Source: Erysipelotrichaceae bacterium
Lineage (GTDB): Bacteria; Bacillota_I; Bacilli_A; Erysipelotrichales; Erysipelotrichaceae
Reading direction: 5' to 3'
Assembly: GCA_017550145.1 (NCBI GenBank)
Contig: JAFZQG010000012.1
Coordinates: 1 to 64,000, forward strand
DNA: 64,000 nt
In this document: positions 1-64,000 of the stretch, in pieces
How the letters are laid out: each line of letters starts with the position of its first letter
How positions within the stretch are numbered: position 1 is the first letter of the stretch
Notes under the pieces: model-generated
Told to the model about the DNA's origin: nothing
Seen by the model: the letters and a program-made list of their open reading frames with translations, nothing else
Databases searched by the model: none
Position numbers and translations under genes: made by a program

Positions 1-110
1 AAGTAAGACCATCTGTAAAACCAATGTGCGATAAATGTCGTGTTATTAAGCGTAAAGGTCGCGTTATGGTTATATGTGAAAACCCTAAACACAAACAGAG
101 ACAAGGTTAA
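1..110 (+). CDS. rpmJ: Ribosomal protein L36 (partial, 5' end outside window)
   Basis: The first bases encode the C-terminal 35 or so residues of L36, the smallest protein of the 50S subunit, ending with TAA at 108-110. The zinc-ribbon pattern is visible: CDKC followed by C and H in the CENPKH segment. This is the four-ligand (C+) form of L36. It lies 17 bp before rpsM in the usual spc/alpha operon order (infA-rpmJ-rpsM-rpsK-rpoA-rplQ). The start codon lies before base 1. Confidence 0.95.
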
Positions 111-127
111 AAGGGAGGAAGAAATTA

Positions 128-493
128 ATGGCTCGTATTGCTGGAGTTGATATTCCAAATAATAAGCGTGTAGTTGTTTCACTTACTTACATTTATGGTG
201 TAGGTCTGACAACCGCCAAGAAGGTTTTGGCTGAGTGTGGAATCAGCGAAGACATTCGTGTAAAAGATTTGACTGATGAGCAGGAAAACGCAATCCGTAA
301 GGCTCTTGATTCATACAAGCTCGAGGGTGATCTCAGAAGAGAAACTCAGCTGAACATCAAGCGTCTCATGGAAATCGCATGTTACCGCGGTATCAGACAC
401 AGAAAAGGCTTACCGGTAAGAGGTCAGAGGACGAAGACCAATGCCAGAACCCGTAAGGGTCCGAGAAGAACGGTAGCCAACAAGAAGAAGTAA
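128..493 (+). CDS. rpsM: 30S ribosomal protein S13
   Basis: S13 sits in the head of the 30S subunit and contacts the 50S subunit and tRNA. The 121 residues match the family throughout: N-terminal [15 protein letters not shown], a helix-hairpin-helix segment ([12 protein letters not shown]), and the basic C-terminal tail [20 protein letters not shown] strong SD (GGGAGGAAG) lies about 7 bases before the ATG. It is co-transcribed between rpmJ and rpsK. Nothing unusual in length or residues. Confidence 0.98.
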
Positions 494-505
494 GGAGGAT
501 AAACA

Positions 506-901
506 ATGGCACAGAAAGCAAAGACAACTTCGCGTAAGAAACGTGTTAAGAAGAATATTGCCAGTGGCGTTGCACATGTCCACTCAACATTCAATAATAC
601 AATCGTTACGATCACTGACGAAGCCGGCAATGTAGTGGCTTGGTCAAGTGCCGGTGCATTAGGCTATAAAGGTTCACGTAAGTCTACTCCATACGCTGCC
701 CAGCTCGTATCCGAGGCTGCCGGCAAGACTGCCATGGATCATGGCATGAAGAAGGTAGAAGTCAACGTTAAGGGACCGGGCCCAGGCAGAGAAGCTGCGA
801 TCAGATCGTTAGCTACTGCTGGTCTTGAGATCACCGCTATCAACGATGTAACACCTATTCCGCACAACGGTTGCCGTCCACCAAAGAAACCTAGAGGCTA
901 A
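506..901 (+). CDS. rpsK: 30S ribosomal protein S11
   Basis: S11 is a 30S platform protein near the mRNA exit site. The 131 residues include the conserved [18 protein letters not shown] segment, [11 protein letters not shown], and the C-terminal [15 protein letters not shown] signature. Its AAGGAGGAT SD lies 12 bp after the rpsM stop, consistent with a single alpha-operon mRNA. Length is typical. Confidence 0.98.
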
Positions 902-915
902 TAAGGAGGAAACAT

Positions 916-1875
916 ATGAATAAATTTGAACGTCCGAAATTTAAAGTAAGTGAATATGTTGAATCTGATAATTACGGTAAATTCGTTATCACTCCGTTAG
1001 AAAGAGGCTTCGGCACAACTATAGGCAATGCCTTAAGAAGAACGATGCTCTCCTCACTTCCGGGTGGTGCGGTATATTCAATAAAGATAGACGGGATTTT
1101 CCATGAATTCTCATCTATCAAGGGCGTCAGAGAAGACACTACTCTGATCGTCTTGAACATTAAGAGTCTGATCCTGGACATCGCTGATGATGATGTATAC
1201 ACACTCAGAATTTCAGCTAAAGGTCCTTGTACAGTAAAGGCTGAAGATATTATTCTTCCTGCCGGTGTTGAGATCTTAAATCCGGAACTGGAAATCGCTC
1301 ATCTTGACAAGGGTGGCGAACTGGAAATGGAACTCCTGGCCAGAAAAGGCAGAGGTTATGTTTCCGCTGATGAAAACAAGGTTTTATACCAGGGTTCATC
1401 ACAGGGCATCGGAACGATCTATACCGATTCAATCTATACACCGGTCGTTAAGGCAAACTATGAAGTGGAACCGACCCGTGTCGGTCAGTCCGCCAAATAC
1501 GATGAACTCACCATGGAAGTCTGGACCGACGGTTCAATCAATCCTAAAGAGTCTCTTGCCTTGGCAGCCAAGATCCTGGTATCGCATTTTGATCTGTTGA
1601 CCGAAGTGGATGCTGACGTTAATGATATGGATTCTCTGATGAAAGATTACGTTAACGAAGGCAACGCCAAGAAAGTCAATATGTCGATTGACGATCTGGA
1701 TCTGACCGTCAGATCATACAACTGTCTCAAGAGAGCTGGTATCTCAACAGTTGAAGAACTGACACAGAAGACTGAAGAAGAAATGAGCAGAGTCAGAAAC
1801 CTCGGAAAGAAATCTCTGAAAGAAGTAAAAGAGAAACTCCAGGCTCTCAATCTCTCATTCAAACACATTGACTAA
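916..1875 (+). CDS. rpoA: RNA polymerase alpha subunit
   Basis: The alpha subunit dimerises to seed RNA polymerase assembly and contacts UP elements and activators. The 319 residues show the N-terminal dimerisation domain (PLERGFGTTIGNALRRTMLSS, GVREDTT) over about 1-230. A short acidic linker follows, then the C-terminal domain of about 65 residues (DLDLTVRSYNCLKRAGI, RNLGKKSLKEV) with the expected helix-hairpin-helix motifs. SD AAGGAGGAAA. Position between rpsK and rplQ is canonical. Confidence 0.98.
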   Translation: MNKFERPKFKVSEYVESDNYGKFVITPLERGFGTTIGNALRRTMLSSLPGGAVYSIKIDGIFHEFSSIKGVREDTTLIVLNIKSLILDIADDDVYTLRISAKGPCTVKAEDIILPAGVEILNPELEIAHLDKGGELEMELLARKGRGYVSADENKVLYQGSSQGIGTIYTDSIYTPVVKANYEVEPTRVGQSAKYDELTMEVWTDGSINPKESLALAAKILVSHFDLLTEVDADVNDMDSLMKDYVNEGNAKKVNMSIDDLDLTVRSYNCLKRAGISTVEELTQKTEEEMSRVRNLGKKSLKEVKEKLQALNLSFKHID

Positions 1876-1890
1876 GGGGGAAATTGAAAT

Positions 1891-2247
1891 ATGTGGAATC
1901 GCAGATTAGGCCGTACAGCCGACCATAGAGTAGCCCTTCTTAAGAACATGGCCACCGATCTGATCCTCAAAGGCAAGATCGAAACGACCGAAATGAAAGC
2001 CAAGGAACTTCGCAGCGTCGTTGATCATCTGATCACTGTCGCTAAGAAGGATGATCTGGCTGCCAGAAGAGCTGCAGCTGCTTACTTAAGAAACGTTACT
2101 ACCAAGGATGGAAAGAACGCTGTTCAGGTATTATTTGAAGAAGTTGCCCCGAAATATAAAGACAGAAACGGCGGCTATACCAGAGTTATCAAGACCGGTA
2201 TCAGACGCGGTGATGCCGCACCGATGGCAACAATCGAATTAGTATAA
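1891..2247 (+). CDS. rplQ: 50S ribosomal protein L17
   Basis: L17 is a 50S protein near the exit tunnel. The 118 residues carry the family hallmarks: [10 protein letters not shown] near the N-terminus, [10 protein letters not shown], and [20 protein letters not shown] near the C-terminus. It closes the alpha operon and is followed at once by an intrinsic terminator, after which gene content changes to accessory genes. Confidence 0.98.
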
Positions 2248-2254
2248 TTACACG

Positions 2255-2280
2255 AAAGCTCCTGAGATACGGAGCTTTTT
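2255..2280 (+). terminator. Intrinsic terminator of the alpha operon
   Basis: AAAGCTCC at 2255-2262 pairs with GGAGCTTT at 2271-2278 around an 8-base loop and runs into a T tract. It lies just after the rplQ stop codon. Confidence 0.85.
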
Positions 2281-2461
2281 ATATAGACTGATTTTATTTC
2301 TAAATAGTTAAACAAGAATTCCAAAACTCTAAAAGTTCTAAAATGAGATTATAACTGGACAGATCAATAATCTGTTGACCATTACGTTAAGTATTGAATC
2401 GGAGAATTATATTGAAAAAACCAGGAATTCCAAAATTTTCAATATTAATATAATGACTTTG

Positions 2462-2513
2462 TTTACAAAGATAACCATAATGGGTATAGTGCAGAAAAAT
2501 GTAACCATTATGG
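2462..2513 (+). promoter_or_regulatory. Promoter with two CCATNATGG palindromic operators
   Basis: TTTACA (2462-2467) and TATAGT (2485-2490) are 17 bp apart, a good sigma-A promoter. Two near-identical 9-bp palindromes sit on it: CCATAATGG at 2475-2483, between -35 and -10, and CCATTATGG at 2505-2513, just after the predicted start site. They are 30 bp apart, about three helical turns. Inference: autorepression by the XRE protein encoded directly downstream. Confidence 0.65.
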
Positions 2514-2516
2514 ATA

Positions 2517-2906
2517 GTGATTATGAATTATTTAATTTGTGAACTAAGAGATAAGACTGGATTATCACAGAAAGCATTTTCTGAAAAATACGGTATTCCG
2601 ATCAGCACATTAAGAAAATGGGAACAGGGAGAAGCAAAACCAGCAAAGTATTTTGTTGATCTTTTGGCTTTGACTGTTCCTGGCATTGAAGACAGCTTAA
2701 AGACATATCGTTACGGAGATAAGATTTACTATTATGGCCCTGCAAAAAAACAGGTATCAGATCATTTGGGGAATTGGATTAAGATAAATGAAGATCTGGA
2801 GGGAGTAATTGAACAAAACCTCGAATTTTATTTTGATGATTTGTTTAATGGTTTTTACGAGTTAACAGAACGTTTTGAAAAAGATTGTCGTCTGGATAAA
2901 AAATAA
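2517..2906 (+). CDS. XRE-family HTH protein with unassigned C-terminal domain
   Basis: An N-terminal helix-turn-helix (about residues 5-50; LSQKAFSEKYGIPISTLRKWEQG) is followed by about 75 residues rich in Tyr and acidic residues that I do not recognise. The HTH half resembles small Firmicutes proteins that consist of only this domain and stop after a short leucine-rich helix; here the chain runs on to 129 residues. The start could be GTG 2517 or ATG 2523; neither has a clear SD. It stands alone between the alpha operon and fic, with its own operator-bearing promoter. Likely a self-regulating DNA-binding protein; its targets beyond itself are unknown. Confidence 0.75.
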   Translation: MIMNYLICELRDKTGLSQKAFSEKYGIPISTLRKWEQGEAKPAKYFVDLLALTVPGIEDSLKTYRYGDKIYYYGPAKKQVSDHLGNWIKINEDLEGVIEQNLEFYFDDLFNGFYELTERFEKDCRLDKK

Positions 2907-2997
2907 GGCCATATTTAGAGTAAAAAACAAAGCAAAGAAGTTAGTATTCTTGCATGGAATCGATATATTTACATAAAAAAGCGAAATTATATAAATA

Positions 2998-3046
2998 CTG
3001 CATATCTGACAATTTTACTGCATATTCTATGCTATAATATATGCAG
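2998..3046 (+). promoter_or_regulatory. fic promoter with repeated CTGCATAT sites
   Basis: CTGCATAT occurs at 2998-3005 and 3018-3025, 20 bp apart, and its inverse ATATGCAG at 3039-3046. An extended -10 (TGC-TATAAT, hexamer 3033-3038) lies inside the set. The second and third copies form an inverted pair. This suggests operator control of fic, possibly by the winged-helix tail of the Fic protein itself (inference). Confidence 0.55.
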
Positions 3047-3061
3047 AAAAAGGAAATGAAT

Positions 3062-4114
3062 ATGCACAAATACGATTATTCGTTTTTAAAGGATTTTAAA
3101 ATCACCAGCAAGCTTATCGGTTTAAGTAACGTTATTGCTGAAAGCAATTATAAAGTAAATGTACAGGAAAAAGAAAATCCTGTTGTTTTTTTAAAGTTGC
3201 ATAAAAAGGCAATTATCGATTCTGCTGTTTCGTCAAACAGAATCGAAGGAATCGAAACCAGTGAAAAAAGAAATAGAGATCTGCTGGAAAACAATGATAA
3301 ACCATTAAATCATAGCGAAGAAGAAATAAGCGGATATAAAGACGCAATCGTTTTTATCAGCGACCATTATGAAGAAATAGAAATCAATGAAGATACTATT
3401 AAATATCTGCATTCGATGCTGATGTATTATTCATCAAAAAGTAAAGGACAGTATAAAAAAACCGATAATGAGATTACTGCTAGATATGAAAATGGTAATA
3501 GCGAGGTAATCTTCCAGCCTGTAAAAAGCAACGAAACCGATAAGCATATGAAACAGTTTATTAATGCATATAACAGAGCAAAAAACGATAACGAAATAAA
3601 TCAATTGCTATTGATTCCGTGTTTTATTGTAGATTTTTTGGCAATTCATCCTTTTTTTGATGGGAATGGCAGAATATCGAGATTACTTACATTATTACTT
3701 TTATACAAAGAAGGATATCGAGTAGGAAAATATATTTCTTACGAAAAGATGATCGAACAATATAAATGGAATTATTATCAGGAATTAAACTTTTCACAAA
3801 CCGGATGGCATGATAACGAAAATGATTATTCTCCTTTTATTGTTTTTCACTTTCAGATGTTGTATCGCTGTTATAAAGAAATCTCAGAAAGATTTATCAG
3901 TGAGGAAACTGATCGGAAAATATCAAAGCGAGATAGAATTGAAAACACGGTAATGAAATCAGTTGTACCTATATCAAAAACCGAAATAGCTGATGTATTA
4001 CCTGATATTTCTGTAACTACGATTGAAAAAGTTCTGGGAGAATTAATAAAAAAGAACAAAATTAGAAAGATCGGTACATACAAAAATGCAAAATATGTAA
4101 AAAGCCAAAGCTAG
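3062..4114 (+). CDS. Fic-domain protein (class II, N-terminal inhibitory motif)
   Basis: Fic enzymes usually transfer AMP from ATP to a hydroxyl side chain of a target protein. The complete catalytic motif HPFFDGNGRISR is present, with His at about residue 196. The sequence SNRIEG at about residues 58-63 fits the [S/T]xxxE[G/N] inhibitory motif, placed N-terminally as in class II Fic proteins. The last 60 residues look like a winged helix (SKTEIADVLP...TTIEKVLGELIKKNKI), as in the common Fic/DUF4172-type architecture. I chose ATG 3062 because AAAGGAA precedes it; ATG 3041 lies too close to the -10. No antitoxin gene is adjacent, which fits intramolecular inhibition. The target is unknown. Confidence 0.88.
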   Translation: MHKYDYSFLKDFKITSKLIGLSNVIAESNYKVNVQEKENPVVFLKLHKKAIIDSAVSSNRIEGIETSEKRNRDLLENNDKPLNHSEEEISGYKDAIVFISDHYEEIEINEDTIKYLHSMLMYYSSKSKGQYKKTDNEITARYENGNSEVIFQPVKSNETDKHMKQFINAYNRAKNDNEINQLLLIPCFIVDFLAIHPFFDGNGRISRLLTLLLLYKEGYRVGKYISYEKMIEQYKWNYYQELNFSQTGWHDNENDYSPFIVFHFQMLYRCYKEISERFISEETDRKISKRDRIENTVMKSVVPISKTEIADVLPDISVTTIEKVLGELIKKNKIRKIGTYKNAKYVKSQS

Positions 4115-4134
4115 TAATGTATTACTCGTGAGAG

Positions 4135-4209
4135 GTTTACTAAATAATGATCATTGTTATCAAAGTAAACTTGTAGTTTACTTACATAATAATGATTATC
4201 TGGTATAGT
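4135..4209 (+). promoter_or_regulatory. Promoter with nested palindromes upstream of the XRE/DIP1984 operon
   Basis: CTTACA (4181-4186) and TATAGT (4204-4209) are 17 bp apart, the latter with an extended TGG. A perfect inverted repeat AAGTAAACT-TGT-AGTTTACTT spans 4163-4183 and touches the -35. A third half-site GTTTACT lies at 4135-4141, and AATGATCATT (4146-4155) is a perfect palindrome. The arrangement suggests repressor binding, perhaps by the XRE protein encoded at 4386. Confidence 0.6.
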
Positions 4210-4215
4210 ATTGAT

Positions 4216-4372
4216 AGACAAAAGAAAGATAAGATCTTAAGAGTATAACTTTATCAATAAGACTGTTGTTTCAAATCGTTATTAGCAGGAAGTTATATAG
4301 ATAGTCTATTATTTGAAAAAGGAATAAGTTGGCCACTTGTTACAGTGAGATTGTGATGAGTGGCCTTTTTTT
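4216..4372 (+). promoter_or_regulatory. Structured leader ending in an intrinsic terminator just before the SD
   Basis: Between the predicted start site (about 4216) and the SD at 4374 lies a leader of about 160 nt. It contains TATAACTT...AAGTTATA pairing and ends in GGCCACT (4331-4337) / AGTGGCC (4359-4365) followed by seven T (4366-4372). A terminator placed directly before an SD is the layout of an attenuator or riboswitch. It matches no riboswitch class I can recognise by eye. It could instead only stop readthrough from fic. Confidence 0.55.
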
Positions 4373-4385
4373 CAGGAGGGGAAAT

Positions 4386-4622
4386 ATGAGTGTTACAAGA
4401 ATAGATATTAGTAAAACAGCCGAGAATATTGCCAACTTGAGAATAGAGAAGAATCTGTCGATAAAGCAGATTCAGGATGCTTTGGGTTTTAATAATCCTC
4501 AGGCGTTCTATAAATGGCAGAGAGGTGAGAACCTACCGACTTTGGATAATCTGGTTATTCTGGCTGATATTTACGGAGTCAGTCTGGATGAAATAATTGC
4601 TGTGAAAAAAGAAGAGTTTTAG
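4386..4622 (+). CDS. XRE-family transcriptional regulator
   Basis: A 78-residue single-domain HTH protein: NLRIEKNLSIKQIQDALGFNNPQAFYKWQRGENLPTLDNLVILADIYGVSLDEII is a standard Cro/C1 fold. The ATG at 4386 is chosen because CAGGAGGGG precedes it; an upstream in-frame ATG at 4329 would start inside the terminator hairpin. It heads a group of four genes and probably binds the palindromes upstream (inference). Confidence 0.85.
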   Translation: MSVTRIDISKTAENIANLRIEKNLSIKQIQDALGFNNPQAFYKWQRGENLPTLDNLVILADIYGVSLDEIIAVKKEEF

Positions 4623-4713
4623 CAGCTGTCGCATTATTTGTACAGGGTGATATGGATAATAAAAACATACGGATTAATCATTAATGTATTGATTCAAAAG
4701 AACAGGAGGAAAA

Positions 4714-5166
4714 ATGTATTACGTTTTGGAAATGGAAATGCCCCAGGTACTGATAGACCGATTGAAGGAAGCGGCAGTAAAAGAACACTTAAGTATTGAT
4801 GAATTCTTCGATAAGTGTATAAAATACCATATTTCTCATCCCGAAGAAATTGAAAAATTTAAGAAGGAATATGATGAAATGAGCTTTGAGGATAAGTTTC
4901 TCTATGATGAAGTTAAAATCGTAAGAGAATATCCGGTTAATGACGGTGAGAGCGAATATCTGGCACGAATGCGCTGCTTGAAAGAAGAACGGTCTCTGAA
5001 TGAGAATCATGATCGTTTGCCGAGGATAGCATCTGAGGAATTCATTAATCATATTGAAGATGACGATTTCTTTCTGAAATATGGGAATCCGGTGCTTATT
5101 GAGGATGAAAGAGGCGATCTGGTTGCAATGAATGTGGAATACTATGAACGAATCAAAATTGGATAA
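4714..5166 (+). CDS. RHH-like / Phd-antitoxin-like small protein
   Basis: 150 residues. Residues 1-45 resemble a ribbon-helix-helix fold (strand, then MPQVLIDRLKEAAVKEHLSIDEFFDKCI). The C-terminal 30 residues (FFLKYGNPVLIEDERGDLVAMNVEYYERI) read like the beta-hairpin of Phd/YefM antitoxins, whose usual form is KYGNPVLI...G.PVAV...EYE. The middle is charged and helical. SD AGGAGG. It overlaps the next gene by 23 bp in another frame, so translation is probably coupled. A regulatory or antitoxin-like role is plausible, but there is no recognisable toxin beside it. Confidence 0.6.
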   Translation: MYYVLEMEMPQVLIDRLKEAAVKEHLSIDEFFDKCIKYHISHPEEIEKFKKEYDEMSFEDKFLYDEVKIVREYPVNDGESEYLARMRCLKEERSLNENHDRLPRIASEEFINHIEDDDFFLKYGNPVLIEDERGDLVAMNVEYYERIKIG

Positions 5167-5434
5167 TCATATCTACAGGTATGTTTGCGAAGTTTGTGGC
5201 AAAGTGGAATACCTTAGTCCAAAAGAAGCATATGAAAAAGGTTGGGATTATCCGCCGTTTATCGGAGAGTATGGGATCGTCTCACCTCGGACTTGTCCTT
5301 ACTGTGACATGATGGATACTGCCTGGGCTGCGCTTGTACTCCATGGCAAAAACGTCAGAGAGCTTTCTGATAAGCAGAAGGAAGCGATAATCAGGATCAT
5401 AAATGAACCGGGAAGTATTGAAGTAATCAATTAA
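5144..5434 (+). CDS. Small zinc-ribbon protein, function unknown
   Basis: 96 residues with two CxxC knuckles (C15/C18 in CEVCGK and C51/C54 in CPYC), spaced as in a zinc ribbon. The motifs GWDYPPFIGEYGIVSPRTCPYC and a C-terminal helix (LSDKQKEAIIRIINEPGSI) look like a conserved Firmicutes hypothetical family. Start at ATG 5144, inside the end of the preceding gene. No enzyme motif is visible. Its operon partners suggest a joint role, unknown. Confidence 0.7.
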   Translation: MNESKLDNHIYRYVCEVCGKVEYLSPKEAYEKGWDYPPFIGEYGIVSPRTCPYCDMMDTAWAALVLHGKNVRELSDKQKEAIIRIINEPGSIEVIN

Positions 5435-5468
5435 AGAATAAGTGAAAACAGAAAATGGAGGAAAAAAG

Positions 5469-6128
5469 ATGAAAGAAAAAATGTTAGTAACACAGGCTCT
5501 GGATGAGCGTGATCTGCTGGTTAAGAAAATCAACAGCAAAATCGACAAACTTAAGCTTGTCGATACCAAAAAGAGAAATGAAGAAAAAACTTACGGTGAG
5601 AGGCTTGAAGTTGAAGAGTTTAAAAAAGAGGCTTTATCGGCTTATCAGCAGATAACAGATCTTATAGATCGTTATCAGAGATTGGACGCGGCAATCGTGG
5701 CTTCAAATGCTGTAACTTATATTGATACCGAAAATGGTGCTTATTCTGTTGCCGGAGCAATTGCTTTACGTAACAGACTCAAGGGCGACGGTATTTATAT
5801 GGAACAGGGTTCTTTTGAAGAAAGTCTTATTGAACAGTTTGAAGAACAGTACAAACAGGCTGTAGCTTCCGCTGCCAGCCGCAACAGCATTATTGAACGT
5901 CAGGCTGAAGATATGCGTATGAGCATTCTGGGAAGAGATAATAAAACCAAGGATGATAAACCGCTGGAAGTGGTTGATGCGTATATCAAAGAGAATACAA
6001 CCGAAGTTATCGATCCTTTGGGAGCAGAGAAAAAGATCCAGGAATTAAAGGAAAGAAATGATGCTCTGATCAACGAATTAAATACCAAGATCAAAGTATC
6101 AAACGCCACAACGATGATTGAATTCTGA
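5469..6128 (+). CDS. DIP1984-family protein (septicolysin-like)
   Basis: 220 residues, mostly alpha-helical and charged, resembling the DIP1984 family: LVTQALDERDLLVKKINSKIDKL, a central NAVTYIDTENGAYSVAGAIALRNRL, and a heptad-rich C-terminus (EKKIQELKERNDALINELNTKIKVSNATTMIEF). No signal peptide, so it is cytoplasmic. ATG 5469 has a good SD (ATGGAGGAAA); an in-frame GTG at 5442 lies before it. Family members have been called septicolysin by old similarity, but no function is established to my knowledge. Last gene of the four-gene cluster. Confidence 0.75.
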   Translation: MKEKMLVTQALDERDLLVKKINSKIDKLKLVDTKKRNEEKTYGERLEVEEFKKEALSAYQQITDLIDRYQRLDAAIVASNAVTYIDTENGAYSVAGAIALRNRLKGDGIYMEQGSFEESLIEQFEEQYKQAVASAASRNSIIERQAEDMRMSILGRDNKTKDDKPLEVVDAYIKENTTEVIDPLGAEKKIQELKERNDALINELNTKIKVSNATTMIEF

Positions 6129-6134
6129 TCATTC

Positions 6135-6499
6135 TGCCTGTCATACGAAAGCTTCAAACCCGCTTCCCCTGCAGCAGGGTTAAACTGCAAAAACGGAATG
6201 CTTACACCGCAACAGTGAGCTCCAGAATACTTTTAAACAAAGTAGCTCAAAGGATGAGCATATGGCTGGTAACCATAGAGATGCAGGTTCGAGTCCTGTC
6301 TTTGTAAAGAAAAAAAGAATTCAACTGTTTTGAATCAACTGTTACGGATCAATCAATAACTGTTATTTATCATTTTCTTCAACAGTATTATCTGAATCAT
6401 TAACGAGCTGCAGACATGGCAAACATGTTGAAATCCGTGATAATGGTCCGGTGTTGAAGCGGTTGACCGGAAGCTGTCCCCACGGCTGTATGACAGGCA
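6135..6499. repeat. Imperfect inverted repeats flanking the tRNA-like sequence
   Basis: TGCCTGTCATAC at 6135-6146 and its exact inverse GTATGACAGGCA at 6488-6499 bound a 365-bp segment. Similarity continues inward in scattered blocks (AGCTTC and CCGCTTC on the left match GAAGCGG and GAAGCT on the right). The 6129-6607 gap holds this segment, the tRNA-like sequence, a short unstarted reading frame (about 6347-6523) and a terminator. It may be a decayed small mobile element; no transposase is seen. Confidence 0.45.
6236..6307 (+). tRNA. tRNA-Thr(GGT)-like sequence, possibly degenerate
   Basis: The cloverleaf can be drawn by hand. Acceptor AACAAAG pairs with CTTTGTA in 6 of 7 positions; the terminal 1-72 pair is A-A. 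The D stem is GCTC/GAGC with a GG-containing loop. The anticodon stem TATGG/CCATA is perfect, with loop CTGGTAA giving anticodon GGT (Thr). T stem GCAGG/CCTGT has loop TTCGAGT. No encoded CCA follows. The lack of a G1-C72 pair and the short D loop make it unlike a housekeeping tRNA-Thr: either a phage/element-type tRNA or a pseudogene. Confidence 0.6.
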
Positions 6500-6538
6500 T
6501 TAATAAAAAGAATAGAATTCCAATGAACTGATTATTGA

Positions 6539-6565
6539 AAATTCCAGTCGTTAAGACTGGAATTT
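6539..6565 (-). terminator. Terminator of the three-repeat lipoprotein gene
   Basis: An 11-bp perfect stem (arms 6539-6549 and 6555-6565, loop GTTAA) lies 43 bp past the minus-strand stop codon. On the minus strand it ends in a short T run. Confidence 0.65.
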
Positions 6566-6607
6566 CGTTAAAAACACATTCAATAATTTCGCTGTGGTCT
6601 TGCATAT

Positions 6608-7777
6608 CTATTGTCTTGATACAAAGTGTCCAGATAAAGAATAGTCTGAAGCAGGATAAGCCATAACGGCATCATATTCTTTTGGTTTTAAAGTGTCGTA
6701 GGTCAGAACCATTATAATGTCATATGGATCATACGGATCAGTCATTTCATTTCCTTCAAATCCGTCTACATGGAGAGTAAGCTCATACTGTTTAGCCTGC
6801 AGATATCGGAAATCGGTGATGGCTGCTTTGAGATAATAGCTGGTCGCATCCATCATCTCTTCATAAGTCTTTTCTGTGGCATTGAAGCTACCGATTGTTC
6901 CGAGCGTTTCACAGAAGAAATCGCCATTTGCTTCAAGCTGTTTCAGCAGTTCATCAAGCGATAGACCTTTGTCTGATTCATAAAAGAAAGAATTAATGGA
7001 GACGTGATCAGACGATTCGACTGTGCAGGTGAACAGGGAAGGATCGCTTTCATATATATCGATCGTATAGATCAGATCATAGGCTTCATGCGGATCACTT
7101 TCTTCGTTTCCTGCAAAGGCCGGAACATGCATAGTCATCTGATAGGAGCCCATACCGAGATACTTTATTTCATTGATCTCGGCTTCTAGGAAATAACTGG
7201 TTTGTGATATTGTTTCCTGATATGATTTCCTGGCCGCATCAAACTTGCAGAAATATCCCTGATATTCGTCATAGTACCAGCTGTTCTTTTCAAGGAGTTT
7301 CAGCAGTTCCTCATTTGATAATCCTTTGTCTGATCTGTAATGATAGTTTCTTGAAACAGAATGATCTTCTGATTCGATCGTACAGTCATATTCTGCAGGT
7401 TTATTCAGATCATATTTGATTGTATAAAACACATCATAAGCATCATAAGGATCGGTCATTTCGTTTCCTGCAAAAGCCGGAATATGCAGCGTCAGCAGAT
7501 ATTTGTTGTCTTCGAGTTTTTCGATCTTGGAGATCTCTGCTTTCAGATAGTATCCGGAAGCTTTGATTAATTCTTCATAGGATCTCTGCTGTTTGTTGAA
7601 CCTGACATACAGCAATGTATCACCGTCTTCAAGGAAATAGCTGTTTGCTTCGAGTTCTTCAAGCAAGACGTTTTCATCAAATGTATTTTCATCAGGTTTC
7701 GGCGCTTCTTCTTTATTGCAACCGAAAAGGCTGAAGATCATAAGAAATGAGATTATGATTGAAAGTCTCTTTTTCAT
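6608..7777 (-). CDS. Lipoprotein with three tandem repeats
   Basis: 389 residues. The N-terminus is a lipoprotein signal peptide (MKKRLSIIISFLMIFSLFGC, lipobox LFGC, lipidated Cys20). The mature part is three consecutive repeats of about 115 residues starting near 41, 157 and 273. Each has LLxxLExN..., an SYEE/TYEE segment, YYLxAxI, a strand with the core LHxPAFAGNExxDPYxAYD, and the junction SDKGLSxxELL (repeats 1 and 2). The protein should be surface-anchored and cell-wall facing. I do not recognise the repeat family and propose no ligand. Upstream CGGGGG may serve as the SD. No operon partner. Confidence 0.8.
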   Translation of the reverse strand: MKKRLSIIISFLMIFSLFGCNKEEAPKPDENTFDENVLLEELEANSYFLEDGDTLLYVRFNKQQRSYEELIKASGYYLKAEISKIEKLEDNKYLLTLHIPAFAGNEMTDPYDAYDVFYTIKYDLNKPAEYDCTIESEDHSVSRNYHYRSDKGLSNEELLKLLEKNSWYYDEYQGYFCKFDAARKSYQETISQTSYFLEAEINEIKYLGMGSYQMTMHVPAFAGNEESDPHEAYDLIYTIDIYESDPSLFTCTVESSDHVSINSFFYESDKGLSLDELLKQLEANGDFFCETLGTIGSFNATEKTYEEMMDATSYYLKAAITDFRYLQAKQYELTLHVDGFEGNEMTDPYDPYDIIMVLTYDTLKPKEYDAVMAYPASDYSLSGHFVSRQ

Positions 7778-7878
7778 TATTAAACCCCCGTATTGTCTGA
7801 TACTATTTTACAATTTATAGTCAGAAACAGAAAATGAAGATGTTCAGTTTTTAATCATAAAGGAGGATTAAACTAGAA

Positions 7879-8220
7879 ATGCTATGTATTAAAGACAAAG
7901 AAAATCTTATACAGATACTTAAGCATTGCAAAAGGATTGAAGATAAAACAAACGGAATAGATATGGAGTTTTTTCAGAATCTTGATTTAAGAGAAATTGT
8001 ATGTTTTAACATATTGCTTATTGGCGAATTAGCAGGATGCCTTTCATCTGATAACTCTAACGAGTACAATAGCATCTCTTTAAAACGCATTAAAGAAATG
8101 AGTGATGTTATTGAGCATAAGTATGAAATGGTAGATAAAGAAGTTCTATTCAATACAGCAAAGGACAATATCCCTGAAATAAAGAATTATTGTAAAAGTA
8201 TTCTGGAAAACGAAAAATAG
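7879..8220 (+). CDS. HEPN/DUF86-like (HepT-related) protein with altered active site
   Basis: 113 residues with the helical layout of DUF86/HepT proteins: LIQILKHCKRIEDKT, LREIVCFNILLIGELAG, and a C-terminal ISLKRIKEMSDVIEHKYEMVD...NIPEI. In active HEPN RNases this last region reads RNxxxH. Here the Arg-Asn is Ser-Asp (MSDVIEH), and only His remains. No MNT-type nucleotidyltransferase partner lies beside it; the neighbouring AbiE genes are a different pair. SD AAAGGAGGA is about 12 bases from the ATG. Possibly a catalytically dead HEPN domain; family call moderately sure. Confidence 0.6.
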   Translation: MLCIKDKENLIQILKHCKRIEDKTNGIDMEFFQNLDLREIVCFNILLIGELAGCLSSDNSNEYNSISLKRIKEMSDVIEHKYEMVDKEVLFNTAKDNIPEIKNYCKSILENEK

Positions 8221-8266
8221 TGAAAAATTATAATTCGATGAATATCCTGATGCTTGATAGCTTCTT

Positions 8267-8337
8267 TTGTATCTGTAAATTCAATTATAGTATATTGATT
8301 TACTCCAGTTACTGCAATAAAATAATAGTAACTGGAG
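8267..8337 (+). promoter_or_regulatory. AbiE promoter and 11-bp inverted repeat covering the SD
   Basis: TTGTAT (8267-8272) and TATATT (8291-8296) are 18 bp apart. CTCCAGTTACT (8303-8313) and AGTAACTGGAG (8327-8337) form a perfect inverted repeat starting at the predicted transcription start and including the GGAGG SD. Known AbiEi antitoxins repress their promoter by binding inverted repeats. As RNA the same repeat would form a hairpin hiding the SD. Confidence 0.7.
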
Positions 8338-8342
8338 GAAAT

Positions 8343-8939
8343 ATGCTAAAAACTGTTGATGATCTGTTAGCAGATTACAAGAATTATCAAAATCCTTATT
8401 CAAAGATCATTAGAGAAGAAAAAAAGGGCAATCTGATCAAGCTGAAAAGAGGACTATATGAAGACGATCCGAATTGTGATCCGTTTTCGGTTGCTTCTTA
8501 CTTATATTCACCTTCCTATATTTCGTTTGAAACAGCATTGTCATATCACGGCATGATTCCTGAAGAAGTCAGAATAATTAAATCTGCTACCTTTCACAAG
8601 AACAAGAAAAAGGAATATATCAATCAGTTTGGACGATTTATATATGAAGATGTTCCGATTGATGTTTTTCCTTATGGCAACGAAGTTGTGAAAAACGGTA
8701 ATTATACAATTACGATTGCTTCAAAAGAAAAAAGTATTACCGATTTGTTGTATAAAATATCCCCGGTTAATTCGATCAGGGGCATCAGAATTCTTTTATT
8801 TGAGGATTTGAGAATCAATGAATCGATATTTGATAATCTGGATTTTTATCTGCTGGATAAATTATGCGTTCTATATAAAAACAGCAATCATAAAATGCTG
8901 AGAAAAATGTTGAGAAAGGATGGCTTTATAAATGATTAA
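8343..8939 (+). CDS. abiEi: AbiEi-type antitoxin (type IV toxin-antitoxin)
   Basis: 199 residues. An N-terminal winged helix (residues 1-45; IIREEKKGNLIKLKRGLY) is followed by the AbiEi antitoxin fold (SVASYLYSPSYISFETALSYHGMIPE, then EKSITDLLYKI). AbiEi proteins repress their own operon and counter the AbiEii toxin. ATG 8343 is chosen for its GGAGGAAAT SD; a GTG at 8220 would place the promoter inside the gene. It overlaps the toxin gene by 8 bp. Confidence 0.85.
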   Translation: MLKTVDDLLADYKNYQNPYSKIIREEKKGNLIKLKRGLYEDDPNCDPFSVASYLYSPSYISFETALSYHGMIPEEVRIIKSATFHKNKKKEYINQFGRFIYEDVPIDVFPYGNEVVKNGNYTITIASKEKSITDLLYKISPVNSIRGIRILLFEDLRINESIFDNLDFYLLDKLCVLYKNSNHKMLRKMLRKDGFIND

Positions 8940-9789
8940 TCAGTTTATTTATGAAAAACTGAAAAATGATCGGGTTGAAACAATCGATCAAGGAATCAAT
9001 TCTTTAAGACAGATCATTCAGGGAATTATATTATTGGCATTATATAAAAACGGCTTCTTCCGCAATTGTGCTTTTTATGGCGGAACCTGTCTAAGAATTT
9101 TCCATGGTCTTGAAAGATTTTCGGAAGATCTGGATTTCTGCGCTACGGATGATAAGGTCATTTCTTTAGATCAATACGAAAAAGGAATAATTGATGAACT
9201 GAATGCTTATGGATTATCTGCTCAGATCAATAAGAAAACAGAATACGATACAGGTGAAATATTAAGAAGATATATTGATATTCCAATCTATGATTTCTTT
9301 GCGGAGCTTTACGATGATCGGAATCTGAAAATGAACAGGGAAAGACAACTTTCGGTAAAACTCGAACTTGATACCGTCAATATCTCGGGTGCAGAATATG
9401 AGAATCAGATCCTGATGACACCGAATTTCGCAAGCATCAATTGTTTCGATATGCCCAGTCTGTTTTCCGGTAAACTTCACGCACTGATTTGCCGCAACTG
9501 GGGCAAGCGGGTTAAAGGAAGAGATTATTATGATTATCTGTATTATCTGCGCTTAGAAAGTTCTTTTAATCTGTCATATCTGCAGAATAAACTGGCTTAT
9601 ACTTTTGAAAAAGATGCCGAATCGTTTGATTATGATTTGATTAAAAAAATGCTGGCAGAAAAGTTTGAGAATGTGGAAATAGACATGATTATTAAAGATA
9701 TCGAACCGTTTGTTTCCGAAAAAGAAGATTTATCTTACATAAACAAAGAAATACTGATTGCCAGTATTGATAAGCTTAAAATCGGTTAA
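8932..9789 (+). CDS. abiEii: AbiEii/AbiGii-family nucleotidyltransferase toxin
   Basis: 285 residues of the DNA polymerase beta-type nucleotidyltransferase fold. The motif GGTCLRIFHGLERFSEDLDF (about residues 46-65) carries the GG and DxD-type acidic residues. SVKLELD gives the third strand, and SGKLHALICRNWGKRVKGRDYYD the conserved Lys/Arg-Asp helix. Characterised AbiEii toxins act as nucleotidyltransferases and can block growth during phage infection. Overlapping gene order antitoxin-toxin is the standard AbiE layout. All key residues appear intact. Confidence 0.88.
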   Translation: MINQFIYEKLKNDRVETIDQGINSLRQIIQGIILLALYKNGFFRNCAFYGGTCLRIFHGLERFSEDLDFCATDDKVISLDQYEKGIIDELNAYGLSAQINKKTEYDTGEILRRYIDIPIYDFFAELYDDRNLKMNRERQLSVKLELDTVNISGAEYENQILMTPNFASINCFDMPSLFSGKLHALICRNWGKRVKGRDYYDYLYYLRLESSFNLSYLQNKLAYTFEKDAESFDYDLIKKMLAEKFENVEIDMIIKDIEPFVSEKEDLSYINKEILIASIDKLKIG

Positions 9790-9869
9790 GTGCAATAGAG
9801 CTTTTTACACAGGAAGTGTTAAGATAATAAAAGAGAGTTAATAAAAATAATAACAAGGGGGAGGATTTT

Positions 9870-10982
9870 ATGGAAACAAGACCATATGTGCCATGGGAAA
9901 TGATGAATAATTTCATGATTGATGTATTTAAAGCCTATGGCGTACCTGAAGAAGACGCTAAGATCTGCGCCGATGTTCTTTTGGAATCAGACAGAAGAGG
10001 TATTGAATCACACGGCTGTAACAGATTCAAACCAATTTATATTGACCGTATCGTAAAAGGAACACTGTTGCCGAAAACAGATCTCGAAATAATCAAAGAG
10101 ACTCCGACAACTGTTGTTATGGATGCCCATGACGGCATGGGTATGGTTGCGGCTCATGCAATGATGGAGAAACTGATCAGGAAGGCCAAAGAATATGGAA
10201 TGGCCGGCGGTGCGATCAGAAACTCCACCCACTACGGTATTGCTGGATATTGGAGTGATATGGCTGTCAAAGAAGGACTGATCGGTGTTACCGGAACTAA
10301 CGCCAGACCATCGATCGCTCCGACTTTCGGTGTGGAGAATATGTTAGGAACAAACCCTCTGACTTTCTCTTTACCGACTGATGAGGAATTCCCGTTCTGT
10401 CTGGACTGTGCAACTTCGATCGTCCAGAGAGGAAAGATCGAATACTATGCCAGAATCGGCAAGGAAACACCGGAAGGCATGATCGTTACTCATGATGGCA
10501 GTGTCGTCAAGGATTCAAGTCAAATCTTAAAGATGCTGGTGGATGGAACGGCTGCTCTGGCTCCATTAGGCGGCGGTCCTTCTGATGAGATGTGCGGTTA
10601 TAAGGGTTATGGCTATGCGAGTGTCGTTGAAATACTGTCATCTGCTCTGGCCGGCGGTGAATTCATGAAAGCCTTAAGCGGTGTCGATGAAAACGGCAAA
10701 CCTAGAATGTATCATCTTGGTCACTTCTTCTTTGTGGTCGATCCTGAAGCCTTCATGGGTCTTGATACCTTCAAGAAGATCGCCGGAGATATCTGCCGTC
10801 AGCTTCGTAACAGCAAGAAAGCCATTGGCTATGACCGTATCTATACAGCCGGTGAAAAAGAATATCTGGTATGGCAGGAAAGAAAAGACAAGGGCGTTCC
10901 GGTTTCGGAAGCTGTTCAGAAGGAACTGGTTGCCATGCGTGATGCGCATAATCTGCCTTATAAATTCCCGTTTGAGGTATAA
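9870..10982 (+). CDS. Ldh-family malate/lactate-type dehydrogenase
   Basis: 370 residues of the MDH2/LDH2 (sulfolactate dehydrogenase-like) NAD(P)-dependent 2-hydroxyacid oxidoreductase family, distinct from Rossmann-type malate dehydrogenases. Typical motifs: ESDRRGIESHGCNRF near residue 40, NSTHYGIAGYWSDMA, GTNPLTFSLPT, and GYKGYGYA. SD GGGGGAGG. It is two bases from the malic enzyme gene, so the pair probably interconverts oxaloacetate/malate/pyruvate with balancing of NADH/NADPH. The exact 2-oxoacid substrate cannot be read from the sequence. Confidence 0.85.
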   Translation: METRPYVPWEMMNNFMIDVFKAYGVPEEDAKICADVLLESDRRGIESHGCNRFKPIYIDRIVKGTLLPKTDLEIIKETPTTVVMDAHDGMGMVAAHAMMEKLIRKAKEYGMAGGAIRNSTHYGIAGYWSDMAVKEGLIGVTGTNARPSIAPTFGVENMLGTNPLTFSLPTDEEFPFCLDCATSIVQRGKIEYYARIGKETPEGMIVTHDGSVVKDSSQILKMLVDGTAALAPLGGGPSDEMCGYKGYGYASVVEILSSALAGGEFMKALSGVDENGKPRMYHLGHFFFVVDPEAFMGLDTFKKIAGDICRQLRNSKKAIGYDRIYTAGEKEYLVWQERKDKGVPVSEAVQKELVAMRDAHNLPYKFPFEV

Positions 10983-10984
10983 CT

Positions 10985-12157
10985 ATGGATTACATGAAAG
11001 AATCATTACGCCTTCATGAGCAGTGGAAAGGCAAAATTGAAGTTAAAGCTACAGTACCGGTAGATACCAAAGAGGCATTGTCTTTAGCCTATACTCCGGG
11101 TGTAGCTCAGCCTTGTCTGGAAATACAGAAAGATATCAATAAGAGCTATGATCTGACCAGACGTCATAATCTCTGTGCTGTTATAACCGACGGTACGGCT
11201 GTCTTGGGTCTTGGTGATATCGGGCCGGAAGCAGGCATGCCGGTAATGGAAGGCAAATGCGTACTGTTTAAGTCTTTCGGCAATGTCGATGCGTTCCCGA
11301 TCTGTGTAAAGACCAAAGATGTCGATGAATTCGTAAATGCGGTCTATCTTATTTCTGGATCATTCGGCGGCATTAATCTCGAAGATATCTCATCTCCGCG
11401 TTGCTTTGAGATCGAGAGAAAACTTAAAGAAAAATGTGATATTCCTATTTTCCATGATGACCAGCATGGTACAGCCATAATTACTTTAGCTGGTTTAACC
11501 AATGCGTTAAAGATCGTCAAGAAGAATAAAGAAGATGTCAAAGTCGTAACCAGTGGCGCCGGTGCGGCGGCGATTTCGATCGTCAAACTGCTTCTTTCAG
11601 CCGGTTTCAAGAATATCATCATGACCGACCGTAAAGGCGCCATATACGAGGGCAGGGAAGATCTCAACTGGATAAAGGAAGAGATGTCCCATGTGACCAA
11701 TCTCAATAAAGAAAAAGGCTCTCTGGCTGATGTGATTAAGGGAGCTGATGTCTTTATCGGTGTTTCGGCTGCCAATACCTTAAGTACGGAAATGGCGGCT
11801 ACGATGAACTCCGATGCGATCGTCTTTGCCTGTGCCAACCCGAGTCCGGAGATCATGCCGGAAGACGCCAAGAAAGCCGGTGTCAGAATTATTGCGACCG
11901 GAAGAAGTGATTATCCTAACCAGATAAACAACGTTCTGGCTTTCCCTGGAGTCTTCAGAGGAACCTTTGATGTCAGAGCAAGCGATATCAATGAAGAAAT
12001 GAAGATGGCTGCAGCCAAGGCTCTGGCTGATCTGGTCAGTGATGAAGAACTGAATGAAGAATATATTATTCCACGTCCATTTGATCCAAGAGTCGGTCAA
12101 AGTGTGGCCAAGGCCGTCAGTGAAGCTGCCAGAAGAAGCGGTGTAGCTAGAATATAA
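10985..12157 (+). CDS. Malic enzyme (malate to pyruvate + CO2)
   Basis: 390 residues, the short bacterial malic enzyme class. An N-terminal malic domain ([47 protein letters not shown]) is followed by an NAD(P)-binding domain ([32 protein letters not shown]). Tyr of YTPGVA and the Lys of MEGK are the usual catalytic pair, and DDQHGTA holds metal ligands. Translation starts at ATG 10985 with GAGG just upstream, inside the end of the previous gene. A terminator follows. Confidence 0.92.
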
Positions 12158-12187
12158 GAATTCTTATTATCTTCACAGATAGTTAAC

Positions 12188-12219
12188 AAACAGAGATCTG
12201 ATTTTGGATCTCTGTTTTT
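12188..12219 (+). terminator. Intrinsic terminator after the malic enzyme gene
   Basis: AAACAGAGATC (12188-12198) pairs with GATCTCTGTTT (12207-12217), 8-base loop, followed by T residues. Confidence 0.85.
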
Positions 12220-12260
12220 CTATAGGGAAATAATGATAAAGGTTTGTGTATTCTGTTTTG

Positions 12261-12354
12261 TTGACGTTAGTCAAGTAAAAGTATTGACGTAAGTCAACTA
12301 AAAACCATTCTGTATCATTGAAATATATCTCAGCAATGTATCTCTATAGAGATA
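12261..12354. promoter_or_regulatory. Tandem TTGAC-N4-GTCAA palindromes without an adjacent gene
   Basis: TTGACGTTAGTCAA (12261-12274) and TTGACGTAAGTCAA (12284-12297) are two near-identical 14-bp palindromes 23 bp apart. A perfect 16-bp palindrome TATCTCTATAGAGATA lies at 12339-12354. No gene starts here: both neighbours end towards it. Half-site spacing resembles Crp/Fnr-family or other dimeric regulators (inference). They may be remnants of a lost promoter or control an unannotated RNA. Confidence 0.5.
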
Positions 12355-12397
12355 TAGCAATAATAAAGATTTAAAAAATATAGTTCAGTTACTTAAC

Positions 12398-13780
12398 TCA
12401 GTATTTTGCGCTGTAACGGTCATAGACATTGACGATCATAGTGTTCTTATAGGCGTGAACTCTTGAAATAGCATGTCCATAATTGAGATGGACGTGGCCA
12501 TAGAACCAGAACCGCGGTTTAAGCTCTTTCAGCAGTCTGTTGAAACATTCAAAACCCTGGTGGGCATAATCATTCAGATCTCCATAGCCGGCAATCGGTG
12601 CGTGGCTTACTACGATATCGACACCTCCGGCTTTTCTGATTTTCCATTTCAGTTTTCTGATCCTTCTTTCCATCTGAACTTCGGTGTATTGATAATGGCC
12701 GTTACTGTAGCGGTATGAACCGCCTAGACCAAGGATCCTTATACCCTGATAGGTGATCAGATCATCGTCAATACAGATACAGCCCTGAGGTGGATCATTC
12801 AGTAAACGGTCATCATGATTACCGGGAATATAGAATAAAGGTTTGTTTGTAAGAGTGACAATATATTCGAGATACTGCGGACTGACATCACCGGCGGAAA
12901 TGATGAAGTCGGTATTTTCCAGAAGCTTTCGAACATTTTCCGAATACAGAGAAGGATTCTCTTCATCCGCAACGCATTCGATATTATAGAAGCCCTTACC
13001 GTAACTGAGACGTACTTTGTTTTCATTGATGATTTTGTCCATCTGCTTATCGGTCATTTCTGTAAGGAAGTCGTACGTATACATTTCTAACAGTGCTACC
13101 AGACAGTCGGCATGATTGGCCTTGATGCCTTTACGGGTCAGACAGGATGATAGTCTTTCAAAGAAACCGACGCAGGTTATCCTTTCTCTTCTTGTCCATT
13201 CATGTCCCTTTTCAAAACCGAGATATTTGCATAGTCTTTCATAATAACCAGGTTTGGAGAACTGCAAGGAATACAGTTTGGATTCCTTATAGAAATCAAG
13301 GAATTCATAATATAAAGAAATCTCTCTTCTTTCGCTTCTTTCCGGCAAGAGTCTGGTGACATCCAGTGTTATAAAAGGGGCACCGTAGGATTTTAAAACG
13401 GATACCCGTTTATTTCCTTCTTCGATGTAGAACTTGCCAAGGTACTCGTATGCTTTAGGCGAATCACCGATACCCTGATCGGAAAGATGATACTTGCAGA
13501 CACCGGTCCATTTGCGCGCAAATTCCGTCCGATCATTTAATAGCGGCATGAAGTTTGACGCAAAAGATAACTGACGGCCACTGGTCTTGGTTCCGACGAT
13601 AAGATCAGCCGGAACATCGATCTCACCGAGCTCCTGTGCCGTGCACTGATATTCGGATACGATGGTATCTAAAGCCGGTAAAAAAGGGCTTCTTTTTTTG
13701 AAGCGGTCATACAAATACTGCTTTACAGCCTTCTTGCGGGCATATGTGTATTGTTCACGTGCTTCGGAGCTGTTATCCAT
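12398..13780 (-). CDS. ParB-like domain fused to a metallophosphoesterase
   Basis: 460 residues. Residues 110-150 (YLGKFYIEEGNKRVSVLKSYGAPFITLDVTRLLP) resemble the ParB/Srx-like module that also precedes BMP-type lipoprotein domains in Firmicutes. Residues about 265-455 are a calcineurin-like phosphoesterase: GD at 297-298, GNHD at 320-323, SHAPIAGYGD and GHVH. The first metal motif is DEE (272-274) instead of DxH, as in a Firmicutes subfamily with VADEE..P. No SD; a -10 lies six bases upstream. Divergent from the nrdG-nrdD genes. Substrate unknown. Confidence 0.75.
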   Translation of the reverse strand: MDNSSEAREQYTYARKKAVKQYLYDRFKKRSPFLPALDTIVSEYQCTAQELGEIDVPADLIVGTKTSGRQLSFASNFMPLLNDRTEFARKWTGVCKYHLSDQGIGDSPKAYEYLGKFYIEEGNKRVSVLKSYGAPFITLDVTRLLPERSERREISLYYEFLDFYKESKLYSLQFSKPGYYERLCKYLGFEKGHEWTRRERITCVGFFERLSSCLTRKGIKANHADCLVALLEMYTYDFLTEMTDKQMDKIINENKVRLSYGKGFYNIECVADEENPSLYSENVRKLLENTDFIISAGDVSPQYLEYIVTLTNKPLFYIPGNHDDRLLNDPPQGCICIDDDLITYQGIRILGLGGSYRYSNGHYQYTEVQMERRIRKLKWKIRKAGGVDIVVSHAPIAGYGDLNDYAHQGFECFNRLLKELKPRFWFYGHVHLNYGHAISRVHAYKNTMIVNVYDRYSAKY

Positions 13781-13786
13781 AAGTTC

Positions 13787-13816
13787 ATTTTAATATTTAA
13801 GCCATAATAAAGCCAA
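13787..13816 (-). promoter_or_regulatory. Leaderless-type promoter of the phosphoesterase gene
   Basis: On the minus strand, TAAAAT (13787-13792) lies exactly 6 bases before the ATG, and TTGGCT (13811-13816) 18 bp further upstream. Transcription should start at or beside the A of ATG, and no SD exists. Confidence 0.6.
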
Positions 13817-13917
13817 TTTGGACAGCGATTTATACTGGTTCTAATATCTTTATGTCTGATAAAAATCGTGTCTTAAAAAGCTTAAAAATGCGTCTGATTT
13901 TATGAAAATTTTCAGTG

Positions 13918-13999
13918 ATATTTCCAGGAAATATTAAATGGTTGAAATTTCAATTTTTTATATTATTTTAGTTGAACTTTCAACTAAATACTCTATAAT
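13918..13999 (+). promoter_or_regulatory. nrdG promoter with MarR-type palindromic operators
   Basis: TTGAAC (13972-13977) and TATAAT (13994-13999) are 16 bp apart. The -35 is buried in a perfect palindrome, TTTAGTTGAA-CT-TTCAACTAAA (13967-13988). A second site of the same core, TTGAAATTTCAA, lies at 13942-13953. A third, different palindrome, ATATTTCC-A-GGAAATAT, lies at 13918-13934. Size and symmetry fit MarR dimers; the obvious candidate is the MarR domain of the protein encoded downstream. Confidence 0.75.
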
Positions 14000-14020
14000 G
14001 AGATTTACAAGGCAGAAATC

Positions 14021-15166
14021 ATGGGTGAGGAAAACTACTTAAGTCTGGACTCATCTATTCTATATCGCTGTAATCAGAAACACTACGATAAGCTGTTAAG
14101 TAAATACGATCTAGGTTATACACAACTCATTTTGTTGACGCAGATCTACGAGAATGAGGGTGTTTCTATGAACGAATTGGCTATAAAAGGAGTCTTCGAT
14201 AAAGGCACTATAACCAAGTCGATTCAAAGGCTTGAACAGTTAGGTTACGTAAAGATAGAGAATAGTGAAACGGATAAAAGACTAAAACTGTTATATACAT
14301 CGGACAAGGTTCAGGAAATCATGCCGGAACTCTATCGTATGCGTTCGGAATGGAATTCCTATCTGTCTGATGGCATCAGTTCCGCTGAACTGGATACCTA
14401 CAACTTAGTTCAGCGCAAACTCATCGAAAAGGCCAGAGAGTATACCGCAGAACTTGATGACGAAGGCATCAGATTCTACGGCTTACAGAAACTGACCCTG
14501 CTGGATTATCCCGGTAATATGGCCTGCACGGTCTTTACCGGTGGATGTAATTACAGATGTCCGTTCTGTCATAACCGCAGTCTCGTCTTCTTGAATGAAA
14601 ACGATGCGGAGATATCGACAGCAGATATCATGGACTTTCTTGAAACCCGTCACAAAGTCCTGGACGGTGTATGCATTACCGGCGGTGAACCGACACTGCA
14701 TAAAGGCCTGAAGGACTTTATCAGGAAAGTCAGAAGTTATGGACTCAAAGTCAAGCTCGATACCAACGGCACCAACTTTGAAGTCTTAAAAGAACTGGTT
14801 GAAGAAAAACTGGTTGATTATGTCGCCATGGACATCAAGAACTCTCCGGAAAAATATGCGGAGACGATCGGACTGGCGAATTGTGATCTAAGCGAGGTAG
14901 AAAAGAGCAAGAACTATCTGCTGGAAGATCATGTTGAATACGAATTCCGTACAACGGTGGTTAAGGAATTTCATGAGGTCGCAGACTTCGAAAAGATCGG
15001 TGAATGGATCAAGGGAGCCAGACACTACTATCTGCAGAACTTCGAAGATCATGGGACCTGCATCCGTCCGGACCTAAGTGAGGTAGGCACGGAAACGCTG
15101 GAGAAGATGAAAGAAACAGCCGCCCGATACGTTGAAAACTGCGAATTAAGAGGGATAAAGGAGTAA
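14021..15166 (+). CDS. nrdG: MarR-domain / anaerobic RNR activase (NrdG) fusion
   Basis: 381 residues. Residues 1-145 form a MarR winged-helix domain (YTQLILLTQIYENEGVSMNELAIKGVFDKGTITKSIQRLEQLGYVKI...DKRLKLLYTS). Residues about 149-381 are a radical-SAM activase of the NrdG type: CNYRCPFC holds the CxxxCxxC cluster ligands (176, 180, 183), then GGEPTLHKGL and VAMDIKNSPEKY. NrdG makes the glycyl radical in NrdD under anoxia. The gene is 4 bp from nrdD. SD is AAGG at 14009-14012. No stop or restart lies between the domains, so regulator and activase are one chain. Confidence 0.9.
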   Translation: MGEENYLSLDSSILYRCNQKHYDKLLSKYDLGYTQLILLTQIYENEGVSMNELAIKGVFDKGTITKSIQRLEQLGYVKIENSETDKRLKLLYTSDKVQEIMPELYRMRSEWNSYLSDGISSAELDTYNLVQRKLIEKAREYTAELDDEGIRFYGLQKLTLLDYPGNMACTVFTGGCNYRCPFCHNRSLVFLNENDAEISTADIMDFLETRHKVLDGVCITGGEPTLHKGLKDFIRKVRSYGLKVKLDTNGTNFEVLKELVEEKLVDYVAMDIKNSPEKYAETIGLANCDLSEVEKSKNYLLEDHVEYEFRTTVVKEFHEVADFEKIGEWIKGARHYYLQNFEDHGTCIRPDLSEVGTETLEKMKETAARYVENCELRGIKE

Positions 15167-15170
15167 CATT

Positions 15171-17549
15171 ATGTACCGCGTAGTAAAAAGAGATGGAAAA
15201 GTAGTAGATTTTGATTTAAGCAAGATTTCGGATGCGATCACCAAGGCATTTGATGCCTGCAAGAAAGATTATCACCCCGATGTGATCAACCTTCTGGCTT
15301 TAAGAGTAACTTCGGACTTTTCTTCAAAAGTCAAGGAAGAGAAAGTTACTGTTGAAGACATTCAGGACTCGGTCGAAAAAGTGCTTTCGGAAGCCGGTTA
15401 TCCGGATGTGGCCAAGGCTTACATTCTTTACAGAAAACAGCGTGAAAAGGCCAGAAATATCAGCAATACCATGCTGGACTACAAGAAACTGGTCGACTCA
15501 TATGTCAATGCGATCGACTGGAGAGTCAAGGAGAACTCAACCGTTACATATTCGGTCGGCGGTCTGATCCTTTCCAACTCCGGTGCGGTTACCGCCAACT
15601 ACTGGCTCTCGGAAGTCTATGACGAAGAGATCGGCAGTGCTCACAAAGACGGTGACATGCATATCCATGACTTATCGATGCTGACAGGCTACTGTGCCGG
15701 CTGGTCATTGAAACAGCTGATCCAGGAAGGCTTAGGCGGCGTCAATGGCAAGATCACATCAACCCCAGCCAATCACTTAAGCACTTTATGTAACCAGATG
15801 GTCAACTTCTTAGGCATCATGCAGAACGAATGGGCAGGCGCTCAGGCCTTCTCATCCTTCGATACCTACCTGGCACCGTTTGTCAAGATCGACAACCTTT
15901 CCTACAAGGAAGTCAAGCAGAATATCCAGTCATTCATCTACGGCGTTAATACTCCTTCACGTTGGGGTACGCAGGCACCGTTCACCAATGTCACTTTAGA
16001 CTGGACTGTTCCGGAAGACCTGGCTGATCAGTACTGCATCGTCGGCGGCAGAACCCTTGATTTCAAATACAAGGACTGCAAGAAGGAAATGGATATGGTA
16101 AACAAAGCCTTCATCGAAGTCATGATCGAAGGCGATGCCAACGGCAGAGGATTCCAGTATCCGATTCCTACATATTCAATCACCAGAGAATTCGACTGGT
16201 CAGAGACTGAGAACAATAAGCTCTTATTCGAAATGACAGCCAAGTATGGTACGCCTTACTTCTCCAACTATGTCAATTCGGATATGAAGCCATCTGACAT
16301 CAGATCGATGTGCTGCCGTCTGAGACTCGACTTAAGAGAACTCAGAAAGAAATCCGGCGGATTCTTCGGCTCAGGCGAATCAACAGGTTCAGTAGGCGTT
16401 GTAACACTTAACTTGCCGAGACTGGCATATCTGGCTAAAGACAAGGAAGACTTCTACAAGCGCCTTGATAAGCTGATGGATATCGCAGCCCGTTCCTTAC
16501 ACGTAAAGCGTGAAGTCATCACGAAACTGCTGGATAACGGACTCTATCCTTACACCAAGAGATATCTGGGAACTTTCAATAACCACTTCTCAACGATCGG
16601 TCTGGTCGGTATGAACGAGGCCTGTCTGAATGCCAACTGGATCAGAAAAGACCTCACGGATCCGGTTTCACAGGAATTCGCGATCGAAGTACTCAACTAT
16701 ATGCGCAAGAGACTTGTCCAGTATCAGGAAACCTACCACGATCTGTACAACCTCGAAGCCACTCCGGCTGAATCAACAGCCTACAGACTGGCTAAGCACG
16801 ACAAGGAAAAATATCCTGATATCATCACTGCAGGCAAGGAAGGTGAAACACCTTACTACACCAACTCCTCACACCTGCCGGTCGGTTATACCGAGGATAT
16901 CTTCTCCGCTCTGGATGTCCAGGATCAGTTACAGACCCTTTATACTTCCGGTACGGTCTTCCATTGCTTCTTGGGTGAAAAACTTCCTGACTGGAAAGCT
17001 GCAGCTAACCTGGTAAAGAAGATTTCCGATAACTATAAGCTTCCTTACTACACGATGTCTCCGACCTATTCGATCTGTCCGGAACACGGCTATATTACAG
17101 GTGAAGCCTATACCTGTCCGAAGTGCGGCAAGAAGACCGAAGTCTGGTCAAGAATTACCGGTTACTACCGTCCGATCCAGAACTGGAACGACGGCAAGGT
17201 CCAGGAATTCAAACACCGTAAGGAATACAATATCGAATCTTCCGTCATGAAGGCCAGAGACATCATCGCTGATGTCAGCGAAGCCAAGAAGGAAGAGGAA
17301 GTAAAGATGAGCACCGGTTACGATATTCCGACCATCTATGTTCAGGATCATTGCCCTAAGTGCAAGGGTGCCGAGCAGCGTTTACAGGTCAGCGGTATCG
17401 AACACCGTATCGTCAACTGTTCCGAAGATATGGATGAAGCCAGAAGACTGAATCTGACGGAAACTCCTACCATCATCGATCCTGATGGCACGATGTTTGT
17501 GGGAGCCAACGCCGCAGCCGACTGGATGAAGTATCATAACAGCAAATAA
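15171..17549 (+). CDS. nrdD: Anaerobic ribonucleoside-triphosphate reductase with C-terminal glutaredoxin domain
   Basis: 792 residues. An ATP-cone is at 1-95 (VVKRDGKVVDFDLSKI). The large glycyl-radical barrel follows (DGDMHIHDLSMLTGYCAGWSL, GVNTPSRWGTQAPFTN). A zinc knuckle (CPEH...CPKC) precedes the glycyl-radical loop RITGYYRPIQNW with Gly664. Normal NrdD ends soon after. Here residues 713-792 add a glutaredoxin/NrdH-like domain with CPKC (728/731) and TETPTII. A purine tract GGAAGAGGAAG precedes the in-frame ATG 17307 (Met713), so a free redoxin may also be made. The enzyme reduces NTPs without oxygen. Confidence 0.95.
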   Translation: MYRVVKRDGKVVDFDLSKISDAITKAFDACKKDYHPDVINLLALRVTSDFSSKVKEEKVTVEDIQDSVEKVLSEAGYPDVAKAYILYRKQREKARNISNTMLDYKKLVDSYVNAIDWRVKENSTVTYSVGGLILSNSGAVTANYWLSEVYDEEIGSAHKDGDMHIHDLSMLTGYCAGWSLKQLIQEGLGGVNGKITSTPANHLSTLCNQMVNFLGIMQNEWAGAQAFSSFDTYLAPFVKIDNLSYKEVKQNIQSFIYGVNTPSRWGTQAPFTNVTLDWTVPEDLADQYCIVGGRTLDFKYKDCKKEMDMVNKAFIEVMIEGDANGRGFQYPIPTYSITREFDWSETENNKLLFEMTAKYGTPYFSNYVNSDMKPSDIRSMCCRLRLDLRELRKKSGGFFGSGESTGSVGVVTLNLPRLAYLAKDKEDFYKRLDKLMDIAARSLHVKREVITKLLDNGLYPYTKRYLGTFNNHFSTIGLVGMNEACLNANWIRKDLTDPVSQEFAIEVLNYMRKRLVQYQETYHDLYNLEATPAESTAYRLAKHDKEKYPDIITAGKEGETPYYTNSSHLPVGYTEDIFSALDVQDQLQTLYTSGTVFHCFLGEKLPDWKAAANLVKKISDNYKLPYYTMSPTYSICPEHGYITGEAYTCPKCGKKTEVWSRITGYYRPIQNWNDGKVQEFKHRKEYNIESSVMKARDIIADVSEAKKEEEVKMSTGYDIPTIYVQDHCPKCKGAEQRLQVSGIEHRIVNCSEDMDEARRLNLTETPTIIDPDGTMFVGANAAADWMKYHNSK

Positions 17550-17553
17550 ACAC

Positions 17554-17576
17554 AAAGCCCGCTAAGGCGGGCTTTC
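17554..17576 (+). terminator. Intrinsic terminator after nrdD
   Basis: AAAGCCCGC (17554-17562) pairs with GCGGGCTTT (17567-17575) around TAAG. The T tract is short, so some readthrough into trxB is possible. Confidence 0.8.
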
Positions 17577-17594
17577 ATTAAAGAAGAGGTATCT

Positions 17595-18503
17595 ATGGAT
17601 AAATTATATGATGTGGCAGTAATCGGCGGGGGACCGGCAGGTCTCACCGCAGCTTTATATGCCTTAAGAAACGGCAAGTCTGTCGTGATCATCGAGAAGT
17701 CTGTTTTCGGCGGACAGATCGTCAATTCCCCGAAAGTCGAAAACATTCCAGGATTTGAAGCGATCAGTGGTGATGAATTTGGCGATCTGATGCTGAATCA
17801 GGTCAGCAAACAGGGAGCGGAAATAGTATTTGACGAAGTCAAAAGAATCGAAAGCGTCAATGAAACGGTAAGTGTCTTCCTGGATCTGGGTGAACCGCTT
17901 TATGCAAAGACCGCAATATTAGCTACCGGTACGACACACAGAACTTTAGGTTTACCAGAAGAAGAAAGATTCATCGGCAAGAGTATTCATTTCTGTGCAG
18001 TCTGCGACGGAAACTTTTACAAGGATAAGACGGTCGTAATGATCGGCGGTGGCAATTCCGCTTTTGTGGAAACCGGTCATCTGACGGATATCGTCAAGAA
18101 GGTGATCATGCTGCAGGACTTACCGATGTTTACAGCGGAACAGAAACTGCAGGAACAGATATTATCTAAAGAAAATGTAGAGACTCATACCGGAACCAGG
18201 ATCATTTCCTATGAGATCACTGATGATAAGCTAACCGGTGTCCGTTATGAAGAAAACGGCGAAGAGAAAGTTGCGGAATGTGACGGTGTCTTTTTAGCAG
18301 TAGGTCTGATTCCGGATAACGGCGCTTTCGCAAATGTCGCAAAACTTGATGAAAGAGGCTACTTTGTAGCTGATGAATACGGTAAGACTATCACGAATAA
18401 TGTCTTTGTAGCGGGAGACTGTCGAACCAAATCCTTAAGACAGGTTGCGACTGCCTGCTCCGATGGCGCCAACGCGGCAATCGAAGCCTGCAAGCTATTA
18501 TAA
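17595..18503 (+). CDS. trxB: Thioredoxin reductase
   Basis: 302 residues of the low-molecular-weight TrxB class: FAD-binding GGGPAGL at the N-terminus, redox centre CAVCDG (about residue 134), NAD(P)H-binding GGGNSAFVE, and the C-terminal FAD motif VFVAGDCR. The enzyme passes NADPH electrons to thioredoxin or glutaredoxin-like proteins. It follows nrdD by 45 bp, beyond a terminator. Inference: it recharges the CPKC redoxin domain fused to NrdD, which would make nrdG-nrdD-trxB a self-contained reduction unit. GAAGAGG serves as SD. Confidence 0.92.
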   Translation: MDKLYDVAVIGGGPAGLTAALYALRNGKSVVIIEKSVFGGQIVNSPKVENIPGFEAISGDEFGDLMLNQVSKQGAEIVFDEVKRIESVNETVSVFLDLGEPLYAKTAILATGTTHRTLGLPEEERFIGKSIHFCAVCDGNFYKDKTVVMIGGGNSAFVETGHLTDIVKKVIMLQDLPMFTAEQKLQEQILSKENVETHTGTRIISYEITDDKLTGVRYEENGEEKVAECDGVFLAVGLIPDNGAFANVAKLDERGYFVADEYGKTITNNVFVAGDCRTKSLRQVATACSDGANAAIEACKLL

Positions 18504-18541
18504 AAAAAGACCTATTCAACAGCTGAAAGCTGAACGGTCTT
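18502..18541 (-). terminator. Terminator of the thrC-thrB-ACT operon
   Basis: On the minus strand AAGACC...GGTCTT enclose an inner CAGC/GCTG hairpin and run into a T tract; the stop codon of the ACT-domain gene lies inside. The same A/T run follows trxB on the plus strand. Confidence 0.65.
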
Positions 18542-18949
18542 AGTAGCGGATAATTTCTTCAGTTCACTGATCAGTTCATCGATACTGCCTTCCAGTTCGC
18601 GGATATCGATCGTGATCAATACAGTGGCCAGTCCCGCCAAAGGAACGGCCTGCGAGATCGTAACGATATTGCAATGCTTATTGGTCAAGGCACTGATGAC
18701 CGAAGAGAGCGTACCAGGAGAATCTTTGAGCACCAGGGAGATAACCGCATGTCTGCGGCTCTCGCTCTTCTGGTCAAAGACATAATCTTTGTATTTATAG
18801 TAGGTATTACGGGAAATACCTACTTTTTTTACGGCTTCGGAGATCGAAGAGACCTCATGCGAATTAAGCAGATCCCTGGCTTCAATTACTTTCTCCAGAT
18901 ATTTGGGAAGCAGTTTCTTATGGATAATCAGATAATCGGATTTCATCAT
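18512..18949 (-). CDS. HTH-ACT domain regulator (PheB-like)
   Basis: 145 residues. Residues 1-62 contain a helix-turn-helix-like segment (ISEAVKKVGISRNTYYKYKDYVF). Residues about 66-140 are an ACT domain (VISLVLKDSPGTLSSVISALTNKHCNIVTISQAVP), a small-molecule-binding fold usually sensing amino acids. Similar proteins are called PheB or ACT-domain protein. Its start (ATG 18949 or 18946) overlaps the thrB stop, so it is translationally coupled to threonine synthesis genes. A feedback regulator sensing threonine or another aspartate-family amino acid is likely (inference). Confidence 0.8.
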   Translation of the reverse strand: MMKSDYLIIHKKLLPKYLEKVIEARDLLNSHEVSSISEAVKKVGISRNTYYKYKDYVFDQKSESRRHAVISLVLKDSPGTLSSVISALTNKHCNIVTISQAVPLAGLATVLITIDIRELEGSIDELISELKKLSATKTVQLSAVE

Positions 18950-19815
18950 AATACCTCAACGCCTTCATACGCGACTTTTACTTCTTTTATTTCCCAGTTA
19001 TGTTTAAGTTCTCTTATTTTTAATTCAGCTTCTTCAGGAAGCGCTTTATCGGAAATGCCAAAACATGTTGAACCCGATCCACTGATCAGTAGAACACCAT
19101 TGGTATAATTTGTAAAAACATTTTTGAGTTCATCAAACTCATCAATCAGTTTCTTACGGTAAGGTTCGTGTATTTCATCTCTGGCACATTCTCTGATAAG
19201 TTTCATATCGCCTTCAGAAAAAGCTTTTGTTAATAAAACTGCTTTAGCGGAATTGTTGACTGCGGTTTTTCTTGGATAGGAATTAGGCAAGATCGCTCTG
19301 GCTTTTTCCGTACTGACTTCAAAATCTGGAATAAAAACATTCAGAATTAATCTGTCGGAGAATTCCAGAGGAACTCTGATGAATTTGCCTTCTTCATTGA
19401 TGAAGGAACCGTTGAATCCGCCATAGACACAAGGTGCCGCATTATCGGGATGTCCTTCCATGGAGGCAGCCAGTTCAAAGATTTCGTCATCAGTCAAAAC
19501 ATTATCATGAAGAACTGAAGCAGCTTTCAAACCTCCGACAATTAATGTGGAACTTGAACCAAGTCCTCTTGAAACCGGAACATTTGTTTCAAAACTTGCT
19601 TTGACAAAGTCGTTTATTCCTTTGAACTCACAGCCTTTATGATATGCCTTAAGGAAGAGGTTATCGGGATTATCGAACCGTTCATCGATATTCAAAAGGA
19701 TATCCTTTTCGGATGATTCCACATCGAAAAAGTTATAGATATTTAATGCCAGTCCCAGACAGTCGAATCCGACTGAAAGGTTGGAAGTACTGGCACAGGT
19801 TTTAATACGCGGCAT
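18946..19815 (-). CDS. thrB: Homoserine kinase
   Basis: 289 residues of the GHMP kinase family. It phosphorylates homoserine with ATP, the penultimate step to threonine. Motifs: ASTSNLSVGFDCLGLALN at the N-terminus, the ATP loop PVSRGLGSSST, and a C-terminal GVLLISGSGSTCFGI. I chose ATG 19815 because AAGGAGAT precedes it; an in-frame start further up would overlap thrC by more. It overlaps thrC by 14 bp. Confidence 0.93.
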   Translation of the reverse strand: MPRIKTCASTSNLSVGFDCLGLALNIYNFFDVESSEKDILLNIDERFDNPDNLFLKAYHKGCEFKGINDFVKASFETNVPVSRGLGSSSTLIVGGLKAASVLHDNVLTDDEIFELAASMEGHPDNAAPCVYGGFNGSFINEEGKFIRVPLEFSDRLILNVFIPDFEVSTEKARAILPNSYPRKTAVNNSAKAVLLTKAFSEGDMKLIRECARDEIHEPYRKKLIDEFDELKNVFTNYTNGVLLISGSGSTCFGISDKALPEEAELKIRELKHNWEIKEVKVAYEGVEVL

Positions 19816-21286
19816 CACTGATCTCCTTGAGTCTGTTTCTGATGGTTTCAAATCCTTCTTCTATTTCAATTGCTCTAGTGAATCTTACAGGCAAGTCCTT
19901 TAATTCTGCGAGATTCTGCGGGATCTTCATTCCACTGATTTCTCCCAGTTTTTCCATAGCCTTATACGGATCTCTCTCATCGATTTCAAGACACTTCAAG
20001 ACATCACCCGCAAATTTATATGGACTGGCTGTTGATAACACGACGGTCTTTGTCTGATCTTTGGTTTCGTTTTTATACTTTCTGTACGCATCAGCTGCCA
20101 CAGCGGTATGCGGATCTATTAAAATGTGTTTTTCATTGAACAGATAAGAAATCATTTTTTCGCAGTCTTTTTCACTTGACCAGTAGGCAGCGAAATCAGA
20201 ATTAATCTTTTCCTTTATCTGCTTGTCTACTTCATAGAAACCGTCAGTCTCCAGTTTCTTCATAAGGTCTCTGATATATTGATCATCTTCACTTAAAAGA
20301 TAAAGCAGTCTTTCAAGATTGCTTGAGATCAGAATATCCATGGAAGGAGACATCGTATTGATGAAATCTCTGTGCAGATCATATTTACCGGTATTAATGA
20401 AATCGGTAAGGATATTGTTGGAATTGGAAGCACAGATTAACTTCTTGATTGGTAAGCCGCTATTCTTGGCCAGATAGCCGGCGAGGATATTGCCGAAGTT
20501 GCCTGTCGGTACGGAAAAGTTTATTTCTTCGCCTTCGTTTATCTTTCCTTCCTTAAGCAGTTTAAGATAGGCGTAGTAATAATAAACGACCTGAGGGATC
20601 AATCTGCCGACATTGATCGAATTGGCACTGGATAGGGTGACATTATTTATTCCATTAAGAATATCAGGATCAGTGGTCGCTTTTTTGACCAGACGCTGAC
20701 AGTCATCAAAGTTGCCTTTGACAGCAATAACTTCGACATTGTTTCCTTTGCTTGTCTGCATCTGTTTTTTCTGAATATCGGAAACGCCAACTTCCGGATA
20801 AAAGACGGTAATGGCCGTATTCTTCACATCCGCAAAACTTGCCAAGGCAGCTTTTCCGGTATCACCGCTGGTAGCAGTCAGAATAGCCAGCGTCTGTTTA
20901 CAGCCGTTTTTTTCATAAGCCTTGGTTAATTGATGAGGCAATAGAGTCAATGCCAGATCCTTGAAAGCGGAAGTCGGTCCATGCCACAGTTCCAGAATCG
21001 AAAACTTTCCCGCATCAATGAGCGGTGTTATCTCTTTATCATCGAATTTCTCGTCATAGGCTTTTTCAATACAGGAAACGATCTCTTCCTTTGAAAAGTC
21101 TCTTAAAAAGAAAGAAATAACTCTTTCCGCAAGCTGTTTATAGGAGATATCCTTCAATCCGGAAAGATCGATTTTCTCATTTTCCAGAAGCGGTGTGAAA
21201 AGACCACCGTCTTCGGCGAGTCCCTTGATCATAGCTTGTGAACAGGTGATATTTACTTTACTGTTTCTGCTGCTTACATATTTCAT
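19802..21286 (-). CDS. thrC: Threonine synthase
   Basis: 494 residues of the PLP-dependent threonine synthase family, the longer bacterial/fungal type. It converts O-phosphohomoserine to threonine. Motifs: EDGGLFTPL near the start, the PLP-lysine segment HGPTSAFKDLAL, and TATSGDTGKAAL for phosphate binding. Start ATG 21286 (MKYVSSRNSK) is preceded by AAGG. First gene of the minus-strand thrC-thrB-ACT operon, divergent from hom-lysC-asd. Confidence 0.94.
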   Translation of the reverse strand: MKYVSSRNSKVNITCSQAMIKGLAEDGGLFTPLLENEKIDLSGLKDISYKQLAERVISFFLRDFSKEEIVSCIEKAYDEKFDDKEITPLIDAGKFSILELWHGPTSAFKDLALTLLPHQLTKAYEKNGCKQTLAILTATSGDTGKAALASFADVKNTAITVFYPEVGVSDIQKKQMQTSKGNNVEVIAVKGNFDDCQRLVKKATTDPDILNGINNVTLSSANSINVGRLIPQVVYYYYAYLKLLKEGKINEGEEINFSVPTGNFGNILAGYLAKNSGLPIKKLICASNSNNILTDFINTGKYDLHRDFINTMSPSMDILISSNLERLLYLLSEDDQYIRDLMKKLETDGFYEVDKQIKEKINSDFAAYWSSEKDCEKMISYLFNEKHILIDPHTAVAADAYRKYKNETKDQTKTVVLSTASPYKFAGDVLKCLEIDERDPYKAMEKLGEISGMKIPQNLAELKDLPVRFTRAIEIEEGFETIRNRLKEISDAAY

Positions 21287-21314
21287 AAATTTGCCTTGTA
21301 AGTGTTCTTTAAAA

Positions 21315-21343
21315 ATGATACTATGTTTGTAATTTGAATACAA
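21315..21343 (-). promoter_or_regulatory. thrC promoter in the divergent thr intergenic region
   Basis: On the minus strand TTGTAT (21338-21343) and TATCAT (21315-21320) are 17 bp apart. A dyad TTGTA-N7-TACAA (21327-21343) covers the -35. The 92-bp region must also drive hom on the plus strand; I see no convincing promoter for it. No T-box or threonine attenuator is seen. Confidence 0.6.
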
Positions 21344-21378
21344 GTGTTTTCCCCAGGGAAACATTAGAAGGGACAGTT

Positions 21379-22515
21379 ATGAAGATTGCGATATTGGGAC
21401 ACGGAGTTGTCGGAAGCGGAGTAAGACAGATCATAGAAGCCAAAAAGAAAGAAGAAATAGAGATTATTTCGATTTTGGTCAAAGATCAAAATGAAGTTAA
21501 TGATGAACGCTTCACTACCGATGCGCAAGATATTCTTAATAACCCGGAAATAGAAACCGTGATCGAATGTATGGGCGGTGACGAACCGGCTCACAGCTAC
21601 GTTAAAACGGCTCTGGAGAAGGGGAAGAATGTCATCAGTGCCAATAAGAAGATGTTAAGCAATCGCCTGGACCTGTTCGAAACTGCTGAGAAAAATAACG
21701 TAAAGCTATTGATCGAAGCGAGCTGCGGCGGAGGTATCCCGTGGCTGATAAATTTAAGAAGAATCAGAAGGAATGATGATATAAAAGAGATCAGTGGAAT
21801 CCTTAACGGAACCACCAATTATCTGTTAAGCAGATTATTCAGTGAAGATATCAGTTTTGAAGAAGCACTCAAGAATGCCCAGAAACTTGGTTATGCGGAA
21901 AGAGATCCTAGTGATGATATCTGCGGTTATGATGTTAGATACAAACTTGATTTAAGTATCTATGAGGCATTTGATTTACTGGTCGATAATAAAGAGATTC
22001 CGACTTACGGTATCTCTGCGATAAACGATAAAGATATCGCATACGCAAAGAAAAACGGTTGCACAATCAAACTGGTAGCCAGAGCTTCTTATGAGAACGA
22101 TAAGCTGAATGCGATAGTCATGCCGGTGATGTTAAAGAAGGATACGGTATTTGCCAACATTTCTTCCAACTACAATATCGTCGAATGTGTTTCCGATTAT
22201 CTGGGTAAGGCTGACTTTATCGGCCAGGGTGCCGGATCATTTCCGACCGGTCATGCGATCGTTCAGGATCTGATCGATCTGTGCGAAGGAAAGACAGAAG
22301 ATACAAAACATAAAGCAGTAAAAAAGAATGTTGATAATGACTTTGATGGAATCTTCTATATAAGGCATAATAAGACAGATGTCTTTGAAGAATATACCGA
22401 TGAAAGAATAGCTGAGGATTCATTCATTACATGTAAGTGTGCTTTCAGAAATATCGAAAGACTGTTTAAAGAAAACGAAGATGAGAAGATGTTTATTATG
22501 GAGGTTGAGGGATGA
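21379..22515 (+). CDS. hom: Homoserine dehydrogenase (short form)
   Basis: 378 residues. The NAD(P)-binding loop GHGVVGSGV is at the N-terminus. Catalytic-domain motifs follow: SANKKMLSN, EASCGGGIPWL, GILNGTTNYLL, and the YAERDPSDDICGYDVRYKL segment bearing substrate-binding acidic and Lys residues. It reduces aspartate semialdehyde to homoserine. The C-terminus ends soon after GAGSFPTGHAIVQDL, with only a short tail and no clear ACT domain, so threonine feedback through the usual Hom ACT domain is probably missing. SD AGAAGGGACAG fixes ATG 21379. Confidence 0.92.
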   Translation: MKIAILGHGVVGSGVRQIIEAKKKEEIEIISILVKDQNEVNDERFTTDAQDILNNPEIETVIECMGGDEPAHSYVKTALEKGKNVISANKKMLSNRLDLFETAEKNNVKLLIEASCGGGIPWLINLRRIRRNDDIKEISGILNGTTNYLLSRLFSEDISFEEALKNAQKLGYAERDPSDDICGYDVRYKLDLSIYEAFDLLVDNKEIPTYGISAINDKDIAYAKKNGCTIKLVARASYENDKLNAIVMPVMLKKDTVFANISSNYNIVECVSDYLGKADFIGQGAGSFPTGHAIVQDLIDLCEGKTEDTKHKAVKKNVDNDFDGIFYIRHNKTDVFEEYTDERIAEDSFITCKCAFRNIERLFKENEDEKMFIMEVEG

Positions 22516-23852
22516 TTAAGGTTGCGAAATTCGGCGGTTCAAGTCTGGCCGATGCGATACAGTTTGAAAAGGTCAAGAAAATCGTCAACAGTGATGATGA
22601 AAGAAAATTCATCGTGGTTTCAGCCTGCGGTAAAGCCAACGAGGAGGAACATAAAGTCACCGATCTGCTGTATCTTTGTGCCGCACATATGCAATACGGT
22701 GTATCTCCTGATTCTCTGTTTTCCTTAGTCGAAGAGAAATACCATAAGATCGTCAATGATCTTAATCTGAAATTAAATCTTGATGAAGAGTTTAATGAAA
22801 TCAGAAGTCATTTCTCCAAGGAGATAGATACCGATTACCTGGTCAGCAGAGGTGAGTATCTGACAGCCAAGATCCTGGCTGAATATATCGATGGTGAATT
22901 CATTGATGCGAAGGATTTCATATCTTTTATTCATAATGATGAAGTTGATATGGATTTAAGTCAGAAGAGATTCAGAGAACTGCTTAAGACGGATAAAAAA
23001 GTCGTAATTCCGGGTTTCTATGGAGTACTTCCTAACGGTAATATCAAAGTCATGTCCAGAGGCGGAAGCGATATAACCGGAGCGATTATCGCCAATCTTA
23101 TCGATGCGGGCATCTATGAAAACTGGACCGATGTTTCAGGCATTTATGTGGCCGATCCTCGGATCATTGAGAATTCACTGTCCTGTCCGCGTCTGACTTA
23201 CAGAGAACTCAGAGGCATGAGCTATATGGGTGCCAACGTCTTACATGATGATGCGATCTTCCCGGTCAGAGAAAAGAATATTCCGATCAATATCCGTAAC
23301 ACTAATAAACCGGAGAATAAGGGCACGATGATCATGGCTGACTGCAAGGAACTTGATGAAAAGGATCCGCCAAGAATCATTACAGGCATTACCGGTAAGC
23401 AGGGTTATACGATCATTACCTTAGTCAAGAATCACAGTTCAACACTGGTCGGTTTCCTGAGAGACCTTCTGGGCATTTTTGAAGAATACCGGGTTTCGAT
23501 CGAATCGGTTCCGATCACCGTCGATACTTTCTCGATCATCGTACAGTCCAAAGCCATATCCAATTATCTTTATGAGATCTTAGGAAAGATAAGAGAAAGA
23601 TTTGAACCTGATGAGATCAGAGTCGATGAGAATGTGGCCTTGATTGCGGTAGTGGGCAGAAGGATGCAGTCATTACCGGGCATTTCGGGAAGTCTCTTAT
23701 CGGAGTTCGGCCGGAATTCCGTGAATATTAAAGTAATTAATCAAAGCGCCGATGAACTGTCGATCGTCGTCGGTGTCGAGAATAAGGATTTTGAAAAAGC
23801 GATCCATTGCATCTATGACCGCTTCATTCTGGAAGAGGAGGAAACACTGTGA
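22512..23852 (+). CDS. lysC: Aspartate kinase
   Basis: 446 residues. The kinase domain begins KVAKFGGSSLAD and includes SRGGSDITGAI and ENWTDVSGIYVADPRI. The last 130 residues form tandem ACT domains (HSSTLVGFLRDLLGIFEEYRVSIESVP..., VALIAVVGRRMQSLPGISGSLLSEFGRNSVNIKVINQ) that normally bind lysine or threonine for feedback. It overlaps hom by 4 bp (ATGA), so translation is coupled. It feeds the shared aspartyl-phosphate branch used by asd next door. Confidence 0.94.
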   Translation: MIKVAKFGGSSLADAIQFEKVKKIVNSDDERKFIVVSACGKANEEEHKVTDLLYLCAAHMQYGVSPDSLFSLVEEKYHKIVNDLNLKLNLDEEFNEIRSHFSKEIDTDYLVSRGEYLTAKILAEYIDGEFIDAKDFISFIHNDEVDMDLSQKRFRELLKTDKKVVIPGFYGVLPNGNIKVMSRGGSDITGAIIANLIDAGIYENWTDVSGIYVADPRIIENSLSCPRLTYRELRGMSYMGANVLHDDAIFPVREKNIPINIRNTNKPENKGTMIMADCKELDEKDPPRIITGITGKQGYTIITLVKNHSSTLVGFLRDLLGIFEEYRVSIESVPITVDTFSIIVQSKAISNYLYEILGKIRERFEPDEIRVDENVALIAVVGRRMQSLPGISGSLLSEFGRNSVNIKVINQSADELSIVVGVENKDFEKAIHCIYDRFILEEEETL

Positions 23853-24838
23853 AAGTAGGAATACTCGGAGCTACCGGTGCGGTAGGAAGGGAAATGCTGA
23901 ATTCCCTGATCGAATATGATCTGCCGGTCGAAGAATTAAGACTCTTTGCGTCAAAAAGATCACTTGGTACAAAGCTTAAATTCAAAGATCAGGAAATAGA
24001 AGTCAGAGAAGCAGATGCGGAAGGTTTCAAAGGATTAGATTATGTTCTGGGCGCCGTATCAAATGAACTGTCAAAAGAAAACTGGCCGTTAATCAAAGAA
24101 GCCGGAGCTATCTATGTGGATAATTCCAGTGCATTCAGGCTGATGGATGATGTACCTCTGGTTGTGCCGGAGATCAATGGTGAAGATGCGCTTAAACATA
24201 AGGGGTTGATTGCCAATCCCAACTGTTCGACGATCATATCAATGATGGCTGTTGCGCCGATCAATCAGTTATCGAAAATCGATTATATGGTTGCGACGAC
24301 CTATCAGGCTGTATCCGGTGCCGGAAATAAAGGAATTGAAGCTCTGGAAAGAGAAGTTGAACAGTTAAGAAACAACGAAGAAATAACGCCTGATGTTTTC
24401 CCGAAACAGATTGCTTATAACTGTATCGCTCAGATCGGTTCCTATCTGGATAACGGATATACGACTGAAGAAATGAAGATGCAGAATGAGGGAAGAAAGA
24501 TCCTTCATCTGCCTGAACTGAAAGTTACCTGTACCTGTGTCAGAGTTCCAGTCTATCGTTCTCATTCGATCGCGGTAACGCTGGTAACGGAAAAGAAATT
24601 AGATTTAGATGAAGTCAAGGAAGCGATCAGACAGTTCCCACATCTGAAGCTTTATGAAGAAGGAGAACTTCCTACACCGCTTGAGGCTTCTGACCAGAAT
24701 GATGTCTATGTCGGAAGAATCAGAAGAGATCTGACTAATGAAAAAGGAATTACGCTCTGGTGCTGCGGTGATCAGATCAGAAAAGGCGCTGCCGCCAATG
24801 CGGTAGAAATAATCGATTATTTAGAGAAACATAAGTAA
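23849..24838 (+). CDS. asd: Aspartate-semialdehyde dehydrogenase
   Basis: 329 residues. N-terminal NADP loop GATGAVGREM, the catalytic cysteine in NPNCSTI (about residue 128), and a C-terminal dimerisation segment (QNDVYVGRIRRDLT...LWCCGDQIRKGAAANAV). It reduces aspartyl phosphate to the semialdehyde. Translation starts at GTG 23849 within the lysC stop overlap, after GAGGAGGAAA. Together hom-lysC-asd and thrC-thrB give the complete aspartate-to-threonine route. Confidence 0.95.
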   Translation: MKVGILGATGAVGREMLNSLIEYDLPVEELRLFASKRSLGTKLKFKDQEIEVREADAEGFKGLDYVLGAVSNELSKENWPLIKEAGAIYVDNSSAFRLMDDVPLVVPEINGEDALKHKGLIANPNCSTIISMMAVAPINQLSKIDYMVATTYQAVSGAGNKGIEALEREVEQLRNNEEITPDVFPKQIAYNCIAQIGSYLDNGYTTEEMKMQNEGRKILHLPELKVTCTCVRVPVYRSHSIAVTLVTEKKLDLDEVKEAIRQFPHLKLYEEGELPTPLEASDQNDVYVGRIRRDLTNEKGITLWCCGDQIRKGAAANAVEIIDYLEKHK

Positions 24839-24843
24839 GAAAA

Positions 24844-24875
24844 AGGGCCTTCGTAACTGAAGACCCTGATTTTCA
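24844..24875. terminator. Bidirectional terminator between asd and a nucleotidyltransferase gene
   Basis: AGGGCCTTC (24844-24852) and GAAGACCCT (24859-24867) form a 9-bp stem with one mismatch, with T residues on both outer sides. The two genes converge here. Confidence 0.7.
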
Positions 24876-24876
24876 T

Positions 24877-25788
24877 TTAGAATAACTGATCCGGATAAGT
24901 TCCGTCGTCCTTTAAGGACTGAATCTTGGCAACGACGGTCGGTTTATCTTCTTTGTATGTAACACCGAACCATGAATCGTTGGAGGTCAGGACTTTAACC
25001 TTGCATTTGCCTTCCTTAACCAGAATTCCCACATGGTTAGGTAAGAGTGCTTCATATTTGAGCGGATTGTTGGCGATGCCGCCAGGAAGTTCATTGGTGA
25101 AGATCTCATTGAACTTGGCAATAGCGCTAGGCATGAAGCCCCAGAAGTTCATGGAGACCGGAGAGCCCATTTCCATTGGTTTGTATTCACCGTCTTCTTC
25201 GTATAAGACACCGTCATGAGTGTCATTCCATTTGATGTTCATGACTTCCTTGATGCTGGTGAGATAACCCTCACCATCCTTCTGGCAGCAGCCTCTGGTA
25301 ACAGTACCGTTATCACTTAAAGTATTCTCAACCTTGTAGCCGACCATGCAGTAGGTATCATCGGAAATACCGTTATGGAAGAAGTCCATAATCTTTTCGA
25401 ACGCGTTTCTGCCATAGAAGTCATCGGCATTGCAGACGACAAACGGATCATCTTTTAAGATATTACGGCAGGAGAGTAAGGCGTGAGTTGTACCCCAAGG
25501 TTTTACTCTTTCTGCAGGTATCTCAACACCTTCAGGAATATCATTCAGATCCTGGAAGGCATATTCGACTTCGATATAAGGCCTGATTTTCTTGACCAGT
25601 GATTCCTCAAAAGCTTCCTGGTGTTCCTTTCTGATGATCAGTACGACTTTCTTGAAGCCTGTCTTGATGGCGTCAAAGATCGTAAATTCGATAATCGGTT
25701 CGTTATGGTTTCCGACACCGTCAATCTGTTTTAATCCGCCGTAACGGGAGCCCATTCCGGCTGCCAGAATTACAAGGGTTTCTTTCAT
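24877..25788 (-). CDS. Sugar-phosphate nucleotidyltransferase-like protein
   Basis: 303 residues with an N-terminal NTP-transferase signature (LVILAAGMGSRYGGLKQI) and the metal-binding VCNADDFYGR. Family members join a nucleoside monophosphate to a sugar phosphate or similar acceptor. The C-terminal half (SPVSMNFWGFMPSAIAKFNEIF, LTSNDSWFGVTYKEDKP) is of a type common in Firmicutes without a firm substrate. SD AGGAGG. No sugar-pathway neighbours, so the substrate cannot be inferred. Confidence 0.8.
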   Translation of the reverse strand: MKETLVILAAGMGSRYGGLKQIDGVGNHNEPIIEFTIFDAIKTGFKKVVLIIRKEHQEAFEESLVKKIRPYIEVEYAFQDLNDIPEGVEIPAERVKPWGTTHALLSCRNILKDDPFVVCNADDFYGRNAFEKIMDFFHNGISDDTYCMVGYKVENTLSDNGTVTRGCCQKDGEGYLTSIKEVMNIKWNDTHDGVLYEEDGEYKPMEMGSPVSMNFWGFMPSAIAKFNEIFTNELPGGIANNPLKYEALLPNHVGILVKEGKCKVKVLTSNDSWFGVTYKEDKPTVVAKIQSLKDDGTYPDQLF

Positions 25789-25857
25789 TATTGTTAAATC
25801 CTCCTATTTCGTATTTATTATATAATGAATTTGGGATCATAAGGAGAACTAACTATA

Positions 25858-27327
25858 ATGGAAAAATACGTCTTAGCAATCGACCAGGGTACGACCAGCA
25901 CCAGAGCCATCGTTTTTGACAAGGATCAGAAAGTCATCAAGGTAGCACAGAAAGAAATCACCAATTTCTTCCCGCAGCCGGGCTGGGTTGAACAGGATGC
26001 GAATGAGATCTGGCTTTCAACTTTAGCTGTAATCGCTCAGATTTTTGACGGCTATGAGATCAAACCGGAACAGATCGTTTCTGTCGGTATAACCAACCAG
26101 CGTGAAACAACAGTTGTCTGGGATAAGAAGACTGGTTTACCTGTTTATCACGCCATTGTCTGGCAGTCACGTCAGACTTCGGATATCGTCAATAAACTGA
26201 AGGAAGAAGGTCATGAGCCTTTCATCAAGGAAAAGACAGGATTGGTTTTAGACCCTTATTTCTCAGCTTCCAAGATCAAATGGATCAGAGATAATGTCAA
26301 AGGTGTCAAAGAAAATCCGGATCTTCTGTTCGGTACGATCGATACCTTCCTGTTATGGAAGTTTACCTGCGGTGAAGTTCATGCGACAGATGTGACCAAC
26401 GCTTCAAGAACTTTACTGTTCAATATTCATACATTGAACTGGGATAAGGAATTATTGGATCTGTTTGAGATTCCGGAAACGATGCTGCCGGAAATTAAGG
26501 ATACTTCGGGTGTCTTCGGTTATATCGATCCGCGTCATTTCTTCAATCAGAGTGTTCCTATCACCGCGATGGTCGGTGACCAGCAGGCTGCCTTATTCGG
26601 CGAATCATGTTTCGAAAAATCCAATGTCAAGAATACCTATGGTACAGGCGGCTTTATTCTGATCAATACCGGTGATGAGGCGATCATCTCCAAATATGGA
26701 TTATTATCTACTGTTGCCTGGAAGATCAAAGACGAAGTCAAATATGCCTTGGAGGGTTCGATCTTTGTTTCGGGTTCACTGATTCAGTGGTTAAGAGATG
26801 AAATGAAATTCTTCATGGAAGCCAAGGATTCCGAAGAACTCGCCAGATCAGTTAAAGATTCTGGTGGTGTAATCGTTGTACCGGCATTTACGGGCTTAGG
26901 TGCACCATACTGGAATGATAAATGCAAGGGTGCGATATTTGGCTTAACCCGCGGTACCAGCAGAGGCCATCTCGCCAGAGCCTGCATAGAGGCAATGGCT
27001 TATCAGTCCAAAGATCTGATCAAGGTCATGGAAGAGGATCTGCAGGAAAAGATCGGTTTCATTAAAGTCGATGGCGGAGCCAGTGTCAATAAACTGCTGG
27101 TTCAGTTCCAGTCTGATATTCTCGAGATCCCGGTAGTCAAACCGTTGGTTGCAGAATCTACTGCTTTAGGTGCCGCAAGATTATCCGGTCTGGCTGTCGA
27201 TTTCTATAAGAGTGAAGATTTCAAGGATGATGAAGTCGAACACTATGAACCGCAGATGGATCATGAAGAAGTTCAGAAACTCTACGGTAGATGGCAGGCA
27301 GCTGTTAAGGCCACTCAGGAGTTCTAG
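25858..27327 (+). CDS. glpK: Glycerol kinase
   Basis: 489 residues of the FGGY kinase family. It makes glycerol-3-phosphate from glycerol. Motifs: AIDQGTTSTRAIVFDK, GITNQRETTVVWDKKTG, VTNASRTLLFNI, GTGGFILINTG, and the FGGY signature GLGAPYWNDKCKGAIFGLTRGT. The His phosphorylated by HPr in many Firmicutes lies in a loop I would place near YIDPRHFF. SD AAGGAG; -10 TATAAT at 25821-25826. Followed without a gap by a flavoprotein gene. Confidence 0.95.
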   Translation: MEKYVLAIDQGTTSTRAIVFDKDQKVIKVAQKEITNFFPQPGWVEQDANEIWLSTLAVIAQIFDGYEIKPEQIVSVGITNQRETTVVWDKKTGLPVYHAIVWQSRQTSDIVNKLKEEGHEPFIKEKTGLVLDPYFSASKIKWIRDNVKGVKENPDLLFGTIDTFLLWKFTCGEVHATDVTNASRTLLFNIHTLNWDKELLDLFEIPETMLPEIKDTSGVFGYIDPRHFFNQSVPITAMVGDQQAALFGESCFEKSNVKNTYGTGGFILINTGDEAIISKYGLLSTVAWKIKDEVKYALEGSIFVSGSLIQWLRDEMKFFMEAKDSEELARSVKDSGGVIVVPAFTGLGAPYWNDKCKGAIFGLTRGTSRGHLARACIEAMAYQSKDLIKVMEEDLQEKIGFIKVDGGASVNKLLVQFQSDILEIPVVKPLVAESTALGAARLSGLAVDFYKSEDFKDDEVEHYEPQMDHEEVQKLYGRWQAAVKATQEF

Positions 27328-27954
27328 ATGAAAGTCCTTATCATCAACGGTTCTCCACATCCCAAAGGAACAACAGACAGAGCCTTAAAAGAAATAGAGA
27401 ATATTCTTCATGAAGAAGGGATCGATACGGAAAGAGTAGATGTTCCTTCAAATACTCCGTCCTGTGCAGCTTGCGGGTATTGTCACCAGACACATGAAGG
27501 CTGCATTAAAAAAGATATCGTCAACGACACCTATGAGAAGTTAAGAGAAAGTGACGGAATGATCGTCGGTTCCCCGGTTTATTATGCGGGCGCCAGCGGT
27601 TCACTTATCTCTTTCCTGGACAGACTCTTCTATTCCTTCCCTGATAAGAAAGATCTTCATCTGAAAGCAGCCGCTTCGATTGCCGCTTCAAGAAGGGCAG
27701 GCAATCTCGCTGCCAACGATGCGATCCAGAAGTTCTTCTCCATCAGCGGAATGACTATCATCACTTCAACGTATTGGAATGATCCGCACGGACTAGTTGC
27801 GCTAGATGCGGAAAAAGATGAAGAAGGTTTAAGGACCATGCGTAATCTTGCCAGAAATATGGCTTACTATCTCAAGATCAGAAAGCTGGCTGAAGAAAAC
27901 GGTATAAAGGAACCTGAAGTCGAAAAAGGAGATCCGACAAACTTTATAAGATAA
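27328..27954 (+). CDS. Flavodoxin-family iron-sulfur/NAD(P)H oxidoreductase
   Basis: 208 residues of the NADPH-dependent FMN reductase / iron-sulfur flavoprotein group. N-terminal FMN phosphate loop (INGSPHPKGTTDRAL), a cysteine cluster CAACGYCHQTHEGC near residue 47, and GSPVYYAGASGSL. Such proteins carry FMN and sometimes a 4Fe-4S cluster. It starts directly after the glpK stop, with AGGAG inside glpK, so the two are co-expressed. The electron acceptor is unknown. Confidence 0.82.
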   Translation: MKVLIINGSPHPKGTTDRALKEIENILHEEGIDTERVDVPSNTPSCAACGYCHQTHEGCIKKDIVNDTYEKLRESDGMIVGSPVYYAGASGSLISFLDRLFYSFPDKKDLHLKAAASIAASRRAGNLAANDAIQKFFSISGMTIITSTYWNDPHGLVALDAEKDEEGLRTMRNLARNMAYYLKIRKLAEENGIKEPEVEKGDPTNFIR

Positions 27955-27955
27955 G

Positions 27956-27982
27956 AAATCCGGGAAACTAATCCCGGATTTT
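27956..27982. terminator. Bidirectional terminator between flavoprotein and sirtuin genes
   Basis: AAATCCGGGA (27956-27965) pairs with TCCCGGATTT (27972-27981), loop AACTAA, a perfect 10-bp stem between convergent genes. On the minus strand it overlaps the end of the sirtuin coding sequence. Confidence 0.8.
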
Positions 27983-28681
27983 CAGTTGTTTGAAGGTATT
28001 TACCAGATCATCATGAATGACGATATCGCATTCACTGTCATAGGATGTCGCATCCCGGTTGACGATAGCCAGATTGTCTCCGCGGAAATATCTGATGAAT
28101 CCGGCTGCCGGATAGACAACCAATGAAGTACCGCATACAACCAGCAGGTCAGCAGAAGCTATCGCTCTGACGGCTCCGTTGATCACATCTTCATCTAGTC
28201 CTTCCTCATAAAGAACGACATCAGGTTTGATGATGCTTCCGCATTTATCGCATTTAGGTATGCCATCGGAATTGATGATGTAGTCTAAATCAAAAAACTT
28301 ATGACATCTGGTACAGTAGTTTCTTAGGACCGAACCATGTAACTCAAATACTTTCTTGGAACCGGCTGCCTGATGCAAACCGTCGATATTCTGGGTTACG
28401 ACTGAGACATCCTTATAATCCTGCAGTTTAGCTATAAATTCATGAGCGTAATTAGGCTTGGCCTCAGGATATAACATCTTTTCCTTATAAAATTCAAAGA
28501 AATCTTCCGGATAGTATTCAAAGAAAGTGTGTGAAAGCATTTCTTCGGCACGATAGGTATTTTTGTATAAGCCTGTCGCGGAACGGAAATCAGGAATTCC
28601 GGAAGCGGTAGACATTCCGGCACCGGAAAAGAAAACGATCTTATTGGCACTATCAATGGCATTTTGAAGTTTGTTTATCAT
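27968..28681 (-). CDS. NAD-dependent protein deacylase (sirtuin)
   Basis: 237 residues of the Sir2/CobB family. It removes acyl groups from lysines using NAD+. Motifs: FSGAGMSTASGIPDFRS, TQNIDGLHQAAGS, catalytic His in ELHGS, and a four-Cys zinc site (CTRC and CDKC). The C-terminal VVCGTSLVVYPA binds NAD. There is no SD; TAAAAT (28688-28693) lies exactly 6 bases before the ATG, so a leaderless mRNA is likely. Its promoter overlaps the divergent FMN riboswitch promoter. Confidence 0.92.
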   Translation of the reverse strand: MINKLQNAIDSANKIVFFSGAGMSTASGIPDFRSATGLYKNTYRAEEMLSHTFFEYYPEDFFEFYKEKMLYPEAKPNYAHEFIAKLQDYKDVSVVTQNIDGLHQAAGSKKVFELHGSVLRNYCTRCHKFFDLDYIINSDGIPKCDKCGSIIKPDVVLYEEGLDEDVINGAVRAIASADLLVVCGTSLVVYPAAGFIRYFRGDNLAIVNRDATSYDSECDIVIHDDLVNTFKQLKIRD

Positions 28682-28684
28682 GAC

Positions 28685-28713
28685 TTTATTTTACACCAAA
28701 ACAGTGTTATATT
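28685..28713 (+). promoter_or_regulatory. Promoter of the FMN-riboswitch/ribU transcript
   Basis: TTTATT (28685-28690) and TATATT (28708-28713) are 17 bp apart, with an extended TGT before the -10. The opposite strand of the same bases carries the sirtuin -10, so the two promoters overlap back to back. Confidence 0.55.
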
Positions 28714-28725
28714 CTTGGTATAGAA

Positions 28726-28826
28726 CATCAGGGTGGAGCGCAATTCTCCAACCGGCGGTATACCCCGCGAGCGAAGGCAGAACCTGTGGGATTCAGGTGG
28801 CGACTGTACAGTCAGGATGAGAGAGG
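28726..28826 (+). ncRNA. FMN riboswitch (RFN element)
   Basis: The conserved RFN core is readable: CATCAGGGTGGAG, CTCCAACCGGCGGTA, CCCGCGAGC, GAACCTGTGGGATTCAGGTGG, CGACTGTACAGTC and the closing GGATGAGAGAGG. It senses flavin mononucleotide and lies directly before a riboflavin transporter gene. The 3' strand holds the GAGAGAGG purine tract that would be the SD of ribU. There is no clear terminator between it and the gene. Translational control is therefore likely. Confidence 0.93.
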
Positions 28827-28836
28827 TTTTTTTATT

Positions 28837-29427
28837 TTGAACAAATATCTGACAGTTAAAAACATCAGCAGTATCGCCGTTTTAGGCGCTTTAGGTGCCG
28901 TATTGATGCTGTTTGATTTTCCGATCGCGATCGCTCCAAGTTTCTATAAGGTAGATCTCGGCGATCTGCCTTGTCTGATCGGTGCTTTTGCCTTGGGACC
29001 TGTTCCGGCATTATTCATTCAGATCGTCAAGATCATCGTTAAACTGCTGTTTAAACCGACTTCGACGGCTTTTGTGGGTGAAATTGCGGCTTTTCTGTTC
29101 TCCAGTGTTTACTGTGTGACGGCTGCATTCATTTACCAGAAGAACAAGAACCGCAATTCTGCGATAAAAGCGATGGCAGTTGCGTCTGTCGTGATGGCAA
29201 TATTTGCTACTATCGGTAACTATCTGTTTATCATACCGGCATATGTGAATATGTATCATATTCCTCTAGAAGCAATCATCGGTATGGGTTCGGTAATCTT
29301 TCCGATCATAAGCGATAAATTCACTTTTGTACTGTGTTGCGTACTGCCGTTTAATCTGATTAAAGCGCTTATCGTCGATGTACTGACGTTTATTCTCTAC
29401 AAGCGTATTTCACCGCTCCTGAAATGA
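28837..29427 (+). CDS. ribU: Riboflavin ECF transporter S component
   Basis: About 196 residues with five or six hydrophobic segments; a membrane S-component that binds riboflavin and works with a shared ECF energising module, not encoded in this window. The N-terminal segment (LGALGAVLMLFDFPIAIAPSFYKVDLGDLPCLIGAFALGP) is typical of RibU/ECF S proteins. The likely start is TTG 28837; earlier in-frame starts fall inside the FMN riboswitch. The riboswitch makes riboflavin the substrate. Confidence 0.88.
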   Translation: MNKYLTVKNISSIAVLGALGAVLMLFDFPIAIAPSFYKVDLGDLPCLIGAFALGPVPALFIQIVKIIVKLLFKPTSTAFVGEIAAFLFSSVYCVTAAFIYQKNKNRNSAIKAMAVASVVMAIFATIGNYLFIIPAYVNMYHIPLEAIIGMGSVIFPIISDKFTFVLCCVLPFNLIKALIVDVLTFILYKRISPLLK

Positions 29428-29429
29428 GC

Positions 29430-29458
29430 AAAACGCCTTTAAAATAAGGGCGTTTTTA
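29430..29458 (+). terminator. Intrinsic terminator after ribU
   Basis: AAAACGCCTTT (29430-29440) pairs with AAGGGCGTTTT (29446-29456), one G-T pair, loop AAAAT, followed by T residues. Confidence 0.85.
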
Positions 29459-29482
29459 TATTATGTGAAGATATGGTATTTA

Positions 29483-29511
29483 TTTATATTTGATTTTTAT
29501 TATGATATAAT
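29483..29511 (+). promoter_or_regulatory. Promoter of the PVE-rich protein/cmk/der operon
   Basis: TTTATA (29483-29488) and TATAAT (29506-29511) are 17 bp apart; the -10 is extended by TGA (29503-29505). The SD GGAGG lies at 29530-29534. Confidence 0.6.
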
Positions 29512-29541
29512 TTACAGGTACAAAAATTTGGAGGTTTTGTT

Positions 29542-30936
29542 ATGCCTAGATTAACAAGAACACAAAAATTCGCTGAGCTGAGAGAAAACCTCGCGAACGA
29601 TAAAGAGACATCTGTATCGACCGCGGATCTTTCAAGTTATGAAAATAGATTGAATAACATCACCGAATTGCTGACACCTGAACAGCCTAAGGTTCAGGCA
29701 CCGGTACAGAAACCGATGATTGAAGAAAAACCGATTCTGGATTTTGATAATGATCCTAAGTATCTCTGGACTGATTTTGTCGATACACCGATCGATCAGC
29801 TGGTTGATACTTTCCATACTGATGAAAACAGAAAACAGCAGGCTGGCGGTTTTGAGCCGCAGGTCAATCCTAATACAGTACCTCCAATTTCCACATATAA
29901 CAGAACACAGCAGGAACCGCTGATCAAGATGACTGATCCTCTTTCATCGATCAATGATGACCGCGTAGCCGATTTTGAAGACAGTATCGGAAGGATCGCT
30001 CCTTCTACCCAGAAGCCTCTGATCGAAACTCCGATCTATACTTCAACCATTCAGGAAGCTCCGCTCATTGAAGAACCTGTTGTTCAGACTCCGGTCAACA
30101 ATGATCAGATCTTCGATACTCCGGTATACGAAGCTCCTAAGGCTCCGGTATACGAAGTACCGGTACAGCCTAAGGTCGAAACCCCAGTTTACCAGAAACC
30201 TGTAGAGGCTCCTGTCTACGAAGCTCCTAAGGCTCCGGTAGTTGAAACACCTACACCGGCTCCGGTACAGGAGAAACCGGCTGTTGAACCGGCAGATAAT
30301 CATGCGGCTGATCACAGCAATGATTATGTCAACAGCTATATGAGAGATATGATCGACGAAGTCGGTCAGTACAATAAGATGAATGGTCAGGAGACCATCG
30401 GTCAGCTGACCAACGATATGGTTAATCAGATCAGAAACCACGATGAAGCCAAGGACATTCAGGAAGAATTCGTGGAAGTTCCGGTTGAGATGGAAGAAGT
30501 TACAGATGATGAATTCTCCAATACCGTCTCTATGGAAATAAACAAGATCATGGATGAGATCTCTACCGATGCCAACCGCGTTGAAGAAACAGTAGAACCT
30601 GTCATCCAGCCTGAACCAGTCAAGGAACCGGTTATCGAAACTCCGGTCGTTGAGGAACATCCTGTTCTGGCCAAAGCTCTGGAAGAAGAAAAAGACGAGA
30701 ATGTCGTTGAAATCAAAAATTTAAAGGATCTTGAAGTCGAACCGCAGAGAGATACCATGTCCAATACGATTCCGTTTGTCGTAACAACAGGCGAAGAAGA
30801 AGTAATCGAAGATGACGATGATGAAGAAGGATCCAACACGATCCTCAATATCATCCTGATCGTGCTGATTATCGTCTTACTGGCTGTCTTGGGTCTGATC
30901 GTCTTCTATATCCTCAAGACTAAAGGTATTATCTGA
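29542..30936 (+). CDS. Pro/Val/Glu-rich disordered protein with C-terminal membrane anchor
   Basis: 464 residues, not recognised. The N-terminus is basic (MPRLTRTQKFAELRENL), then a possible short conserved motif (PKYLWTDFVDTPIDQLVDTF, about 72-91). A long low-complexity stretch with repeated TPVYEAPKAPVYE-like units follows (about 165-290), then a predicted helical acidic part. An acidic run EVIEDDDDEEG precedes a single membrane helix (about 433-458), ending in KTKGII. No signal peptide, so it is probably tail-anchored with the bulk in the cytoplasm. It overlaps cmk by one base. A scaffold role is conceivable but unproven. Confidence 0.75.
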   Translation: MPRLTRTQKFAELRENLANDKETSVSTADLSSYENRLNNITELLTPEQPKVQAPVQKPMIEEKPILDFDNDPKYLWTDFVDTPIDQLVDTFHTDENRKQQAGGFEPQVNPNTVPPISTYNRTQQEPLIKMTDPLSSINDDRVADFEDSIGRIAPSTQKPLIETPIYTSTIQEAPLIEEPVVQTPVNNDQIFDTPVYEAPKAPVYEVPVQPKVETPVYQKPVEAPVYEAPKAPVVETPTPAPVQEKPAVEPADNHAADHSNDYVNSYMRDMIDEVGQYNKMNGQETIGQLTNDMVNQIRNHDEAKDIQEEFVEVPVEMEEVTDDEFSNTVSMEINKIMDEISTDANRVEETVEPVIQPEPVKEPVIETPVVEEHPVLAKALEEEKDENVVEIKNLKDLEVEPQRDTMSNTIPFVVTTGEEEVIEDDDDEEGSNTILNIILIVLIIVLLAVLGLIVFYILKTKGII

Positions 30937-31598
30937 TGAGATTTAATATTGCGATTGACGGACCGAGCGCTGCCGGCAAATCCACGATTGCGGATATTCT
31001 GGCTGAAAGACTGGGATATACCCATCTGGATACAGGTGCAATGTATCGGGCTGTAGCATATTCTGCCTTGAATAAAGGCATTGCCTATGACGATGAAGAA
31101 AACATCGTCAAAATGATCGAAGAAATGGATCTCGAGATGCCTGCGGATGGCAGAGTTATTCTTGAAGGAAATGATATTTCTGAAGAGATCCGTAAGAATG
31201 AGATATCTATGGGTGCTTCCGATGTTTCCAAGCTGGAAGGCTGCCGTAAGGCTCTGGTAGCTATGCAGCAGAAGATCTGTGCCGATGGAGGATATATCCT
31301 CGACGGCAGAGATATCGGAACGGTCGTTTTAAAGGATGCGCCGGTAAAGATTTATATGGTCGCATCACCGGAAGCCAGAGCCGAAAGAAGAGTCAAACAG
31401 AATCTTAAAAAAGGTCTGGAAGCCGATTATGAAACGATCCTGGAAGATATCAAGAAAAGAGATTACCAGGATATGCACCGTGAACATTCCCCATTAACCA
31501 AAGCGGAAGATGCGGTGGAAATCGATACCTCCTATATGACGATCGAAGAAGTTGTCACCAGAGTCATGGAGATCATCGAAGAAAAAACAGGAGTTTAA
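30936..31598 (+). CDS. cmk: Cytidylate kinase
   Basis: 220 residues. P-loop GPSAAGKST at the N-terminus, HLDTGAMYRAVA, DGRDIGTVVL, and the KRDYQDMHREHSPL lid region are diagnostic for bacterial CMP/dCMP kinase. It phosphorylates CMP and dCMP with ATP. The start codon shares its A with the upstream TGA (TGATG), so translation is coupled. cmk-der adjacency is usual in Firmicutes, although rpsA-like genes often found between them are absent. Confidence 0.95.
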   Translation: MRFNIAIDGPSAAGKSTIADILAERLGYTHLDTGAMYRAVAYSALNKGIAYDDEENIVKMIEEMDLEMPADGRVILEGNDISEEIRKNEISMGASDVSKLEGCRKALVAMQQKICADGGYILDGRDIGTVVLKDAPVKIYMVASPEARAERRVKQNLKKGLEADYETILEDIKKRDYQDMHREHSPLTKAEDAVEIDTSYMTIEEVVTRVMEIIEEKTGV

Positions 31599-31599
31599 T

Positions 31600-32913
31600 A
31601 TGATAGATGGAACTGTCGCAATCGTTGGTAGACCCAATGTCGGTAAGTCGACAGTTTTTAATAGGATGCTGGAAGAAAGAGTATCGATCGTTGAAGATAC
31701 CCCAGGCGTTACCAGAGACAGAATCTATGGTGATTGCCAATGGCTGTCCAAAACCTACAGACTGATCGATACCGGCGGTATTCAGATCGAGGATGTGCCT
31801 TTCCAGAAGGAAATCAATGCCCAGGTGGAAATTGCCATCGAAGAAGCCGATGTCATTATTTTTCTTACTGACGGTAAAACCGGATTAACCAACGACGACG
31901 AATATATCGCGAGATTACTGCAGCGCAGTAAGAAGCCGGTCATACTGGCCGTAAATAAGATCGATGATTATTCCAAGATCAATGATATCTATGAATACTA
32001 CAATCTGGGTATCGGTGATCCGATTGCCGTTTCGGGTGTACATGGAATCGGTATCGGTGATCTATTGGATAAAGTTGTCGAACTTATGCCGGAAAAGCAG
32101 ATCGATGAATATGAAGGTATGATCAAGTTTGCGGTTATCGGCAGACCTAATGTCGGTAAATCTTCATTGACCAATGCTTTCCTGAAACAGGAAAGAGTCA
32201 TCGTTTCAGATATCGAAGGAACGACCAGAGATGCGATTGATACGGTCTTTGAAGCCAATGGGAAGAACTATGTCGTCATCGATACAGCCGGAATCAGAAA
32301 AAGAGGAAAGATCTTTGAATCGGTCGAAAAGTATTCAGTCTTAAGAGCCAAAGCTGCGATTGAAAGAAGCGATCTGGCTCTGGTGCTGCTGGATGGTTCA
32401 ACCGGTATTATTGAACAGGATAAACATGTCGCCGGTCTGGCACATGAAGCCAAGAAGGGCGTAATCATCGTCTATAACAAATGGGATCTTGTAGATAAAG
32501 ATGATAAGACGATGGCCAATATCACCAAGGAGATCAGAAAACAGTTTGTCTATCTGGATTATGCGCCGATCGCGTTTGTCTCCGCTAAAGAGAATAAACG
32601 CATCGATACATTATTACCGTTAATCGATCTGGTCTATGAAAATCTGAATAAGCGCATTAAGACCAATGTCATAAATGAAGTAATACTTGATGCGCAGCTG
32701 GCCAATCCGGCTAAACCGCATAATGGCAAGAAGCTGAAGATCTATTATGCATCGCAGGTATCATCGGCTCCTTGTACGATTGTATTATTCGTAAATGATC
32801 CGGAGCTCATGCATTTCTCATATGAGCGATATATAGAAAACAAGCTTCGTGAAGCCTTCGGATTTGAAGGTATTCCGATTCAGATAATCTGCCGTAAACG
32901 TCCGGAAAAGTGA
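31600..32913 (+). CDS. der: Ribosome-assembly GTPase Der (EngA)
   Basis: 437 residues with two tandem GTPase domains, each with a GRPNVGKS P-loop (residues about 9 and 183), switch motifs (DTPGVTRDRIYG; DIEGTTRDAIDT), NKxD motifs (NKIDD; NKWDL), and a C-terminal KH-like domain. Der acts in 50S subunit maturation. ATG 31600 is chosen for the AGGAG SD; a frame extending upstream overlaps cmk and has no SD. A terminator follows. Confidence 0.96.
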   Translation: MIDGTVAIVGRPNVGKSTVFNRMLEERVSIVEDTPGVTRDRIYGDCQWLSKTYRLIDTGGIQIEDVPFQKEINAQVEIAIEEADVIIFLTDGKTGLTNDDEYIARLLQRSKKPVILAVNKIDDYSKINDIYEYYNLGIGDPIAVSGVHGIGIGDLLDKVVELMPEKQIDEYEGMIKFAVIGRPNVGKSSLTNAFLKQERVIVSDIEGTTRDAIDTVFEANGKNYVVIDTAGIRKRGKIFESVEKYSVLRAKAAIERSDLALVLLDGSTGIIEQDKHVAGLAHEAKKGVIIVYNKWDLVDKDDKTMANITKEIRKQFVYLDYAPIAFVSAKENKRIDTLLPLIDLVYENLNKRIKTNVINEVILDAQLANPAKPHNGKKLKIYYASQVSSAPCTIVLFVNDPELMHFSYERYIENKLREAFGFEGIPIQIICRKRPEK

Positions 32914-32943
32914 AGAAGTCCTCATTGGATTTCTTCTTTTTTT
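32912..32943 (+). terminator. Intrinsic terminator after der
   Basis: GAAGAAGTCC (32912-32921) pairs with GGATTTCTTC (32927-32936) with one G-T pair, loop TCATT, and runs into seven T. Confidence 0.85.
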
Positions 32944-33006
32944 AGAAGTAATAGTTGATAGGAATAAAAAGTACAACAGATTTGAAATATATGGTGAAAA
33001 ATATAA

Positions 33007-33045
33007 TTCTTATTTCAGAAAGTTCTTTACTTTCTGAAATAAGAA
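33007..33045. repeat. 16-bp perfect hairpin in the der/PBP gap
   Basis: TTCTTATTTCAGAAAG (33007-33022) and CTTTCTGAAATAAGAA (33030-33045) are exact inverses around TTCTTTA. It lacks a T tract, so it is not a plain terminator. The 242-bp gap also holds the der terminator and two more terminator-like stems but no credible gene. Confidence 0.6.
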
Positions 33046-33078
33046 ATGTTGCGCAAATTCATTTTGGTTTTTCCAAAC

Positions 33079-33110
33079 AAACAGGGGATATGAACAGTTC
33101 CCCTGTTTTT
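33079..33110 (+). terminator. Second plus-strand terminator in the der/PBP gap
   Basis: AAACAGGGGA (33079-33088) pairs with TCCCCTGTTT (33099-33108), followed by more T. As der already has a terminator 140 bp upstream, this one may end a separate small transcript. Confidence 0.7.
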
Positions 33111-33115
33111 ATTCG

Positions 33116-33150
33116 AATAAAAAAGCCCACAACTTTTAGTTGTGAGCTTT
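33116..33150 (-). terminator. Terminator of the class A PBP gene
   Basis: On the minus strand AAAGC-x-CACAAC pairs with GTTGTG-x-GCTTT around TAAAA and runs into six T, right after the PBP stop codon. Confidence 0.8.
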
Positions 33151-33154
33151 GATA

Positions 33155-36100
33155 CTATCCAGCAGCGATGGTTATGCAGGCTTGTGATGTTACACCCGCA
33201 GGCATTACACAGGCCGTAACCTTTGAACCGCCGATGCCTTCAGAGAAGGCCAGTTCATCCGTTGCCCCGGTTATGACTTCACCGGTATCGGAAGTGATCG
33301 TATAGATGTATGGTGGATTAGCTCCGCCGGAATAGATTGCTGTCCAGTGCGGGAACCAGATCCTGCCGGTCGCATAGGTTGTTTCATCATAGGCGTTGGT
33401 CGAAGACAAATCACATGCTTCACCGACGCAGAAGTCATTGGCTCCGCCATATGCACCGAATGTGACAAATACCGTTGAACCATCATATGAACCGTTAAGT
33501 CCACCGATGCCTCCGGAAATGTATTTCTTGGTGTTTCTGGCTGTTTCCAGAGCTTCATTTACAGAAACCAGTGGTTTCTTATCCAGAGCCTGTTTACTGA
33601 TATAGCCGGTTACGGTCATATAACCGCCACCCGGTTCAGCGTATGGATACGCACCTTTGACATGAGTTATTTCGACAACAGTATCAGGTTTTTCTAACGG
33701 TGTATACGGATCGTATTCACCCAGATGGTGGGTCTCTAGTTCATCGAGAAGTAACGAGACGATCTGAGACTTGGTGTTTTCCTGATATTCGGCCTGCGTG
33801 AAGTAGGCACCTTTTTCCAGCTTGTCATAGCCGGTCCAGCAGGAGATCGTGTATTTGTTTGTCTGCATGACCAGCCAGCTGTCTTTGGTTGAACCTTCCG
33901 GGATGCCGTAATCTAAGCCTGCATCACCCCAGTCGGTCGTACCGGTCTTACCGTAAAGCGGATAATCTCTACCACGCTTGCAGTACCACATCAGTGATGA
34001 GAAATCACCGATCATGTTGTATCGTTCAAGATAGGCGACCATCCAGGCTGTTTCTTTGGAGATGGCTTGGGTACCCTGCGTATCCGCAACGAAGTTATCG
34101 CGTGTCTTATCGTTATAGACGATATAGTTTACGGTATGAGGTTTGATATATCTTCCGCCGTTGATGAACATCGCATGTGCACCAGCGAGCTGCAATGGAG
34201 TTACGAGACATCTGTTTCCGCCGATTGCAAACTGCAGGTCGAAGTCGGCATAATCGAACTTGAAGCCGATCGAATTCATATAATCGACAACTGCTTCTTC
34301 ACCGATTTCATCGACTACGGCTGCCAGAGCCTGAACGGCCGGAGTATTCTGCGAACGTCCTAACGCTTCCGTCATCAGCATATCTCCATAGTAACGGTGA
34401 TCGTAGTTGGAGATCAGGACATTACCGTCATAGAGGTAATACGGCTGATCGGTAAAGGTATGGGATGTCGCATAACCGAGTTTATCGATACATAACGCAT
34501 AGTCGATAACCGGTTTGATTGAGGAACCAGGATTTAGATAGGCGCTGGTCGCTCTGTTGAACTGACGGGCTGATTCGGTTTCACCTCTTCCTCCACCCAG
34601 AGCTTCGATCGCACCGTTCTGGTTATCCATGACGACGACCGCACTCTGACAGAGTTCATTAGGGAACTCGAGTCCGACATATTCTTCTTCGTTCTGCATA
34701 TCATACAGGTATTCCTGCATGTAGGCATTCATATTGGTGTGGATCTCCATACCGACTTCGTATGGGCTCTCACCGGTTGTTTCAATTACTTCATCGATGA
34801 CCGCATCGATGTAATCCTGATACTTGTCATTGGTTTCCGCAAAGTTATCGGAAATGCCTGACAGGAGGTCTTCCATTCTGACGGATTTGGCCAGATTGGC
34901 TTCCGTTTCGGAGATATATCCGTGCATGACCATCAGATCAAGAACTTCATCACGTCTGTCATAGGCGTTCTGCAGATAATTGATATCAGGATCAAGATAA
35001 TAGTTATCTTCCTTGTATAAATCGTTATAAGGATTGTAGGTATTCGGGGAGTTGATCAGACCGGCCAGGAAGGCTGCTTCCGGAAGGTTGAGGTTTTCCG
35101 CGGATTTACCGAAGTAGTACTGTGCCGCTTTTTCGACACCACGGATATTGTTTCCGTAATTGACTTTGTTTATATACATCGCCAGGATTTCCTGTTTCGG
35201 AGTCTTGACGATGTTTTCAAGTTCCAGTGACAGGACGATTTCCTGCATCTTTCTCTTGATACCGGACATACCGCTACGCGCAGCGATCGTTGACTGATCA
35301 TCCGCATCGATGGAGTAGTAGGTATTCTTGATCAGCTGCATCGTGACTGTCGAACCGCCTTGCGAGAAGTCTCTGGTTCTGAAGTTGGCAATGGCTGCCG
35401 CGGTGAATCGCGGGATATCGAAGCCCATGTGTTCAAAGAAACGGGAGTCCTCGATGGCCAAGAAGGCATCGATAAGACAGTTAGGCATTCTTGTATAGGA
35501 GATGTTTTCTCTAAGATACATGCCCAGTTCCATGATCTTGTTGTCATCAGAGTCATAGACCGTTGTGGAATCCGGTGATACCAGATCTTCAACGTTCAAT
35601 GTCGGTTTGTCTTCACAGAGTTTATAGGCGAAGACACCGGCTGCGATGACACCGCATATTCCAAGGAAGAGGACGATACAGGTGAGGATGGCCAGCAGGA
35701 ATACCGGAATCGAAGCTTTAGGTCTTTTGACTTTTTCTTTCTTCTCCTTGACCGGCTTATTGTTCTTGATCGCGTTGTCGGCTGTTTTAACGGCCGCAAT
35801 TCTTTCTTTTTCGATCTTCTCCTGGACTCTCTTTTCCTTCCGGGCGTTTCTTTCTTCTTTGAACTTAGCCAGTTTTTCGGCTAAGACATTTTTCTTTTTT
35901 ACCGGTTTTTCTTTTACCGGTTCACTTGTAACCGGAGGAACAGCTGTTTCTTCAATTCTGTTTCCTTTTTCCATTTCTCTGATCTGTGTCTCACTGATCA
36001 GAGGGGCAGGTGTTTCTTCGACTTTGTTTTCACTAATTATCGGAGTGATTGTTTCTTTGTTTTCAGCTGTTTTATCTTCTATAACCAATGGTGTAACTAC

Positions 36101-36301
36101 CTCTTCATTTATTTCGTTTCTGACTGGCGGGACAAACTCATCTACAGTCTCGTAAGTCTCATCTCTGACAGGATAAAAAGTTTCGCCTGGATAGGTGAAT
36201 TCATCTTTTTTCTCGCGGTGTTTCAGCGCTCTGCGCTTGATGATGTTGATACCGCGTTCCTGTGATTCGTTAAGTTCTGTCTCTTTTTTCATACAACTCA
36301 T
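33155..36301 (-). CDS. Class A penicillin-binding protein with long cytoplasmic tail
   Basis: 1048 residues. Residues 1-195 are charged and Pro/Glu/Lys-rich, probably disordered and cytoplasmic. One membrane helix follows (about 196-228). A GT51 transglycosylase domain has EDSRFFEHMGFD, FSQGGSTVTMQL and KRKMQEIVLSLELE. The transpeptidase domain has the serine motif SSIKP, SQN, and KTGTTDWGD. A C-terminal extension (about 890-1048) is rich in Gly/Thr/Tyr. It polymerises and crosslinks peptidoglycan. No SD; TATAGT (36308-36313) lies exactly 6 bases before ATG 36301, and ATG 36292 is an alternative start. Confidence 0.92.
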   Translation of the reverse strand: MSCMKKETELNESQERGINIIKRRALKHREKKDEFTYPGETFYPVRDETYETVDEFVPPVRNEINEEVVTPLVIEDKTAENKETITPIISENKVEETPAPLISETQIREMEKGNRIEETAVPPVTSEPVKEKPVKKKNVLAEKLAKFKEERNARKEKRVQEKIEKERIAAVKTADNAIKNNKPVKEKKEKVKRPKASIPVFLLAILTCIVLFLGICGVIAAGVFAYKLCEDKPTLNVEDLVSPDSTTVYDSDDNKIMELGMYLRENISYTRMPNCLIDAFLAIEDSRFFEHMGFDIPRFTAAAIANFRTRDFSQGGSTVTMQLIKNTYYSIDADDQSTIAARSGMSGIKRKMQEIVLSLELENIVKTPKQEILAMYINKVNYGNNIRGVEKAAQYYFGKSAENLNLPEAAFLAGLINSPNTYNPYNDLYKEDNYYLDPDINYLQNAYDRRDEVLDLMVMHGYISETEANLAKSVRMEDLLSGISDNFAETNDKYQDYIDAVIDEVIETTGESPYEVGMEIHTNMNAYMQEYLYDMQNEEEYVGLEFPNELCQSAVVVMDNQNGAIEALGGGRGETESARQFNRATSAYLNPGSSIKPVIDYALCIDKLGYATSHTFTDQPYYLYDGNVLISNYDHRYYGDMLMTEALGRSQNTPAVQALAAVVDEIGEEAVVDYMNSIGFKFDYADFDLQFAIGGNRCLVTPLQLAGAHAMFINGGRYIKPHTVNYIVYNDKTRDNFVADTQGTQAISKETAWMVAYLERYNMIGDFSSLMWYCKRGRDYPLYGKTGTTDWGDAGLDYGIPEGSTKDSWLVMQTNKYTISCWTGYDKLEKGAYFTQAEYQENTKSQIVSLLLDELETHHLGEYDPYTPLEKPDTVVEITHVKGAYPYAEPGGGYMTVTGYISKQALDKKPLVSVNEALETARNTKKYISGGIGGLNGSYDGSTVFVTFGAYGGANDFCVGEACDLSSTNAYDETTYATGRIWFPHWTAIYSGGANPPYIYTITSDTGEVITGATDELAFSEGIGGSKVTACVMPAGVTSQACITIAAG

Positions 36302-36307
36302 TATTAT

Positions 36308-36335
36308 ACTATATTCAGCCCATAAATGATATGAT
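36308..36335. promoter_or_regulatory. Divergent leaderless-type promoters (PBP and M24 peptidase)
   Basis: Minus strand: TATAGT (36308-36313), six bases, ATG 36301. Plus strand: extended TGA-TATGAT (hexamer 36330-36335), six bases, ATG 36342. The whole divergent intergenic region is 40 bp, so the two -10 elements are only 16 bp apart and the promoters must interfere with each other. Confidence 0.6.
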
Positions 36336-36341
36336 TAAGGC

Positions 36342-38099
36342 ATGATTAAAAAACGTTTAGAAGCCTTGAAAATGGCTATGAGAAAGGAAGGAATCGATGT
36401 CTATTACCTCAATACTTCCGATTATCATATGTCGGAATATGTGAGCGATTTTTTTCATACGATCGCTTATTTTTCAGGTTTTACCGGCTCACTGGCAACT
36501 TTATTAGTTACTACAGAAGATACATACATCTTTGTGGACGGCCGTTATCACACTCAGGCAGATAAACAGTGCCTTCAAAACGGTATAAAAGTCGTCAAAC
36601 TCGGTTTGGAAGGTTCCCTGGAACCGTTGGCTTTTATTGCGAAGCATTATTCCTCTAAAGTTATCGGTCTTGATGGCCGCAGGACCAGCGTCAGATTCGC
36701 CAAAGCCTTAAAAGAAAAGAAAATCAAAGTAAAGAGTATTGATCTGTATTCGGATTTAATCGAAAACCGTCCGGCTTTAGGCAATGATCCGATCAGAGAA
36801 ATCGATATCAGATATGCCGGTTTATCACGAAAAAAGAAACTGGAAATGGTGAAATACTGTCTATCGGATAAGGTTCATCTGGTGAATAATCTAGAATCGA
36901 TTGCCTATCTGCTTAATCTGCGCAGTAACGATATTAAATATACTCCGGTATTTTATTCATATATGGTCATCATGGATGAGGATGTCTATCTCTTTGCGGA
37001 TGTGAAACGTTTTGAAGCGGATTTGCTGGAAAGATTATATGATGACGGAGTCATAATCAGACCATACGATTCTTATTATGAGTTCCTATCAAAGATCAGA
37101 AACCGCAAGATCATTATCGATGAGAATAAGGTAAACTATGAGACATATCTTAGTATCAGCGGCAATTTCAATAAGATCTACGATATGCGTTCGATCATCG
37201 AAGATATGAAAGCTGTTAAGAATCCTGTAGAACAGGAGAATATTAGACTGGCTCATATATATGACGGTGTGGCAGTCTTGAGATTTCTGATGTGGGTGGA
37301 TGGAATTGATAAGACTACGGTCAGTGAATATGACGTTGCGGAAAAGATCAATTCCTTCAGAAAAGAGTACAAGGCCAATGATCTGAGTTTCAGTTCGATT
37401 GTGTCATGTAACGAGAATGCGGCGATCATCCATTATTCTCCTGAAAAGGATAAGGCAAAGATGCTGGAGAATAAGGGAATCCTCTTATTCGATACCGGTG
37501 GCCAGTACGATGAAGGTACGACCGATATCACCAGAACTGTAGCTTTGGGTGAAGTCGATCCGGAAGTAAAAAAGCATTTTACATTGGTATTAAAATCAAT
37601 GTTCAATCTGAGTGAAATAAAGTTCCTGAAGGGAGTTAACGGTGCTCAGCTCGATATCCTGGCCCGCAAGGATCTGTGGGAATATGGTGTCGATTACCGT
37701 CACGGTACGGGACATGGGGTAGGCTATAACCTGGCCGTTCACGAAAGTCCTCCGAATATCCGTTTCCATCATACCGATGCGGGAACTGAACAATGTGAGA
37801 TCCTGCCGGGAATGGTATGTTCGGATGAACCGGGAATCTATTTTGAAGGAAAGTACGGTATCCGTTGCGAGAATATGATCCTCTGTGTTGAGGATGAGAA
37901 AAACGAATACGGTCAGTTTCTGAAGTTTGAAACACTGACCCTGGTACCGTTTGATTTCAAACTGATCGATAAAGAATATCTCGATGAAAAGACAATTAAA
38001 GTATTAAATAAATATCACGAAAGAGTCTACATAACACTCTTACCGTATCTGAATGAACAGGAAGCTCAATTCCTTAGAAAGCTGACGAAAGAAATATGA
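36342..38099 (+). CDS. M24-family Xaa-Pro aminopeptidase
   Basis: 585 residues, the long aminopeptidase P type. An N-terminal creatinase-like domain (SGFTGSLATLLVTTEDTYIFVDGRYHTQAD) and middle domain precede a pita-bread catalytic domain with all dinuclear metal ligands: D in LLFDTGGQY, D in GTTDITRT, H in HGTGHGVG, E in SDEPGIYFEG and E in RCENM. It removes N-terminal residues before proline. No SD; leaderless-type promoter. It overlaps xth by 4 bp. Confidence 0.92.
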   Translation: MIKKRLEALKMAMRKEGIDVYYLNTSDYHMSEYVSDFFHTIAYFSGFTGSLATLLVTTEDTYIFVDGRYHTQADKQCLQNGIKVVKLGLEGSLEPLAFIAKHYSSKVIGLDGRRTSVRFAKALKEKKIKVKSIDLYSDLIENRPALGNDPIREIDIRYAGLSRKKKLEMVKYCLSDKVHLVNNLESIAYLLNLRSNDIKYTPVFYSYMVIMDEDVYLFADVKRFEADLLERLYDDGVIIRPYDSYYEFLSKIRNRKIIIDENKVNYETYLSISGNFNKIYDMRSIIEDMKAVKNPVEQENIRLAHIYDGVAVLRFLMWVDGIDKTTVSEYDVAEKINSFRKEYKANDLSFSSIVSCNENAAIIHYSPEKDKAKMLENKGILLFDTGGQYDEGTTDITRTVALGEVDPEVKKHFTLVLKSMFNLSEIKFLKGVNGAQLDILARKDLWEYGVDYRHGTGHGVGYNLAVHESPPNIRFHHTDAGTEQCEILPGMVCSDEPGIYFEGKYGIRCENMILCVEDEKNEYGQFLKFETLTLVPFDFKLIDKEYLDEKTIKVLNKYHERVYITLLPYLNEQEAQFLRKLTKEI

Positions 38100-38845
38100 A
38101 ACTGATAAGCTGGAACGTCAATGGTTTAAGAGCCGTCATGTCCAAGGGCAACCTTATTCCTTTTATGAATGCGGAATGTCCCGACATCATGGCTTTTCAG
38201 GAAACAAAGATGCAGGAAGATCAGCTGAATTTCAATTTTGACGGTTATTTCCGTTATATGAATTCGGCCGAAAAGAAAGGCTATTCCGGAACGATGGTCT
38301 TAAGCAAGATCAAGCCTTTAAGTGTTGATTACGATATCAAAGGTGAGGATCATCCTAAAGAGGGAAGAGTCATTACCCTGGAATATGAAGATTTCTATTT
38401 TGTCTGTGCCTATGTGCCTAATTCCAAAGACGGTTTAAAAAGACTTGATTACCGTATGCACTGGGAAGATGATCTGAGAAAACATCTGATGAAACTGGAT
38501 AAGAAAAAACCGGTCATCTATACAGGAGATCTCAACGTGGCGCATAACGAGATCGATCTTAAGAATCCGGATGATAATCACTTCTCGGCCGGTTTCTCCG
38601 ATGAGGAAAGAGAAAAGTTCTCAAAACTTCTTTCTTCCGGCTTCAAGGATTCGTTCCGGGAGCTGTATCCGGAAACCGTCAAATATTCGTGGTGGTCATA
38701 CAGGACCAAGGCCAGAGAAAGAAATGCAGGCTGGAGAATCGATTACTTTGTTGTCTCCGACCGTTTGATGGATAAAGTAAAGGATTCGCTTATTTATAAC
38801 GATATCGAAGGCAGTGATCACTGCCCGATCGGATTAATCATTTAG
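38096..38845 (+). CDS. xth: Exodeoxyribonuclease III / AP endonuclease
   Basis: 249 residues of the exonuclease III family. Motifs: KLISWNVNGLRA, AFQETKMQ (metal-binding Glu), GDLNVAHNEIDL, and SDHCPIGL with the catalytic Asp-His. It nicks DNA at abasic sites during base-excision repair. Its ATG overlaps the M24 peptidase stop (ATGA), so expression is coupled. Confidence 0.94.
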   Translation: MKLISWNVNGLRAVMSKGNLIPFMNAECPDIMAFQETKMQEDQLNFNFDGYFRYMNSAEKKGYSGTMVLSKIKPLSVDYDIKGEDHPKEGRVITLEYEDFYFVCAYVPNSKDGLKRLDYRMHWEDDLRKHLMKLDKKKPVIYTGDLNVAHNEIDLKNPDDNHFSAGFSDEEREKFSKLLSSGFKDSFRELYPETVKYSWWSYRTKARERNAGWRIDYFVVSDRLMDKVKDSLIYNDIEGSDHCPIGLII

Positions 38846-38854
38846 GGGGGGAAT

Positions 38855-40204
38855 ATGGAAGTTAAGGAATTTATCGAAAACAATCTTGAAAACATGAAAG
38901 AAGACCTCAGAGAACTGGTATCTCTCAATACGGTCTACAGCGATGATGAAAAACCGTTCGGTTCCAATAACCGTAAAGTCCTAGAAAAGGCTCTGAAGCA
39001 GATGGAAGAGAAAGGTTTAAGACCGGAAAATGTCGACTACTACTGCGGATATGGCGAAACAGGTACAGGCGACAAGACTATCGGTATCCTCGCACATCTT
39101 GATGTGGTACCGGCAGGTGATGGCTGGGACAGTGATCCTTTCACCCTGACCGAAAAAGACGGCTTCCTGTATGGCCGTGGTGTATCTGATGACAAGGGTG
39201 CAGCGGTTGCGAGTATGTATGCATTAAAGTATCTGATCTCTGAAAACTATCCTTTCAAGAAAAGAGTAAGACTGATCCTGGGATGCAACGAGGAAACGGG
39301 TTCGAGATGTATAGCTCACTATGTCGAGAAGAAAGGCCATGTGGATTACGGTTTCACACCTGATGGAAACTTCCCTGGCATCTATGCGGAAAAGGGCATG
39401 TGCGGAGCGATGATCATCGCGAAGAATTCAAAGATCAAGGATATTCATGGCGGTGATGTCTCCAATGCGGTATGCAAGAGAATTGATGCTAGAGTAGAAA
39501 ACGGTTCCTTTGATGAAGACAAATTCAGAGCTTTCCTGGATGAACATAATGTCAAGTGTGATATAAACAAAGACGATGTCACCATGATAACCGTCTATGG
39601 TAAATCAGCTCACGCTTCGCTTCCGGAAGACGGCGTCAATGCGTTCAACCATTTCATGGAAGCATTATATGCAGCAGGATTCAAAGACAGTTTTACCGAC
39701 TGGTTCCATAAGTATTTCGGACTGGATCTCCATGGTGAGAAATTAGGTTATGAAACTTTGAAGGATGATATCACAAACACTTCGATCAACCTCGGTGTAG
39801 TAAAGATGAACGGTGAAGACATCAATGTAACACTGGACATGCGTTTCCCGGTCAAGACTACAGCTGATAAAGTTACGGCTTTACTGAATGTGAATGACGA
39901 GAACAATTCCATCGTTGTCGGACATACCGCTGAACCTTTATATTTCGATCAGAACAGTCCGATGATCAGCGCACTGAAGAGAGCTTATGTTGAAGTAACG
40001 GGTGATGATAAGACGCCGATGGAAGCAATTGGTGGCGGTACTTATGCCAAAGCGATCCATAACTGTATCGCCTGGGGCTGCGAATTTCCGGATGAAGCAA
40101 ACAACATCCATGGGGCAAATGAGAAGCTCGGTATCGAAAGCTGGAAGAAACAGGTTGAGTTATACATTAAAGCCATTCAGAATTTGAACGAAATAGAGGA
40201 ATAG
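38855..40204 (+). CDS. PepV-like M20 dipeptidase (Sapep family)
   Basis: 449 residues of the M20 metallopeptidase family. Metal ligands: HLDVVPAGDGWDSDPF (His, Asp), GRGVSDDKGAA (Asp), NEETGS (Glu pair) and the C-terminal GGGTYAKAIHNCIAWGCEFP segment. A lid domain is inserted around 190-300 (KSAHASLPEDGVNAF). It cleaves dipeptides in the cytoplasm, probably after uptake of short peptides, and may work with the M24 aminopeptidase two genes upstream. SD GGGGGG. Confidence 0.9.
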   Translation: MEVKEFIENNLENMKEDLRELVSLNTVYSDDEKPFGSNNRKVLEKALKQMEEKGLRPENVDYYCGYGETGTGDKTIGILAHLDVVPAGDGWDSDPFTLTEKDGFLYGRGVSDDKGAAVASMYALKYLISENYPFKKRVRLILGCNEETGSRCIAHYVEKKGHVDYGFTPDGNFPGIYAEKGMCGAMIIAKNSKIKDIHGGDVSNAVCKRIDARVENGSFDEDKFRAFLDEHNVKCDINKDDVTMITVYGKSAHASLPEDGVNAFNHFMEALYAAGFKDSFTDWFHKYFGLDLHGEKLGYETLKDDITNTSINLGVVKMNGEDINVTLDMRFPVKTTADKVTALLNVNDENNSIVVGHTAEPLYFDQNSPMISALKRAYVEVTGDDKTPMEAIGGGTYAKAIHNCIAWGCEFPDEANNIHGANEKLGIESWKKQVELYIKAIQNLNEIEE

Positions 40205-40234
40205 GTTATAATATAATTCCTTTCATATACTGGG

Positions 40235-40262
40235 AAAGAGTCACGGAAGTGGCTCTTTCTTT
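40235..40262 (+). terminator. Intrinsic terminator after the dipeptidase gene
   Basis: AAAGAGTCAC (40235-40244) pairs with GTGGCTCTTT (40249-40258) around a GGAA tetraloop, with T residues after. Confidence 0.85.
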
Positions 40263-40339
40263 ATCCGCATAATTATATACCGTTCTCTTCTCTATTCATA
40301 TCATTTCAGAGTCGTTTAATCTGATATAATTAAATCATC

Positions 40340-41152
40340 ATGAAAAACTCAAAATTAGCTCTAATCTATGACTTTGATAAGACCCTTTCTCCACGGGATA
40401 TGCAGGAGTTTCACTACATAAAATCCCTTGGTTATGACAATCCTGCGGATTTCTGGGCGGAATGCGGTGAGTTCTCTGCCAAACATAACTGTGACGGCAT
40501 CCTTTCGTATATGTATCTGATGGTCAGCAAGAATCCTGATCTGACCAGAAAACAGCTGATCGAGGAAGGCAAATACGTCGAGCTGTACAAGGGTGTGAAT
40601 ACCTGGTTTGATCGGATCAATGAATACGGACGCAAACACCATGTGAGTGTCGAACATTATGTCATTTCTTCCGGACTGACCGATATCATTAAGGGTACTT
40701 CGATAGCGAAGAAGTTTAAAAAGATCTATGCATGTACCTATGCCTATGATGAGAAAGGCAAGGTTTTATGGCCTTCAAGAGTGGTCAACTATACGATGAA
40801 GACCCAGTATATCTTCAGGATCAATAAGGGCGTCATGGTTGAGACCAACGACGAAGATCTCAACAGTTCGACTTCCGAAGCGGAGAAGTATATTCCGTTA
40901 GAGAATATGGTTTACTTCGGTGATGGAAGTACGGATGTCCCTAGCATGAAAGTCGTCCAGCAGAACGGCGGTACGACGATTGCGGTCTTTGGCGATGATT
41001 CCAAGAAAAACAGAGCGGAAAAACTGTATACGGATAAAAGAGCTACTTTCTTTGTAAAGGCTGATTATTCAAAGGGCAGTCGCATTGAAAAGATTGTGGA
41101 GGGTATTATTGATTCACTGGAAGCCAGATCAAGACTGGATGATTATCGATAA
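40340..41152 (+). CDS. HAD-superfamily phosphatase
   Basis: 270 residues. Motif I is IYDFDKTLS (two catalytic Asp), motif II is VISSG, and motif IV is VYFGDGSTDVPSMK. A helical cap lies between, as in phosphoserine-phosphatase-like HAD proteins. The substrate cannot be read. It precedes the glycogen genes by 3 bp at its end, so it is co-transcribed with them. There is no SD; extended -10 TGA-TATAAT (40325-40330) lies 9 bases before the ATG, giving a leader of only a few bases. Confidence 0.85.
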   Translation: MKNSKLALIYDFDKTLSPRDMQEFHYIKSLGYDNPADFWAECGEFSAKHNCDGILSYMYLMVSKNPDLTRKQLIEEGKYVELYKGVNTWFDRINEYGRKHHVSVEHYVISSGLTDIIKGTSIAKKFKKIYACTYAYDEKGKVLWPSRVVNYTMKTQYIFRINKGVMVETNDEDLNSSTSEAEKYIPLENMVYFGDGSTDVPSMKVVQQNGGTTIAVFGDDSKKNRAEKLYTDKRATFFVKADYSKGSRIEKIVEGIIDSLEARSRLDDYR

Positions 41153-41155
41153 TAT

Positions 41156-42841
41156 ATGTATAAAAAAGAAGATTTCAATATCAAAACACTGGGATGTTTT
41201 TACTCCCGTTTAAGGACCGTTTTCAGGGTCTTCGCTCCTGATTATAATGAGCTGAAACTTATCATCAAGAATCATGAATACAAGATGCACAGAAAGGGTG
41301 CCTGTTTTGAGATCGCCTTATGCGGTAATCTGGAACTGCAGTCTTATCATTATGAAGGCGATGGGATAAGCTTTGCGGATCCTTTTGCGTATCTGGCTTT
41401 GAATGATGAATCGATCGTTCTGGATACGAAGAAATTCAACAATGAAGCAATCGTTCCGGATGAGGTTAATGATCCGATCATCTATGAATGTTCGGTGAGA
41501 GATTTCTCGGCTGATGATTCCTATCCGGGAAAATATAAAAAGAAATTTCTGGCTTTATCGGAAACAGGTCTGAAGAAAGATGATTTCTTTGTCTTGGGTC
41601 TAGATTATCTCAAACACCTGGGAATCACCCATCTGCAGCTGTTACCTGTTTTTGATTTTGATAACGACCGAAGTGATTATAACTGGGGTTATAATCCGAC
41701 GGCCTATAACTATCTGAAAAAGGATTATGTCTATAATCAGGATGATCCGTATGCCTATATCAATGAATTCAGGCAGACGGTCAATGCTTTACATAAAAAC
41801 AATATCCGGGTAACTCTGGATGTGGTCTTTAATCATGTCTATAATGCGAAGAAGTTTGATCTGGGGAAGATGCTGAAGGGAAAACTTTACAGATACAGAC
41901 CGGATGGAACCATGGCTGAAGGATCAATGTGCGGTTCGGAGATCAGAAGCGAAGATCCGTTTGTCAGAGCCTATATCCTGGAGATGGTCTACCGTTATCT
42001 GAAGATCTTTGATATCGATGGAATCAGAATGGACCTGATGGGCATCCTGGATCATGAAACAGTCGATATGCTTTATGATGTGATGAATGAACATAAGAAG
42101 GGCTTCTTAGTTTACGGGGAAGGCTGGAATATGGGTGATGTCTTACCTGAAGAGGAAAGAGCTGCGATCCCTAATGCCCGCAAGATGCCGGGAGTAATGA
42201 TGTTCAATGACCACTTCAGAGATACGATCATCAGTTATATTGCCGGAAACAGAGAGATCATCGAGGATGTGGAAAAGATGATCGGTGCGGACGGTTCATA
42301 TCTGAATCACCGCCAGTCTTTGAACTTCGTGGAATGTCATGATGATTATACTTTTTATGATCGGATGATGCTGTATAAGAGTGATGAAGCCAAAGAGCTC
42401 AATGAGAAAAGATCGAGACTGGCTCTGGCGATCGTTCTTGTCAGTAGAGGCGTACCTTTCATTCATATGGGTGAAGAGTTCTTAAGAAGTAAAGGCGGAC
42501 TTAGAAACTCCTATAATTCCGGCGACTACATCAACAGTATCGACTGGGATGAACGCGTTAAACATAATGAATTGTGTGATTACTTCAGAGATCTGATCCA
42601 GATCAGAAAGAAATATCCGGTTTTCAATAAATCCGATACACCTGTGGACTTCTCCGATTACTATGAGTGTCTGATCTACAGGATCGGGAATCTGATGATC
42701 ATAATCAACCCGTCGGGTAACGATTACATGTATTCCGACGGCAATAACTACAGTGTCATTTTCGATGACCGCGGTGCCTGTGAGTACCAGAGCGAAATCC
42801 TGGCTGTTTCTGCCTATTCCTTAGTGATATGCAGATTTTAA
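41156..42841 (+). CDS. GH13 glycoside hydrolase, type I pullulanase-like
   Basis: 561 residues. An N-terminal beta-rich region (RTVFRVFAPDYNELKLIIKN) resembles a CBM48-like module. The (beta/alpha)8 barrel has YNWGYNP, the type I pullulanase signature, DVVFNH, nucleophile region GIRMDLMG, acid/base VYGEGWN and NFVECHDDYT. Probably hydrolyses alpha-1,6 branch points of glycogen in the cytoplasm, as no signal peptide is present. Shorter than secreted pullulanases. First of five glycogen-metabolism genes here. It lacks a clear SD and may depend on translation of the HAD gene 3 bp upstream. Confidence 0.85.
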   Translation: MYKKEDFNIKTLGCFYSRLRTVFRVFAPDYNELKLIIKNHEYKMHRKGACFEIALCGNLELQSYHYEGDGISFADPFAYLALNDESIVLDTKKFNNEAIVPDEVNDPIIYECSVRDFSADDSYPGKYKKKFLALSETGLKKDDFFVLGLDYLKHLGITHLQLLPVFDFDNDRSDYNWGYNPTAYNYLKKDYVYNQDDPYAYINEFRQTVNALHKNNIRVTLDVVFNHVYNAKKFDLGKMLKGKLYRYRPDGTMAEGSMCGSEIRSEDPFVRAYILEMVYRYLKIFDIDGIRMDLMGILDHETVDMLYDVMNEHKKGFLVYGEGWNMGDVLPEEERAAIPNARKMPGVMMFNDHFRDTIISYIAGNREIIEDVEKMIGADGSYLNHRQSLNFVECHDDYTFYDRMMLYKSDEAKELNEKRSRLALAIVLVSRGVPFIHMGEEFLRSKGGLRNSYNSGDYINSIDWDERVKHNELCDYFRDLIQIRKKYPVFNKSDTPVDFSDYYECLIYRIGNLMIIINPSGNDYMYSDGNNYSVIFDDRGACEYQSEILAVSAYSLVICRF

Positions 42842-42889
42842 TAGTGTATAATGAAATTAAATTAAAGTACTGAAGGGGTATTATTAATC

Positions 42890-44044
42890 ATGAAAAAAAA
42901 TAATATGGTAGCAATGATACTTGCCGGAGGAAGAGGATCCAGACTTTTTGATCTGACCAAAAAGGTCGCCAAACCGGCCGTCCATTTTGGCGGTAAGTAT
43001 CGGATCATTGATTTTGCGCTGTCCAACTGCGCAAATTCACACATTTCGACGGTAGGTGTCCTGGTTCAGTATGAGTCGATTCTGCTGAGTTCCTATTCGG
43101 CCAGAAGCTCAACCTGGGGCCTTGACTCCAAGGGCGGTGGCGTCTATGTTCTCTCACCTCGTGAGAAGGATGAGACCGGTTTAGGCTTATACAGTGGTAC
43201 AGCCGATGCCATCTACCAGAATCTGGATTTCCTTGATCAGGAAGAAGCCGACTATGTGCTGATCCTTTCGGGAGACCACATCTATAAGATGGACTATGAA
43301 AAGATGCTTAAGGCACATATCGATGCCGGTGCGGAAGCTACGATCGCCGTCATCGAAGTTCCGAAGAAGGAAGCCAGCCGTTTCGGTATCATGAACACCG
43401 ATAAGACCGACAGAATCATCGAATTCGAAGAAAAACCTAAAGAGCCTAAATCCAATCTGGCTTCCATGGGTGTCTATATCTTCTCTTACAAGTCACTCAG
43501 AAAATATCTGAAGGAAGATGCCAAGGTTGCGGATTCTGCTCATGACTTCGGTAAGAGTATCATTCCGGCTTACCTGAAAGACGGCCTGAAACTTCAGGCC
43601 TACCGATTCAAGGGTTACTGGAAAGATGTCGGAACCATCGATTCCCTCTGGGAAGCCAATATGGATCTTCTGAAAGACAATTCCGGACTGGATCTGTTTG
43701 ATCCTGACTGGAAGATCTATACAGACGATGCCAGCGCCACACCGCAGTGCATCGGCTCCAAGGCCAAGATCGATAATGCCTTCATTACGCAAGGCGCTAT
43801 CATCAACGGCGAAGTCGATCATTCGGTAATCTTCTCTGGTGCGGAAATATGTGAGAATGCCAAGGTCAGCGAATCAGTCATCATGAATAATGTCATAGTT
43901 GGTAAGGGCGCCAAACTGACAAGATGTCTGGTAGCTGACGATGTCAGGATTCCTGAAGGCATGACTCTGGGAAAGAAGAACTCCGATGAGATCTTGCTTG
44001 TATCAAAAGCCCTTATAGCAAAGGCAGGTGAAAATCATGAGTAA
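42890..44044 (+). CDS. glgC: Glucose-1-phosphate adenylyltransferase catalytic subunit
   Basis: 384 residues. N-terminal NTP-binding loop [31 protein letters not shown], catalytic [14 protein letters not shown], sugar-binding EFEEKPKEP, and a C-terminal left-handed beta-helix. It makes ADP-glucose from glucose-1-phosphate and ATP. SD GAAGGGG, with a possible internal promoter -10 (TATAAT 42847-42852). It overlaps glgD by 8 bp. Confidence 0.95.
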
Positions 44045-45152
44045 AGTTTTAGGTATTCTGAATTTCGAACCTTCTTATGTCCATGTAAGAGGTCTGGAAG
44101 ATTTCCGTCCGATTTCGGCTACTTCGATTCTGGGCAGATACAGAGTCATCGACTTCATGCTATCGAATTTCACCAACTCCGGTGTCGAAGCAATCAAAGT
44201 ATTCATTAAGAGCAGACCGCGTTCAACGGTTGAACATATCACGCATACCAGCTATAACCTCAACTCCAAGCGCGGCAAGATCCAGCTGTTACACGGTGAT
44301 ACCGACTACAGAAACAACGAACTGTTCAATGTCGATATCCAGGCTTTCAAGACATATATGGAATTCGTCGATGTCGAAAATCCATCCTATGTCGTGATCG
44401 CACCTTCGCACTTTATTTTCAAACAGGATTTCAATGAGATCCTGGAATATCATATCAAGTCCAAGAATGACATCACGATGCTGTATCAGAGCGTCAATAA
44501 TGCCGATACGCAGTACCTGATGGGCGATGTTGTTTCTTTAGACGAAAAGAAGAGAGTTACGGCTTTCCATAAGAACAGAGGCAAATACAAGAAAGTCAAT
44601 GTTTCTTTGGAGACCTATGTCATGTCGACTCTGACCTTCAAGCAGCTGGTCGATGAAGCCTGCACGACTTCTTCACTCTATTCACTGTCCGATATCGTTG
44701 CGGACTGTGTCAGAGCCATGAAGATCGGCGCTTACCAGCATCACGGTTTCTGCGCATGCATCTCGACTTTAAATGCTTACTATGAGGCCAATATGCAGAT
44801 CAAGAAAGAAAAAGAACTGCTGAAGCTCATCAATGATGACTGGCCAATCTATACCATGACCAATGACTCCTGCCCGACTTTATACAAGAAGGGTGCCAAG
44901 GTATCCGGTTCGATCGTCGCCAACGGCTGTCAGATCGAAGGTACCGTCATCAACTCAGTCATCGGCCGTAATGTCGTAATCAAGGAAGGAGCTGTCATTA
45001 AAGACTCCGTTATCCTTCCGGATACATTCATCGACAAGAATGTCAAACTTGAATGCGGTGTCGTCGACAGACTCTCGATCATCACTCATATCAAGGAACT
45101 GAAAGGAACCAGAGAGGAACCTATCTATATCAAGCGAGGAGATAGAATCTGA
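44037..45152 (+). CDS. glgD: Glucose-1-phosphate adenylyltransferase regulatory subunit
   Basis: 371 residues, homologous to GlgC but with a degenerate N-terminal loop (the GGRG phosphate loop is missing; it begins [37 protein letters not shown]). GlgD forms a heteromer with GlgC in Firmicutes and modulates its activity. ATG 44037 has AGGTGA as SD. Order glgC-glgD-glgA is typical. Confidence 0.94.
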
Positions 45153-46594
45153 TGATTAAAGTACTGTTTGTTTCTTTTGAATCACTACCATTTGTCAAGA
45201 CCGGCGGTCTGGCAGATGTCGTTTATGCATTACCTAAGGCTCTGGATAAAGAGAATTTTGAAGTCCGAGTCGTAATGCCATTATTCAAATCCATCAAGGA
45301 AAAATACTATGAGGGTATGAAGTATCTGGATCATATCTATGTTCATAGCGGTTTCATCAATGAAGAAGCAAACATCTACTCTTATATAAATGAAGGCGTC
45401 GAATATCTGTTCATCGAAAACGATACTTATTTCAATCGTGACGGTGTCTACGGCTATGCCGATGATGCGGCCAGATTCTCGTTCTACAACGTGGCTGTGC
45501 TCGAGATGATGATCAAGATGGATTACTATCCTGATATCTGTCATGAACACGACTATCATGCCGCTGTCTTACCGGCTTTATGCAAGATCAGATACGAAGC
45601 CATCGAAAAGATCAGAAAGATCAAACATATCCTGACGATCCACAATCTGGCTTATCAGGGTGAATATGATAAACAGGTACTCTTTGATTATCTGGCATTT
45701 GACTACAAGTATTATGAAAACGGTGATCTGCGTTTCAATGATTACTGCAATTTCATGAAGATCGGTATTGTCTATGCGGATTATGTGACAACGGTATCCA
45801 AGACCTATGCCAAAGAGATCCAGACTCCGGAACTTGGCTGCAAGCTTGATGTCATCTTAAGATACAGAGCTGCGGATCTCTATGGTATCGTCAACGGTAT
45901 CGATACCGATTCGTTCGATCCGGCTAACGATCCGAATATTGCGAAGAAGTATTCTTTGCGTAACTACATTGCCGGCAAGAGGGAAAACAAACTGGCTTTG
46001 CAAAGACAGCTTGGTATTGAAGAAAAGCCCGATACGATGCTGATAGGCATGGTTTCCAGACTTACTTTCCAGAAGGGTGCGGATATCTTCTTAAGTGCCA
46101 TTCAGGAAATCATGAGACATGATATTCAGGTTGCCGTGCTTGGTACAGGCGAATCCAAACACGAGTATTCCTTCAAGATGCTTGAAAATGAAAACAAAGG
46201 ACGTTTTGTCTACTACTGCGGATATAATGAGGGACTGGCTCACAATATGTATGCCGGTCTGGATATGCTGGTGATGCCGTCACTCTTTGAACCGTGTGGG
46301 ATTTCTCAGCTGATCGCAATGCGCTACGGTACATTGCCGCTTGTCAGAGAGACCGGTGGTTTAAAGGATACGGTTGAACCGCTCAATGAATATGACAATT
46401 CAGGCAACGGCTTCTCCTTCGGACCATATGCGACCGAGGATTTCCTCAATGTCTTCAACTATGCCTATACTCAGTACTATGAGTATCCGGAAAGATGGAA
46501 GATGCTGATCAAGAATGCGATGAAGACCGATGTTTCCTTTGAGAAATCCGCAAGAGAATACGAAGTATTATACAGAAAGGTATTAGAGAAATGA
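45152..46594 (+). CDS. glgA: Glycogen synthase
   Basis: 480 residues of the GT5 family. The N-terminal ADP-glucose-binding motif KTGGLADVVYALPKAL, TIHNLAYQGEYD, VSRLTFQKGADI and the C-terminal PSLFEPCGISQLIAMRYGTLPLVRETGGLKDTV region are complete. It extends alpha-1,4-glucan chains from ADP-glucose. One-base overlap with glgD and four with glgB. Confidence 0.95.
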   Translation: MIKVLFVSFESLPFVKTGGLADVVYALPKALDKENFEVRVVMPLFKSIKEKYYEGMKYLDHIYVHSGFINEEANIYSYINEGVEYLFIENDTYFNRDGVYGYADDAARFSFYNVAVLEMMIKMDYYPDICHEHDYHAAVLPALCKIRYEAIEKIRKIKHILTIHNLAYQGEYDKQVLFDYLAFDYKYYENGDLRFNDYCNFMKIGIVYADYVTTVSKTYAKEIQTPELGCKLDVILRYRAADLYGIVNGIDTDSFDPANDPNIAKKYSLRNYIAGKRENKLALQRQLGIEEKPDTMLIGMVSRLTFQKGADIFLSAIQEIMRHDIQVAVLGTGESKHEYSFKMLENENKGRFVYYCGYNEGLAHNMYAGLDMLVMPSLFEPCGISQLIAMRYGTLPLVRETGGLKDTVEPLNEYDNSGNGFSFGPYATEDFLNVFNYAYTQYYEYPERWKMLIKNAMKTDVSFEKSAREYEVLYRKVLEK

Positions 46595-48462
46595 ATCTGG
46601 ACTATTTCTTCTCCGGTCTGGATACACAGGCATATAAGTATATGGGCTGTCATAAACTCGGCGATGGTGTCGAGTTTTATGTGTGGGCTCCGCATGCCAA
46701 GAAAGTTGAAGTCTTCACTTCAAGAGAAGATTTCCGTGTATTCTATCCGCTTGAAAAAGTTGATGATCGCGGTATCTGGCATCTGGTCATCGAAAACTGC
46801 GAATGTATCTATTCATACCGTTACCGCATTACCTGTGCAAATAACAGCGTGATCGAAAAGTCCGATCCGTATGCCTTCTATTCCGAAAGAAGACCTTCCA
46901 ATGCGTCAGTCATGTATGATCTGTCCCAGTATCAGTTTACGGATAAGGAATACATGGACAAGCGTAACTTCTCCTATGAGAATCCTTTGAATATCTATGA
47001 AGTTCATGTCAATGGCTTCAAACACGAAGGGGAACTGACAACTTACAGAGAATTAAAGGAAGAACTGATTCCTTATGTCAAACAGATGGGCTATACTCAT
47101 ATCGAAATGATGCCGATCGTCGAACATCCATTCGACGGTTCCTGGGGTTATCAGGCTACCGGTTTCATGTCGGCGACAAGCCGTTACGGTACGCCGTGGG
47201 ATCTCATGGATTTCGTCAATGAATGTCACCTGAACGATATCGGCGTCATCCTGGATGTAGCTTATGTGCATTTCGCAACCGATTCATTCGGCCTGGTGGC
47301 TTTTGACGGCCAGCCTTGCTACGAGTACAGTGAAAAGAAACTGTCCCGTTCACAATGGGGATCATATCAGTTTGACTTGGGATCAGGTCCGGTTATTTCC
47401 TTTTTAATGTCGGCCGCAAACATTTTCCTCAATGAATATCATTTTGATGGATTGAGAATGGATGCAGTTTCCAACATCATCTTCTTTGACGGAAACAAGA
47501 ATATCGGTGAAAACCAGGCCGGTCAGGCTTTCGTCAAACGTTTCAACTATTCGATCAAGAAGGAACATCCAGATGTCATGCTGATAGCGGAAGACTCCAC
47601 GGATTATCCGAAAGTCACCGTTCCGACCCAATATGAAGGTCTCGGTTTTGACTACAAGTGGGATCTGGGTTGGATGAATGATACCCTGAAGTACTATATG
47701 ATGGATCCGGAGTTCCGTCAGTATCACCACAACATGCTGACGTTCTCCATGGCCTATTTCTATTCAGAGAAATTCATCTTACCTCTGTCGCACGATGAAG
47801 TCGTCCACTCCAAAAAGACGATCGTCGACAAGATGTGGGGCAATTATGAAACCCAGTTTGCGCAGTGCCGCAATCTCTTCCTGTATATGTTTACTCATCC
47901 GGGCAAGAAACTTAACTTCTTAGGTAACGATATCGCCATGTATCGTGAATTCGATGAGACAAGAGGTCTCGACTGGCATCTTTTGGGTTATCCGATGCAC
48001 GACTCCTTCAACAGATATTTCAGAGATCTCTGTCATATCTATAAGGCCTATAAGGCATTCTATGCCTATGATTATAACGGAACCTCATTCCGCTGGATCG
48101 ATGCAGATAACTATAAACAGTCCATCTACATCTATACCAGATATGATGAGGATTACTGCTTCCTGATAATCCTGAATATGAAGCCGATATCCTATACCAA
48201 TTTTAGAGTCGGTGTTCCATATAGAGGCGTCTATACCGAACTGATCAACTCCGAAAAGGATATCTATAACGGCTGCAATATGTGCAACTTCAAACCGGTA
48301 AGATCTCACAAGATCAAAGCACATGGCCTGCCTAATTCGATCACGATCGATCTGGCACCGTATGCGGGCGTAATGTTCTCGGTAAAGGCCAAGAAGAAAG
48401 TTCCGATCTTTGAAGACCCGGATGTCGTCAAGAAACCGGTCAGAAAAGCAAAGGCTGCATAA
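46591..48462 (+). CDS. glgB: 1,4-alpha-glucan branching enzyme
   Basis: 623 residues of GH13_9. N-terminal CBM48 module (VEFYVWAPHAKKVEVFT), then the barrel with DVAYVHF, GLRMDAVSNI (nucleophile), LIAEDSTDYP (acid/base) and LSHDEVVHSKKTI. It transfers chain segments to form alpha-1,6 branches. The extra Lys/Ala-rich tail is short. Last gene of the glycogen operon; no glycogen phosphorylase gene occurs in this window. Confidence 0.95.
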   Translation: MNLDYFFSGLDTQAYKYMGCHKLGDGVEFYVWAPHAKKVEVFTSREDFRVFYPLEKVDDRGIWHLVIENCECIYSYRYRITCANNSVIEKSDPYAFYSERRPSNASVMYDLSQYQFTDKEYMDKRNFSYENPLNIYEVHVNGFKHEGELTTYRELKEELIPYVKQMGYTHIEMMPIVEHPFDGSWGYQATGFMSATSRYGTPWDLMDFVNECHLNDIGVILDVAYVHFATDSFGLVAFDGQPCYEYSEKKLSRSQWGSYQFDLGSGPVISFLMSAANIFLNEYHFDGLRMDAVSNIIFFDGNKNIGENQAGQAFVKRFNYSIKKEHPDVMLIAEDSTDYPKVTVPTQYEGLGFDYKWDLGWMNDTLKYYMMDPEFRQYHHNMLTFSMAYFYSEKFILPLSHDEVVHSKKTIVDKMWGNYETQFAQCRNLFLYMFTHPGKKLNFLGNDIAMYREFDETRGLDWHLLGYPMHDSFNRYFRDLCHIYKAYKAFYAYDYNGTSFRWIDADNYKQSIYIYTRYDEDYCFLIILNMKPISYTNFRVGVPYRGVYTELINSEKDIYNGCNMCNFKPVRSHKIKAHGLPNSITIDLAPYAGVMFSVKAKKKVPIFEDPDVVKKPVRKAKAA

Positions 48463-48476
48463 TACCAAATTTACGA

Positions 48477-48504
48477 GAATCCGGAATTATCCGGATTCTT
48501 TTTT
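48477..48504 (+). terminator. Intrinsic terminator of the glycogen operon
   Basis: GAATCCGG (48477-48484) pairs with CCGGATTC (48491-48498), loop AATTAT, followed by six T. Confidence 0.88.
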
Positions 48505-48574
48505 ACATTTAGGAGCCGTAAAGGATGTGTACTTTGCTTATCATAGTTTTGCTATAAATGTTAAAATAGAACTT

Positions 48575-48973
48575 GTGAAAGAGTTAGCCGTAAGACTTGA
48601 AAGAGGCGCCGATCTCAAGAGGGAAATCGAAAGAATCTGTAAAGAAAACAGTATTAATACCGCTGTTGTTTTATCAGGAGTCGGATGTGTTTATGAGGTC
48701 AGATTCAGAAGAGCCAAAGCAGAAGGCTTCTTTGAGGATAAGGAAGATTATGAGATCGTTTCCTTAAATGGCACAGTTTCCAATGGCCATGCGCATATCC
48801 ACATTTCCTTAAGCGATGATTCAGGCAAAACGATCGGCGGCCATCTGATGGAAGGCTGCCTGATCAATACCACCTGTGAACTGGTCTTAGGCATACTGGA
48901 AGAGTATAAATCTGTCCGTGAATATGATGAGAAGACAGGTTATGATGAAATAGTTTTTGAGAAGGTGAGGTAA
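48575..48973 (+). CDS. PPC/DUF296-domain protein
   Basis: 132 residues from GTG 48575 (KELAVRLERGADLKREIERICKENSI), matching the usual N-terminus of PPC (plant and prokaryote conserved) domains. GVGCVYEVRFRRA, then the metal-binding-like NGHAHIHISLSDDSGKTIGGHLMEGCLINTTCEL with clustered His, complete the fold. Upstream in-frame starts (e.g. GTG 48527) are possible. TAAAAT (48562-48567) lies 7 bases before GTG 48575, suggesting a leaderless start. It is 4 bp from the first COG0523 GTPase. Its ligand is unknown; the operon suggests metal homeostasis. Confidence 0.78.
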   Translation: MKELAVRLERGADLKREIERICKENSINTAVVLSGVGCVYEVRFRRAKAEGFFEDKEDYEIVSLNGTVSNGHAHIHISLSDDSGKTIGGHLMEGCLINTTCELVLGILEEYKSVREYDEKTGYDEIVFEKVR

Positions 48974-48977
48974 CTTT

Positions 48978-49967
48978 ATGATCAATGTTTATATCGTATC
49001 GGGATTTCTGGGAGCCGGAAAGACGACTTTTATCCAGAAACTGTTAAGTGAAAAGAAATTTGCGAAAGTCATGCTGCTGGAAAATGAATTCGGTGAAGTA
49101 GGTGTTGACGGAGCCTTTTTTGATAAATCATTAAGTATCAGAGAAATAAATAACGGCTGTATCTGCTGTTCCTTACAGGGCGATTTTGAAAGTGCTCTGG
49201 AAGAGATCGAAGAAATGGGTATTTCCGATCTGATCATTGAACCATCCGGTGTCGGCAAGCTTTCCGAGATCATAAATGTCGTAAAAGGCGATCCGGATTT
49301 CCGTATCGTCTCCCATATCTGTATCGTCGATGTCAAAACATGCAGGAAATATCATCTGAACTTCAAGGAATATTTCAATGATCAGGTTGCGGCAGCCAAC
49401 GCGATAATCCTGTCGCACACTGATGTAGCTGATGAAGAAACCATAAACAAGGCTATTGAAATCGTTAAAGAACTGAATGATGATGCGCAGATCGTTTCCG
49501 ATCCGATCAGTGATTACTCAATTGAAGAACTGCTTAATATCATCGTTTCAGGTGGCGATATCATGCCTGATTTTGAGGAACACCACCATCATGATGAAGA
49601 CGAAGATGAAGACCATGAACATGAACACGAACATCATCACCATCATGACCATGACCATGATCATGAACATCACCACCACCATCATCACGATGACGATGAT
49701 GATGAAGATGAACCGTTCAAGAATCAGATCTTACGTCCGGATTATGTCTTCACCAAGGCTGAACTGGAAGAGATCTTCAGTAAGATTCCTGAAGATATCA
49801 TCAGAATCAAAGGTTATGTAAAAGGTGAAAATGATACGACTTTATACTTCAACTATGTTTTGAATGAATACAACATTTTTGAAGGCGAAGTTCAGGAAGA
49901 AGCCCTTGTTTCGATCATCGGAACCGTTATAGACAGGAAGTATTTCGAGGAACTGTTCCATGATTAA
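48978..49967 (+). CDS. COG0523/CobW-family GTPase with His-rich metal-binding loop
   Basis: 329 residues. Walker A GFLGAGKT (9-16), the family metal motif CICC (61-64), and Walker B-like IEPSG. Residues 200-246 are an extreme His/Asp/Glu run containing 22 histidines, as in zinc or nickel metallochaperones. A C-terminal CobW_C-like domain (IPEDIIRIKGYV) follows. Such GTPases insert or traffic Zn, Ni or Co. GAGG SD. It overlaps the next GTPase by 8 bp, implying a working pair. Confidence 0.9.
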   Translation: MINVYIVSGFLGAGKTTFIQKLLSEKKFAKVMLLENEFGEVGVDGAFFDKSLSIREINNGCICCSLQGDFESALEEIEEMGISDLIIEPSGVGKLSEIINVVKGDPDFRIVSHICIVDVKTCRKYHLNFKEYFNDQVAAANAIILSHTDVADEETINKAIEIVKELNDDAQIVSDPISDYSIEELLNIIVSGGDIMPDFEEHHHHDEDEDEDHEHEHEHHHHHDHDHDHEHHHHHHHDDDDDEDEPFKNQILRPDYVFTKAELEEIFSKIPEDIIRIKGYVKGENDTTLYFNYVLNEYNIFEGEVQEEALVSIIGTVIDRKYFEELFHD

Positions 49968-50889
49968 ACCTGTCTATGTGTTCTCGGGTTTTCTGGATTC
50001 CGGCAAGACCCAGGCTATCAAAGAAACTTTATACAATCCGCGTTTCAACGAAGGTGAAGCTTCACTGATCATCTGTTTTGAACAGGGCGATGTGGAATAT
50101 GACGAGAAGTTTCTGAAATCGACCAATTCACAGGTCATCTATCTGGATTCTGTAAAGGATCTGACGATTGAAAAACAGAAAGAGATCGATAAACAGTATA
50201 AGGTAGATCGCATCTTTATCGAATTAAACGGTATGGAAGATGATAATATCCTTTACGATACCGGCTTTATCTCCAATTGGGAACTGGCTCAGACATTAAC
50301 GACAATCGATGCGTCTAAATTCTCAATCTATCTGACCAATATGCGTCAGTTTCTTTATAACCATGTGGTCAATGCGGAAGTCGTTATTCTGAACCGTTCT
50401 GATGATGTGGATAAGCGATATCTGAGAAACAATCTGAAATCGATCAATCAGTATATCGAACTGATCTTTGAAGATAAGGATGGCAATGTCACAAACAAGA
50501 TCGAAGATGAACTCTTTGATACTTCGAAGGATCTGGAGATTTCGGATATGGATTATGGTCTCTGGTTTATGGACGCGATCGATAATCCGATGAAATATGA
50601 CAAAAAGAATCTGACAATCAAAGTCAAATATGCGGGCGAGATCAAGGAGTACGACAATGTCCTGATCATGGGCAGAAAGGCGATGGTGTGCTGTGCCCAG
50701 GATATTACGGATATTGCCTTGCCTTGCATCAATCTGCATGCAGAAGATATCGACAAAGATAAGTATTATACATTAAGCGGTGAAGTGCGCTGCATCAAAA
50801 ACAGCGAAGGCATAAAGATCTGTACCCTGAACGTCAAGAGTTTCAAGGAAGCAGAAGCACCGAAGGATGAACTGGTAACGTTTAATTAG
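49960..50889 (+). CDS. Second COG0523-like GTPase, lacking the CxCC motif
   Basis: 309 residues. The P-loop GFLDSGKTQ is intact, but the family CxCC is missing; that region reads LIICFEQGDVEYDEKF. No His-rich loop. The C-terminal third (IKEYDNVLIMGRKAMVCCAQDITDIALPCI, YYTLSGEVR) resembles the TIGR03943/DUF1980 C-terminal domain, which has a CCAxD motif. This looks like a chimera of a G3E GTPase and a TIGR03943-type domain, translated together with the His-rich partner. Role in metal transfer inferred from context only. Confidence 0.72.
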   Translation: MIKPVYVFSGFLDSGKTQAIKETLYNPRFNEGEASLIICFEQGDVEYDEKFLKSTNSQVIYLDSVKDLTIEKQKEIDKQYKVDRIFIELNGMEDDNILYDTGFISNWELAQTLTTIDASKFSIYLTNMRQFLYNHVVNAEVVILNRSDDVDKRYLRNNLKSINQYIELIFEDKDGNVTNKIEDELFDTSKDLEISDMDYGLWFMDAIDNPMKYDKKNLTIKVKYAGEIKEYDNVLIMGRKAMVCCAQDITDIALPCINLHAEDIDKDKYYTLSGEVRCIKNSEGIKICTLNVKSFKEAEAPKDELVTFN

Positions 50890-50898
50890 GAGGAAGAC

Positions 50899-51735
50899 AT
50901 GAATTTTATAAAAGCGATCTTATTCGGAATTATTGAAGGTATTACGGAATGGATGCCTGTTTCCTCAACAGCTCATATGAAGATTTTAAATACTTTACTG
51001 CCGCTAGAAGTAAGTGCGGAATTCTATGAAGTATTTGAAGTCGTTATCCAGTTAGGTGCCATTCTGGCTTTACTGCTTATTTTCTTCAATAAAGTATGGC
51101 CTTTTGGCAAGTCAAAGAATCCTTTAGGAAATGGTATTCTATCGATTGTAAAAAAGGACAAGTTCTTCCTGTGGATCAAGATCGTGATTGCCTGCTTACC
51201 GGCTATCATTTATGAACTCTTCCTGGAAGATCATTTTACTTTCATCAATGAAAACAATGAAATGACTTTCATCGGTATCGCCTTAATTCTGGTCGGTGCC
51301 TTATTCATTTTTGTGGAAGCCAAACTCAAAGGCAAGAAGGCTGTTATTGAAACAACCAAGAATATTACCTATATGCAGGCTTTGATTATCGGTATGGCTC
51401 AGCTGATTGCTGCAATCTTCCCGGGTGTTTCAAGATCCGGTGCAACGATCATCGCTGCCTTACTGATGGGAATCTCCCGCAGTACTGCTACCGAATTTAC
51501 TTTTGAACTGGCCATTCCGGTCATGTTTGGCGCAAGTCTGATGAAGATCATCAAGATAGGCACCGCTGTAACAGCCGGTGAAATAATAACCTTACTGATC
51601 GGCTGTGTTACGGCCTTTGTCGTATCACTTTTCATGGTCAGATTCGTACTCAACTATATTAAGAAGAATACCTTCACGATCTTCGGCATCTACAGGATCC
51701 TGATGGGTATCGTCATACTTTTACTGTTCAGATAA
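50899..51735 (+). CDS. uppP: Undecaprenyl-diphosphatase
   Basis: 278 residues, an integral membrane protein of the BacA/UppP family with about seven or eight hydrophobic segments. The two signatures are present: EGITEWMPVSSTAHM and PGVSRSGATI, forming the phosphatase site. It regenerates undecaprenyl phosphate for cell-wall export and gives some bacitracin tolerance when abundant. SD TTAGGAGGAAG. Its stop overlaps the next start (TAATG). Confidence 0.95.
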   Translation: MNFIKAILFGIIEGITEWMPVSSTAHMKILNTLLPLEVSAEFYEVFEVVIQLGAILALLLIFFNKVWPFGKSKNPLGNGILSIVKKDKFFLWIKIVIACLPAIIYELFLEDHFTFINENNEMTFIGIALILVGALFIFVEAKLKGKKAVIETTKNITYMQALIIGMAQLIAAIFPGVSRSGATIIAALLMGISRSTATEFTFELAIPVMFGASLMKIIKIGTAVTAGEIITLLIGCVTAFVVSLFMVRFVLNYIKKNTFTIFGIYRILMGIVILLLFR

Positions 51736-52907
51736 TGGATTACAAACTGTTAGGCGGAATCTTCCTAGAAGGAGTACTGTCTTTTCTCTCACCGTGTGTT
51801 TTACCGCTGATCCCTTTATATATGTCATATCTGGCAGGGGATAACTGTGAAACCGATGAGAATGGTACAGTACATTACAAAACCGGAAAAGTGTTCATCA
51901 CGACGCTTTTCTTTATTCTGGGAATCTGCTTTTCTTTTGTCTTGCTCAGTCTTTCACTCAATGCCTTAAGTTCCTTCTTAGAGAAATACAAGGAAGTCAT
52001 ATCCGCAATCGGCGGGACCTTGCTGATAATCTTCGGACTTCATGAGTGCGGGATCATCCATATCGATTTTCTGGAAAAAGAACTGAAACTCAAAGTTGAT
52101 CTGAAACTCGATAAGATGAATTTCCTGAAAGCCTTCATGCTGGGCTTTGTTTTCTCTTTAGGCTGGTCACCATGTATCGGGCCGATGCTGGCAAATGCGC
52201 TTCTGATAGCTGCAACTTCAAGTTCCGGTTATGTCTACATCATTGCTTACGCCTTAGGTCTGATCATTCCGTTTTTATTAGCCGGTTTATTTACTTCGAG
52301 CGTTCTGAATTTCATCAACCGCAAGAAGGATATCATGAAGTGGGTGTTAAAGATTGCCGGAATTATCATGATTATCTTTGGCGGATATATGATCTTCAAT
52401 GCTTCGAAAATGATCACTGCAGCAAAGAGTATTGAGCAGATCAACACAAATGAAAATTCAAGTTCGGAAATGGATATTGAAAAATATCTGACCGATTATA
52501 AGTTTACGGATGTTGACGGCAATACGGTCGTGCTTTCCGATTATAAAGGCAAATACGTCTTCCTTAATTTCACAACCACCTGGTGTACCTATTGCAAGAT
52601 GGAGATGCCTGATTTCATCAGTTTTGCGGAAAATGAAGATGTTGTGTGCTTATATGTAATGTCACCTTATGAAGAGACAGGTGGCAGAAGTGATATTGAA
52701 AGATTCGTTAAAGATAACGATATCCCTCTGACGACGATCGTTGATGAGGAAGGCCTGCTGTTCTATTACTGCGGAGTCAATTCCTATCCGACCACTTTTG
52801 TTATCGATCCTGATTCATCTTTCCAGACTTATGTTTCGGGGGCTCTGAATCTGGAGTATTTCAATAAACTCTTAGAATACGTCAGAGAACGATACGAAGC
52901 AAAATAA
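51735..52907 (+). CDS. CcdA-type membrane protein fused to a TlpA/ResA-like thioredoxin domain
   Basis: 390 residues. Residues 1-230 form the CcdA/DsbD-beta electron conduit with about six membrane helices and its two conserved cysteines (LSPCVLP; GWSPCIGP). A short linker rich in Asn/Ser leads to a thioredoxin-like domain (about 255-390) with WCTYC and cis-Pro segment SYPTTFVID. The domain should be extracytoplasmic and keep surface thiols reduced or deliver electrons to them. Fusion of both parts in one chain removes the need for separate ResA. Coupled to uppP. Confidence 0.88.
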   Translation: MDYKLLGGIFLEGVLSFLSPCVLPLIPLYMSYLAGDNCETDENGTVHYKTGKVFITTLFFILGICFSFVLLSLSLNALSSFLEKYKEVISAIGGTLLIIFGLHECGIIHIDFLEKELKLKVDLKLDKMNFLKAFMLGFVFSLGWSPCIGPMLANALLIAATSSSGYVYIIAYALGLIIPFLLAGLFTSSVLNFINRKKDIMKWVLKIAGIIMIIFGGYMIFNASKMITAAKSIEQINTNENSSSEMDIEKYLTDYKFTDVDGNTVVLSDYKGKYVFLNFTTTWCTYCKMEMPDFISFAENEDVVCLYVMSPYEETGGRSDIERFVKDNDIPLTTIVDEEGLLFYYCGVNSYPTTFVIDPDSSFQTYVSGALNLEYFNKLLEYVRERYEAK

Positions 52908-52928
52908 AACACTCATTGCTGAGTGCTG

Positions 52929-52956
52929 GAATCCTGTAAGGGATTCTTTTATTTTT
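52929..52956. terminator. Terminator between the CcdA fusion and GDPD genes
   Basis: GAATCC (52929-52934) pairs with GGATTC (52941-52946), followed by TTTTATTTTT on the plus strand. A smaller CACTCA/TGAGTG stem precedes it. Confidence 0.7.
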
Positions 52957-53752
52957 CCGGAATGAAGGAATCAAAGATGAAACAGCTATAGTATTTTCTG
53001 TTTTCTTCCAGCTGTTTCTGTGACTTGATCGTCCAGGCGATACATTCGGCTTTATACAGACGGGATATGATCAGGAAGGACAGATTTGAAGTATTCAGAC
53101 ATTCATAAGCTATATAATCAGGCCGGTTGATGAAGTTCATTAAGAGATAGGTCAGAATGAACTTCATGATCGGATTCAGTTTTGAATTACTGTCCTTAAG
53201 ATAGTTATAGGATAACTGCCCTCTGATGATCTGCGGTTCATTATCCTTAAGATATTTAACGACAAACGGATTGAAGGATTCGATATTATATAGACCGTCA
53301 TATTCCTTCATCATTTCAACAACTCTTCTGGTTGTCTCGATATACGGGCCATTAGCTTTGATTTCAATTACCAATGGGGTAGTAGGTTTAAGAACTTTTA
53401 AGACATCTTCAAACAGAGGGATCTGTTCATCGGTATCCAGCAGTCTGTAAGTACACAGCTCATCATATGAACAGTCAATGAGAATTTTATCAATACCGGT
53501 CATTCTCTTTAATGAATCGTCATGGAATACAACTAATCTGTTATCGGTCGTCAGCTGGACATCCAGTTCGATTCCGTAATCATTATCGACTGCTTTCTTG
53601 AAAGCTTTTAAGGAATTCTCCGGAACATCTTCATTATTGAAAAGACCGCGGTGAGCGATATATTTCTCTTCATACGGTTTGAGCTTATCCTTACGTGATG
53701 TATTGGGATAAATAGCCATCAGATATAAAACAATAATAACGATTATCAGCAT
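52949..53752 (-). CDS. Membrane-anchored glycerophosphodiester phosphodiesterase
   Basis: 267 residues. A single N-terminal hydrophobic helix (LIIVIIVLYLMAIY) anchors the protein. The catalytic domain has IAHRG (catalytic His), PENS, ELDVQLTTD (metal ligands), VVFHDDSL (second His) and IEIK. It splits glycerophosphodiesters to glycerol-3-phosphate and an alcohol, possibly recycling lipids. Seemingly truncated C-terminus compared with longer GDPDs, ending FDSFIPEK. No SD; TATAAT lies exactly 6 bases before the ATG. Confidence 0.9.
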   Translation of the reverse strand: MLIIVIIVLYLMAIYPNTSRKDKLKPYEEKYIAHRGLFNNEDVPENSLKAFKKAVDNDYGIELDVQLTTDNRLVVFHDDSLKRMTGIDKILIDCSYDELCTYRLLDTDEQIPLFEDVLKVLKPTTPLVIEIKANGPYIETTRRVVEMMKEYDGLYNIESFNPFVVKYLKDNEPQIIRGQLSYNYLKDSNSKLNPIMKFILTYLLMNFINRPDYIAYECLNTSNLSFLIISRLYKAECIAWTIKSQKQLEENRKYYSCFIFDSFIPEK

Positions 53753-53758
53753 AACTAA

Positions 53759-53796
53759 ATTATAGTATAAAAAAACCTTCCGTTTCCGGAAGGTTT
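53759..53796 (-). terminator. tuf terminator abutting the GDPD promoter
   Basis: On the minus strand AAACCTTCCG / CGGAAGGTTT (53773-53796, loop GAAA) runs into seven T: the tuf terminator. Directly after it, TATAAT (53759-53764) is the -10 of the GDPD gene, whose ATG follows after 6 bases. One compact 45-bp unit ends one transcript and starts the next. Confidence 0.75.
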
Positions 53797-53828
53797 AGCT
53801 TATCATAAACAATTTTATCAGTTAGTAA

Positions 53829-55013
53829 TTATTTGATGATCTTGGTAACAGAACCAGAACCAACTGTTCTACCACCTTCACGAATAGAGAACTTAGTTCC
53901 TTCTTCGATAGCGATAGGGGCAATCAGTTCAACTTCCATTTCAACGTGGTCACCAGGCATAACCATTTCAGCACCGCCTAAACCTTTGACGATACCAGTT
54001 ACGTCTGTTGTACGGAAATAGAACTGCGGACGGTAGTTAGCTACGAACGGAGTATGTCTGCCGCCTTCATCCTTTGTTAATACGTAAACCTGCGCATTGA
54101 ACTGAGTATGAGGAGTAACAGAACCCGGTTTTGCTAAAACCTGACCTCTTTCGATTTCATCACGGTTGACACCACGGAGTAATGCACCGATGTTATCGCC
54201 AGCTTCAGCCTGGTCTAACTGCTTGTGGAACATTTCAAGACCTGTAATAACAGTCTTTCTTGTTTCTCTAAGACCAACGATTTCAGCTTCATCGTTTAAG
54301 TGTGCAACACCACGCTCAACTCTACCTGTAGCAACTGTACCACGACCTGAAATTGTGAATACGTCTTCTACGGACATTAAGAATGGCTTATCCATTTCTC
54401 TAGCTGGAGAAGGGATGTAGTTGTCGCATGCATCGAGAAGTTCATCGATAGGTGCTAACCAGTCAGGGTCACCTTCAAGAGCCTTTAATGCAGAACCACG
54501 GATAATTGGAGTATCGTCACCAGGGAATCCGTATTCAGACAGAAGTTCTCTAACTTCCATTTCGACTAAGTCGATAAGTTCAGGGTCATCAACCATGTCG
54601 CATTTGTTTAAGAATACAACAATGTAAGGAACACCGACCTGTCTAGCTAACAGGATATGTTCACGAGTCTGAGGCATTGGTCCATCAGTTGCGGCAACAA
54701 CCAGGATCGCACCATCCATCTGTGCAGCACCGGTAATCATGTTCTTGATGTAGTCGGCATGTCCCGGGCAGTCAACGTGAGCATAGTGTCTCTTTGCTGT
54801 TTTGTATTCAACGTGAGCCGTGTTGATAGTGATACCACGAGCCTTCTCTTCAGGGGCTCCATCAATCTGGTCATAGGCCTTGAATTCAGCCATGCCTTTT
54901 TCTGCTAATCTCTTGGTAATAGCAGCTGTTAAAGTTGTTTTACCATGGTCAACGTGACCGATGGTACCGATATTGACGTGTTCTAACGAACGGTCAAATT
55001 TTTCTTTTGCCAT
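53829..55013 (-). CDS. tuf: Elongation factor Tu
   Basis: 394 residues. The GTPase delivers aminoacyl-tRNA to the ribosome. P-loop GHVDHGKT, switch [20 protein letters not shown] and NKCD are all present, followed by domains II and III ([32 protein letters not shown]). Last gene of the str operon, 63 bp after fusA. SD AGGAGG. Confidence 0.98.
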
Positions 55014-55076
55014 CTTAAGTTTTTCCTCCTAATTTAACAATACTATTTTAAGATAAAACACTGTATTTAGCAATTG

Positions 55077-57170
55077 CTATCTAGCGTTTTTCTTGGCAAT
55101 TTCTTCGGCTATGTTGGCAGGTACTTCAGCATAGTGATCCATCTGCATCATGTAGTTTCCACGGCCCTGAGTATTGGATCTCAGATCGGTCGCGTAACCG
55201 AACATCTGTGACAGCGGAATGTATGCTCTGATGACTACCGCATTGCCTCTTTCTTCCTGATCGTTGATGTGACCGCGGCGTTTGGTGACATCGCCCATGA
55301 CGGTACCAAGGTACTCAGTCGGGACGGTGATCTCGACATCCATGATCGGTTCGAGAATAACCGGGTTACATTTCTTGGCAGCTTCCTTGAGTGCTAAGCT
55401 GGCTGCTGTTTTGAAGGCCATTTCCGAAGAGTCGACTTCGTGGTATGAGCCATCGAACAGGGTAGCTTTGATGTCAACGACCGGATAACCGGCGATCAGT
55501 CCGTTTTCCAGCGCTGCCTTAAGTCCTTCCTGGGTCGGTTTGATGTATTCACGCGGAACACTTCCACCGACAACCGCATCAATGAATTCAAAGCCCTTGC
55601 CGGTCTCGTTTGGTTCAAATTTGATCCAGACATGACCATACTGACCGCGACCGCCTGACTGTCTGACAAATTTGCCTTCACAGTCGGCTGACGATCTGAT
55701 CGTTTCACGGTAGGCAACCTGAGGCTTACCTACGTTACATTCGACCTTGAATTCACGTTTCATTCTATCGACGATGATATCCAGATGAAGTTCACCCATA
55801 CCGGCGATGATCGTCTGTCCGGTTTCTTCATCGGTATAAGTTCTGAAGGTCGGATCTTCTTCGGCCAGTTTGCCTAAGGCAATATCCATCTTATCGGAAT
55901 CGGCCTTGGTTTTAGGCTCGACCGACATCTGAATGACCGGCTCCGGGAAGATCATTGATTCCAGAATAATCGGGTGCTTTTCATCACAGAGAGTGTCACC
56001 GGTCGTAGTATTTTTCAATCCTACAGCTGCCGCAATATCGCCCGCATCGACTTCTTCGATATCAGCGCGATGGTTTGCGTGCATTTGTACCAATCTTCCA
56101 AATCTTTCCTTTGAATCTTTAGTAGCGTTTAACACATAAGATCCGGCACTTGCCACTCCGGAGTAGACCCGGAAATAGGTAAGGCGGCCGACGAACGGAT
56201 CCGTCATGACCTTAAAGGCCAGGGCGGCAAACGGTTCATCATCACTCGCATGTCTTTCCGCTTCTTCGCCGAAGCGGTTAACTCCTTTGATCGAAGGAAC
56301 ATCGAGCGGTGAAGGCAGGTATTCCACGATCGCATCAAGCAGCAGCTGAATACCTTTATTCTTGTAGGCTGAACCGCATAAGACAGGGAAGAATTCTGAA
56401 CTCAGAACCGCTGTTCTGATCGTTTTCTTGATCAGAGCAATTTCCGGCTCTTTGCCATCGAGGAAGACTTCCATCAGCTCATCATCGTAATCACAGAGCT
56501 TTTCAATGAGATCGTTTCTGAGCTTTTCCGCTTCTTCCTTATACTGATCTTCAATATCACTTTCCTTGATATCGGTTCCCTGATCGTTAGGGTAGATATA
56601 CTCTCTTCTTTCGACCAGATCGATGATACCGCGGAAGGTATTCTCGGCTCCGATCGGCATCTGGATAGCCGCCGCTTTGGCAGCCAGTTTGTCACCGATC
56701 GATTTTACCGACATCATGAAGTCAGCACCCGTGGCGTCCATCTTATTCGCAAAGACGATACGCGGAACATGGTAGGTTGAAGCCTGTCTCCATACTGTTT
56801 CGGTCTGCGGTTCAACACCGGCTTTGGAATCCAGCACCGTAACCGCACCATCTAAGACACGCAGAGATCTTTCCACTTCGACCGTAAAGTCGACGTGACC
56901 CGGCGTATCGATAATGTTTACTCTGGTTTTCGGCATCTGGTTTCTTGAGCCCGGCCAGAACGTTGTGGTGGCAGCAGAGGTAATGGTTATACCTCTTTCC
57001 TGCTCCTGTTCCATCCAGTCCATCTGGCTTGCGCCATCATGTGTTTCACCGATTTTATGTGTTTTACCGGTAAAGAAAAGAATTCTTTCGGTACAGGTAG
57101 TCTTGCCTGCATCGATGTGTGCCATGATGCCAATATTTCTAGTATTTTCTAAAGCATATTGACGTGACAT
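55077..57170 (-). CDS. fusA: Elongation factor G
   Basis: 697 residues. The GTPase drives translocation of tRNA and mRNA. N-terminal [27 protein letters not shown] and NKMD; domain IV carries GGRGQYGHV and the C-terminal [14 protein letters not shown] signature. Standard length, between rpsG and tuf. SD AAAGGAT. Confidence 0.98.
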
Positions 57171-57188
57171 AAGTATCCTTTCTTTTGA

Positions 57189-57659
57189 TTACCAGCGATA
57201 GTGAGCAAATGCTTTGTTTGCTTCTGCCATCTTATGAGTATCGTCCTTCTTCTTTACAGACTGGCCGACACCGTTAGAGGCATCAATGATTTCGGCAGCC
57301 AAACGCTGTTCCATAGTCTTTTCTGATCTTAATCTGGAATAGTTAACGATCCATCTGAGACCCAGAGTGAGTCTTCTTTCATCAGAAACTTCTACAGGAA
57401 CCTGGTAGTTGGCACCACCGACTCTTCTTAATTTAAGTTCCAGTTCAGGCATGACATTGTCCAATGCTTTTTCGAATACTTCCATTGGCTGCTGGCCTGT
57501 TTTCTTTTCTACGATATCGAATGCATTATACAGAATGTTCTGTGCGACACCTTTTTTACCATCTAACATGATCTTGTTGATTAAACGTGTCACAAGTTTT
57601 GAGTTGTAGATAGGATCTACTAATACATCTCGTTTCGCAATATGTCCTTTTCTTGGCAT
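57189..57659 (-). CDS. rpsG: 30S ribosomal protein S7
   Basis: 156 residues. S7 nucleates assembly of the 30S head and contacts E-site tRNA. The N-terminal [38 protein letters not shown], and the C-terminal [13 protein letters not shown] are family hallmarks. SD AAGGAGAT. It lies 20 bp after rpsL. Confidence 0.98.
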
Positions 57660-57679
57660 TTTTAATCTCCTTTCATGTT

Positions 57680-58090
57680 TTACTTAGGTTTTTTAGCGCC
57701 GTATAACGAACGACCCTGCATTCTTCCTTCAACACCCGCACAGTCGAGCGTGCCTCTGATGATGTGGTAACGGACACCTGGTAAATCCTTTACACGTCCG
57801 CCACGGATCATGACAACTGAGTGTTCCTGAAGGTTGTGTCCGATACCAGGAATGTAAGCTGTAACTTCCATACCATTTGATAAACGAACACGGGCATACT
57901 TTCTTAATGCTGAGTTAGGCTTCTTCGGAGTCATGGTACCTACACGGGTGCAGACACCTCTCTTCTGAGGAGAAGCCAGATCAATAGGACGGTTCTTTAA
58001 AGAGTTGTAACCTTTATTGAGAGCCGGAGCTTTTGACTTGAATGTTCTCGCTGTTCTGCCTTTTCTTACTAACTGATTAATTGTTGGCAT
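57680..58090 (-). CDS. rpsL: 30S ribosomal protein S12
   Basis: 136 residues. S12 shapes the decoding centre. [10 protein letters not shown] at the N-terminus, [17 protein letters not shown] (the usual form has V where Y stands here), and [16 protein letters not shown] are present. The Lys and Pro positions known for streptomycin resistance are wild type by eye. First gene of the str operon, with SD AAAGGAGA. Confidence 0.98.
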
Positions 58091-58113
58091 TTATATTCTC
58101 CTTTCTTCTTTAT

Positions 58114-58175
58114 GCACACTCTTACAGGTGTGCCGAATATCTGACTTATATATAGATCCTTTCGGATCCGGTCAG
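58114..58175 (-). promoter_or_regulatory. Structured leader of the str operon
   Basis: In the minus-strand RNA, two hairpins precede the rpsL SD. The first has outer CTGAC/GTCAG arms and inner GATCC-GAAA-GGATC with a GNRA loop (58141-58175). The second is GCACAC/GTGTGC (58114-58133). Such leaders may bind a ribosomal protein for autogenous control (inference). Confidence 0.5.
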
Positions 58176-58182
58176 CTTTTTT

Positions 58183-58211
58183 ATATTACCAAAACCGAAA
58201 CCCTAAATCAA
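58183..58211 (-). promoter_or_regulatory. Promoter of the str operon
   Basis: On the minus strand TTGATT (58206-58211) and TAATAT (58183-58188) are 17 bp apart, upstream of the structured leader. It shows that rpsL-rpsG-fusA-tuf is an independent unit here. Confidence 0.65.
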
Positions 58212-58287
58212 GCATAAAATGCACTTTTTATGCATATTTTGCAGTTTCACGGCTTCAGTCGTGCCAATTATACCGCAAAACGGCTTA

Positions 58288-58315
58288 TTTGTGGTTTTAA
58301 ATAACGTATTATAAT
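58288..58315 (+). promoter_or_regulatory. Promoter of the pncB-nadE-nadD operon
   Basis: TATAAT (58310-58315) with TTTGTG (58288-58293) 16 bp upstream. A small CACG/CGTG dyad (58253-58267) lies before it. I cannot match it to a known NAD-regulon operator by eye. Confidence 0.5.
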
Positions 58316-58358
58316 AATAGATAGAGTATATAAATATCTCGAAAAAGGGGTACAGAGT

Positions 58359-59567
58359 ATGGAACAGATAATCAAAAGTCTTCTGGAAAACGACCTGTAT
58401 AAGTTTTCCATGGGACAGGCCATCTATCATCAGTTTTCGGACTACAAGACGACCTGGTCTTTTAAATGCCGGAATGAGGATGTGGTTTTCACACATGAGA
58501 TCGTGGAAGAGATCCGCCATCAGATCAGGCTTTATTGCGAATTAAGTTTCACCGAAGAAGAACTGGAATACCTTCACCATATCAGATGGTTAAAAGGATC
58601 ATATATCGATTTCCTCAGACTATGGCGTCCGCGCTATGAGGATTTTGATATCGTGGAAGAAAAAAACGGAGGTCTGTCGATTGAAACCAGAGGAACCTGG
58701 CTTAATACTTCGATGTATGAGGTTCCGGCGCTGGCTATCGTCAATGAAGTCTATTTCCGCATGACTTATGATTATGATAAACTGCTTGCCGACTTCAAAG
58801 TAAGAGCCGATGAAAAAGTCGAAAGAGTCAGAAACGGCGAATTCCTCTTAGGTTCTTTCAGTGAATTCGGTTTAAGAAGAAGACTCTCGGCCGAAGCTCA
58901 GGAATATATCGTCAGTAAACTGGCTGACTGTAAGAGTGAGAAATCCTACTTCTTAGGAACTTCCAATGTCTTTCTGGCCAAGAAGTATAATCTGGTACCG
59001 GTCGGAACCATGGCCCACGAATGGATCATGTGTGTCGGCCAGGGCGATCATAAACACAATCCGGCTTATTCCAACTACTATGCCTTAAATGCCTGGGTCA
59101 AGGAATACGGTGTCCTCAATGGTACGGCTTTAACCGATACGATCACGACCGACTGTTTCCTCAGAGACTTCAGACTGACCTTTGCGACCCTGTTCTCCGG
59201 TGTCAGACATGACAGCGGCGATCCGAAACAGTGGGGCGATAAGATGCTGAAGCACTATGAGAGTCTGGAGATCGATCCTCATGGCAAGACTCTGCTGTTC
59301 TCTGACAGTCTCAATTTTGAAAAGGCTACGGATATCTATAAATACTTTGAAGGACGCTGCAAGGTGGCATTCGGTATCGGAACCTATCTGTCCAATGACA
59401 CATCGGTAGGAGCACTCAACATAGTCATGAAGGTTACCTTGTGTAACGGTCAGGATGTGGCAAAGATCTCCGATATCGAAGGTAAGGGCATGTGCAAGAA
59501 CCAGGACTATGTCGATTATCTTAAACGAAGTATTGAATGGCGAATGGAAAACGAGGTGGTTAAATAA
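58359..59567 (+). CDS. pncB: Nicotinate phosphoribosyltransferase
   Basis: 402 residues. It makes nicotinate mononucleotide from nicotinate and PRPP, the entry of the Preiss-Handler pathway. N-terminal LLENDLYKFSMGQAIY, RGTWLNTSMYEVPALAIVNEVYF, the His-containing GTMAHEWIM, and GVRHDSGDP for phosphoribosyl binding. SD AAAAAGGGG. Stop and next start share a base (TAATG). Confidence 0.93.
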   Translation: MEQIIKSLLENDLYKFSMGQAIYHQFSDYKTTWSFKCRNEDVVFTHEIVEEIRHQIRLYCELSFTEEELEYLHHIRWLKGSYIDFLRLWRPRYEDFDIVEEKNGGLSIETRGTWLNTSMYEVPALAIVNEVYFRMTYDYDKLLADFKVRADEKVERVRNGEFLLGSFSEFGLRRRLSAEAQEYIVSKLADCKSEKSYFLGTSNVFLAKKYNLVPVGTMAHEWIMCVGQGDHKHNPAYSNYYALNAWVKEYGVLNGTALTDTITTDCFLRDFRLTFATLFSGVRHDSGDPKQWGDKMLKHYESLEIDPHGKTLLFSDSLNFEKATDIYKYFEGRCKVAFGIGTYLSNDTSVGALNIVMKVTLCNGQDVAKISDIEGKGMCKNQDYVDYLKRSIEWRMENEVVK

Positions 59568-60325
59568 TGTTTGATGCAAAAAAAGAAAAAGACAGGATCG
59601 TACAGTTTATCCGTGACTATTATCAGAAAAACAATCTTAAAGGTGCCGTATTAGGCATCTCCGGTGGTAAGGATTCAGGAGTGGTTGCCGGACTGATGTG
59701 CGAGGCTTTAGGACCTGAGAACGTCGTAGGTATTACTTTGCCATGTCACTCCAAGGATGCGGACCGTAATGATGCACTGCTGGTAGCTGAAAAGTTCGGT
59801 TTTGAAATGCTAAATATCGATCTGACTCCAGTCTATGATGCTTTCAAGACCGAAGCCGCAAAACTCGGTGAGTTTACGGATGAAGAGTACAGAAATTCCG
59901 ATATCAACCTCAAACCGCGTCTAAGAATGGCCAGTGTTTACTATATGGCTGCCTTATTATCCGCTACCAAAGGCGGAACCTATATTGTTCCGGGCACATC
60001 GAATGCCTGTGAACTCTATGTCGGTTATTTTACCAAGGGCGGCGACTCGGTTTATGATATCGCTCCTATTTACGGTTTAACAGTTGAAGAAGTTATCGCC
60101 GTCGGTGCTGAAGTTGGTGTACCTGATAAGGTCTTATACAGAACACCTGATGACGGCATCTCCGGTTTAAGTGATGAAGATAAGCTCGGTGTGAAATATA
60201 AAGATATCGCTTCGGTTATCAGAGGAAGAGAAGTCGATGAAACCGAAAGAGAAAAGATCGAAGTCTTGCACCGCAAAGCAGCTCATAAGTTCAATACTCC
60301 GGTCTATAAACCTGAAGAGGAATGA
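59567..60325 (+). CDS. nadE: NAD synthase (ammonia-dependent type)
   Basis: 252 residues. The ATP-pyrophosphatase loop SGGKDSGVVAGL is at the N-terminus. PGTSNACELYVGYFTKGGDSVYDIAPI and RTPDDGISGLSDEDKLG are conserved substrate-binding segments. There is no glutaminase domain, so ammonia should be the nitrogen donor. It amidates nicotinate adenine dinucleotide to NAD. Overlaps nadD by 4 bp. Confidence 0.94.
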   Translation: MFDAKKEKDRIVQFIRDYYQKNNLKGAVLGISGGKDSGVVAGLMCEALGPENVVGITLPCHSKDADRNDALLVAEKFGFEMLNIDLTPVYDAFKTEAAKLGEFTDEEYRNSDINLKPRLRMASVYYMAALLSATKGGTYIVPGTSNACELYVGYFTKGGDSVYDIAPIYGLTVEEVIAVGAEVGVPDKVLYRTPDDGISGLSDEDKLGVKYKDIASVIRGREVDETEREKIEVLHRKAAHKFNTPVYKPEEE

Positions 60326-61923
60326 TGAAGCGGGGTATCTACTGCGGTTCATTCAATCCGGTTCATTCCGGTCATATAAAGATTGCAAAGGAATGCCTGA
60401 GACAGAAGCTGGTCGATGAAGTACTGATCATCGCTACCGGCAACTACTGGAACAAGCAGGATCTTTTGCCGTTGAATGAGCGGATAAAGATGCTGGAAAT
60501 GGTTAAGGAAGAGGGCATTGTGATCGATCATCGATATAATGATCTTCCTTATACCTATATGATCTTTGACCAGCTTGAGAAAGATTATCCGGATGATGAA
60601 GAGGTTCTGATTATCGGTGCCGATAATATCCCACAGTTCCATCGCTGGAAAGAAAGTCAGAAACTGCTGGAACATGAATTCATTATTATCAAAAGAAAAG
60701 GAACCGATGTCAAAGAGATCGAAGACATCATGGATGGTTTCCATAAGGATAATTATGTGATCGCCGATATCGAAGAGATCGATATCAGTTCAACTTATAT
60801 CAGAGAGAATCTTGATGATTATGAAAAGATAAAAGATATGATCGATCTTAAAGTCTATGAACATATGGTGAAACTGAAAGGAAGAGAAACGATGCAGCAT
60901 GAAATAACAGAAAGACATCCGCTTCTGGATGAAAACGGTCATCTGATCGAAACAGGCTATGCGAAGAGCCTGATCCTGGATTATGACCGCAAAAAGATCA
61001 AGGCCAATTCCTTGAGGATCAAGGAATGGGATTACTACCTTATATATAATAAGGACTATGCTTTAGCCTTAACGGTCGATGATAACTCCTATATGGCTCT
61101 GGATTCGATCTCACTGATCGATTTCCGTATCCCTTGGGAACATACCAATTCACCGATGAACGTCATGACACTGGGTAAGCGCAATTTCCCTTCGACTTCC
61201 TTAAGCGGTGATGTGAAAGGTGAAGGCAAAGATTACAAGATTGAATTCATCAATGAAGGTGATAAGCGGATCCTGAATTTCCGGATGGATAAGTTCATGG
61301 ATGACAAAGCGATCGAAGGTTCCATTACCTTATATGATAAACATGATGAATCAATGGTTATCGTGACACCATACAAAGAAAGTAAAGTTCATTTCTACTA
61401 CAACCAGAAGATCAACTGTATGCCGGCCGAAGGCAAGCTTGTCTTTGATGGACAGGAATATGTCTTTGATCCGAAGGACAGTTTCGGAACTTTAGACTGG
61501 GGCAGAGGTGTCTGGACATACAAGAATACCTGGTACTGGGGCTCAGGTTCCGGAATGGTGGACGGTCACAGATTCGGTTTCAATATCGGCTATGGCTTCG
61601 GTGATACTTCCGCTGCCAGTGAGAATATGCTGTTCTATGACGGAAAAGCCCACAAATTATCGCAGATCATTTTCAATATTCCAATGAAGGATGGTAAGGA
61701 AGATTATATGTCCGACTGGACTTTCACTTCGGATGATGGAAGATTTGAGATGGACTTCAGACCGATTCTTGATCGGGCGGCCAATACGGATTTCGTGATC
61801 CTTGGTTCCAATCAGCATCAGGTTTTCGGCAAGTTCAGCGGTAAATGTATCCTGGATGACGGCAAGGTCATCGAACTCAAAGACTTTATGGGCTTTGCGG
61901 AAAAAGTAAGTAATAAGTGGTAA
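60322..61923 (+). CDS. nadD: Nicotinate-nucleotide adenylyltransferase fused to a DUF2804 domain
   Basis: 533 residues; NadD alone is about 190-210. Residues 1-190 are NadD: GIYCGSFNPVHSGHIKIA (HxGH) and ISSTYIRE. From residue 191 (MQHEITERHPLLDENGHLIETGYAKS) to the end is a DUF2804 domain, with RIKEWDYYLI, DWGRGVWTYKNTWYWGSGSG and FGFNIGYGFGDTSAASEN. No stop separates them, but AAAGGAAGAG followed by ATG at 60892 sits at the junction, so a separate DUF2804 product is possible. NadD joins nicotinate mononucleotide to AMP; the role of DUF2804 is unknown. Start may be ATG 60322 or 60325. Confidence 0.88.
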   Translation: MMKRGIYCGSFNPVHSGHIKIAKECLRQKLVDEVLIIATGNYWNKQDLLPLNERIKMLEMVKEEGIVIDHRYNDLPYTYMIFDQLEKDYPDDEEVLIIGADNIPQFHRWKESQKLLEHEFIIIKRKGTDVKEIEDIMDGFHKDNYVIADIEEIDISSTYIRENLDDYEKIKDMIDLKVYEHMVKLKGRETMQHEITERHPLLDENGHLIETGYAKSLILDYDRKKIKANSLRIKEWDYYLIYNKDYALALTVDDNSYMALDSISLIDFRIPWEHTNSPMNVMTLGKRNFPSTSLSGDVKGEGKDYKIEFINEGDKRILNFRMDKFMDDKAIEGSITLYDKHDESMVIVTPYKESKVHFYYNQKINCMPAEGKLVFDGQEYVFDPKDSFGTLDWGRGVWTYKNTWYWGSGSGMVDGHRFGFNIGYGFGDTSAASENMLFYDGKAHKLSQIIFNIPMKDGKEDYMSDWTFTSDDGRFEMDFRPILDRAANTDFVILGSNQHQVFGKFSGKCILDDGKVIELKDFMGFAEKVSNKW

Positions 61924-61943
61924 AGAGGATAATCCTCTTTTCA
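61923..61943 (+). terminator. Intrinsic terminator after the nadD fusion
   Basis: AAAGAGG (61922-61928) pairs with CCTCTTT (61934-61940) around ATAAT, with T residues after. Confidence 0.75.
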
Positions 61944-61957
61944 TTTGAAATTGTCGG

Positions 61958-61963
61958 TATAAT
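61958..61963 (+). promoter_or_regulatory. Leaderless-type -10 of uvrB
   Basis: TATAAT lies exactly 6 bases before the uvrB ATG. No SD is present between them. No convincing -35 is seen, and no LexA-like box was recognised. Confidence 0.6.
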
Positions 61964-61969
61964 GTTTTT

Positions 61970-63943
61970 ATGGAAAACAGAATGTTCAAACTGATCTCGG
62001 ACTACAAACCGACCGGTGATCAGCCGGAAGCGATCGAAAAACTTGTTGAAGGCTTAAAGGAAGGCAAACACGAACAGGTCCTTCTGGGTGCGACCGGAAC
62101 CGGTAAGACTTTTACGATCGCCAATGTTATACAGCAGATCAATAAACCGACCCTGGTTTTTGCGCACAATAAAACACTGGCCGGTCAGCTTTATTCCGAA
62201 TTCAAAGCCCTGTTTCCGGAGAATGCGGTCGAATACTTCATTTCCAACTTTGATTTCTATCAGCCTGAAGCCTATATGCCTAAGACTGATACCTATATTG
62301 AAAAGAACGCTGTAACTAACGATGAGATAGACATGCTTCGTATGTCGGCATACAACTCACTTCTGGAAAGAAGAGACGTTATCGTTGTGGCTTCTGTTGC
62401 CTGCATCTATGCAGGATCTAACCCCGAAGACTACAAGGAAATGTTTTTCACTTTGAAAGTTGGTGAAATAATTGACCGTCAGGATCTGATCAAAAGACTT
62501 GTGGTCATGCAATATCAGCGTAACGATATGGATAAATTACGCGGTACCTTCTCGGTCAAAGGCGATGTCATCGAAGTCTGTCCGGGCCATACCGATAAGT
62601 TCATCATCAGAATCGAAATGTTCGATGAGGAAATAGAGAGGATCACCGAGATCGATCCGGTAACCAAGAACGTTCAGAACGGTTATACTGTCTATTCTTT
62701 CTTCCCGGCCAGCGGTTATGCCAGAGATCAGAGAGATATCAATATCGCCTGCGACAATATCGAAAAGGAACTGGAAGAAAGACTAAAGTACTTTAAAGAA
62801 AAAGGCAAGCTGCTGGAATATGAAAGACTCGAACAGCGCTGCCGTTATGATATCGAATCATTAAGAGAAATGGGCATGTGTTCGGGTATCGAGAACTATG
62901 CCATGCATATAGATCATCGTGTTCCGGGACAAAGACCGTACAATCTTTTTGATTACTTCGGCGATGATTTTCTGATCGTCGTTGATGAATCGCATGTTTC
63001 TTTACCGCAGATCCGCGGTATGTATAACGGTGACCATCAGCGTAAGCTTACCTTAGTAGAATACGGTTTCCGTTTACCGAGCGCTTTAGAGAACCGTCCG
63101 ATGACTTTTGAAGAGTGGGAGGAACTCAAGGCTCCGCGTATCTATATGTCAGCCACTCCGGGTGATTATGAACTGGAAAGAAGCGGCAAACCTGTCGAAC
63201 AGCTGATCCGTCCGACCGGCTTGCTAGATCCGATCGTGGAAGTGAGAAAGACTTCCGGTCAGATCGATGATCTGATGGAAGAGATCAGAAACAATATTGC
63301 CAGAAATGAAAGAACTCTGGTTACGACTTTAACCGTCAAGATGGCTGAAGATCTCAGTGATTATTTAAAGAAGCTCAACTTCAAGGTAGCTTATCTTCAT
63401 CATGAAACCAAGACACTGGAGAGAAGCGAGATCATCCATGATCTTCGAGCCGGTAAATATGATGTTCTGGTCGGTATCAACCTCTTAAGAGAAGGTCTGG
63501 ATATTCCGGAAGTATCTTTAATTGCGATCCTTGATGCGGATAAGGAAGGTTTCTTGAGAAGTTCTCGTTCCCTGATCCAGACAATTGGCCGTGCTGCCCG
63601 TAACGAACACGGCAGGGTAATCATGTATGCAGATATGATCACCGATTCAATGAAACAGGCCATCGATGAAACAAATCGTCGTCGTAATATTCAGGAAAAA
63701 TATAACGAAGAGAATCATATCGTTCCGAAGTCTATCGTGAAGGAACTCAACGAGATCATCCACTCGAAAGAGACAAGAGAGATGAGTAAGAAGTATCGTG
63801 AGAAACACAAGCACACGAAGGCTGAAAAGGAAAGAATGATGGCTTCGATCGAAGCCGAAATGAGAGAAGCCGCCAAGCAGCTTAACTTTGAAAGAGCGGC
63901 GGAACTCAGAGATATTCTCTATGAACTGAGAGATGAAAACTGA
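61970..63943 (+). CDS. uvrB: Excinuclease ABC subunit B
   Basis: 657 residues. The DNA damage-verification helicase of nucleotide excision repair. Walker [15 protein letters not shown], the beta-hairpin region [32 protein letters not shown], helicase motifs [13 protein letters not shown] and QTIGRAARN, and a C-terminal UvrC-binding UVR motif ([20 protein letters not shown]). Full length. Its mRNA is probably leaderless. uvrA is expected nearby and may be the gene that starts at the window edge. Confidence 0.97.
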
Positions 63944-63954
63944 TCTATAGAAAT

Positions 63955-63983
63955 AAGACACACCATAAAATGTGTTATATAAT
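63955..63983 (+). promoter_or_regulatory. Promoter of the gene at the window edge
   Basis: AAGACA (63955-63960) and TATAAT (63978-63983) are 17 bp apart; the ATG at 63990 follows the -10 by exactly 6 bases, again a leaderless layout. Confidence 0.55.
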
Positions 63984-63989
63984 GAAACT

Positions 63990-64000
63990 ATGAAAAAACT
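63990..64000 (+). CDS. Start of a further gene (cut by window end)
   Basis: ATGAAAAAACT encodes only Met-Lys-Lys and part of a fourth codon. Called because an ATG stands 6 bases after a good -10, as for uvrB. Its product cannot be told from the sequence present. Confidence 0.4.

Follow-up and report, generated by a model that had tools for sequence, protein, structure and literature searches.

Organization of the locus

The window, a stretch of 64,000 nucleotides from an Erysipelotrichaceae bacterium, carries an operon in which the gene for a MarR–NrdG fusion protein precedes nrdD, which encodes the catalytic subunit of class III ribonucleotide reductase (RNR). The features of the operon and of its promoter region are as follows.

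12398–13780, reverse strand: divergent gene for a calcineurin-like phosphoesterase (Pfam), with the intergenic region in common with the fusion gene
13939–13956, no strand: site 1, upstream dyad TGGTTGAAATTTCAATTT (GTTGAAATTTCAAT, core 13941–13954), centre 30 bp (about three helical turns) from site 2
13967–13988, no strand: site 2, 22-bp dyad TTTAGTTGAACTTTCAACTAAA with perfect 10-bp arms, over the -35 element
13972–13999, forward strand: sigma-70-like promoter TTGAAC-16-TATAAT (TTGAAC 13972–13977, TATAAT 13994–13999)
14021–14455, forward strand: MarR winged-helix domain of the fusion, residues 1–145 (Pfam, AF2 model, Foldseek)
14201–14239, forward strand: recognition helix KGTITKSIQRLEQ, residues 61–73
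14456–14473, forward strand: linker, residues 146–151, short and poorly conserved (homologue alignment, AF2 model)
14474–15166, forward strand: NrdG2 radical-SAM activase domain, residues 152–381, with the stop codon (TIGR02495, Radical_SAM, Foldseek)
14546–14569, forward strand: [4Fe-4S]/SAM motif CNYRCPFC, residues 176–183 (sequence motif, homologue alignment)
15171–17549, forward strand: nrdD, starting 4 bp past the fusion gene (profile searches and motif checks)
17595–18503, forward strand: thioredoxin-reductase-like (trxB-like) gene, 3′ of nrdD (TIGR01292, 275.8 bits, under the cut-off of 343)

The fusion gene, read from the open reading frames of the window, occupies 14021–15166 on the forward strand and encodes 381 amino acids with a single plausible ATG and no internal stop codon. 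Regarding its domains, Pfam places MarR_2 at residues 29–87 and Radical_SAM at residues 171–306, each above the cut-off. The MarR family models PF12802 and PF01047 score 45.7 bits (cut-off 27) and 38.7 bits (cut-off 24.6), respectively, and the NCBIfam model of NrdG2, TIGR02495, scores 215 bits (cut-off 131) over residues 152–341. The cysteines of the CxxxCxxC motif are C176, C180 and C183, and a GGEP motif is also present. The AF2 monomer model (pLDDT 89.9) contains a complete six-helix MarR fold (helices 12–29, 33–44, 50–57, 61–73, 95–116 and 121–145), with a dimerisation helix at either end of the fold; a radical-SAM barrel comes after it. Foldseek matched the MarR half to the MarR structures 3bpv and 3bpx (TMt 0.86 for 3bpx_B) and the NrdG half to the pyruvate formate-lyase (PFL) activating enzyme 3cb8. 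The first-pass annotation, made from the letters of this DNA, had described one uninterrupted 381-residue frame, a MarR domain joined to a complete NrdG and a CxxxCxxC motif at 176–183, and all three descriptions hold.

The NrdD of the window contains an ATP-cone (residues 3–92), C175, the radical cysteine at 381/382 (SMCCRLRLDL), zinc cysteines and the glycyl radical site G664 in RITGYYRP. Its tail is a glutaredoxin-like domain with CPKC (window 17331–17447). This tail, together with the trxB-like gene, suggests that the reductant is a thiol rather than formate, and it is plausible that the trxB-like gene product serves the electron supply.

Both dyads of the promoter region are of the TTGAA-N2-TTCAA type, and the perfect 22-bp one covers the -35 element, as first described. 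The exact 18-mer TAGTTGAANNTTCAACTA was found only once in a search of the home genome, at the fusion promoter, and the dyad was therefore rejected as a general genome repeat. Two copies with two mismatches lie elsewhere in that genome, one in a terminator-like hairpin at a gene end (L043) and the other in coding sequence (L044). When one mismatch is allowed, the 64-kb window yields four strand matches of the dyad against 2.7 expected, so that the presence of two dyads in the window does not in itself exceed chance; it is the conservation, together with the genome-wide uniqueness of the exact 18-mer, that goes beyond chance. No NrdR box was detected within three mismatches near 13780–14020. 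The first-pass annotation needs correcting on one point alone: its boundary at 13918 also includes an unrelated conserved palindrome. This perfect palindrome, ATTTCCAGGAAAT (13920–13932), lies upstream of the dyads and is conserved in the home genus as ATTTCCRGGAAAT; an exact copy recurs just once elsewhere in the genome, in intergenic DNA before a ribosomal S10-like operon (L321), and the palindrome is possibly the site of another regulator. A near-palindrome, ATGAAAATTTTCAG/T, at window positions 13901–13914 is also found upstream in several same-genus homologues.

Conservation of the fusion and of its dyad

Full-length fusions are present in 31 of the 35 other genomes of the same genus. Across the order, other genera and a second family included, well over 100 genomes carry them, and they also occur in family f21 of the class; the architecture is thus widespread. 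Elsewhere in the class, stand-alone NrdG2 (about 235 amino acids) is the rule, and the alignment of these relatives begins at about query residue 150, without the MarR half. For comparison, 82 full-length fusions were set against 19 stand-alone nrdG2 genes; most of the compared genomes are metagenome assemblies, and the counts treat related genomes as independent. The recovery of full-length proteins in 82 homologues from many genomes excludes an assembly or frame error as the source of the fusion. An internal start yielding a separate NrdG was likewise rejected, as an SD-like sequence with an in-frame start between the domains (residues 133–156) appears in only 10 of the 82 homologues, at positions that vary between them, and none is present in the window gene. 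Neither a stop nor a conserved internal start separates the domains in the 82 homologues, which supports a genuine fusion over a frame artefact. No description of a MarR–NrdG protein was found in the open-licence papers searched.

The dyad was scored as TAGTTG-N6-CAACTA in the 150 bp upstream of the gene, with up to two of the 12 positions mismatched, and dinucleotide shuffles served as a control. It was found upstream of 72/82 fusions (65/82 with up to one mismatch), in contrast to 1/19 stand-alone nrdG2 genes (0/19) and to 0.95% of the shuffles (0.05%); the conservation upstream of the fusion is therefore clear. Among the 82 homologues, the putative DNA-contact residues D60, K61, G62, L71, D85 and R87 are 99–100% constant; D60, the recognition helix and the wing motif D85-K86-R87-x-K89 make up the most constant putative DNA-contact residues. 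The dyads are placed in two ways, either over the -35 element, with the centre 16 bp upstream of the start of the -10 hexamer, or at about +8, 20 bp downstream of that start; both positions would suit repression. In the home genus, paired dyads are spaced by 30–33, 21 or 43 bp, near three, two and four helical turns, respectively. The spacing of 30–33 bp between sites 1 and 2 is kept in most same-genus homologues, in which the distance from TATAAT to the dyad is also constant. An enzyme and a DNA-binding domain in one chain, with conserved sites at nrd promoters, make this protein a candidate bifunctional enzyme-repressor.

A second nrdD as a putative target in trans

When 46 genomes were searched for the exact dyad, many matches adjoined a second, distant nrdD, whose product shares about 24% identity with the NrdD of the window. 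All examined fusion genomes with a second nrdD (n = 36) were then scored for a dyad within 250 bp before that gene. It was present in 25/36 (up to two mismatches) or 23/36 (up to one); in the remaining 11/36 it was absent, and trans control is therefore not universal. Among 20 fusion-less genomes, none has a dyad with zero or one mismatch at nrdD. The association of the dyad at nrdD with the fusion gives a Fisher p of about 3e-6, a value that ignores the kinship of the genomes. Moreover, the own and trans sites of a genome covary in the inner base of the dyad (TTGA or TTGG; Spearman 0.87, permutation p 0.0002), which is what a single protein reading both would predict. The fused regulator thus appears, from these comparisons, to act also in trans on the second nrdD, a role absent from the earlier description.

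Several sites resemble the fusion dyad. The sole fusion-less case with two mismatches, G313, bears a different motif, GTTGCA-N2-TGCAAC. More generally, the fusion-less genomes with stand-alone NrdG2 G173 (L318), G313 (L308) and G277 (L309) have a canonical nrdD promoter with a dyad of the GTTGCAA-N2-GCAAC type, and these sites were rejected as the fusion dyad because the motif differs. Next to nrdD in G173, in divergent orientation, lies a gene that resembles a Crp/Fnr-type regulator. In G087, a free-standing MarR gene (L195) encodes a protein with 30% identity to the MarR domain of the fusion, and its own promoter bears TAGTTGCATAAACAACTA. This protein is possibly a relative of the ancestral unfused repressor, and, judging from its site, other MarR proteins might read such dyads.

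Lineages with catalytically dead partners

In some lineages, the radical-cysteine loop SMCCRLRLDL is missing from the NrdD encoded beside the fusion. These are one large f1 clade (Faecalitalea, Faecalicoccus, Holdemanella, Catenisphaera and Floccifex), Eggerthia catenaformis and the cluster of G157, G092, G103, G261 and G262. C175 is usually lost as well, and the glycyl radical domain is lost in six genomes. In the NrdD of Prevotella copri, what both cysteines and the glycine do has been established (PMC11226230). The ATP-cone is kept in all of the dead linked NrdDs, and the C-terminal glutaredoxin-like tail is absent from them. Some of the NrdG halves linked to dead NrdDs lack CxxxCxxC or GGE; in G261/G262 and Absicoccus (L273), CxxxCxxC is lost and the putative DNA-contact residues are kept, and G261/G262 also retain the trans dyad. 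Decay as pseudogenes was rejected on the basis of open frames and a dN/dS of about 0.07–0.12 in the gene pairs where it was computable; the putative DNA-contact residues also persist in these lineages.

In the 14 genomes that combine a dead linked NrdD with a second nrdD, the dyad is found at the second nrdD in all 14, and the local dyad is gone in nine; the second NrdD is intact where checked. Of the ten fusions without a local dyad, counter-examples at first sight, nine belong to these lineages, in which the dyad lies at the working nrdD. Tree parsimony, with G263 recoded as dead, requires at least three conversions to a dead linked NrdD. The simplest account of these patterns is that the DNA-binding function would be selected independently of activase catalysis. 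This apparent survival of the regulator after the loss of catalysis is likewise absent from the first-pass annotation.

Proposed mechanism and alternatives

NrdR is regarded as a near-universal repressor of RNR genes. A search with PF22811 found NrdR in none of the 395 genomes of the class, and no class I or II RNR (PF02867) was found in the home genome, which is 94% complete; the fusion system is therefore in a good position to take over the job of NrdR. It is not a one-for-one replacement, since NrdR is missing class-wide, including from members without the fusion. With a probability put at roughly 0.8, the fusion is a bifunctional activase-repressor of class III RNR, which would take the role of NrdR in a class without detectable NrdR. 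The NrdG2 half would activate the neighbouring NrdD, and the MarR half, as a dimer, would bind the TAGTTG-N6-CAACTA dyads at nrd promoters and repress transcription of its own nrdG-nrdD operon and, where present, often of the second nrdD in trans. The control variable is probably the state of the partner NrdD, passed on through the NrdG half: either the loading of its ATP-cone with ATP or dATP, or how far the activase occupies it. In some lineages, the fusion and the NrdD next to it may have given up catalysis and turned into a dedicated regulator. Binding, the repressive sign and the signal are all inferred here from genome comparison.

Among the alternatives, stoichiometric autoregulation is the least improbable, though still unlikely. 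The free activase-repressor would repress, and unactivated NrdD would sequester it and relieve repression, so that activase levels would follow NrdD with no small-molecule ligand. The covalent linkage of activase and repressor is in favour of this scheme, as are the retention of the operon NrdD beside the fusion even when it is catalytically dead and the fact that NrdD, once activated, no longer requires NrdG (PMC4009431, PMC11226230). However, it leaves unexplained both the ATP-cone of the dead NrdDs and the control of a second, distantly related nrdD.

The oxygen or cluster state as the signal, such that loss of [4Fe-4S] from the NrdG half alters DNA binding and the operon follows redox, is improbable. 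CxxxCxxC is kept in most fusions and NrdG clusters are oxygen-sensitive (PMC4009431), but in Absicoccus and G261/G262 the DNA-contact residues outlive the motif under purifying selection, in the latter two together with the trans dyad, and a home organism that seemingly has class III RNR only leaves an oxygen switch less to choose between. The suggestion of the first-pass annotation that expression could follow the Fe-S cluster or oxygen is weakened accordingly by the G261/G262 fusions. Such a signal is possible in the ancestral form and is not required in lineages without the cluster motif. Sensing through NrdD, by the ATP-cone or by occupancy, appears to fit the retained parts better than an oxygen or Fe-S switch, which is the less likely of the two.

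Slightly less probable again is a chance fusion of an ordinary MarR repressor that senses a phenolic, a thiol or an oxidant unrelated to dNTP supply. The predicted MarR fold is full, down to the dimerisation helices that border the ligand pocket usual in this family; against this stand the recurrence of nrd operons as targets, the retention of the fusion across the order and a target that follows nrdD in trans. That another regulator reads the dyads, the fused MarR domain being a relic or a protein-interaction module, is very improbable despite the free-standing MarR genes of these genomes, one of which (in G087) carries a related dyad in its promoter, as the dyad tracks the fusion rather than stand-alone nrdG2, the helix-4 and wing residues are near-invariant, and own and trans dyads covary.

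The activase-repressor reading can be carried one step further, at odds that fall somewhat short of even. The MarR–NrdG protein with a dead ATP-cone NrdD might sense ATP/dATP and repress a separate, working nrdD; it would then be an independent equivalent of NrdR, assembled from components of RNR itself, with at least three origins from an ancestral working activase-repressor.

Comparison with known regulators

In a class of bacteria without detectable NrdR, many of them from the gut, the fusion would provide an alternative dNTP control located physically inside the enzyme system. Cultured carriers include Kandleria vitulina, Sharpea azabuensis, Longicatena caecimuris, Holdemania, Dielma, Faecalitalea, Eggerthia and Holdemanella, and the pseudoenzyme lineages allow sensing to be separated from catalysis.

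NrdR consists of a Zn-ribbon and an ATP-cone and binds a pair of boxes that lie whole helical turns apart (PMC4009431, PMC9110341, PMC12051234). The fusion system shares with it the putative RNR-specific control and, in the home genus, two promoter sites about whole helical turns apart; the pseudo-NrdD lineages also pair an ATP-cone protein with a DNA-binding protein, putatively controlling a separate RNR operon. Unlike NrdR, the fusion has a MarR winged helix and a different dyad, its ATP-cone resides on a separate polypeptide, NrdD, and no Pfam match to the NrdR architecture (Zn-ribbon and ATP-cone) was obtained for it. As an NrdG2 activase, it has the TIGR02495 region (residues 152–341), CxxxCxxC, GGEP and the adjacent nrdD in common with the family, whereas stand-alone relatives in the class have neither the MarR half nor the dyad. 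With the MarR autoregulators (MarR, MgrA and SlyA), it shares the fold, the wing motif and an inverted repeat of approximately 18 bp over its own promoter; here, however, the domain is fused to an enzyme of the putatively regulated pathway, with no separate repressor gene. PutA and BirA, known as "trigger enzymes", are pathway enzymes that carry their own DNA-binding domain and repress pathway genes. The fusion differs from them in being a radical-SAM glycyl-radical activase with putative control over class III RNR, and in belonging to a system that has turned into a catalytically dead, putative regulator in at least three lineages.
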